Shown: positions 1-34,423 of the stretch, one piece after another
How the letters are laid out: every line of letters begins with the position of its first letter
How positions within the stretch are numbered: position 1 is the stretch's first letter
Assembly (NCBI RefSeq): GCF_014251555.1
Contig: NZ_CP059190.1
Location: 108,919 to 143,341, forward strand
Direction: 5' to 3'
DNA: 34,423 nucleotides
Source of the DNA: Blattabacterium cuenoti
Lineage (GTDB): Bacteria; Bacteroidota; Bacteroidia; Flavobacteriales; Blattabacteriaceae
Notes under the pieces: model-generated
Databases searched by the model: none
Told to the model about the DNA's origin: nothing
Seen by the model: only the letters and a program-made list of their open reading frames with translations
Made by a program: the position numbers and the translations under genes

Positions 1-636
1 TAATTTATTTTCAATAAACATGAGATATTTTTCTACGTTTTTTCTATACAAAAAAAAAGGATATTTATTTTCTATTTTTTTTAAAAAATGTTTAGAATTT
101 TTGTATTGATTCATAGAAAAACTTAATAATGCAGCTTTATAATAATAAAGAGGAGTAGTGATTTCATTTTCTCTGATATTTGCCGCAATAATATAATTTT
201 TTAAGGCTTCTTTTTTATTTTTCATTTGTGTAAAAGCATCACCTATCATTCCATATTTTATAGCAGGTAAAATTTCATCTTTTGCAGAAAAATTTTTCAT
301 CATTTTGATAGATTCTTTATAATAACCCAATTTATAATAACAAATCCCTGCATAAAATTTAGAAATATTTCCTGCTTTTGTAAAAGGATATTTGGAAGCG
401 ATACCAGAAAATCCTAAATAATTAATTTTATCCTTTTTTCTATTTAAAGCTTTATTTATAAAACCTTGGTAAAGATATTGTTGAGCATAATTCAATTCTT
501 TCATAGCTTTTTTTTCTGAAGAGAATAAAAATAATTTTTTGAAAAAAAAAGATATCCCAATTCCTATTATTAATAGAAATATGACCGAAAAAAAAATTGT
601 ATTCTTTTTTGTTAAACGTTTTTTTATTTCATTCAT
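1..636 (-). CDS. TPR-like membrane-anchored protein, 3' end outside window
   Basis: An open frame begins with ATG at 636 and runs without a stop to base 1, giving 212 codons, so the C-terminus lies outside the window. Residues 1-11 are basic (MNEIKKRLTKK). A hydrophobic segment follows at about 13-32 (TIFFSVIFLLIIGIGISFFF), which suggests a single N-terminal membrane anchor with the rest outside the cytoplasm. The remainder has helical repeats of the TPR kind, for example GNISKFYAGICYYKLGYYKE and ALKNYIIAANIRENE. It resembles the small TPR (YfgM-like) proteins common in Flavobacteria, whose partners are poorly known. The gene starts 40 bp after the gldE stop on the same strand, so it could be transcribed with gldE. 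Family assignment rests on repeat pattern and remembered relatives, and no precise function can be given. Confidence 0.72.
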   Translation of the reverse strand, partial: MNEIKKRLTKKNTIFFSVIFLLIIGIGISFFFKKLFLFSSEKKAMKELNYAQQYLYQGFINKALNRKKDKINYLGFSGIASKYPFTKAGNISKFYAGICYYKLGYYKESIKMMKNFSAKDEILPAIKYGMIGDAFTQMKNKKEALKNYIIAANIRENEITTPLYYYKAALLSFSMNQYKNSKHFLKKIENKYPFFLYRKNVEKYLMFIENKL

Positions 637-676
637 TATACATAATAAAGTAGAACTACTATAAATTTAATTAATT

Positions 677-2005
677 CTAATTAGTTTTTTTTCTTATTAC
701 TTCTATGGTTTTTATTCTTTTATTATCTATACTTCTTATAAGAAAAGAATAATTTATAAAATTTATCTTCTGTTTTTTTTTTGGAAATTCTTTATTTATT
801 TCCATGATGAAACCACCTAAAGTATCTGCTTCTCCTTTTTTTTTCTCAAAAAAAACTTCTTCTTTAATTTCCATAATTCGATAGAAATTAATTAAGGAAG
901 TTTTTCCATCAAATAAATAATTATTTTGATTTAATTTAGAATAAGACATATCTTCTTCATCAAATTCATCAACAATATCTCCTACTATTTCCTCAATCAC
1001 ATCTTCAAGAGTAATTAAGCCACAAGTTCCTCCATATTCATCTACTACAATGGCTAAATGAATTTTTCTTTTTTTAAAATCATTTAAAAGATCATCTATC
1101 TTTTTTTTTTCTGGAACAAAAAAAGGGGGATGAATTAATCGAGTCCATTTAAAATTTTTATCATAAATAAATGGAAGAAGATCTTTAGCAAAAAGAACTC
1201 CTTCTATATCATCAATGCTATCTTTATAAACAGGTATACGAGAATATCCTTGATAACGAACTAATTCTAAAACATTAGAAAAAATTGTGTTACTATTTAT
1301 AGCAAACATATCTATTCTTGGAGTCATAATTTGATGTGTTTCTGTATTTCCAAAATCAACAATTCTTTGCAAGAATTGACATTCTTTAACATTTTTTTGA
1401 TTTGATGATGTGATTTTCAATGCTTTTGAAAGTTGATCAACAGAAATTAGATTCTTTTTTTTAATCACCTTTTTTTCTATAAACTTTGAAATAAAAATTA
1501 TTGTCCTGCTAATAGGATCTAGAATATTACTAAGAAATATCAATGGTTTTGACATAAAAATTGCAAAACGAAAATTATTTTTACTAGCATATATTTTAGG
1601 GATTATTTCTCCGAATAAAAGCAAAATAAAAGTAAGAAGCCCCACTTCTAAAAAAAAATTAATAGGAATATGAAACTGATTATAAACAATCAAACATTCA
1701 TTTTTTAAGAACTCTGTTATTAAATAGGAACTTAATATCACGATTCCAATATTAGAAAAATTGTTGGATATTAATATTGTTGCCAAGAGTTTTTTTCTAT
1801 TTCTAAGAATTTTTAATACAAGATTTCCTTTATGAGAGTTTTTTTTTCTCTCTCTGTCAATAGTTTTTTTTTCAAGACAAAAAAAAGCAGTTTCTGATCC
1901 AGATATTAGTGCAGAAAATAATAGAAGTATTATTATTAATGCAAAATAAAAAACTAAATATAAAGTACTTTCTAAAAAAACATTCGTCGAAGATTCTTTT
2001 TTCAA
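677..2005 (-). CDS. gldE: GldE-like CNNM/CBS-domain membrane protein (CorC/HlyC family)
   Basis: The 442-residue protein has the full architecture of the hemolysin C/CorC family. A DUF21/CNNM membrane domain lies at about 15-195 and includes a GEIIPK motif. A pair of CBS domains follows at about 210-345 (containing RIPVYKDSIDDIEGVLFAKD and VVDEYGGTCGLITLEDVIEE), and a C-terminal CorC/HlyC domain lies at about 360-440. Family members are linked to Mg2+/Co2+ homeostasis. In Flavobacteria the copy next to mutY is called GldE and supports gliding. The mutY neighbourhood is the main reason for choosing gldE here. A reduced endosymbiont is unlikely to glide, so an ion-transport or envelope role is more plausible. 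The ssb gene usually found between mutY and gldE, and the gldD that usually follows, are not here. Confidence 0.88.
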   Translation of the reverse strand: MKKESSTNVFLESTLYLVFYFALIIILLLFSALISGSETAFFCLEKKTIDRERKKNSHKGNLVLKILRNRKKLLATILISNNFSNIGIVILSSYLITEFLKNECLIVYNQFHIPINFFLEVGLLTFILLLFGEIIPKIYASKNNFRFAIFMSKPLIFLSNILDPISRTIIFISKFIEKKVIKKKNLISVDQLSKALKITSSNQKNVKECQFLQRIVDFGNTETHQIMTPRIDMFAINSNTIFSNVLELVRYQGYSRIPVYKDSIDDIEGVLFAKDLLPFIYDKNFKWTRLIHPPFFVPEKKKIDDLLNDFKKRKIHLAIVVDEYGGTCGLITLEDVIEEIVGDIVDEFDEEDMSYSKLNQNNYLFDGKTSLINFYRIMEIKEEVFFEKKKGEADTLGGFIMEINKEFPKKKQKINFINYSFLIRSIDNKRIKTIEVIRKKTN

Positions 2006-2089
2006 TAGATTAAATTTTGATGATAATTTTTAGAAAAAAAAAATTGCGAAAATAAAATTGTATATATAATCCATTTGATGAGTTCATCA

Positions 2090-3133
2090 TTAAATCATTT
2101 TCTCATGTTTTAAAAAAAAGATAATAGGACTAGGAAAAGGATACTTTCCTATTTCATCATGTGGGACAAAAAAAAAATTATCAAAAAATATCTTTTTTCG
2201 TAAAATTTCACAATTCAAAAATTGAATAGATAAAATTTGATGAGTTATTTGATGTTTGATTTCATAAGTAATCATAAGATTAGAAAAAACAATTTTAAAT
2301 CTTTTCCAAACTTTATCTTTAATTTCATGAACAGTCAGATTTTTTTTTGATTCTATCAAAGGAAAATCATAAAGTCCTTTCCATATATCTTTGGAAGATC
2401 TTTTATTGAGACAAATATTTTTATTTTGATCATATATGAAAATATAATAAAAAAATCTATGTTTTAGAACGGATTTTTTTATTCTTTTTACAGGAAGTTT
2501 GTATACAGTATCATTTTTAATGGAAAAACAAGAATCTTTTACTGGACATAATAGACATTTTGTATTTTTTGGAGTACATAAAATAGAACCTATATCCATA
2601 ATTGCTTGATTAAAAATCCCCGGATATTCAGAATCCATCATTTTTAAAATGATAATTCTAAACAGATTTTTTGTAGCAGCAGATGTTATATCATCGTATA
2701 TTCCCAAATATCTGGAAAATACTCTGTAGGCATTTCCGTCAACAGCTGGAATCATTTCATTAAAACATATAGATGCAATAGCGGCTCCTGTATATGGACC
2801 TATTCCTTTATATTTTATTAGCTCTTCATATTTTTTTGGAAAAAGATTGTCTTTTTTTAAACTTTTAGCAAAAGAATGTAAATTTCTTGCTCTGGAATAA
2901 TAACCTAATCCTTCCCATTCTTTTAACACATTCTTTTCCTCGGCTTGAGCTAATTTTTCTAAATTTGGAAATTTTTTTATAAAATTTGAATAATATTTTA
3001 CGATTTTCGAAACTCTTGTTTGTTGCAACATAAATTCTGAAACTAATATATAATATGGATTTTTAGTTTCTCTCCAAGGAAGTTTTCTATAATTTTTTTC
3101 GTACCAATTTATTATTTTTTTAGAAAAATCCAT
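2090..3133 (-). CDS. mutY: A/G-specific adenine DNA glycosylase
   Basis: MutY removes adenine mispaired with 8-oxoguanine. The 347-residue protein has the usual length. The catalytic Glu is E33 in VSEFMLQQTR, the helix-hairpin-helix is near 108-118 (YKGIGPYTGAA), and the catalytic Asp is D132 in PAVDGNAYRV. The 4Fe-4S ligands C186, C193, C196 and C202 have the C-x6-C-x2-C-x5-C spacing expected of the family. A NUDIX-like C-terminal domain that reads 8-oxoG occupies about 225-345. All key residues are present, so the enzyme is probably active. It is divergent from hup, with 82 bp between the two starts, and lies upstream of gldE with an 84-bp gap. Keeping MutY means this lineage still repairs oxidative mispairs despite genome reduction. 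Confidence 0.96.
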   Translation of the reverse strand: MDFSKKIINWYEKNYRKLPWRETKNPYYILVSEFMLQQTRVSKIVKYYSNFIKKFPNLEKLAQAEEKNVLKEWEGLGYYSRARNLHSFAKSLKKDNLFPKKYEELIKYKGIGPYTGAAIASICFNEMIPAVDGNAYRVFSRYLGIYDDITSAATKNLFRIIILKMMDSEYPGIFNQAIMDIGSILCTPKNTKCLLCPVKDSCFSIKNDTVYKLPVKRIKKSVLKHRFFYYIFIYDQNKNICLNKRSSKDIWKGLYDFPLIESKKNLTVHEIKDKVWKRFKIVFSNLMITYEIKHQITHQILSIQFLNCEILRKKIFFDNFFFVPHDEIGKYPFPSPIIFFLKHEKMI

Positions 3134-3215
3134 ACATGTTTAATTTTAGAGCAATTTTATAAAAAATTGGTATATTTAGGAAACCGAATTTTGTTATTCG
3201 ATATAATGATTTAAC

Positions 3216-3509
3216 ATGACAAAAGCAGATATAATAACAGAAATCATATCAGAAACTGGATCTGAGAGGATTGATACGCAAAAGGTGATAGAAGCATTTA
3301 TGAAAAAAATAAAACAAAGCCTCACTTCGGGAGAAAATGTTTATTTAAGAGGATTCGGATCATTTATTATTAAATATCGAGCAAGAAAACTGGGACGTCA
3401 TATTTCAAAGGATGAATCTATTGTAATTCCTGCGCATAACATTCCAGCATTTAAGCCTGCAAAATCTTTTACCGAATTAGTAAAGAAAAATGTTCCTATA
3501 AAAAAATGA
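3216..3509 (+). CDS. hup: HU/IHF-family DNA-binding protein
   Basis: This 97-residue protein has the standard HU/IHF fold. N-terminal helices come first (MTKADIITEIISE..., then VIEAFMKKIKQSL), followed by the RGFGSF strand and a beta-arm with the Pro-containing tip IPAHNIPAFKPAKSF. It would bend and compact the chromosome as a dimer. The ATG start gives exactly the family N-terminus (MTKADII). It opens a plus-strand run with the 29-aa ORF and rng, which is also the order in free-living Bacteroidetes as far as I recall. With few nucleoid proteins expected in such a genome, it is probably a main one. Whether it acts as HU or an IHF-like protein cannot be told from sequence alone. Confidence 0.95.
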   Translation: MTKADIITEIISETGSERIDTQKVIEAFMKKIKQSLTSGENVYLRGFGSFIIKYRARKLGRHISKDESIVIPAHNIPAFKPAKSFTELVKKNVPIKK

Positions 3510-3556
3510 TTATCAATGTATAATGTAGAAAGATGAATCAATAACGATCTAAAATT

Positions 3557-3646
3557 ATGCCCAACGGAAAAAAAAGAAAAAGACGTAAAATAGCTACCCA
3601 TAAAAGAAAAAAAAGAAATAGAAAAAATAGACATAAAAAAAAATAA
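3557..3646 (+). CDS. 29-aa Lys/Arg-rich protein between hup and rng
   Basis: ATG at 3557 opens 29 codons ending in TAA at 3644-3646. The product begins MPNGKKRKRRKIATHKRKK and ends with NRHKKK. About two thirds of its residues are Lys or Arg and it has no acidic residue. It lies between hup (stop at 3509) and rng (start at 3710) on the same strand. I recall almost identical tiny ORFs at this same place in many free-living Bacteroidetes, which argues for a real gene. Size and charge resemble tiny rRNA-binding ribosomal proteins, but it does not resemble the THX sequences I know. A ribosome or RNA-binding role is inference only. Confidence 0.75.
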   Translation: MPNGKKRKRRKIATHKRKKRNRKNRHKKK

Positions 3647-3709
3647 AATTTCATTAAATTATTGTCATTTCTAAAACTTTTTTTCCTTGTTTTTGTGTAT
3701 GATGAATAT

Positions 3710-5239
3710 ATGAATAAAGAGTTAATTATAAATGCAGAAAAACAAGAAGTAAAGATCGCTCTTTTAGAAGAAGGTAAATTACTAGAGCTTCATCGAGATG
3801 TTTTCAATCAAAAATTCTCTGTAGGAGATATCTATTTAGGAATAGTAAAAAAGATTTTGTATGGATTAAATGCTGCCATTATCGACATAGGACATTCAAA
3901 AGGTGCTTTTTTACATTATAACGATATTGGATTTCAAATAAATAAAATGTTAGAGTTAATTTCTATGAAAAAAAAATTTTTATCTAACAATTTTGAAAAA
4001 TTTGAAAAAAAAGAAAGTATAAATTCTATAGATAAGATATTACATCCTGGCCAAAAAATTTTAGTTCAAATTTCTAAAGAACCGATTTCTAATAAAGGAC
4101 CAAAATTAACTGCAAAAATCTGTATACCAGGAAGGTATTTAGTTCTTGTTCCTTTTTCAGAAAAAATTTCTATTTCTAAAAAAATAAAAAATGCAAAAGA
4201 AAAAAGTAGGTTGCTTTCCTACATAAAGAAGATAAAACCTAATGAATTTGGTCTTATCATTCGTACAGCATCCTATAATAAAATAGGAAAATTTTTGAAT
4301 GAAGAACTGATTTTCTTAATCACAAAATGGAAAAAAACATTAAAAAATTTGATCAAATTACCTCCAGTTAGGGTTTTAAGTGAAATGAGCAAAACTTCTT
4401 GTTTATTAAGAGATACATTCAACGATGATTTAAAATCTATTGATTGTAATAATAGTTTTATTTGTCAAGAAATTCATTCATATTTATCTTTAATTGCTCC
4501 GGAAAAAACTAACATAATTAAATATTATAAAGGAAATATTCCCATATTTGAAAAATATGGAATAGAAAAACAAATACAAATTTTTTTGGGTCAAAATGTT
4601 CCTCTTGAAAATGGAGCTTATCTTATTATAGAACACACTGAAGCTCTGCATGTTATAGATGTTAATAGTGGAATGAATAATCATATGAAAAAAAATTGTA
4701 CAGAATCGGAGAGAATTGATAATATATTAAAAGTTAATCTATTAGCAGCAACCGAAATAGCCAGACAACTTAGATTAAGAGACATGGGAGGTATAATTGT
4801 AGTGGATTTTATAGATATGTCTGAACCTATTCAGAGGAAACAGTTATATGAACATTTAAAGGAAAAAATGAAAAATGACAGAGCAAAACACAAAATTTTA
4901 CCACCAAACAAATTTGGTTTAGTTCAATTTACTCGTCATAGAGTAAGACCTGAATTGAAAGTCAATAATGAAAAATCTGAAGATTCTCCTGTAAATTATA
5001 TTCATCGTTTAGAATTTGTTATAGAATCTATTATAAGAAATAAAAATCATCAGGGAATACAATTGCATATACATTCTTTCGTTTCAGCCTATTTGAAAAA
5101 AGGATTTCCTTCTATTCAACAAAAATGGTTGTTAAAATATAAAAAATGGATTAAAATCATTCCAAGAGACACGTTTGGATATACGGAATATCAAGTAATC
5201 AATAAAAATCATGAAATTATATCCTCTTCTTTTCATTGA
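3710..5239 (+). CDS. rng: Ribonuclease E/G family endoribonuclease
   Basis: The 509-residue protein (starting MNKELIINAEKQEVKIALLE) is an RNase G-length enzyme for rRNA maturation and mRNA decay. A split S1 RNA-binding domain comes first (GDIYLGIVKKILYGLNAAIID... and later HPGQKILVQISKEP). The DNase I-like catalytic domain carries both metal-binding aspartates, in HVIDVNSG and in GGIIVVDFIDM. The frame is open back to a TTG at 3662, but ATG 3710 gives the normal family N-terminus and was chosen. The CPxCxG zinc-link found in enterobacterial RNase E/G is absent. I believe this also holds in other Bacteroidetes copies. There is no degradosome-type C-terminal tail. It follows the 29-aa ORF and precedes tRNA-Leu by 30 bp, so it may be cotranscribed with both. 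Confidence 0.95.
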   Translation: MNKELIINAEKQEVKIALLEEGKLLELHRDVFNQKFSVGDIYLGIVKKILYGLNAAIIDIGHSKGAFLHYNDIGFQINKMLELISMKKKFLSNNFEKFEKKESINSIDKILHPGQKILVQISKEPISNKGPKLTAKICIPGRYLVLVPFSEKISISKKIKNAKEKSRLLSYIKKIKPNEFGLIIRTASYNKIGKFLNEELIFLITKWKKTLKNLIKLPPVRVLSEMSKTSCLLRDTFNDDLKSIDCNNSFICQEIHSYLSLIAPEKTNIIKYYKGNIPIFEKYGIEKQIQIFLGQNVPLENGAYLIIEHTEALHVIDVNSGMNNHMKKNCTESERIDNILKVNLLAATEIARQLRLRDMGGIIVVDFIDMSEPIQRKQLYEHLKEKMKNDRAKHKILPPNKFGLVQFTRHRVRPELKVNNEKSEDSPVNYIHRLEFVIESIIRNKNHQGIQLHIHSFVSAYLKKGFPSIQQKWLLKYKKWIKIIPRDTFGYTEYQVINKNHEIISSSFH

Positions 5240-5269
5240 TTTTATCAACAAAAAAAATTATTATTTGTT

Positions 5270-5352
5270 GTGGGCGTGGTGAAAATGGTAGACACGTCAG
5301 ACTTAGGATCTGATGCCTATTAGGCGTAAGGGTTCGAATCCCTTCGCCCGCA
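5270..5352 (+). tRNA. tRNA-Leu(UAG)
   Basis: A class II tRNA of 83 nt. Acceptor strands GTGGGCG (5270-5276) and CGCCCGC (5345-5351) pair with one G-U, and the discriminator is A5352. The anticodon loop CTTAGGA is closed by TCAGA/TCTGA and gives anticodon UAG, which reads CUN leucine codons. A long variable arm (TGCCTATTAGGCGT) and a TTCGAAT T-loop follow. The 3' CCA is not encoded and must be added by a CCA-adding enzyme. The gene ends one base before the minus-strand gltA stop codon. Confidence 0.96.
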
Positions 5353-5353
5353 T

Positions 5354-6601
5354 TTATATTATATTCCTTTTTTTGTATCCTATATAAATTTGTCTGGGTC
5401 TTACTATGGGATCTCTATTCAATTTCATTTCTTTCCAATGAGCCATCCATCCTGGTAATCTTCCTAAGGCAAACATCACAGTGAACATATCATTTGGAAT
5501 GCCTATAGCTTTATAAATAATTCCAGAATAAAAATCAATATTAGGATAAAGTTTTTTTTCCACAAAATAAGAATCTTGAAGGGCTTTTTCTTCAAGACTT
5601 TTTGCCAATTCTAAAATTGGATCAAAAATTTCTAATTTTTTGATAAGATTTTCAGCTACTTTTTTTGCTATTTCCGCTCTAGGATCAAAATTTTTATAAA
5701 TTCTGTGTCCAAATCCCATTAATCGAAATGGATCTTTCTTATTTTTTGCTTTTTCTACCCATTTCTTTATATTCCCTCCACTTCTTAAAATAGTTTCTAA
5801 CATTTCAATTACAGCTTGATTAGCTCCTCCATGCAATCTTCCCCAAAGAGCGCTAATTCCTGCAGATACAGATGAAAATAGTCCTGAATGAGCAGAACTC
5901 AATAAACGGACAGTGGTTGTTGAGCAATTTTGCTCATGATCAGCATGCAATATTAATAATTTATCCAAAGCATCCGTAATAATCGGATTTTGTTGATAAG
6001 ATTTATTGGGAACAGAAAAAAACATTTTTAATAAATTGGAAGTATAATCAAGATTATGATCTGCATAAGAAGGAGGAAGTCCGACTTTTTTTCTATAAGT
6101 TAAAGCAGCCAATATGGGAAGTTTAGCTAAAAGATGAAGATACTGATCTTCTTCTTGTAGACAATTTGTAAATGCAGTTAAAACATAGGTTAAAGAAGAT
6201 AATATTCCCATTGGATGATAATTATCAGGTACTTTATCAAGTATTTGATAGATTTTATGATTAATATAATTGAATTTTTTTATTTTTTCAGAGAAAGATT
6301 TTAATTGTGCAGTATTGGGGAGTTCTCCATTTAAAATTAGATAACTCGTTTCCATAAACGAACACTTATTAATAATTTGTTCAATAGGATATCCTCTATA
6401 TAAAAGCTCTCCTTTTTCGCCATCTATAAAACTGATAGAGCTTTTGGCAATTCCCGTATTTTTTAATCCTGGATCAAATGTGATAAAATCTGTATTTTCT
6501 CTTAGATTAGAAATATTAATGGCTTTTTCGTAAAAAGTTCCTTTAACTACAGGAAGCTTATAATGACATCCATTGATCTCGAAATGAACAACACTACACA
6601 T
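5354..6601 (-). CDS. gltA: Citrate synthase
   Basis: Citrate synthase condenses oxaloacetate and acetyl-CoA at the entry of the TCA cycle. At 415 residues it is near the usual length of about 430. Catalytic residues are present: H257 in RLHGGAN, H299 in GFGHRIYK and D356 in NIDFYSG. The N-terminal beta domain (GCHYKLPVVKGT) and the segment GELLYRGYPIEQII also fit the bacterial type. The enzyme appears intact. Together with fumC nearby it supports a retained TCA route, relevant because some Blattabacterium strains are reported to have lost the citrate synthase part of the cycle. Its 3' end meets tRNA-Leu tail to tail. The 45-bp gap to the GHMP kinase gene holds only AT-rich spacer. Confidence 0.97.
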   Translation of the reverse strand: MCSVVHFEINGCHYKLPVVKGTFYEKAINISNLRENTDFITFDPGLKNTGIAKSSISFIDGEKGELLYRGYPIEQIINKCSFMETSYLILNGELPNTAQLKSFSEKIKKFNYINHKIYQILDKVPDNYHPMGILSSLTYVLTAFTNCLQEEDQYLHLLAKLPILAALTYRKKVGLPPSYADHNLDYTSNLLKMFFSVPNKSYQQNPIITDALDKLLILHADHEQNCSTTTVRLLSSAHSGLFSSVSAGISALWGRLHGGANQAVIEMLETILRSGGNIKKWVEKAKNKKDPFRLMGFGHRIYKNFDPRAEIAKKVAENLIKKLEIFDPILELAKSLEEKALQDSYFVEKKLYPNIDFYSGIIYKAIGIPNDMFTVMFALGRLPGWMAHWKEMKLNRDPIVRPRQIYIGYKKRNII

Positions 6602-6646
6602 AGAAAATAAATTTTAAATATATAATATAAATAAAATGTAGCTCAA

Positions 6647-7570
6647 TTAGATAATCATCTCATCAAATGAAATTAGAGTGTGAAATCCCTTCTTAGAAAA
6701 ATAATTTTTCATTCCTTTCCTAAAGCTTATCAAAACAAAATCTCCACCCCAAGCTCCTAAACTTTTAACTAATCCTAAATAATCTGGAAAATATGTTTCT
6801 TTTATAGTAGGAATATTCAATATTTTTGATATAATCATCTCATGTTTCAGTAATAATTCTTCAAATTCTTCTAATGTTTTACAAAAAGTAATTTTTTGAG
6901 TAATAGAAGATATAGACTCAATACTTTGACTGGATATATTTTTTTTGGAACGAAAAAATTGTATTCCATCACAAGTATTTTGTTTTTTATTGAGATGCAG
7001 AAAAAAAAGTTGATCTTTAAATGGAGGATTAAAATTTATAGGAATAATATGAGGTTTTTTGTTATGTAATTTATAAATTATTGGTTTTGAATTTGAAACA
7101 CAAGCTATATCATAACCACTTCCTGGAAAATTATTTCCTAATAACATATATGGATCTATTTTAGCCCACTTCGCTATGTTATGAATTAAAGTAGAACTAC
7201 TTCCCAATCCCCAATTTCTAGGAAATTCTAGTTTTGTTTCGACATGTATTCCCAATGAATTATGAAGAAAATTTTTTTGAATTTTTTTGGATCTTAATAA
7301 TAAATCTCTTAAATTTTTTGCTATCTTTTTTTCTGTTTCATAACAAATTTCTAAAGAAGGAAGTTTGAAAATGACTTCAAACCAAGGTCTATTAATTTCA
7401 TCATAACTCTTCCAATGCAAAACAGAAGATATATTCCGTAATATAGTTAATGATTGTCCTTTAATTGTAGGTAAAGCTAAACCACAAGCACCACATAAAA
7501 TAAAATATTCTCCTGTTAACAAAAGTTTTCCATGACTATAAAAAAAGTTATCATGTTGATGCATGATCAC
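6647..7570 (-). CDS. GHMP-superfamily kinase, GYDIA type
   Basis: The 307-residue protein shows GHMP kinase features: an N-terminal strand region (HGKLLLTGEYFILCG), the nucleotide-binding PRNWGLGSSSTLI motif, and a GSGYDIACV motif typical of a Bacteroidetes subgroup known as the GYDIA family. Substrates of this subgroup are, to my knowledge, not settled. GHMP enzymes phosphorylate mevalonate, homoserine, galactose and similar small molecules. The gene overlaps the end of fabD by 20 bp on the same strand, indicating translational coupling and suggesting a lipid or isoprenoid link, though that is inference. ATG 7570 or the in-frame ATG two codons later (7564) could be the start, and both lie inside the fabD tail. 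No key motif appears lost. Confidence 0.85.
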   Translation of the reverse strand: MIMHQHDNFFYSHGKLLLTGEYFILCGACGLALPTIKGQSLTILRNISSVLHWKSYDEINRPWFEVIFKLPSLEICYETEKKIAKNLRDLLLRSKKIQKNFLHNSLGIHVETKLEFPRNWGLGSSSTLIHNIAKWAKIDPYMLLGNNFPGSGYDIACVSNSKPIIYKLHNKKPHIIPINFNPPFKDQLFFLHLNKKQNTCDGIQFFRSKKNISSQSIESISSITQKITFCKTLEEFEELLLKHEMIISKILNIPTIKETYFPDYLGLVKSLGAWGGDFVLISFRKGMKNYFSKKGFHTLISFDEMII

Positions 7571-8447
7571 ATGGTTTTATATTTTTTTTTGCAAAATTTC
7601 TTGAAATTTTTCTAATTAAACCTTGTAATATTTTTCCTGGACCTATTTCTGTAAATGAAATAGCTCCATGAGCAATCATGTTTTCTATAGATTGTTTCCA
7701 TTTTACAGGAGAAGTCAATTGTTTGATCAGATTTTTTTTTATATCGTTAGATTTTATAACTGATTGAGCTGTTACATTTTGATATATTGGACATTTAGAA
7801 TCTTGAAAAGAAATTTTGTTTATAAATTTTTTTAATTTTTTCCTGGCTGGTTCCATGATGGGAGAATGAAATGCTCCATGAACAGGAAGAATGAATATTC
7901 TTTTAGCTCCTATTTTTTCTAAAGAAGAACAAACTCTTTTAAGAGCTTTATATTCTCCAGAAATGACTAACTGTTCAGGTGCATTATAATTAGACGGAAC
8001 AATAATTCCACTATCCTTTTTGCAAATTTCTTCTATAATGGAATCTTCCAAACCAAACACCACAGCCATACCTCCATGGATAGATTCACAGATTTCTTGC
8101 ATTATTGAAGCTCTTAGATTGACTAATCTCAAACCATTTTCAAAAGAGAATACATCAATTGCAGCTAAAGCAGAAAATTCACCAAGAGAATGACCAGCTA
8201 CCATATCAGGTTCAAAATTATTTGATATTTTTGCTTTTATAACTGAATATATATAAATTGCAAGTTGTGTGTATTTTGTTTGTTTTAAAATATTCATAGT
8301 TCCTTCAAACATTATAGATGTGATTCTAAATCCTAAAACTTCATCAGATAATTGGAATAATTTTCTTGCCAAATGAGAATTTTTGTATAAGTTTTTTCCC
8401 ATTCCTATAAATTGAGATCCTTGACCAGGAAATAGATAAGCTTTCAT
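7551..8447 (-). CDS. fabD: Malonyl-CoA:ACP transacylase
   Basis: FabD moves malonyl groups from CoA to acyl carrier protein for fatty-acid elongation. The 298-residue protein starts with MKAYLFPGQGSQFIGMG, the typical oxyanion-hole start. It has the nucleophile S87 in GHSLGEFSAL and the catalytic histidine H194 in GAFHSPIMEP. The Gln-containing YQNVTAQ segment is also present. The gene is divergent from tatD, with 35 bp between starts, and overlaps the GHMP kinase gene at its 3' end. With accB and accC in the window, it shows that type II fatty-acid synthesis is retained. Confidence 0.97.
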   Translation of the reverse strand: MKAYLFPGQGSQFIGMGKNLYKNSHLARKLFQLSDEVLGFRITSIMFEGTMNILKQTKYTQLAIYIYSVIKAKISNNFEPDMVAGHSLGEFSALAAIDVFSFENGLRLVNLRASIMQEICESIHGGMAVVFGLEDSIIEEICKKDSGIIVPSNYNAPEQLVISGEYKALKRVCSSLEKIGAKRIFILPVHGAFHSPIMEPARKKLKKFINKISFQDSKCPIYQNVTAQSVIKSNDIKKNLIKQLTSPVKWKQSIENMIAHGAISFTEIGPGKILQGLIRKISRNFAKKNIKPCDHAST

Positions 8448-8482
8448 AAAGAATAAAAAATTTTATTAAAATTAATAATTAT

Positions 8483-9253
8483 ATGAAAATTACTGATACC
8501 CATACTCATCTGTATATGAAAGATTTTAATGAAGACATTGATTTTGTAATTAAAAATGCCTTGAATCAAGGAATACACAGATTTTTTATTCCTTCTATAG
8601 ATTCTTCAGACATTCCCAATATATTAAAATTAGAAAAAAAATATCCTAATATATGTTATCCTATGATAGGACTTCATCCTAATAGAGTTTTTCCAGATTC
8701 TTTAGAAAAAGAATTAAATAGTATTAAAAAATGGTTATGGAAACATTCCTTTATTTCTGTAGGAGAAATTGGAATGGATTTTTATTCAGAAAATAAATTT
8801 TTTTCAGAACAAGAATACGCTTTTCAAATTCAAATAAAATGGGCAAAAAAAAAAAAACTACCCATAGTTCTACACTGTAGAAAAGCTTTTGATCATATTT
8901 TTAACATTTTATCAAAAGAATCTTCTATTCAAGGAGTATTTCATTGTTTTTCTGGAACTTTAGAACAAGCAAAAAAAATTATTGATTTTGGAATGAAAAT
9001 AGGGATTGGAGGCATGATTACTTTCAAAAACAATCATGTCAGTCAATTTTTGCATAAAATAAGTCTAGATCATATCGTTTTGGAAACTGATTCCCCCTAT
9101 CTTTCTCCACATCCTTTTAGAGGAAAAAGAAATGAACCAATGAATTTAAGAATAATTTTAAAAAAACTTTCTCAAATTTATTCAACATCAGAAGAAAGAA
9201 TAGCCGACATTATTCATCTAAATGTAGAAAACTTATTTTTTTCATCATGTTGA
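8483..9253 (+). CDS. tatD: TatD-family metal-dependent hydrolase/DNase
   Basis: This 256-residue TIM-barrel hydrolase has the metal-binding pattern of the TatD family in order: DTHTHL (H7, H9), GEIGMDFY with the bridging Glu near 94, HCRKAF, HCFSG, and ETDSPYLSPHPFRG. TatD proteins are 3'-5' DNases and may also trim RNA or D-aminoacyl-tRNA products. The exact in vivo role is uncertain. The frame crosses an A13 run at 8845-8857 (coding Lys) without disruption, a slippage-prone site. It ends one base before the convergent fumC stop. YcfH/TatD subfamily assignment is not possible by eye. Confidence 0.94.
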   Translation: MKITDTHTHLYMKDFNEDIDFVIKNALNQGIHRFFIPSIDSSDIPNILKLEKKYPNICYPMIGLHPNRVFPDSLEKELNSIKKWLWKHSFISVGEIGMDFYSENKFFSEQEYAFQIQIKWAKKKKLPIVLHCRKAFDHIFNILSKESSIQGVFHCFSGTLEQAKKIIDFGMKIGIGGMITFKNNHVSQFLHKISLDHIVLETDSPYLSPHPFRGKRNEPMNLRIILKKLSQIYSTSEERIADIIHLNVENLFFSSC

Positions 9254-9254
9254 T

Positions 9255-10640
9255 TCATACCATTTTTGATGGATTAACTAATTCTTCAAATTTTTCTACA
9301 GTTAAGTATCCTAATCGAATTGCTTCTTCTTTTAAAGTACTATTATTTGCATAAGCAGATTTTGCTATTTCTGCTGATTTTTCGTATCCAATATGAGTAT
9401 TCAATGCTGTGACCAACATCAAAGATTTATCCAAAAATTCTTTAATTTTTTGATAATTTGGTTTGATTCCTTTCACACAAAAAGAAGAAAAAGAAGTGCA
9501 AGCATCTGCAAGAAGTTGGGAAGATTGTAAAAAATTGTACACTATTAATGGTTTAGCTACATTTAATTCGTAGTTTCCTGAAGATCCTGCTATGGATATG
9601 GACACATCATTTCCTATAATTTGTGTACAAACCATAATAACCGCTTCACATTGAGTAGGATTTATTTTTCCAGGCATAATAGAAGATCCTGGTTCATTTT
9701 CAGGAATAAAAATTTCTCCAATTCCTGAACGTGGTCCAGAAGCTAAAAAACGAATATCATTTGATATTTTTATTAAAGAAACGGCTATTTGTTTCAGAGT
9801 TCCGTGAGACTCTACCATTGCATTATGAGATGATAAAGCTTCAAATTTATTCTTTGCGACTTTGAAAGGGTGATCTGTATATTTACATATGTATTCAGTC
9901 ACTTTTCTATCATACCCCTTGGGGGCGTTTAATCCCGTTCCTACAGCAGTTCCTCCTATAGCTAATTCAGAAAGATGATCTAAAGTTTTTTCAATAGAAT
10001 CTAATCCATGATCTATTTGAGAAACATAACCGGAAAATTCTTGTCCTAAAGTGATGGGAGTAGCATCCATCAGATGGGTTCTCCCTATTTTAATCACATC
10101 TTGAAATGATTTTGATTTTTTTTTCAAAGTTTCTCTTAATTTTTTAATAGAAGGAATAGTTTTTTCTCTTAACTTTTTATAAGAAGCAATATGCATTGCT
10201 GTAGGAAAAGTATCATTAGATGATTGAGACATATTGACATCATCATTTGGGTGGATAAAAGATTTGTTTTGACCAAGGACTCCTCCCATTAAAACATGAG
10301 CTCTATTGGAAATCACTTCATTAATATTCATATTGGTATGAGTTCCAGACCCTGTTTGCCATATAACTAAAGGAAATTGATCATTTAATTTTCCTTCTAT
10401 AATTTCATCACAAACCAAAGAGATAATATCTCTTTTTTTTTTAGATAAAAGACCAAATTCATAATTTGCATGTGCAGCAGCTTTTTTTAAAAAACCAAAG
10501 GAATGAATAATTTCTATAGGCATAGAAGCTTCTGAACCTATTCTAAAATTTTTCCTAGATCTTTCTGTTTGTGCTCCCCAGTATTTGTTTACAGGAACTT
10601 TTACTACTCCCAAAGTATCTTTTTCTGTTCTATAAATCAT
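9255..10640 (-). CDS. fumC: Fumarate hydratase, class II
   Basis: The 461-residue protein is a class II (iron-independent) fumarase that interconverts fumarate and malate in the TCA cycle. It has the fumarase/aspartase signature [15 protein letters not shown] near residue 320. The substrate-loop region [13 protein letters not shown], the [13 protein letters not shown] segment and the [14 protein letters not shown] helix are also present. Length and motifs indicate an intact enzyme. It shares product/substrate fumarate with the class 1A dihydroorotate dehydrogenase at 27.8 kb. Its start faces the small membrane gene at 10718 across a 77-bp gap with an AT-rich dyad. Confidence 0.97.
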
Positions 10641-10649
10641 TGTCCTATT

Positions 10650-10672
10650 TTTTTACTAAATTATAGTAAAAA
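10650..10672. repeat. 8-bp-arm dyad between fumC and 10718 gene
   Basis: TTTTTACT (10650-10657) and AGTAAAAA (10665-10672) form a perfect inverted repeat around a 7-base loop in the divergent gap, 10 bp upstream of the fumC start. Such AT-rich 8-bp dyads are expected by chance several times in this window, so an operator role is only a possibility. Confidence 0.3.
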
Positions 10673-10717
10673 TTATAATTTTTTGTTATATTAAAAAATG
10701 AAGATAATTAAATTTAG

Positions 10718-10879
10718 ATGATAATTAAATTTATAGGATTTTTACTTTTTTTGGTTGTAATTATATGTGGTTTTTGGTGTGTTTTTTTTCTATCTTTTTT
10801 TAGTATTTACTGGATTTTTATAAGTGTTTTCATTAACTTCTTTATGAATTTTATAAAAAAAAGAAAGAAAATATTATAA
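10718..10879 (+). CDS. 53-aa hydrophobic membrane protein upstream of ftsB
   Basis: ATG 10718 opens 53 codons ending at TAA 10877-10879, with a single base before the ATG of the next gene. The product begins MIIKFIGFLLFLVVIICGFW, continues with a second hydrophobic stretch (SIYWIFISVFINFFMN) and ends with a basic tail (FIKKRKKIL). It probably has one long or two short membrane helices. The one-base spacing to the FtsB/DivIC-like gene and the positive-inside tail support a real, translationally coupled gene. I do not recognise a family. A link to envelope or division proteins is inferred from position only. Confidence 0.6.
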   Translation: MIIKFIGFLLFLVVIICGFWCVFFLSFFSIYWIFISVFINFFMNFIKKRKKIL

Positions 10880-10880
10880 A

Positions 10881-11189
10881 ATGTTGAAAAACAAATATTT
10901 TTGGATAAGTTTTTTTTTCTTTATATGGATGTCCTTTTTTGATTCCAATTCTTTAATATTACATTATAAGTTTAATAAAAGCATCAAAAAAATGACATTA
11001 GACAGAGATTTTTTAAAAAATAAAATTTCATCAGAAGAAAATCATTTAAAAAAATTGACGACAGACCCTAAATATCTAGAAAAATTAGCAAGAGAAAAAT
11101 TTTACATGAAAAAAGAAGATGAAGATTTATTTGTGATATCCAACAAAAGTGACAAAAAAAACCAACCTGTTAACGTACCATATGAATGA
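10881..11189 (+). CDS. FtsB/DivIC-family septum formation protein
   Basis: The 102-residue protein has a short N-terminal membrane helix (about 5-22, YFWISFFFFIWMSFFD). A coiled coil follows at about 30-65 (SIKKMTLDRDFLKNKISSEE). The C-terminal motif LEKLAREKFYMKKEDEDLFV is the hallmark of the FtsB/DivIC family, which bridges the cytoplasmic and periplasmic parts of the divisome with FtsL and FtsQ. It is coupled to the 53-aa membrane gene upstream. Its last 20 bp overlap the 3' end of mnmG on the other strand, which is typical packing here. Confidence 0.87.
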   Translation: MLKNKYFWISFFFFIWMSFFDSNSLILHYKFNKSIKKMTLDRDFLKNKISSEENHLKKLTTDPKYLEKLAREKFYMKKEDEDLFVISNKSDKKNQPVNVPYE

Positions 11190-13044
11190 GCAAAATACTT
11201 AAATCAGAAGGAGAGACCCCACTAATTCTTGATGCTTGCGCTAATGATACTGGACGATAATAATCCAATTTTTCTCTTGCTTCTAAAGAAAGAGATTGAA
11301 TTGTTTTATAATCAAAATTATTTGGAATTTTTAGATTTTCTAATTTTAATAATTTTTTTGCATTTTCTTTTTCTCTATCTATATATCCTTTATATTTTAT
11401 TTGAATAGAAACTTGTTCCAATATTTCTTGATTAAAATCATTTTTTCTAATTTCTTCCATTAAAAACGGAATGGATATAATATCTTTTATATCAATCTCA
11501 GAACGAGATAAAATAGTTTCTATTTTTTTATCATGATATATTCTAGGAGATTTTTTATCATCTAAAATGGGATTTATAACTTTTGGTTCAAAATTTCTGT
11601 TTTGAAATAAATACATGCATTTTTCTATTTTAGATTTTTTTTTATCTAAAATTATCATCTTTTCTTCTGAAATTAAACCAATATTGTATCCCATAGGTGT
11701 TAATCTAATATCTGCATTATCTTGCCGTAACAACATCCTATATTCAGCTCTTGAAGTAAACATTCTATAAGGTTCTTCTGTTCCTTTTGTAATTAAATCA
11801 TCAATTAAAACTCCAATATAAGCTTGATTTCTTTTAAGAATAAACGGTTCTTCTTGACGAATTTTTAAATGAGCATTAATTCCTGCCATTAATCCTTGAG
11901 CAGCAGCTTCTTCATATCCAGTTGTTCCATTAATTTGTCCAGCAAAAAAAAGATTTTTTATAACTTTGCTCTCCAAAGTAGATTTTAATTGCTCGGGAGG
12001 AAAATAATCATATTCAATTGCATATCCAGGTCTTAATATTTTTACTTTTTCAAATCCATAAATTTTTTTTAATGACTGATATTGGACTTCTTCTGGAAAA
12101 GAAGTGGAAAAACCATTGACATATACTTCTACAGTATTCCAACCTTCAGGTTCTACAAAAATAGGATGTTCCTCTTTATCAGAAAATCTAAAAATCTTTT
12201 CTTCTATGGAAGGACAGTATCTGGGACTGACACCTTGAATAGATCCTGTAAAAATTGGAGAATAATTGAAATTTTGACGGATTAAATCATGTACTTTTTG
12301 ATTTGTATAAGTTATATAACATTTTCGTTGTCTAGTTAATTTTTTTGTATCATAAGAAAAAGAAAATTTTTTTGGATGAAAATCTCCATCTTGAGATTTC
12401 ATTTTCTCATAATTTAAGGAACGCCCATCTACCCTTGGAGATGTTCCCGTTTTCATTCTACCATATTTTAATCCAAAATATTTGGTTAATTGTTCCGTGA
12501 TCCCCCGAACTTCTTGTTCTGCTATTCTTCCTCCATCAATTCTTTTTTTTCCAATATGTATTTTTCCATTTAAAAAAGTACCATTTGTAAGTATAACTGA
12601 TTTCCCTTTAATTTTTAATCCCAAAAAAGTTCTTACCCCTTTCACTTCATCTTTTTCTATAATTAAAGATGTCACTGTGTCTTGATACAGATCTAATTGA
12701 ACATTTTTTTCTAAAAAAAATCTCCAATAATAGGAGAATAATTTTCTGTCACATTGAGCTCTAGGACTCCACATGGCAGGCCCTTTAGATTTATTTAACA
12801 TCCTAAATTGAATCATGCTATAATCAGCAATGATTCCAGAATAACCCCCCAAAGCATCTATTTCTCTAATCATTTGTCCTTTTGCTATTCCACCTATAGC
12901 TGGATTACATGACATTTGACCTATAGTTTGTAAATTAGTAGTAATAAGTAAAGTTTTGGATCCCATATTAGAAGATGCGGAAGCTGCTTCTGCTCCAGCA
13001 TGCCCACCCCCAACCACTATAATATCATATGTATCTAAAAACAT
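11170..13044 (-). CDS. mnmG: tRNA uridine-5-carboxymethylaminomethyl modification enzyme MnmG
   Basis: MnmG (GidA) is the FAD-binding partner of MnmE that modifies wobble U34 in tRNAs reading split codon boxes. The 624-residue protein starts with the Rossmann motif IVVGGGHAGAEAA, followed by SCNPAIGGIAKGQMIREIDA. Later family blocks are GRMKTGTSPRVDGRS and GQINGTTGYEEAAAQGLMAG, then the C-terminal helical region with SRAEYRMLLRQDNAD. Length matches the family. Its start lies 22 bp past the ybeY stop on the same strand, so the two may be cotranscribed. Its 3' end overlaps the ftsB-like gene. No defect is visible. Confidence 0.97.
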   Translation of the reverse strand: MFLDTYDIIVVGGGHAGAEAASASSNMGSKTLLITTNLQTIGQMSCNPAIGGIAKGQMIREIDALGGYSGIIADYSMIQFRMLNKSKGPAMWSPRAQCDRKLFSYYWRFFLEKNVQLDLYQDTVTSLIIEKDEVKGVRTFLGLKIKGKSVILTNGTFLNGKIHIGKKRIDGGRIAEQEVRGITEQLTKYFGLKYGRMKTGTSPRVDGRSLNYEKMKSQDGDFHPKKFSFSYDTKKLTRQRKCYITYTNQKVHDLIRQNFNYSPIFTGSIQGVSPRYCPSIEEKIFRFSDKEEHPIFVEPEGWNTVEVYVNGFSTSFPEEVQYQSLKKIYGFEKVKILRPGYAIEYDYFPPEQLKSTLESKVIKNLFFAGQINGTTGYEEAAAQGLMAGINAHLKIRQEEPFILKRNQAYIGVLIDDLITKGTEEPYRMFTSRAEYRMLLRQDNADIRLTPMGYNIGLISEEKMIILDKKKSKIEKCMYLFQNRNFEPKVINPILDDKKSPRIYHDKKIETILSRSEIDIKDIISIPFLMEEIRKNDFNQEILEQVSIQIKYKGYIDREKENAKKLLKLENLKIPNNFDYKTIQSLSLEAREKLDYYRPVSLAQASRISGVSPSDLSILLIHMVR

Positions 13045-13066
13045 GATTATTTTTTAAAAATTGATT

Positions 13067-13483
13067 TTAAAATTGAAATAAATTTAAATAAAACTCTTCT
13101 TTTTTTTTCATGATCTTTTTATCCATTTTTTTTTTATCGTCATATCCTATAAGATGTAATACAGCATGTATCATCACACGTTTCAACTCAACCAAAAAAG
13201 ACTGATTCCATTGTTTAGAATTATCCCAAACACGATCTACACTAATAAATATATCTCCAGATATCCATTTATCGATAGAATAATTAAATGAAAGCACATC
13301 TGTATAAAAATTTTTTTGCAAATATTTTTCATTAATGTCTAAAAGAAAATTATCATTACAAAAAACATAATTAATATTACCGATATACATTCCTTCATTA
13401 TTTAACAAAATACAGATTTCTTTAATAAAGAAAGATTCGTTTTGAATTTGAAAATCAGAAATTTCATAAAATAATTTAATCAT
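13067..13483 (-). CDS. ybeY: rRNA maturation endoribonuclease YbeY
   Basis: YbeY is a metal-dependent RNase involved in 16S rRNA 3'-end maturation and ribosome quality control. The 138-residue protein has the family core TDVLSFNY, then SGDIFIS, then the metal site IHAVLHLIGYDDKKKMD. H106 and H110 are present, but the third ligand, His in the canonical HxxxHxxxxxH motif, is Asp here (D116). I recall Bacteroidetes YbeY proteins having GYKD at this place, so this is probably a lineage trait, not decay. The start is divergent from pssA across a 54-bp gap carrying a 10-bp tandem repeat. Confidence 0.92.
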   Translation of the reverse strand: MIKLFYEISDFQIQNESFFIKEICILLNNEGMYIGNINYVFCNDNFLLDINEKYLQKNFYTDVLSFNYSIDKWISGDIFISVDRVWDNSKQWNQSFLVELKRVMIHAVLHLIGYDDKKKMDKKIMKKKEEFYLNLFQF

Positions 13484-13497
13484 TATTTATTATTTTA

Positions 13498-13525
13498 AAG
13501 GATAATTAAGGATAATTAAGGATAA
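13498..13525. repeat. 10-bp tandem repeat in ybeY/pssA divergent gap
   Basis: The unit AAGGATAATT occurs twice in full and then as the first eight bases of a third copy. It fills half of the 54-bp space between the ybeY ATG and the pssA TTG. It could be a replication-slippage product, or it could affect promoter or leader spacing for either gene. Confidence 0.85.
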
Positions 13526-13537
13526 ATTTTACATGTT

Positions 13538-14233
13538 TTGACAAAAATTAAAAAAATCATTCCAAACGTTTTGACTTTATTGAATTTGTTTTGTGGATGC
13601 ATATCCATAATTTTTTTACAGTCAAAAAATTTTGAAGTTTCTGCTATTGCTACTTTATTTTCAATAGTTTTTGATTTTTTAGATGGTTTTGTGTCTAGAT
13701 TTATAAAAAACGAAAATCAATTCGGAAAAGAATTAGATTCTCTCGCGGACATGGTTTCTTTTGGAATAGTGCCATCCATAATAGTTTTCCTTTTATTGAA
13801 AACAATGAAAAAAAAAATACCATTTATTGAATGGTTTTCTTTTTTTATTTCCATTTTTTCCGCATGTCGTTTAGCTAAATTTAATATGAATCCTTCTAAT
13901 TATAGAGGATTAACAACACCTGTCAATACTTTATTTTTTTCTTCTTTATCTATTGTAGCTACTTCTCCTACAGTCCCTGTTTTCATAAAAAATATCATAA
14001 TGTCTCCTATCATAATATTTTTTCTGATATTCTTTTCTTGTTATTTTTTGGTTTCTAAAATACCAATGATTTCGTTTACTTTTCAAGGTTTTTCTTGGAA
14101 AAAGAATAAAATCCGTTATGTTTTCTTATTGATTAGTACATTTCTTTTATTAACTTTGCATGTAGTCGCTTTACCATGCATTATTATTTTTTACATAATA
14201 ATTTCAACCTACTTTCATAGATTGAAAATCTAA
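13538..14233 (+). CDS. pssA: CDP-diacylglycerol-serine O-phosphatidyltransferase
   Basis: PssA makes phosphatidylserine from CDP-diacylglycerol and serine, the first step to phosphatidylethanolamine. The 231-residue membrane protein carries the CDP-alcohol phosphotransferase motif: D46, D49, G50, R54, G63, D67 and D71, with Ser at 53 in place of the usual Ala. Several hydrophobic helices follow. The start is TTG at 13538: the N-terminus it gives (TKIKKIIPNVLTLLNLFCGC after Met) matches relatives, whereas the nearby ATG at 13533 runs into TGA after two codons. A weak start may limit expression. The next gene starts 16 bp downstream. Confidence 0.93.
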   Translation: MTKIKKIIPNVLTLLNLFCGCISIIFLQSKNFEVSAIATLFSIVFDFLDGFVSRFIKNENQFGKELDSLADMVSFGIVPSIIVFLLLKTMKKKIPFIEWFSFFISIFSACRLAKFNMNPSNYRGLTTPVNTLFFSSLSIVATSPTVPVFIKNIIMSPIIIFFLIFFSCYFLVSKIPMISFTFQGFSWKKNKIRYVFLLISTFLLLTLHVVALPCIIIFYIIISTYFHRLKI

Positions 14234-14249
14234 TAATAAATATCTAAAT

Positions 14250-15020
14250 ATGAAATTAAAACTTCATCGTCCCATTTGTTTTTTTGATATAGAAGCAACA
14301 GGAATCAATATCGGAAAAGATAGAATCATAGAAATATCCATATTAAAAATATTTCCTAATAGGAATCAAGAAGATAAAACTTGGTTAGTTGACCCTGTAA
14401 TTCCTATTCCTCCACAATCAACAGCTATTCATGGAATTAAAGATGAAGATGTTGCAGGAAAACTTAGATTTAAAGATGTGGCTTTTTCCATTTTTAAAAT
14501 GATTGAAAATACAGACCTAGCAGGATATAATTCTAATAGATTTGATATCCCAATTTTAGCAGAAGAAATGCTTCGTGCAGGAATATCTTTCGATATTAAA
14601 AAACACAAAACTATAGACGTGCAAGTTATATTCCATAAAATGGAACCTAGAACACTTTCTGCCGCTTATAAATATTATTGCAGAAAAGTCCTTATGAAAG
14701 CTCATAGTTCAAAAGCAGATGCATTTGCTACATATGAAATATTACTGTCACAATTGGAAAAATATGAAAATTTAAAAAAAGATGTTAAAAGTCTAAATCA
14801 ATTTTCTCATCAAAAAAATATAGCAGATCTTGCTGGATTCGTCAAAATAGATGAAGAAGGAAACGAAATATTTAATTTTGGAAAATATAAAGGAGAAAAG
14901 GTTTTTGAAATTTTTGAAAAAGATCCCAATTATTATGGATGGATACAAAATTCAGATTTCCCCTTATACACAAAGAAAATATTAACAGGAATTAAATTAA
15001 GAAGATTCAATAAATCTTAA
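14250..15020 (+). CDS. DEDDh 3'-5' exonuclease (DnaQ/epsilon-like)
   Basis: The 256-residue protein has the DnaQ-type exonuclease motifs: ExoI FFDIEATGI (D13, E15), ExoII GYNSNRFDIPIL, and ExoIII HSSKADAFATYEIL with the His of the DEDDh group. A C-terminal segment, NFGKYKGEKVFEIFEKDPNYYGWI, resembles the small DUF3820-type domain found fused to such exonucleases in Bacteroidetes. It could act as the proofreading subunit of DNA polymerase III or as a separate repair exonuclease. Without the rest of the genome this cannot be decided. It follows pssA closely and ends 4 bp before the convergent htpG stop. Confidence 0.88.
   Translation: MKLKLHRPICFFDIEATGINIGKDRIIEISILKIFPNRNQEDKTWLVDPVIPIPPQSTAIHGIKDEDVAGKLRFKDVAFSIFKMIENTDLAGYNSNRFDIPILAEEMLRAGISFDIKKHKTIDVQVIFHKMEPRTLSAAYKYYCRKVLMKAHSSKADAFATYEILLSQLEKYENLKKDVKSLNQFSHQKNIADLAGFVKIDEEGNEIFNFGKYKGEKVFEIFEKDPNYYGWIQNSDFPLYTKKILTGIKLRRFNKS
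15002..15018. terminator. small hairpin between exonuclease and htpG ends
   Basis: AAGATT (15002-15007) and AATCTT (15013-15018) pair around CAATA at the junction of two convergent genes. The stem is only 6 bp and AT-rich, so a terminator role is weakly supported. Confidence 0.22.
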
Positions 15021-15024
15021 AAAA

Positions 15025-16881
15025 TTATGACCTAACAAGATCTTCTAATTTCTTTGAGATAAAAGCAGTGAGATTTTTTCCGTGAAGCAAATTTTTGGAC
15101 AAAAGAGTTAAATTCAAAGCTTCTTGAATCATTTCTTTTCTTTTTTCTTCAGATGTATCTTGCAATATTTTTTTCATCAAAATATGATTTGTATTTACTA
15201 TCAATTGATAATATTTTTTTTGATCTTTTTCTTCTACAATTTCTTTTCCTATAGAATTCATTTCTTTGATTCTTCTTAAAAACTCCGGAACGATAATTAA
15301 AAAAGGATAATCTTTTTTGGATAAATTTTCTAATTGTATGGAAAATTTATAGTCATCCACTAAATGAGTATTAATAAAATTTTTCAAATCTTGTTTCTCT
15401 TTTTCCGAAAGTTCTGAATCATATTTTTTCTCTTTATCAATTAATTTGTCAATATGATCTGAATCTACTCTAACAAAAGAAATTTCCTTGTCATAAAATT
15501 CCAACTTTTGCATTAAATGAACTGAAAGAGGGCTATCCAAAATTAAAACTTCATAATTCCTATCTATTGCTTCTTTAATGTAACTATGTTGTTCTTCTTT
15601 ATCTGAAGAATAAAGAAAAACAATTTTTCCTTCTTTATTTTTTTGGGTTTGACTTATTTTTTTTTTAAACTCTTCTAAAGTAAAATAAATGTGATTGACA
15701 GTAGAGAAAATTAAAAATTGAATAGCTTTATCAAAAAAGTTTTGTGTACTAATCATTCCATATTCTACTATAACTTTTATATCTTCCCATTTTTTTTGAA
15801 AATCTTCTCTATTTATTTTAAATAGAGAATTTAGCTTATCAGCGACTTTTCTTGTTATGTATCTGGATATGTTTTTTACAGACGTGTCAGATTGTAAATG
15901 AGAACGTGAGACATTAAGAGGAATATCTGGAGAGTCTATAACTCCTCTTAACAAGCTAAGAAAATCCGGAACAATTCCCTCTAAATTATCCGTAATATAA
16001 ACTTGATTTTGATACAAATGAATTTTTTCTTTCTGTATGTCAATTCTTTTTTCTATTTTAGGAAAAAATAAAATTCCTGTCAGATGAAAAGGATGATCTA
16101 TATTTAAATGGACCCAAAATAAAGGATCTTCTAACTGATTAGGATATAATTCATGATAAAAATTTAAATAATTTTTATCAATCAGTTGAAGTGGATTTTG
16201 ATTCCAAGCAGGATGAATATTATTGACAATAGTTTCTTTATCATTCTTTTCTTTGGAATCTTTGGAAGATAAATGAATTGCTACAGGCATAAATTTGCAA
16301 TATTTTTGTAGCGATTTTAAAATACGATTATATTCTAAAAATTCCTTACTTTCTTCATTAAGAAATAAAATAATTTCTGTACCTCTATCTCTTTTTTCAA
16401 TTTCTTTCATAATAAAATTAGGAGATCCTTCGCAAGACCAAAATATAGATGATGCTTCTTTTTGATAAGATTGAGTGAATATCATGACTTTATTAGCTAC
16501 CATAAAAGAAGAATAAAAACCCAAACCAAAATGACCAATAATATGACTCTCTTTTGTTGATGTCTTATATTTTTGAATAAATTCTTCTGCTCCAGAAAAA
16601 GCTATTTGATTAATATATTTTTTTACTTCTTCTTTGGTCATTCCAATCCCATTATCTATGATATGAATAGTTTTATTTTTTTGATCTATTAGAACATTAA
16701 CTTTCAAATCATCTCCAATATCATCTAAATTTTCCAATTTGGCTATAGTTTTCAATTTAATAATAGCATCTGTTGAATTAGAAACAAGTTCACGTAAAAA
16801 GACTTCTTGATCAGAATAAAGAAATCTTTTGATGATAGGGAAAATATTATCTGAAGTAACACTAATTTTATTATCCTCCAT
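15025..16881 (-). CDS. htpG: Hsp90-family chaperone HtpG
   Basis: The 618-residue protein is a complete HtpG. The N-terminal GHKL ATPase carries FLRELVSNSTDAIIKL, HIIDNGIGMTKEEV and IGHFGLGFYSSFMVA. The middle domain has the catalytic-loop region VDSPDIPLNVSRSHLQ-like (here IDSPDIPLNVSRSHLQ). A C-terminal dimerisation domain follows. It acts in protein folding in the cytosol. It is separated from ftsY by 68 bp on the same strand, long enough for its own promoter. I saw no CIRCE-type heat-shock operator there. Retention of large chaperones is usual in endosymbionts with many slightly damaged proteins. Confidence 0.97.
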   Translation of the reverse strand: MEDNKISVTSDNIFPIIKRFLYSDQEVFLRELVSNSTDAIIKLKTIAKLENLDDIGDDLKVNVLIDQKNKTIHIIDNGIGMTKEEVKKYINQIAFSGAEEFIQKYKTSTKESHIIGHFGLGFYSSFMVANKVMIFTQSYQKEASSIFWSCEGSPNFIMKEIEKRDRGTEIILFLNEESKEFLEYNRILKSLQKYCKFMPVAIHLSSKDSKEKNDKETIVNNIHPAWNQNPLQLIDKNYLNFYHELYPNQLEDPLFWVHLNIDHPFHLTGILFFPKIEKRIDIQKEKIHLYQNQVYITDNLEGIVPDFLSLLRGVIDSPDIPLNVSRSHLQSDTSVKNISRYITRKVADKLNSLFKINREDFQKKWEDIKVIVEYGMISTQNFFDKAIQFLIFSTVNHIYFTLEEFKKKISQTQKNKEGKIVFLYSSDKEEQHSYIKEAIDRNYEVLILDSPLSVHLMQKLEFYDKEISFVRVDSDHIDKLIDKEKKYDSELSEKEKQDLKNFINTHLVDDYKFSIQLENLSKKDYPFLIIVPEFLRRIKEMNSIGKEIVEEKDQKKYYQLIVNTNHILMKKILQDTSEEKRKEMIQEALNLTLLSKNLLHGKNLTAFISKKLEDLVRS

Positions 16882-16949
16882 GAAACTGAATTATTGAAAA
16901 AAAAAATATGAACAAAGATCATACCAGAATGAATGAATAAGACGGAATG

Positions 16950-17912
16950 TCATCTTTCATTATTTTTCTCTTCAAAAAAACAATCTATAAATTTTTTTCC
17001 ATCAAATTCTTTCAAATCTTGTATTTTTTCACCTGTTCCTATATATTGGATGGGAATTTTGAATTGATCCATAATTCCTATTACGACTCCACCTTTAGCT
17101 GTTCCTTCTATTTTTGTCAATACAATAGAAGAAATTTTAACAAAATCAGTGAACTTTTTGACTTGTTCAAAGGCGTTTTGACCTGTGCTTGCATCTAAAA
17201 CAAGCATAATTTCATGAGGAGATTCAGGTATAATTTTTTTCATTACTCTACTTATTTTAGAAAGCTCTTCCATCAGACCAATACGATTTTGTAATCGACC
17301 AGCTGTATCAATTAAAACCACATCTTTTTTTCTTGATTTAGCAGATTGTAAAGTATCATATGCTACAGATGCTGGATCTGCATGCATATGTTGTTTTATT
17401 AAAGGAACTTGTGCTTTATTTGCCCATATTTCAAGTTGATCAATGGCTGCTGCCCGAAATGTATCAGAAGCTCCTATAATTAAATCAAAACCTTTTTTCC
17501 TTAAAAAAAAAGCTAATTTTCCAATTGTAGTTGTTTTTCCTACTCCATTAACTCCTACCATCATAATTACATATGGTTTTTTATGATATTTTATTTTTTT
17601 TTCTAAACATTCATTTTGAATATCTATAAAAAGATTTTCTATCTCCTTTTTAAGATGATCATATAGATCTTGTGTAGTTTTATATTTTTCTTTTTGAATT
17701 CTTTTTTCTAAATTATTTAGAATTTTTATAGTAGTTGTTGTCCCTATATCTGCAGATAGCAATAGGTCTTCCATATGATCGATGACATTTGTTTCTATTT
17801 TCGATTTTCTCAAAAAAAGATTTTTGATTTTAGAAAAAAAGGATTCTCTAGTTTTTTTCAATTCATGATGAAATGTTTTTTCTGATTCCTTTTCCTTTTT
17901 TAGAAAGAACAT
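16950..17912 (-). CDS. ftsY: Signal recognition particle receptor FtsY
   Basis: FtsY is the SRP receptor GTPase that docks ribosomes translating membrane proteins. The 320-residue protein is short because the acidic A domain is almost missing, which is common in Bacteroidetes. The N domain helices are followed by the G domain: P-loop GVNGVGKTTTIGKLA, DTFRAAAIDQLEIW, DTAGRLQNR, TKIEGTAKGG and a C-terminal GTGEKIQDLKEFD block. It is the last gene of the rpmB-rpmG-DUF4295-ftsY cluster, starting 3 bp after the DUF4295 stop, so translation is probably coupled. All nucleotide motifs are intact. Confidence 0.97.
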   Translation of the reverse strand: MFFLKKEKESEKTFHHELKKTRESFFSKIKNLFLRKSKIETNVIDHMEDLLLSADIGTTTTIKILNNLEKRIQKEKYKTTQDLYDHLKKEIENLFIDIQNECLEKKIKYHKKPYVIMMVGVNGVGKTTTIGKLAFFLRKKGFDLIIGASDTFRAAAIDQLEIWANKAQVPLIKQHMHADPASVAYDTLQSAKSRKKDVVLIDTAGRLQNRIGLMEELSKISRVMKKIIPESPHEIMLVLDASTGQNAFEQVKKFTDFVKISSIVLTKIEGTAKGGVVIGIMDQFKIPIQYIGTGEKIQDLKEFDGKKFIDCFFEEKNNER

Positions 17913-17915
17913 TAA

Positions 17916-18071
17916 CTACTTTTTTATAAAAAAAATTTTGACTTTCTCATCAGAAAGCATTTTATTCTCAAAGGTATAAAAACCAGATTTTTTAGATTTA
18001 ACTATTTTTATAGCCAAAGTCATTTTTTTTGATACTTTTTTTTTTTTGTTTTCTACCATCTTTTTAGACAT
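17916..18071 (-). CDS. DUF4295-family small basic protein
   Basis: ATG at 18071 opens 51 codons (MSKKMVENKKKKVSKKMTLA..., ending KVKIFFIKK) with TAG at 17916-17918. It fits DUF4295, a Bacteroidetes-only family of about 50 residues always found with ribosomal proteins L28 and L33 and ftsY, as seen here: 7 bp after rpmG and 3 bp before ftsY. The central SKKSGFYTFENKM block is the conserved part (relatives read SPKTGAYTF). A ribosome-associated role is inferred from the context. The gene contains an A12 run (T12 at 18036-18047 on the plus strand) without loss of frame. Confidence 0.85.
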   Translation of the reverse strand: MSKKMVENKKKKVSKKMTLAIKIVKSKKSGFYTFENKMLSDEKVKIFFIKK

Positions 18072-18078
18072 ATTATTT

Positions 18079-18261
18079 TTATTTTATTTCTTTATGAATT
18101 GTATATTTTCTTAGCACTGGATTATATTTTTTTAATTCAATTCTATTCGGAGTCTTTTTTTTATTTTTTGTTGTAACATACCTAGAACAACCAGGAATTC
18201 CACTTTTTTTTTGTTCAATACATTCTAATATAACTTGTATTCTATTTCCTTTTTTAGCCAT
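18079..18261 (-). CDS. rpmG: 50S ribosomal protein L33
   Basis: The 60-residue protein matches bacterial L33: [14 protein letters not shown], then [20 protein letters not shown], then [14 protein letters not shown]. It has only two cysteines and not the two CxxC pairs of the zinc-binding form, so it is a zinc-independent type. It overlaps the end of rpmB by 8 bp and is followed by DUF4295, as in other Bacteroidetes. Confidence 0.96.
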
Positions 18262-18493
18262 TTTTATTAATATTTTTTTTATAACGTTTTAATGCATTTT
18301 CAATCCCTATTTTATTAATAAGTTTCACCGCATAAGCACAAATTTTTAAAGTAATCCATTTTTTTTCTTTTGTTAAAAAAAATCGTTTTCTACATAAGTT
18401 AATATTAAAATGACGTTTTTTTTTATTATTTGCATGAGAAACTTTATTTCCTATCATTGCTTTTTTTCCTGTCAATTCACAAACTTTTGACAT
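18254..18493 (-). CDS. rpmB: 50S ribosomal protein L28
   Basis: The 79-residue protein has the L28 pattern: [20 protein letters not shown] at the N-terminus, [18 protein letters not shown] in the middle and a helical tail with [13 protein letters not shown]. It is the first gene of the rpmB-rpmG-DUF4295-ftsY run and overlaps rpmG by 8 bp. It is divergent from yebC with a 53-bp gap, where the cluster's promoter is expected. Confidence 0.96.
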
Positions 18494-18546
18494 AATAGTT
18501 TTTTTTTTGCTAAATTGCTAATTTAGAAAAAAAAGAAAGACACTTC

Positions 18547-19260
18547 ATGTCAGGACATAGTAAGTGGGCAAATATACAACATAGAAAATCTAATCAAGAT
18601 TTCAGAAAATCTAGAAAATTTTCAAAAATTATAAAAGAAATAACTATTGCTGTCAAAGAATCAGGGACTAACAATTTTCGTTTCAGAAATGCGATGATGA
18701 ATGCAAAATCAGTTAATGTTCCTAAAAGCACTATAGAAAAAGCCATAAAAAAAGCTTTACAAATAAAAACAGACGATTACAAAAATTTAAATTTAGAAGG
18801 ACAGATTTACGGAGTGAGTTTGATTATAGAATGTGTGACGAATAATAGTATTCGTACAATTTCTAATATCAGAACATTTTTTAAGAAAAATGGAGGAAGA
18901 CTATGTCATAATGGAGAGTTAACTCACCTATTTCATAGAATAGGTGTCTTTTATATAAAAAAAAAAGATATTCATTATTCAATGGAAGATTTTGAACTAA
19001 TGACAATAGATTTTGGAGCTAAAGATTTTGTACAAAAAAAAGATATAGTTTCTATATCCACAGATTTTGAATACTTTGGATCTATGAAAAGCAATTTAGA
19101 AAAATTAGAAATATTCCATGAATATCAAGTAATACGTGTACCTAAACAAGTGATGAAATGGATTTCAGAAGAAAAGAAAGAAAAAGTTTTGAATTTAATT
19201 GAAAAACTTGAAAAAGATGAAGATGTAGAAAACACTTACTCTAATTTAGAAATAAATTAA
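18547..19260 (+). CDS. yebC: YebC/PmpR/TACO1-family protein
   Basis: The 237-residue protein starts MSGHSKWANIQHRKSNQDF, the family signature, and continues with FRKSRKFSKIIKEITIAVKE and VPKSTIEKAIKKAL. YebC proteins were described as transcription regulators. Newer work places some at the ribosome, helping translation through proline stretches. The typical acidic second and third domains are present but diverged. It is followed by the RNase P RNA gene after only 4 bp and then by tRNA-Ser, so one transcript may carry all three. Confidence 0.93.
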   Translation: MSGHSKWANIQHRKSNQDFRKSRKFSKIIKEITIAVKESGTNNFRFRNAMMNAKSVNVPKSTIEKAIKKALQIKTDDYKNLNLEGQIYGVSLIIECVTNNSIRTISNIRTFFKKNGGRLCHNGELTHLFHRIGVFYIKKKDIHYSMEDFELMTIDFGAKDFVQKKDIVSISTDFEYFGSMKSNLEKLEIFHEYQVIRVPKQVMKWISEEKKEKVLNLIEKLEKDEDVENTYSNLEIN

Positions 19261-19264
19261 AATT

Positions 19265-19548
19265 AAGTAGGACGACCTATCGCATTGAATAAATGAGGAA
19301 AGTCCGGACACTATAGAGCAACACAGTGGGTAACACCCATCCATCGTGAGATGAGGAATAGTGCAACAGAAAGAAAGTACAGATAAATTGCTGTAGTGAA
19401 ATCATGTAAACTCTGTGTGGTGAAATGCCATGTACACCGGAAAACTGGCTCGGTTGATACCGGGGGGTAGGCAGATAGAGATCATGGGTAACCTAAATCC
19501 TAGATAAATGATAGGTATAAATACAGAACCCGGCTTATAGTCCTACTT
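19265..19548 (+). ncRNA. rnpB: RNase P RNA (M1 RNA)
   Basis: The RNA is about 284 nt. The terminal helix P1 is AAGTAGGA (19265-19272) paired with TCCTACTT (19541-19548). The universally conserved core is present: GAGGAAAGTCCGGAC near the 5' end, the ACAGAAA region, the GGTAAACCC-like J segments, and AGAACCCGGCTTATAG near the 3' end. It is the catalytic subunit that removes 5' leaders from tRNA precursors. It is somewhat shorter than I would expect for a free-living relative, which suggests trimmed peripheral helices. Its protein partner gene rnpA (30966-31323) is frameshifted in this same window. Confidence 0.95.
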
Positions 19549-19556
19549 ATTTTGTT

Positions 19557-19641
19557 GGAGAGATGGCCGAGAGGATTAAGGCGCACGTCTGGAAAGCGTG
19601 TTCACAGAAAAGTGTCAAGGGTTCGAATCCCTTTCTCTCCG
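19557..19641 (+). tRNA. tRNA-Ser(GGA)
   Basis: A class II tRNA of 85 nt. GGAGAGA (19557-19563) pairs with TCTCTCC (19634-19640), with discriminator G19641. The anticodon loop CTGGAAA gives GGA, which reads UCC/UCU. A long variable arm precedes the TTCGAAT T-loop. CCA is not encoded. It lies 8 bp after rnpB and ends 2 bp before the convergent rmuC stop. Confidence 0.96.
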
Positions 19642-19643
19642 CT

Positions 19644-20825
19644 TTAACAGCTTTCTATGTCTTTCAATTTTTTTTCAATTAAATTAGTTCTAACTCCCAA
19701 TAATTTATCTATATCCTTTGAAGCTCCTTCTAATTTATTTTGAGCTTGATGAAGCAATAATCCAAATTTTGTGAATTCTTGTTTGACAGTTTCCAAAATT
19801 TTCCATACTTCAGAACTTCTTTTTTGAATAGCTAAAGTTCTGAAACCTATCTGCAAACTGTTTAATACAGCTGCTAATGTGGATGGTCCTGTTATTACGG
19901 TTTTGTATTTTCTTAATAATTCTTCTAATAAACTAGAATTTCTTGCTATTTCAGCATAGATCCCTTCAAAGGGTAAGAAAAGAATAGCGAAATCAGTAGT
20001 ATGTGGAGGATCTATGTACTTATCTTGAATATCTTTGGACATTTTTTTAAGTACAGATTCCATATTTTTTATAGCTATTTCTATATTCTTTTTTTCTCCT
20101 TCACGATAAGCTTTTTGTACTTTTTCATAAGTTTCTTTTGGAAATTTTACATCAATAGGTAGCCATATAATATTTCCGTCCCCAAGTCCTGGAAGTTTGA
20201 TTGCAAATTCTACCACAAAATTTGTACTAGATTTGGTAATAACATTAGAAGCATACTGCTCTGGAGACAATATTTGTTGTAAAAGCATTGAAAGTTGCAT
20301 CTCGCTAAAACTGCCACATATTTTTACATGATTTAGGGTTCTTTTTAGAGAAGTTACATCTTTTGCCAAAATTTTCATTTCTCCCAAACCTTCTTGTAAA
20401 AACAATAATTGATTCCCAATAATTTCGAATGATTTTCCAAGATGAATATTCAAAGAGGTTTGAAGTTTTTCATTAACATTTTCTTTTATTTCTTCAAGTT
20501 TTTTTTCTATAATTTTAATTAATTTCTCTTGTTCATTATAAACGGAGTCTAATTTTTTGGATTGATTATCAATGTAAAATTGAATTTTTTTGTCTAGATA
20601 TTCCTGAGAATCTCTTACAGTTTCTCTCAATCCATTTTTGACTTCTATCAAAGAATCACTAAGCTCTTTTTTACTATATTGAGACAATTTATGAATTTCA
20701 TCTTTTTGATCCTTGAATTCTTTTCTGAAAAACAATTCCAATTTTCTAAAAAAATATATGCATATGAAAAAAAAGAAAAAACAAAAAATAATAAAAAAAT
20801 AATACATGAAATAGAAAAAAATCAT
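19644..20825 (-). CDS. rmuC: RmuC-family DNA recombination protein
   Basis: The 393-residue protein has an N-terminal membrane helix (about 3-25) and a coiled-coil region (about 30-170). The RmuC nuclease-like core then carries NVITKSSTNFVVEFAIKLPG, WLPIDVKFPKETY, PHTTDFAILFLPFEGIYAE and TVITGPSTLAAVLNSLQIG. RmuC limits recombination at inverted repeats and small palindromes in E. coli. The initiator tRNA gene lies 16 bp upstream on the same strand, so both may share a transcript. The product appears complete. Its link to inverted repeats is of interest because this window holds two long perfect ones. Confidence 0.93.
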   Translation of the reverse strand: MIFFYFMYYFFIIFCFFFFFICIYFFRKLELFFRKEFKDQKDEIHKLSQYSKKELSDSLIEVKNGLRETVRDSQEYLDKKIQFYIDNQSKKLDSVYNEQEKLIKIIEKKLEEIKENVNEKLQTSLNIHLGKSFEIIGNQLLFLQEGLGEMKILAKDVTSLKRTLNHVKICGSFSEMQLSMLLQQILSPEQYASNVITKSSTNFVVEFAIKLPGLGDGNIIWLPIDVKFPKETYEKVQKAYREGEKKNIEIAIKNMESVLKKMSKDIQDKYIDPPHTTDFAILFLPFEGIYAEIARNSSLLEELLRKYKTVITGPSTLAAVLNSLQIGFRTLAIQKRSSEVWKILETVKQEFTKFGLLLHQAQNKLEGASKDIDKLLGVRTNLIEKKLKDIESC

Positions 20826-20841
20826 TTGATGAGGTAAAGAG

Positions 20842-20914
<73 letters not shown>

Positions 20915-20977
20915 ATACTCAATAATATAATATTTTTCATCTACAAAATCAAATATTGATAAAAATATATTACAAAT

Positions 20978-22540
20978 TTATCCATTCATAGATATTAAAA
21001 ACTCTTCGTTATTTTGAGTTCTAGCCATTCTGGATCTTAAGAATTCCATAGCTTCCACTGGATTCATATCAGAAAGATGTTTTCGCAAAATCCACATTCT
21101 TTGTAATGTATTTTGATCAAGCAAAAGATCATCTTTTCTTGTACTAGAAGAAACCAAATCAATAGCTGGATAAATTCGTTTGTTAGCTATTTTTCTATCT
21201 AATTGAAGTTCTTTATTTCCTGTTCCTTTAAATTCTTCAAAAATAACTTCATCCATTTTTGATCCTGTATCAATCATAGCTGTAGCAATAATAGATAAAG
21301 AACCTCCATTCTCTATATTTCTGGCAGCTCCAAAAAATCGTTTTGGTCTATGTAATGCATTAGCATCCACTCCTCCTGACAAAACTTTTCCAGATGCAGG
21401 AGCTACAGTATTGTATGCACGTGCTAAACGTGTGATAGAATCCAACAAAATGACTACATCATGAGAACATTCAACCATTCTTTTTGCTTTTTGTAAAACA
21501 ATATTAGCCACTTTGACATGTCTGTCTGCAGGCTCATCAAAAGTAGATGCTATCACTTCTCCTTTGACATTTCTTTGCATGTCTGTGACTTCTTCTGGAC
21601 GTTCATCAATCAGTAATATAATTAAATAAACTTCAGGATGATTGGCTGCAATAGCATTAGCTATTTCTTTTAATAAAGTCGTTTTACCTGTTTTAGGAGG
21701 AGCGACAATCATTCCTCTTTGCCCTTTTCCTATGGGAGTGAAAAGATCTACTATTCTTGTAGAAAGAGTTGCATTTTTTTCAGCTAATTTGAATTTTTCA
21801 TTAGGAAATAATGGAGTTAAATGTTCAAAAGAATCTCTTTCTCTTACAAAAGAAGGAGGTCTCCCATTGATTTCAAGAATTTTAATTAAGGGAAAATATT
21901 TTTCTCCATCTTTAGGAGGACGAACTTCTCCTCTTATTGTATCTCCTGTTTTCATTCCGAAAAGTCTAATTTGAGATTGAGAAACATAAATATCATCAGG
22001 TGATGATAAATAGTTAAAATCGGAAGATCTTAAAAAACCGTAATTTTCTGGCATGATTTCCAATACTCCTTCACTGATTATAATACCTTCGAATTCATAT
22101 TCAGGAGTTCTATATTTATTAGGAGAAATTTTTTGTGAGATTCCTTCTAGACCGTGACTATGAGATGATAGTTGAGATTCAGATTTATCATTTTTTTTCC
22201 AATAATTTTGATATTTTTTTTGATGTTTTATATCTTCTGATAGTTTAGGATTGGAATTTTTTAAATTTTCTTGAGAAACTAATTTTTTTTTCCCATTATT
22301 TTTTTTTTCCGAGAATGAATTTTTGGATTCGGAGTTTTTTCGCACTTTAAATCCTTTTTTTAAAGGATTTTCTTTTTTTGATGAAGAATAAGTGGAAGTA
22401 TTTTTGTTATTAAAAATGGAAATGATTTTCTCTAGGAGTTCGTTTTTTCGTAATTGTGTACATTTTTTTAATCCTGAAGAACGAGCGATCTCCTGTAATT
22501 CAAAAAGTTTTTTACTTTTTAATTCAGTAATATCAAACAT
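20978..22540 (-). CDS. rho: Transcription termination factor Rho
   Basis: Rho is the hexameric RNA helicase for factor-dependent termination. The 520-residue protein has the Rho_N helices (about 1-40, [20 protein letters not shown]). A Lys/Ser/Asn-rich low-complexity insertion at about 45-145 is a common Bacteroidetes trait. The cold-shock-like RNA-binding domain follows ([15 protein letters not shown]), then the ATPase with Walker [15 protein letters not shown], Walker [17 protein letters not shown] and the Q/R-loop region. Since few strong intrinsic terminators are visible here, Rho may do most termination. It is divergent from the DUF4293 gene across 143 bp. Confidence 0.97.
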
Positions 22541-22683
22541 AAAGTGATTGGGTTAGATTTTATATAATATGCTTGGCAAATAATATACTTTTTTAGTATA
22601 ATTATTTTAGAAACGATAAATACAATTATACAAAAAATTAATTTGAACTTAAATAACAAATAATAATAAACAATTTAATTCAT

Positions 22684-23061
22684 ATGTTATATAGGATACA
22701 AACATTATATCTATTTATTTCCATTTTGATTTATTCCGTTTTTCTATATTATTTTTGTTCCATTTTTTTTAAAGAAAAAAAAATGATTTTTGTTTTTCTA
22801 ATTATATGTTTCATTCTATCTGTTTCAAGTCTTCTTTTTTTCAAAAAAAAGAAATTGCAAATATTTATGAATAAAATAAATATGCTTGCAAATAGTGTTT
22901 ATTTGATTCTTTTTTTCTATCAATCTAACATTCTTCTTAAAAGAGAAATGTCCCTTTTTTTTGTATTATTATGTTTTTGTAGCATATGGATTTTGTATAT
23001 GGCTAATAAAGCAATAAAAAAAGATATAGAATTAATTGATTCTATGAGTAGAATAAGATGA
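22684..23061 (+). CDS. DUF4293-like four-helix membrane protein
   Basis: The 125-residue protein begins MLYRIQTLYLFISILIYSVF and has about four hydrophobic helices (roughly 5-28, 35-53, 62-83, 90-108) followed by a charged tail (NKAIKKDIELIDSMSRIR). Start motif and tail match DUF4293, a Bacteroidetes family usually found divergent from rho, as here. Function is unknown. Hydrophobic positions are almost all Ile, Leu and Phe, reflecting AT pressure. It is followed by prfA after 48 bp on the same strand. Confidence 0.82.
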   Translation: MLYRIQTLYLFISILIYSVFLYYFCSIFFKEKKMIFVFLIICFILSVSSLLFFKKKKLQIFMNKINMLANSVYLILFFYQSNILLKREMSLFFVLLCFCSIWILYMANKAIKKDIELIDSMSRIR

Positions 23062-23109
23062 ATACTATTCAATGAATTTTAAACTTCTTATTAGAAAAAC
23101 TGAAAAAAA

Positions 23110-24180
23110 ATGAAAAAATCTTCATTAATTCAAAAATTAGAAGGATTTAAAAAGGAATTTCATGAAATTTCAAAATCAATCATTCAACCTAATATTATAT
23201 CTGATCAAAAAAAATATAAAATACTATTAAAAAAATATATAAAACTGGAAAAAATAGTTCTTCTTTATGAAGAATACAACAAAAAACTAGCTTTGCTTCA
23301 AGAAGCAAATTTTATATTGAAAAACGATTCAGATGCGGATTTAAAAGAATTAGCTTCCATAGAAAAATACAAAATTTTAGAAAATTTGTCTTCTATTGAA
23401 AAGGAATCTTATGATCTTATTTTCTCAGAAGAAACAACAGAAGATCATAGAAATGCTATTGTAGAACTTCGTTCTGGAACAGGAGGAGATGAAGCATGTC
23501 TTTTTGTAGAAGATATATTAAGAATGTATACAATGTATTTTAAAAAATCAGGTTGGAAATATAAAATTATACATGCTCAAAAAGGAGGAATAAAAGGATA
23601 CAAAGAAATCATTTTGGATGTAAATGGAAAAGAGGGAGTTTATGGAAATTTAAAATTCGAATCTGGAGTACATAGAGTGCAAAGGATTCCGGAAACAGAA
23701 TCCCAAGGGAGAGTGCATACATCTGCTATAACAGTAGCCGTTCTTCCTCAAGTCAAAGAGATAGAGGTAAACATTAATTTATCTGATATAAAAAAAGATA
23801 CTTTTAGATCTAGTGGATCTGGAGGACAACACGTCAACAAAACAGAATCTGCTGTTCGATTAACCCATATACCAAGTAAAATTACAGTAGAATGCCAAGA
23901 AGAGCGTTCTCAACACAAAAATTTTGAAAAAGCCATAAATGTTTTACGGTCAAGAATTTATCAAATTGAAAAGGAAAAAAGATCAAAGGAAATATCCATA
24001 AAAAGAAAATCTTTAGTCTCTACAGGAGATCGTTCTGTCAAAATACGAACCTATAATTATCCAAAAAGCAGAGTCACTGATCATAGAATCCATAAATCTA
24101 TTTATGATCTAGTAGGATTCATGAATGGAAACATTCAAGAAATGATTAATCTTTTAAAACGTTTTGAAGAAAAAAAATAA
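23110..24180 (+). CDS. prfA: Peptide chain release factor 1
   Basis: RF1 reads UAA and UAG stops. The 356-residue protein has the domain order of class I release factors. The codon-recognition P-x-T element is in [13 protein letters not shown], the type seen in RF1. The GGQ peptidyl-hydrolysis motif is in [20 protein letters not shown]. Its last codons ([12 protein letters not shown]) lie inside the left arm of a perfect 24-bp inverted repeat that continues past the stop into the end of accC. The protein seems complete. Confidence 0.97.
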
Positions 24181-24213
24181 TATTATCTGAACGTTTTAAA
24201 AGATTAATCATTT
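24140..24213. repeat. Perfect 24-bp inverted repeat over prfA and accC 3' ends
   Basis: The arms 24140-24163 and 24190-24213 are exact reverse complements, each 24 bases (the left arm starts AAATGATTAATC and ends AAAACGTT), around a 26-base loop. The left arm is coding sequence of prfA. The right arm holds the last codons and stop of accC on the minus strand. RNA from either side would fold into a long hairpin. No U-tract follows on either strand, so it is not a classic intrinsic terminator, but it could stop or protect both convergent transcripts. Confidence 0.95.
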
Positions 24214-25562
24214 AAGAGTAGATTAAAATCTATTTTATCTAAAAAATTTGTATTATAATTTCCTTTCAAAAAATCATCGTTTTCCATAAGTTTTCTATGA
24301 AAAGGAATAGTAGTTTGGATTCCTTCTATCACAAATTCTTCTAAAGAACGACGCATTTTTTCAATGGTTTCTTTTCTATTTTTTGCTGTAGTGATAATTT
24401 TAGCAATCATAGAATCATAATGATGTGTAACAAAATATCCTGCATAAATATGTGTATCTACACGGACTCCTTTTCCTCCTGGTAAATGCATCTGAGTAAT
24501 TTTTCCGGGAACTGGTCTAAAATTATGATATGGTTCTTCTGCATTAATTCTGCATTCTATTGAATACATTTTTGGATAATAATTTTTCTTTCTGGAAAGT
24601 TTTTTACCATCAGCTAAAAATATTTGCTCTTGAATTAAATCTAATCCTGTAATCTCTTCGGTTATAGGATGCTCTACTTGTATTCTTGGATTCATTTCCA
24701 TGAAATAAAAATTTTTTTTTTGATCTACCAAAAATTCTATAGTTCCTACTCCTTCATAATGAATAAATTCAGCAGCTTTAACTGCTTCTTCTCCCATTTT
24801 TTTTCTAAGAGAAGGAGTTAAAAATGGAGAAGGAGCTTCTTCTACTAATTTTTGATTTCTTCTTTGAATAGAACAATCTCTTTCGGATAAATGACATGCT
24901 TTTCCATATCGATCTCCTATAATTTGGATTTCTATATGTCTTGGATCTAAAATTAATTTTTCTATATACATATCTTTTTTTCCAAAACATGACCAAGCTT
25001 CTTTTTTAGCTTCTTCCCAAGAATTTCTTAAATGATTCTTATCAAAAACAGATCGTATCCCTTTTCCTCCCCCTCCAGAAACAGCTTTAATAATAATAGG
25101 ATATCCTATTTTGTCTGCAATATATTCTATCTCTTTATAAGAAGATTCCGAAAAACAATCAGATCCAGGTAAACAAGAAATTCCAGCTTTTTTCATAGTT
25201 TTTTTAGCTGAAATTTTATTCCCCATTTGAATCATATGATTTGGTTTAGCTCCTATAAATTTAATTCCATGTTTATGACACATGGATGAAAAATATGCGT
25301 TCTCAGACAAAAAACCATATCCAGGATGAATAGCGTCTGCATTTGTAATTTCTGCTGCAGAAATTAAATTTGGAACATTAAGGTAGGATTGATATGGAGG
25401 AGCAGGTCCTATACATACAGCTTCATCCGCAAAATAAACATGAAGACTATGCTTGTCTGCAGTCGAATAAACAGCTACAGTTTTTATTCCCATTTCTTTG
25501 GCTGTTCGTATAATTCTTAAAGCAATTTCACCACGATTAGCTATTAATATTTTCTTAAACAT
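24204..25562 (-). CDS. accC: Acetyl-CoA carboxylase biotin carboxylase subunit
   Basis: AccC carboxylates biotin on BCCP with ATP and bicarbonate, the first half-reaction of malonyl-CoA synthesis. The 452-residue protein starts MFKKILIANRGEIALRIIRT. It has the ATP-grasp glycine loop VSGGGGKGIRSV, the active-site block FMEMNPRIQVEHPITEEITG and RINAEEPYHNFRPVPGK. It follows accB by 20 bp in an rpmF-accB-accC run. The final residues (LLLND) come from the inverted repeat shared with prfA, so the C-terminus may have been altered recently. The transferase subunits AccA and AccD must be elsewhere. Confidence 0.97.
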   Translation of the reverse strand: MFKKILIANRGEIALRIIRTAKEMGIKTVAVYSTADKHSLHVYFADEAVCIGPAPPYQSYLNVPNLISAAEITNADAIHPGYGFLSENAYFSSMCHKHGIKFIGAKPNHMIQMGNKISAKKTMKKAGISCLPGSDCFSESSYKEIEYIADKIGYPIIIKAVSGGGGKGIRSVFDKNHLRNSWEEAKKEAWSCFGKKDMYIEKLILDPRHIEIQIIGDRYGKACHLSERDCSIQRRNQKLVEEAPSPFLTPSLRKKMGEEAVKAAEFIHYEGVGTIEFLVDQKKNFYFMEMNPRIQVEHPITEEITGLDLIQEQIFLADGKKLSRKKNYYPKMYSIECRINAEEPYHNFRPVPGKITQMHLPGGKGVRVDTHIYAGYFVTHHYDSMIAKIITTAKNRKETIEKMRRSLEEFVIEGIQTTIPFHRKLMENDDFLKGNYNTNFLDKIDFNLLLND

Positions 25563-25582
25563 AAAAAGATTAATAATAAAGA

Positions 25583-26047
25583 TTAATAATTTGGATCTAA
25601 AAGAAATAAAGGTTGATCATAATCAACTGGAGTAGAGTCTTCTACAAGAATTTTAACAAGTTTTCCATTGACTTCAGATTCAATATCATTAAATAATTTC
25701 ATGGCTTCTATCACACAAACTTTTGTTCCTATTTTTATTTTATCTCCTATTTTAACGAAAGGTTCTTGATCTGGATGAGGTTTTCTATAAAATGTTCCTA
25801 TCATAGGAGATTTTATTGTTAAATATTGATTACTGTTTTCTTTTTCTATTTTGGAAAATCTATCAGAGAAATCAGAAATAGAAGAAGACATTTTAGGATA
25901 AGTAGAATCCCATAAATGTTTTTCATTTTTTCTTATAAATATCCTATTTTTTATATGAATTTTAGTGGTTCCTATTTTAATCCTTATTTCACTAATATTT
26001 GATTCTGAAACAAATTGAATAAGTGACTTAATTTTTTTGAAATCCAT
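25583..26047 (-). CDS. accB: Biotin carboxyl carrier protein of acetyl-CoA carboxylase
   Basis: The 154-residue BCCP has a variable N-terminal part, including a helix (MDFKKIKSLIQFVSESNISE) and a linker. The biotinyl domain lies at about 75-154 and carries SPMIGTFYRKPHPDQEPFVKI and the biotinylation site VIEAMKLFND. The lysine of EAMK carries biotin. The thumb-type PDQEPFV segment is present. It sits between rpmF (19 bp) and accC (20 bp), giving a tight three-gene operon that links fatty-acid synthesis with a ribosomal protein. Confidence 0.96.
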   Translation of the reverse strand: MDFKKIKSLIQFVSESNISEIRIKIGTTKIHIKNRIFIRKNEKHLWDSTYPKMSSSISDFSDRFSKIEKENSNQYLTIKSPMIGTFYRKPHPDQEPFVKIGDKIKIGTKVCVIEAMKLFNDIESEVNGKLVKILVEDSTPVDYDQPLFLLDPNY

Positions 26048-26066
26048 AATTTATTTATAAGGATCT

Positions 26067-26252
26067 TTATTCTTCTTTACTGTATACTATTTTTCCTCTA
26101 TAATAGAGTTTTTTTTCATACCAATAAGCGTGGTGATATAAATGTTTTTGATTTGTTAAAGCACATTTCACTAATAAAGGCTCTTTGATTTTCAAGTGAT
26201 TTCTTCTTTTATCTCTTCTGGATTTAGATTGTCTTCTTTTAGGATGTGCCAT
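26067..26252 (-). CDS. rpmF: 50S ribosomal protein L32
   Basis: The 61-residue protein starts MAHPKRRQSKSRRDKRRNHL, the L32 signature, and ends with YYRGKIVYSKEE. Only one cysteine remains (VKCALTN), and the second zinc-ligand pair seen in many L32 proteins is replaced by AYWYEKKL, so no zinc ribbon can form. I recall the same pattern in other Flavobacteria. It heads the rpmF-accB-accC operon, while the DUF177 gene often found upstream is missing. It is divergent from proS with a 121-bp spacer. Confidence 0.95.
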   Translation of the reverse strand: MAHPKRRQSKSRRDKRRNHLKIKEPLLVKCALTNQKHLYHHAYWYEKKLYYRGKIVYSKEE

Positions 26253-26373
26253 AAAGCATATTAGATTAGTTTGTTTAATAAATCACTAATTTAGAAATAA
26301 AATTAAATGTGTTAATAAAAATAATTTTTATATCTTTATTTTCAAACAGGTATTTCTGTTTTTTTGATCTTTA

Positions 26374-27846
26374 ATGCTTATGAACCAATTAACTAAACGA
26401 AGTAAGAATTATTCTAAATGGTATAATGAAATAGTCGTAAAGTCTGGTTTGGCAGAATTTTCCGGTGTACGTGGTTTTATGGTTATAAAACCATATGGAT
26501 ACTCTTTATGGGAAATCATGAAACAAAAACTAGATAAAATGCTCAAAAATACAGGACATCAAAATGTTTATTTTCCTTTACTAATTCCTAAATCCGCTTT
26601 TTCAAAAGAAAAAGAACACTCTGAGATATTTTCTGAAGGATGTGCTGTAGTTACACATTCTAGATTAAAAAAAAATAAAAATGAATTGATCATTGACCCT
26701 GAATCTAGATTACAAGAAGAATTAGTAATTAGACCTACCTCTGAAAGTATCATATGGAAAACCTATAAACGTTGGATTCAATCTTATAGAGATCTCCCTA
26801 TTTTATTAAATCAATGGGGAAATGCATTGAGGTGGGAAATGCGTACCCGTTTATTTCTTAGAACCACCGAATTTCTGTGGCAAGAAGGACATACTGCTCA
26901 TTCTACGGAAAAAGAAGCTATAAAAGAAGCTAAAAAAATATTAAACATTTATACAGATTTTTCTGAAAATTTTATGGCCATTCCTGTATTACAAGGAATC
27001 AAACCATACATGGATAAATTTTATGGATCAGAGAAAACATATTGTATAGAAGCCCTCATGCAAGATGGAAAAGCTTTACAAATTGGGACTTCACATTTTC
27101 TAGGACAAAATTTTTCAAAAGCTTTTGATGTTCAATTCACTAATTCTAATGGAAAAAAAGAATATGTATGGTCTACTTCTTGGGGTGTATCTACCAGATT
27201 AATAGGTGGATTGATTATGTCCCATTCGGATGATAAAGGTTTAATTATCCCTCCAAAAATAGCTCCTATACAAATTGTTATTATTCCTATATATAAAGAG
27301 AAAGAAAAATTTGGGATTATAAATGATATGGTTAAAAAAATTATAAATCTTTTAGAACAAGAAAGAATACGAGTGAAATATGACAATAGAATAACATTTA
27401 CTCCTGGATGGAAATTTCATGAATATGAAATGAAAGGTGTGCCTATCCGAATCAGTATAGGACCAAACGAAATTAAAAATGAAAAAGTGGAAATTTTCAG
27501 GAGAGATACACATGAAAAAATATATATATCCTGGATCAATTTAAATAAATTGATTCCTAAATTACTTAATGAGATACAAAAAAATATTTACCAAAAAGCC
27601 TTAGATAGAACAAATAAATTAATCATAAAATCAGATAATTACGAAGATTTTAAACAAAAAATCAATGATAATGGAGGTTTCATTTTTGCTCATTGGGATG
27701 GAACAAAAAATACAGGAAATAAAATTCAAGAAGAAACAGAAGCGACTATACGTTGTATTCCCTTATCTACTGAAAAAGAGAAAGGAAAATGTATTTATTC
27801 CGGAAATCCCTCTTTTCAAAGAGTTGTTTTTTCTAAATCTTATTGA
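26374..27846 (+). CDS. proS: Prolyl-tRNA synthetase, short (type 3) form
   Basis: The 490-residue enzyme charges tRNA-Pro. It is the eukaryote/archaea-like short form lacking the bacterial editing insertion. Class II motif 1 surrounds [17 protein letters not shown], with the catalytic blocks [15 protein letters not shown] and [25 protein letters not shown], then an anticodon-binding domain and a C-terminal block with GWDGT-like [15 protein letters not shown]. Start may be ATG 26374 or the in-frame ATG at 26380. The 3' end overlaps pyrD by 7 bp. This form is usual in Bacteroidetes. Confidence 0.96.
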
Positions 27847-28778
27847 AAATTTTTCAGTTTTCCTTTAAAACTGTTTATCGATGAGTAATTTTTTTTCCGT
27901 AAAAAAAGGGTGAACTCTTTTTTCAATCTATCAAATACTGTAACTCCTTCTTTCATCAATTGTGTTCCGATTTGAACAACTGAAGCTCCACATAGTATGT
28001 GTTCGAAAATATCTTTTCCAGAATAAATTCCTCCACATCCTATGATGGAAATATCTTTTCGAAGATAAGTGTAAAATTTACGAATATTAGCTAGAGCAAA
28101 TGGTTTGATAATTGATCCACCGATCCCGCCAAATCCATTTTTTGGTCGTATGACAGCTGTTTCATTATTTGTATCAACAAAAATTCCGTTGGGTAAGCTA
28201 TTAATACAAGTGACAAAAATAATAGGAAATTGATTCAAAATTAAAGACATATTTTTGATCGATCCATCCTTGAAATAAGGAGGGAGTTTAATTCCTAAAG
28301 GTTTTTCATTGAATTTAAATACATTTTCTAAAAAATCAGAAATTTTGTGTAAATCATCTCCTACTAATACTTCTTCTTGGAGATTTGGACAAGATAGATT
28401 CAACTCTATAGCCGTAATTTTTGAAGAAGAATTAGCTTTTTTAATGAGAAAAAAATTTTCTTCTATAGATAATCCGGATATAGAAAGAAAAACAGGTTTT
28501 TTTGTTTTTTTTTCTTCTAAAAAATTAAGATAAAAATCTATTCCAAGATTAGGTAATCCCATGGAATTAATGCTTCCCATATTCCATTCAAAATATCTGG
28601 GTTTTACATTTCCTTTTCTTGGTTGTATCGTACAACTTTTTGTTACAACAGCACCAGAAGAACTATCTAAAAGATCAGATAATTCTTGATCTGTAGTACA
28701 AAGAACTCCTGAAGCATTCATAATACATGATGAAAGTTTAATCTCATTTATATGAGAAGAAATATCTATTTTTTTCAT
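27840..28778 (-). CDS. pyrD: Dihydroorotate dehydrogenase, class 1A type
   Basis: PyrD oxidises dihydroorotate to orotate with FMN. ATG 28778 ([20 protein letters not shown]) is taken as the start, giving 312 residues, near the class 1A length. The frame is open to a TTG at 28823 but the extra 15 residues look unlike the family. Class 1A features are the catalytic Cys in [10 protein letters not shown], the early NASGVLCTT block, the [13 protein letters not shown] segment, and the FMN-phosphate site [20 protein letters not shown]. Class 1A is soluble and passes electrons to fumarate, unlike the membrane class 2. It is divergent from the pyrE-pyrF fusion across 58 bp, so both pyrimidine genes could share regulation. 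Confidence 0.93.
27855..27873. terminator. Hairpin at proS/pyrD convergent ends
   Basis: CAGTTTT (27855-27861) and AAAACTG (27867-27873) form a perfect 7-bp stem around CCTTT, 9 bp after the proS stop and inside the last codons of pyrD. TTT follows on the plus strand and a short A/T run on the minus strand. It may be a weak bidirectional terminator. Confidence 0.35.
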
Positions 28779-28836
28779 ATCAATTATAATAATATCCAAG
28801 TATAAAATTTTTAACTTTACCAAAACAGTTTTTTTT

Positions 28837-30189
28837 ATGAAAGAAAAAGAACAGTTCTTTTTAAAAATTTACAATTTAGGAATCATTAAATTTGGAAATT
28901 TCACTTTGAAAAGTGGAATGAATTCTCCCATATATATAGATTTTCGTCCAATAGCTTCTAGACCAGATTTATTAATCAAATTATCGGATTTGCTTCTTCA
29001 TGAAGTTTCATCTACTAATTTTGAACTAATTTGTGGAGTTCCTTATGCAGCTTTGCCTATAGCTACAACTTTGTCTTTGAGGTCGAATATTCCGTTAATT
29101 ATTAAAAGAAAAGAAAATAAAGGTTATGGAACCAAGCGAGTGATTGAAGGAATTTACAAAAAAGGACAAAATTGTCTTATCATAGAAGATGTCATCACAA
29201 GTGGAGATAGTTTATTAAAAACTGTAATAGATCTTGAAAAAGAAGGATTAATTATAAAAGATATTATGTCCATTCTTGATAGAGAACAAGGAGGTACGGA
29301 AAATATAAAAAAAAGAGGATATAATATACGAACTTTATTTCGTATAGGAGAAGTTTTAAAAATGTTAGAAAAGAAACATTTTTTAAAAAAAAAAAAAATA
29401 CATATGATTCAATTTTTTTTTAGCAAAAAAAATATAAAAAATCTTCAACGTATTTCTTATGAAGAAAAAAAAGAGAAAATTTCTCATCCTATAGGAAAAA
29501 AACTTATTGATATTACATTGAAAAAAAAAACCAATCTGATTGTTTCTGCGGATTTAGTTCATTCTAAAAATATATTGAAATTAGTTGATTTAATTGGAGA
29601 TAGAATTTGTGGATTAAAACTTCATGTAGACATTATTAATGATTTTTCATTTTCATTTATAAATTCTCTTAAAAATATTTCTATAGAAAAAAAATTCTTA
29701 TTACTTGAAGATAGAAAATTGTGTGATATAGGTCCTACTAATTATCTTCAACTACATTATGGAATATATAAAATCTCATCTTGGGCGGATATTATCACTG
29801 CGCACGTACTTGCGGGCAGTGGGAGTATACAAAACTTGAATATACCTTCTAGTATGGGTTTAATTACGATATCTGAAATGTCTTCTTGTGGAAGATTGTC
29901 CGATGACAATTATATAAGAAGAGCATTGAATATTTCTTTGAAAAATCCGAAAGTCATTGGAACTGTGGCACAAAGAAAAGTAGACGATAGATTATTACTA
30001 TTTACACCTGGTGTTCATTTTTCTCATGAAAAAAACTTATCCTCCTATATTCATCCCACTCAAGCTTTTGAAAAGAATGGAAGTGATTTTATCATTGTAG
30101 GAAGAGCTATTTACCAATCTAACAATCCAAAAATAGCAGCAGAAGAATATAGTAACGCAGGATGGAAAGCGTATGAAAATGGGCTTTGA
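28837..30189 (+). CDS. pyrEF: UMP synthase-like fusion: orotate phosphoribosyltransferase + OMP decarboxylase
   Basis: One 450-residue frame encodes both last steps of UMP synthesis. Residues 1-185 are PyrE: FTLKSGMNSPIYIDFRP, KRKENKGYGTKRVIEG and the PRPP motif CLIIEDVITSGDSLLKT. A Lys-rich linker follows and crosses an A14 run at 29385-29398. Residues 200-450 are PyrF: IVSADLVHSK, GLKLHVDIINDFSF, EDRKLCDIGPT with the Asp/Lys tetrad, ITAHVLAGSGS, ITISEMSSCGRLS and GSDFIIVGRAIY. Domain order and PyrF motifs resemble eukaryotic UMPS more than stand-alone bacterial PyrF. It ends 5 bp before a short palindrome. Both active sites look intact. Confidence 0.96.
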   Translation: MKEKEQFFLKIYNLGIIKFGNFTLKSGMNSPIYIDFRPIASRPDLLIKLSDLLLHEVSSTNFELICGVPYAALPIATTLSLRSNIPLIIKRKENKGYGTKRVIEGIYKKGQNCLIIEDVITSGDSLLKTVIDLEKEGLIIKDIMSILDREQGGTENIKKRGYNIRTLFRIGEVLKMLEKKHFLKKKKIHMIQFFFSKKNIKNLQRISYEEKKEKISHPIGKKLIDITLKKKTNLIVSADLVHSKNILKLVDLIGDRICGLKLHVDIINDFSFSFINSLKNISIEKKFLLLEDRKLCDIGPTNYLQLHYGIYKISSWADIITAHVLAGSGSIQNLNIPSSMGLITISEMSSCGRLSDDNYIRRALNISLKNPKVIGTVAQRKVDDRLLLFTPGVHFSHEKNLSSYIHPTQAFEKNGSDFIIVGRAIYQSNNPKIAAEEYSNAGWKAYENGL

Positions 30190-30193
30190 ATGA

Positions 30194-30210
30194 AATTGAA
30201 CAGTTCAATT
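30194..30210. repeat. 17-bp palindrome after pyrEF
   Basis: AATTGAAC and GTTCAATT flank a single A, forming a perfect 8-bp-arm palindrome 5 bp after the pyrEF stop. It is too tight for a good terminator hairpin and no clean T-tract follows directly. The rest of the gap to marC (30211-30399) is AT-rich with no gene I can support. Confidence 0.45.
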
Positions 30211-30399
30211 AAATCCACATTGTGTGAGTTTTTTTAAAAAAAATTAATGATACTGATTATATTTTTATTTAATTTGGTATGTATTATGCAATTTTTTCTA
30301 TTAAATAAATAAGAAAACTCGTTGCAAATGTGTCATTTATTTTTATCAAAAAACTATAATTCGTAACAAAGTAAAAATTCTTTAGAATAAATTTTGAAT

Positions 30400-30975
30400 A
30401 TGGAATGGATAAATTCATTAATCAGTTGTTTTATGATCCTTTTTAGCATTATCGACATATTAGGAAATGCTCCCATTATTATGGGATTCAAATCAAAAGG
30501 AAATATTATAGATACTAAAAAAGTTATAATCACTTCTCTTGTTATATTCTTATCTTTCCTCTTTTTAGGACAACCTATGCTCAAAATTATTGGAGTGGAT
30601 GTTCACTCTTTCTCTGTAGCAGGATCTATAGTATTGTTTCTAATCGGTTTAGAAATGATATTAGGGGTGGACCTTCATAAGGTAACAGAAAACGCTCAAA
30701 CTTCTATTGTTCCAATAGCTTTTCCTCTTATAGCTGGACCAGGATCTTTAACTACCTTGATTTCATTAAGAACAACTTATGATGTAAATATTATCCTTTT
30801 ATCTCTGATTCTTAATATGATTGTTGTCTATTTCGTGATAGACAGATGTGATTTTATAGCTGAAAAAATAGGAAACAATGGGTTAGACATCCTAAAAAAA
30901 ATATTTGGAATTGTTTTATTAGCTTTTGCCGTTAAAATTTTTGGAGCAAATGCAGGTCAATTATTTCAACCATAA
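30400..30975 (+). CDS. MarC-family integral membrane protein
   Basis: ATG 30400 gives 191 residues (MEWINSLISCFMILFSIIDI). A TTG two codons earlier is possible. Six hydrophobic helices and the conserved family blocks SIIDILGNAPI, SFSVAGSIVLFLIGLEMILG and PIAFPLIAGPGSLTTLI identify the MarC/UPF0056 family. The role of MarC proteins is unclear. The historical link to multiple antibiotic resistance was not upheld. A small-molecule transport role is suggested by fold. Its last 10 bp overlap the 3' end of the rnpA region on the other strand. Confidence 0.9.
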   Translation: MEWINSLISCFMILFSIIDILGNAPIIMGFKSKGNIIDTKKVIITSLVIFLSFLFLGQPMLKIIGVDVHSFSVAGSIVLFLIGLEMILGVDLHKVTENAQTSIVPIAFPLIAGPGSLTTLISLRTTYDVNIILLSLILNMIVVYFVIDRCDFIAEKIGNNGLDILKKIFGIVLLAFAVKIFGANAGQLFQP

Positions 30976-31323
30976 TCTCTTTTTATTTTATTAAAGATTT
31001 TTTTAATAGATTGATTTATATCCTCAAATTCAGGATAATATAAACTTTTGTAAATGAAAATTATATAAAAAATTTTGCTTCTTATATGTTTTTCCAAAAT
31101 AAATTTATTCAATGAAAAACAAGCTCTCAATAAACGTTTTATTCTATTTCTATGAACCGATTTTTTAAAGTTTTTTTTTTACTAAAGTTCCAATTAAATT
31201 GATTAATGAATTTTTTTCATAATTTATTTTTTCTAATAGAAAAATAGAAGAAACAGGATCTACCAACAAATATTTTCCATTTTTTATGACTTTATCAAAA
31301 ATTTTTTTACCTTTTGTTTTCAT
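30966..31323 (-). pseudogene. rnpA: rnpA, RNase P protein, frameshifted in A10 tract (possibly rescued)
   Basis: ATG 31323 opens MKTKGKKIFDKVIKNGKYLL... and reads 51 codons to GTLVKKKL, then hits TAA just after ten consecutive A (T10 at 31171-31180 on the plus strand). Dropping one A restores one frame to TGA at 30966-30968, giving 118 residues: the family core NFKKSVHRNRIKRLLRACFS with the RNR motif, then a full C-terminal helix ending IKKIFNKIKRDYG. The total of 358 nt is 3x119+1. The downstream frame has no stop and keeps conserved residues, so decay is recent or the product is made by slippage. It starts 4 bp after the fbp stop on the same strand. Confidence 0.9.
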
Positions 31324-31327
31324 GTAA

Positions 31328-32323
31328 TTATTCATTCATAAATTCTTCTAATTTAGATACCATTCCTATGGGGCCACATACAAATGGAGTTCTTTGATGT
31401 AATTTTGTAGGTTCTATATCTAGAATACGTTTTCTTCCATCAGAAGCCTTTCCTCCAGCTTGTTCTGCTAGAAAAGCGATTGGGTTGCATTCATAAAGCA
31501 ATCTTAATTTACCTTCTGGAGAAGAAGCTGTTTTAGGATAGATATATATTCCTCCTTGGATCATGTTTCTGTGAAAATCTCCTACCAAAGATCCAATATA
31601 TCTTGCCGTATAAGGACGATTTTCTTTTTTTTCTTGGCAATATTTTATAAATCTCCTAATACCATTAGAAAATTTTGCATAATTTCCTTCATTAATAGAA
31701 TAAATTCTTTCTTTTTTAGGAAAAATAAGATTAAGATGAGATAAATAAAAAGTTCCAACTGAAGGATCTAAAGTGAATCCATGCACTCCATTTCCAGTAC
31801 TATATACTAGGATAGTAGAGGATCCATAAATAATATATCCTGCAAGGATTTGTTGATTTCCTTTTTGCAAAAAATCTTCTATTGTTACATTCATTTGAAT
31901 AGAAGATTTTCTCATATATACGGAAAATATAGTTCCGATAGATACATTTACGTCTATATTGGAAGATCCGTCAAGTGGATCTATTAAAACAATATATTGA
32001 TTTTGTAAAAGATTTTCTTTTTTACTATTTATCACTATAAAATCTTTACTTTCTTCGGAAGCTATTCCACAAACTACATTTCTGCTTTTAAAAGATTCAA
32101 TAAAAGCTCTGTGAGCAAAATCATCCAATTTTTGTTGATTTTCTCCTTGAATATTAGTTACTCCAGAACTCCCTATGATTTCTTCAGTTAAACCTGCTTT
32201 ATTGACTTCTTTATGAATAGCCTTAGAAGCTAATTTAATAGAACTAAACAATCGCAACAAGGCCTCAGTTGAATATGAGAAACGATCTCTATTTTCTATA
32301 ATAAACTCCCCTAATGTATACAT
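31328..32323 (-). CDS. fbp: Fructose-1,6-bisphosphatase, class I
   Basis: Fbp makes fructose-6-phosphate, the committed step of gluconeogenesis. The 331-residue protein has the metal and phosphate sites IASEES, the signature [20 protein letters not shown] and the C-terminal [21 protein letters not shown] block with the catalytic-site lysine. Length is typical. Keeping Fbp suggests that sugars are built from amino-acid-derived carbon, in line with gltA and fumC here. It lies upstream of rnpA (4 bp). An 8-bp hairpin sits 19 bp before its start. The product looks intact. Confidence 0.97.
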
Positions 32324-32341
32324 GTATAAGGAAATACAATA

Positions 32342-32360
32342 CTTTCTACAAAGTAGAAAG
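32342..32360. repeat. Hairpin upstream of fbp
   Basis: CTTTCTAC and GTAGAAAG form a perfect 8-bp stem with loop AAA, 19 bp before the fbp ATG in the fbp/plsC divergent gap. It could be a leader hairpin or operator for fbp. A weaker dyad GAGAT/ATCTC follows near 32380. The rest of the 131-bp gap is plain AT-rich sequence. Confidence 0.5.
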
Positions 32361-32454
32361 ATCAGTTTTCATTTGTCTAGAGATTTAGAATATCTCAATA
32401 AACTTCATAAAGTTATTAAAAATTTTTTATATTTTTATTAAATTTTATTGTTTA

Positions 32455-33210
32455 ATGAGAATTCTGCAAATATCATTTATATTATTATGGCGTGTTTGGT
32501 TTTTTATTATCAACATATTTTTAATTCCATTATGGGCAGGAGCTTCTATTCCATTTCTTTTTAAAGATAAATATTATCCCATTGCATATTGGTTTCATCA
32601 AATGTGGGCTAGAAGCAATCTATTTCTCATGGGTTTTTGGTATGTATTAGAAAAAGATGAAGAAAAATTAGACAAAAATAAACAATACGTGATTATCAGT
32701 AATCACACCTCTATCATGGATATTATGTTAATTTATTCTTTAATGAGAAATCATCCTCTAGTTTTTGTAGGAAAAGCCGAATTAGCTAAACTTCCATTTT
32801 TTGGTTTTGTTTACAAACAAAGCAATATTCTTATAGATAGAAAAAATATGTCTAGTTGTATACAAGTATTTAAAAAAATGCAGGATAAAGTAGATTCTGG
32901 AAAAAGTGTTTGCCTTTTCCCAGAAGGCGGGGTTCCTAAGCCGTCTGTTTTTTTGGATCATTTCAAGAGTGGTGCTTTTTTTATAGCTATAATCAATAAG
33001 ATTCCCATTATTCCCTTTACCATAGCTGATATAAAAACAAAATTTCCTAGTTTTTCTGTTATGAAAGGAGGACCAGGAAAAATAAGAATCAAACAACATC
33101 ATTCTATATCAACAAAAAATTTATCCTTAAAAAATAAAAATGATTTGAAAAAAAAATGTTTCAATTTAATAAAATATCAATTAGAAAAATTTGATCGTGA
33201 AAAAGCGTAA
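32455..33210 (+). CDS. plsC: 1-acyl-sn-glycerol-3-phosphate acyltransferase
   Basis: PlsC adds the second acyl chain to make phosphatidic acid. The 251-residue protein has an N-terminal membrane helix (about 7-30) and the acyltransferase motifs in order: NHTSIMD (catalytic HxxxxD), GKAELAKLPFFGFVYKQ, FPEGGVPKP and IPIIPFTI. With fabD, accBC and pssA, it shows that the cell makes its own phospholipids. The ATG start gives a normal N-terminus. rnhA follows after 21 bp, probably in one transcript. Confidence 0.94.
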   Translation: MRILQISFILLWRVWFFIINIFLIPLWAGASIPFLFKDKYYPIAYWFHQMWARSNLFLMGFWYVLEKDEEKLDKNKQYVIISNHTSIMDIMLIYSLMRNHPLVFVGKAELAKLPFFGFVYKQSNILIDRKNMSSCIQVFKKMQDKVDSGKSVCLFPEGGVPKPSVFLDHFKSGAFFIAIINKIPIIPFTIADIKTKFPSFSVMKGGPGKIRIKQHHSISTKNLSLKNKNDLKKKCFNLIKYQLEKFDREKA

Positions 33211-33231
33211 AAATTTTAATGTGAATTGTTC

Positions 33232-33711
33232 GTGAATAAAAAAATTCATATTTATACTGACGGTTCTTCAAAAGGAAATCCTGGACCAGGAGGATATGGA
33301 GTTTTTATAGAAACAATTGGAAATTCTTATAATAGAAAAATAATTTCCGAAGGATTCCGTTATACAACGAATAATAGAATGGAATTATTAGCAGTTATTG
33401 TAGGATTAGAAGAAATAAAAAAAAAAAAACAAAATATTGTCGTTTTTACCGATTCTAAATATGTAGTGAATCCGATTCAAAACAATTGGATTTATAAATG
33501 GAAAAAGAATAATTTTTTTAATAAAAAAAATGTAGATCTATGGAAAAAATTTTTAGATCTATTTTATGAACAATTTATTGTTTTTCAGTGGATAAAATCT
33601 CACAATAATCATTATATTAATGATTATTGTGATAAATTGTCAGTCGAAGCTTCTAAAAGAAAAATTCTAAAAATAGATTATGTGTATGAAAAGCAGAATC
33701 CGTTTTTATAA
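33232..33711 (+). CDS. rnhA: Ribonuclease HI
   Basis: RNase HI cuts RNA in RNA-DNA hybrids. The frame begins at a non-ATG codon: GTG 33232 gives NKKIHIYTDGSSKGNPGPGG after Met, close to relatives, and TTG 33226 is the alternative. The active site is complete: Asp in IYTDGS, Glu in NNRMELLAV, Asp in VFTDSKYV and the His/Asp pair in KSHNNHYINDYCDKLS. The last block is encoded by a perfect 33-base palindrome (33600-33632). An A13 run (33417-33429) encodes KKKK without loss of frame. The 3' end overlaps the SpoU methyltransferase by 6 bp. Confidence 0.94.
   Translation: MNKKIHIYTDGSSKGNPGPGGYGVFIETIGNSYNRKIISEGFRYTTNNRMELLAVIVGLEEIKKKKQNIVVFTDSKYVVNPIQNNWIYKWKKNNFFNKKNVDLWKKFLDLFYEQFIVFQWIKSHNNHYINDYCDKLSVEASKRKILKIDYVYEKQNPFL
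33600..33632. repeat. Perfect 15-bp-arm palindrome inside rnhA
   Basis: Arms 33600-33614 (TCACAATAATCATTA) and 33618-33632 (TAATGATTATTGTGA) are exact reverse complements around TAT. The hairpin covers codons of the RNase HI active-site His and Asp. Confidence 0.95.
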
Positions 33712-34423
33712 TAAATGAACAGCGTAATTTCTTTGCCTAATCATCTCATATATTATTATAGACATAGCATGACTAACATTTAATGAATCCACATTTCCAA
33801 ACATAGGAATAGTTATAATTTCATTTGCTTTTTCTAACCAAATATTAGATATTCCTTTATTTTCAGAACCGAAAACAATGGCTAAATTTGAATAAGTCAG
33901 TTTTGTTTTATATAAATTTTTAGCTTTTTTCTGATTATAAAATCCTGTTACTATAATTTTTACTTTATTTTCTTGTAACCAAGAAATGGTAGATTCTATT
34001 TTTTCTATAAAAATTATCCTTGTAAAAACACTTCCTAAACTGCATCTAATAACATTAGAATTATAAATATAAGTTTTCATATTACATAATATAATAATAT
34101 GAATACCTGCAGCATCAGCTGTTCTTAATATGGCTCCTATATTACCAGGTTTTTCGATTCCATCTAATATAAGGATTAAAGAATTATCAGTTATTTTTTC
34201 GTTTTTTAGTTTTTTATTATCTATAGATTCTTCTCTAAATAAAGCAATAATTCCACCTGAATTCTTTCTATATGCTAATTTTTTAAAGATTTTCATACTG
34301 ATCAAAAAAGTAATAGAATGGTATGATTGAATCATCCCATATTCGTGGAATATTTTTTCGCATACAAATATTTTTTTTGGAAAAAAATTGCCTTTTATAG
34401 CCATTTCAAATTCTTTTATTCCT
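33706..34423 (-). CDS. SpoU/TrmH-family RNA 2'-O-methyltransferase, 5' end outside window
   Basis: The frame has an ATG at 34404 but stays open through 34423. The upstream residues (GNKEFE before MAIKGNFFPKKIFVCEK) fit the substrate-binding domain of the family, so this ATG is probably internal and the true start is outside. SPOUT motifs are present: LDGIEKPGNIGAILRTADA (motif 1), AIVFGSENKGIS (motif 2) and SLNVSHAMSIIIYE (motif 3). The enzyme methylates ribose in rRNA or tRNA. Which RNA (RlmB, TrmH or other) cannot be told. The 3' end overlaps rnhA by 6 bp. Confidence 0.9.
   Translation of the reverse strand, partial: GIKEFEMAIKGNFFPKKIFVCEKIFHEYGMIQSYHSITFLISMKIFKKLAYRKNSGGIIALFREESIDNKKLKNEKITDNSLILILDGIEKPGNIGAILRTADAAGIHIIILCNMKTYIYNSNVIRCSLGSVFTRIIFIEKIESTISWLQENKVKIIVTGFYNQKKAKNLYKTKLTYSNLAIVFGSENKGISNIWLEKANEIITIPMFGNVDSLNVSHAMSIIIYEMIRQRNYAVHLL

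Follow-up and report, generated by a model that had tools for sequence, protein, structure and literature searches.

The closest described systems are the poly(A) frameshifts of the insect endosymbionts Buchnera and Blochmannia, for which rescue by slippage has been proposed or shown (Tamas et al. 2008; Wernegreen et al.; PMC3017870, PMC4389277, PMC5009743; statements about published work in this article refer to excerpts of the papers cited). Corrected transcripts at poly(A) runs have been reported at 12–50% in other insect endosymbionts (PMC5009743), and earlier work cited by PMC3017870 put them at about 30%. Homopolymer frameshifts that were kept for a long time in Blochmannia have been described before, to judge from the title of a cited paper. 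Some homopolymer frameshifts of Walczuchella may retain function, and rnpA is unnamed in the excerpt concerned (PMC3971599). In Blattabacterium, the cockroach endosymbiont, whose symbiosis is put at an age of 140 to 300 million years (PMC6128925), rnpA, the gene for the RNase P protein, was listed as the sole pseudogene of the Bge genome and ascribed to a presumed A-to-T change (PMC2768785).

The window analyzed here is a stretch of 34,423 nucleotides from the genome of Blattabacterium cuenoti (G000; one contig, 638,736 bases). A sequence-only reading had reported that the rnpA frame of the window stops just after ten A, and that joining the frames there gives a 118-residue RnpA with the RNR motif and an intact C terminus; both points were confirmed. 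On the minus strand, the first half reads MKTKGKK...LIGTLVKKKL and stops directly after the A10 tract and a CTT, and the second half is read in a shifted frame from within the tract (Table 1). Fused at the tract, the halves match the Pfam family PF00825 (Ribonuclease_P) over profile positions 10–108 of 109 with 47.2 bits, over the curated cut-off of 22.3. Against NCBIfam TIGR00188 the joined protein scored 35.1, slightly below the cut-off of 38.35, and the continuous RnpA of another Blattabacterium genome, G045, likewise fell below it (33.4). On evidence other than TIGR00188, the window RnpA is a divergent member of the RNase P protein family. When the G045 protein was compared with the PDB, there were seven matches at E ≤ 0.1, every one an RNase P protein, and in this alignment the tract-encoded residues sit immediately before the conserved RNR stretch. 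The positions given in the sequence-only reading were right to within a few bases (rnpB, for instance, had been placed at 19265–19548 and was found at 19264–19553). The A10 tract is unremarkable by itself: A10 has 31 overlapping matches on the two strands of the window, against 13.6 expected, and in the other listed genes of the window such tracts leave the frame unbroken. What is remarkable is that the frame breaks here, and that it does so genus-wide.

Table 1. The rnpA locus, its partner and its control in the window (position 1 is the first letter of the window)
Feature	Positions	Strand	Description
rnpA first half	31165..31323	-	frame 0, ATG at 31323, end KKKL then TAA 31167-31165
A10 tract, frame-change point, proposed slippage site	31171..31180	-	A≥9 here in 46/49 genomes
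rnpA second half, RNR motif	30966..31172	-	shifted frame, NFKKSVHRNRIKRLLR... to TGA at 30966; PF00825 38.6 bits alone
rnpB, RNase P RNA, partner of RnpA	19264..19553	+	RF00010, 189.8 bits
fbp-like gene, immediately upstream of rnpA, synteny anchor	31328..32323	-	ORF; relatives found
pyrEF A10 tract, in frame, matched control	29521..29530	+	same-length tract compared across the genus

We carried out the comparison with sister strains that the sequence-only reading had proposed, using all 49 Blattabacterium genomes and reading the rnpA junction in each. The rnpA loci were anchored by the C-terminal motif of the fbp-like gene; among the matches listed, L029 had no match to this pattern. The names fbp, pyrEF and marC, like those of the other neighbors, are what we presume these genes to be from their sequences. 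A PF00825 match over the cut-off was found in 49 of 49 genomes, and 33 of these matches begin at profile position 47–49, which is the tract; the partner RNA, rnpB, likewise has a full-length RF00010 match in all 49. By length, rnpA is in phase 0 in 11 genomes, +1 in 18 and +2 in 20, and it is thus out of frame at the same tract in 38. The gene is continuous in 10 genomes and interrupted in 39, a count that includes G042 (Bge-like), where the length is in phase, yet an in-frame TAA stands at the junction. In the rnpA of G042 (L002), an A10 is followed by a shortened second A-run, a compensating indel that restores the phase and leaves the TAA; a slip confined to the A10 would leave this stop in place. 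The break looks neither new nor like a sequencing slip, and the suggestion that the gene had been newly lost does not agree with a break that is spread across the genus and flanked by two open halves.

Outside the genus, 17 of 19 other genomes of the family contain an RnpA match, and 16 of these matches are without an internal stop, in open frames of 79–129 aa; the five that we read directly are all continuous. The match in G066 (263 kb) is weak, below the cut-off, with two internal stops, and a search with the same script found no continuous frame in it. The family search returned no RnpA match in G054 and G055. These three genomes are candidate cases of an RNase P that lacks a normal protein.

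The tract measures A9–A13 in 46 of the 49 genomes. All 38 out-of-frame genomes keep A≥9, and among the 49 there is no out-of-frame genome without the run. It has shrunk to A6 in G002, G006 and G015, which lie in separate parts of the tree, and rnpA is continuous in all three, compared with 7 of the 46 others (Fisher p = 0.0065, for species that are not independent). A further Fisher test, of rnpA against all neighboring runs, was set aside because the species are not independent. In the 46 genomes that keep A≥9, the counts for phases 0, +1 and +2 are 8, 18 and 20, with G042 in the first group (chi-square test for equal thirds, p = 0.067). On a species tree built with FastTree from 16 neighboring proteins (5798 columns), the phase requires a minimum of 23 changes, and the mean for shuffled labels is 22.6. 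The phase of rnpA is without phylogenetic signal.

Stops were counted over 40 codons before and 50 codons after the tract. We found none in the 1960 first-half and 2450 second-half codons of the 49 genomes, and hence none in the 1520 and 1900 codons (3420 together) of the 38 that are out of frame; further stops in sister strains, which the sequence-only reading had named as one part of the evidence that would tell against it, are absent from these codons. The other frames contain 113–175 stops in 1482 codons of the first half and 203–237 in 1862 codons of the second, or 8–13%. In a neutral simulation of 114 codons in one lineage, 19%, 4% and 0.45% of runs remained free of stops at 0.05, 0.1 and 0.2 substitutions per site, respectively. 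The R, N, I and R columns of the motif, which also served to find the frame, are identical in 49 of 49 genomes.

Selection on the halves was assessed by dN/dS (NG86). In eight close pairs with both members out of frame, the ratio was 0.36 for the first half and 0.38 for the second; over all 13 close pairs it was 0.34 and 0.46. Nine neighboring genes gave 0.055–0.26, and rnpA therefore evolves faster than they do. By same-phase clade, the joined halves gave 0.32 (G040/G019), 0.51 (G036/G007/G025), 0.49 (G009/G030), 0.62 (G023/G011), 0.30 (G044/G012), 0.31 (G047/G001) and, in the least constrained, that of the window (G000/G029/G005), 0.70, where the second half alone gave 0.57 and the first 1.10. 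Five other close pairs, of which four differ in phase, ranged from 0.09 to 0.46. In two more of the seven clades the first half likewise gave a ratio above 1 (1.14 and 1.24), with few synonymous changes and in an alignment that may contain a few codons ahead of the true start; the first half may be weakly constrained in the window clade and these two. Each of the 38 out-of-frame genomes has a single break, at a run of A≥9, between halves that are open and under purifying selection, which is weaker in some clades. The accumulated stops and further breaks of a pseudogene are absent from these genomes; the exception among the 49 is G042, with its second, compensating indel and its stop. To judge from these counts and ratios, rnpA is probably not a dead gene.

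Neighboring genes served as controls. We surveyed 20 kb stretches from 48 genomes, in which 875 gene-genome pairs were aligned, 32 of them past the edge of the stretch. Alignments in a second frame occurred in only two of the 875 pairs, pssA in G006 (L135) and rho in G014 (L143). A stop fell within the alignment in 26 pairs, always at most about 20 residues from an end of the gene. Inside single-frame alignments, there were 587 interior runs of A≥9, of which 279 were A≥10. The closest match to the rnpA tract lies in pyrEF, where 44 of 49 genomes have A≥9; the runner-up among 139 sites reaches 26 genomes. A motif parsed the pyrEF tract in 42 of 49 genomes: 39 carry A10 or A11, all in frame (the run is A11 if the codon ahead of it has A as its last base), and 3 have no run of eight or more. 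As this in-frame tract is itself so widely kept, we dropped retention of the rnpA tract as sufficient proof of selection for slippage. The pyrEF tract lies near the beginning of the PyrF part of the fused gene, and slippage at that point would yield PyrE without PyrF. Still longer runs in frame occur in the window, namely an A14 at 29385–29398 (pyrEF) and A13 runs at 8845–8857 and 33417–33429, in what we take from their sequences to be TatD-like and RNase H-like genes, respectively. Long A-runs are tolerated when they are in frame.

We also looked for further frame breaks in six more 20 kb stretches from each of G000, G029 and G005, a noisy survey that included ORFs in noncoding frames, and followed one clear additional case across the genus. 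In G000, a protein that measures some 375 aa and matched no Pfam family (L186:17543-18663, G000:C1:57543-58663) is split at an A12 (L186:17816-17827); it is continuous in G029 and G005. It was matched in 17 of 49 genomes: it is continuous in 12, interrupted in G000, G007, G027 and G032, and fragmentary in G048.

Full-length RnpA could also be produced at translation, by ribosomes that change frame at the A-run or next to it, with a +1 shift at the TTT or CTT preceding the stop in one phase and a −1 shift on A AAA AAA in the other. In 12 of the 18 +1-phase genomes, that of the window included, frame 0 runs into a stop after KKKF or KKKL. Codon-stop contexts of this sort are known from +1 shift sites, and long A-runs are slippery for ribosomes also. 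We nevertheless think this explanation unlikely: because both phases occur, two different ribosomal events would be required, and the position of the frame-0 stop varies from 4 to 16 residues on. A folding scan detected no structure downstream of the tract (z averaged −0.14 across the 49 genomes, with a single value below −2), and 1 genome of 49 has a Shine-Dalgarno-like motif upstream of it. The fixed direction, conserved slip site and stimulator of a programmed ribosomal frameshift are thus not seen together here. As breaks in both phases occur among sister species, slippage during transcription is favored over a single +1 shift of fixed kind by the ribosome, and it fits because a long A-run is sufficient for it and both wrong phases are served, whereas a single ribosomal shift serves one. 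The earlier proposal that the frame is restored at the poly(A) tract therefore gains support in its slippage form and loses it in the form of a fixed ribosomal +1 shift. Another possibility is that the DNA is mixed, with several tract lengths in polyploid cells or populations, the assembly reporting the commonest and in-frame copies lying alongside. A phase without phylogenetic signal would be expected if length turned over very rapidly. At equal tracts, however, the consensus is orderly, both in the 39 scored pyrEF tracts and in the 279 neighboring runs of A≥10, and we regard mixed DNA as quite improbable, although rnpA may carry unselected heterogeneity.

A decaying or defunct rnpA, with the RNA acting by itself, was suggested in 2009 for Bge, in a paper that calls the gene a pseudogene and points out that the RNA is capable of activity in vitro without the protein (PMC2768785). 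The high dN/dS of the window clade, the first-half values above 1 in three clades, and the two family genomes in which RnpA was not matched all point in that direction. A dead gene would have to have stayed free of stops in all 38 out-of-frame genomes, an outcome that the simulation makes rarer as divergence grows, and to have kept both its PF00825 match and its motif columns in 49 of 49; we consider it very improbable. Homopolymer errors of sequencing or assembly, which the sequence-only reading had raised, are a natural concern for data from 454 machines, which were used for some early genomes (platform table, PMC4567559) and, together with Sanger sequencing, for Bge (PMC2768785). As a general cause, such errors are scarcely credible, because tracts of equal length in neighboring genes of the same genomes are in frame, only 2 of the 875 neighboring pairs aligned in a second frame, and the phase differences extend to bases outside the run; an error could still account for an individual genome. 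Least probable is that the halves, both kept as open frames, are translated separately and then assemble. In 37 of the 38 out-of-frame genomes (the exception is G031), the second half has no ATG, GTG or TTG before the RNR motif, though rarer starts are possible; in the window there is none between the upstream stop in the same frame and the motif, and in ten genomes the halves are plainly fused.

Transcriptional slippage at a live gene is, in our judgment, the likely explanation: RNA polymerase slippage would give mixed transcripts, and with them enough RnpA, whatever the genomic phase. The reading frame at the tract would be nearly neutral in the DNA. RNA polymerase would slip on the A-run and produce mRNAs with varying numbers of A, some of which would be in frame at any genomic length and would yield sufficient full-length RnpA for RNase P. 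If genomic length is nearly neutral, selection would retain the two coding halves and the slippery tract, and replication slippage would be free to alter the phase. From the break, its recurrence in both phases, the open halves, the matched controls and a run that is never lost when the gene is out of frame, we infer the slippage itself, the mix of transcripts and a tolerance of a low RnpA dose; a lowered level of RnpA, as the sequence-only reading had supposed, is plausible. A study of Buchnera (PMC5574713) saw no frame restored by an error of transcription, a negative that counts against slippage. With less assurance, we lean toward the joint proposition that the DNA frame has been decoupled from RnpA since the deep splits of the genus, such that selection acts on the A-run and the halves, not on the phase, and sister species flip among the three phases.

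Our literature search, in the excerpts that it covered, found no published description of the genus-wide rnpA pattern, although an earlier mention in print is possible. The available parts of PMC6039017, PMC6128925, PMC4567559, PMC9603385 and PMC4389277 did not yield rnpA, and in that of PMC12642639 Blattabacterium and rnpA occur in unrelated places. If the joint proposition is true, polymerase slippage would do more than patch occasional mutations, and, for a core gene of RNA processing, the frame in the DNA would have been irrelevant over a very long span of evolution. The 49 genomes, with their known phases, would form a natural experiment from which the RnpA dose that is needed and the slippage rate of the symbiont polymerase could be measured with RNA data. 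Calls of rnpA as a pseudogene in Blattabacterium genomes may be wrong.

Programmed slippage at dnaX (Thermus) has a fixed phase and uses more than one product. At rnpA, in contrast, the phase wanders, and the full-length product alone looks useful. The likeness between the two lies in the run, since in programmed slippage genes, of which PMC5009743 mentions dnaX, nine A give mRNAs of several lengths, as would be the case at rnpA. Closer still are the Buchnera and Blochmannia frameshifts, which share with rnpA an AT-rich insect endosymbiont, an indel in an A-run, an otherwise intact gene and a proposed correction by polymerase slippage. They differ in scope: PMC3017870 treats eleven genes in three Blochmannia genomes, whereas in Blattabacterium one gene is affected genus-wide, in 38 or 39 of the 49 genomes, with both wrong phases represented and at least 23 phase changes. 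The dnaX frameshift common to B. vafer and B. floridanus (PMC3017870) is likewise a break at one poly(A) position, in a gene for information processing, but it concerns two species, and the excerpt describes no turnover of phase. The Bge pseudogene, with its stop at residue 53, is the same gene in one strain, read as an A-to-T point mutation (PMC2768785), whereas comparison across the genus points to A-run indels in a gene that has been kept. Rescue of poly(A) frameshifts, and their long retention in Blochmannia, are thus known; what is different in Blattabacterium is that the break is genus-wide, occurs in both phases and has turned over repeatedly.
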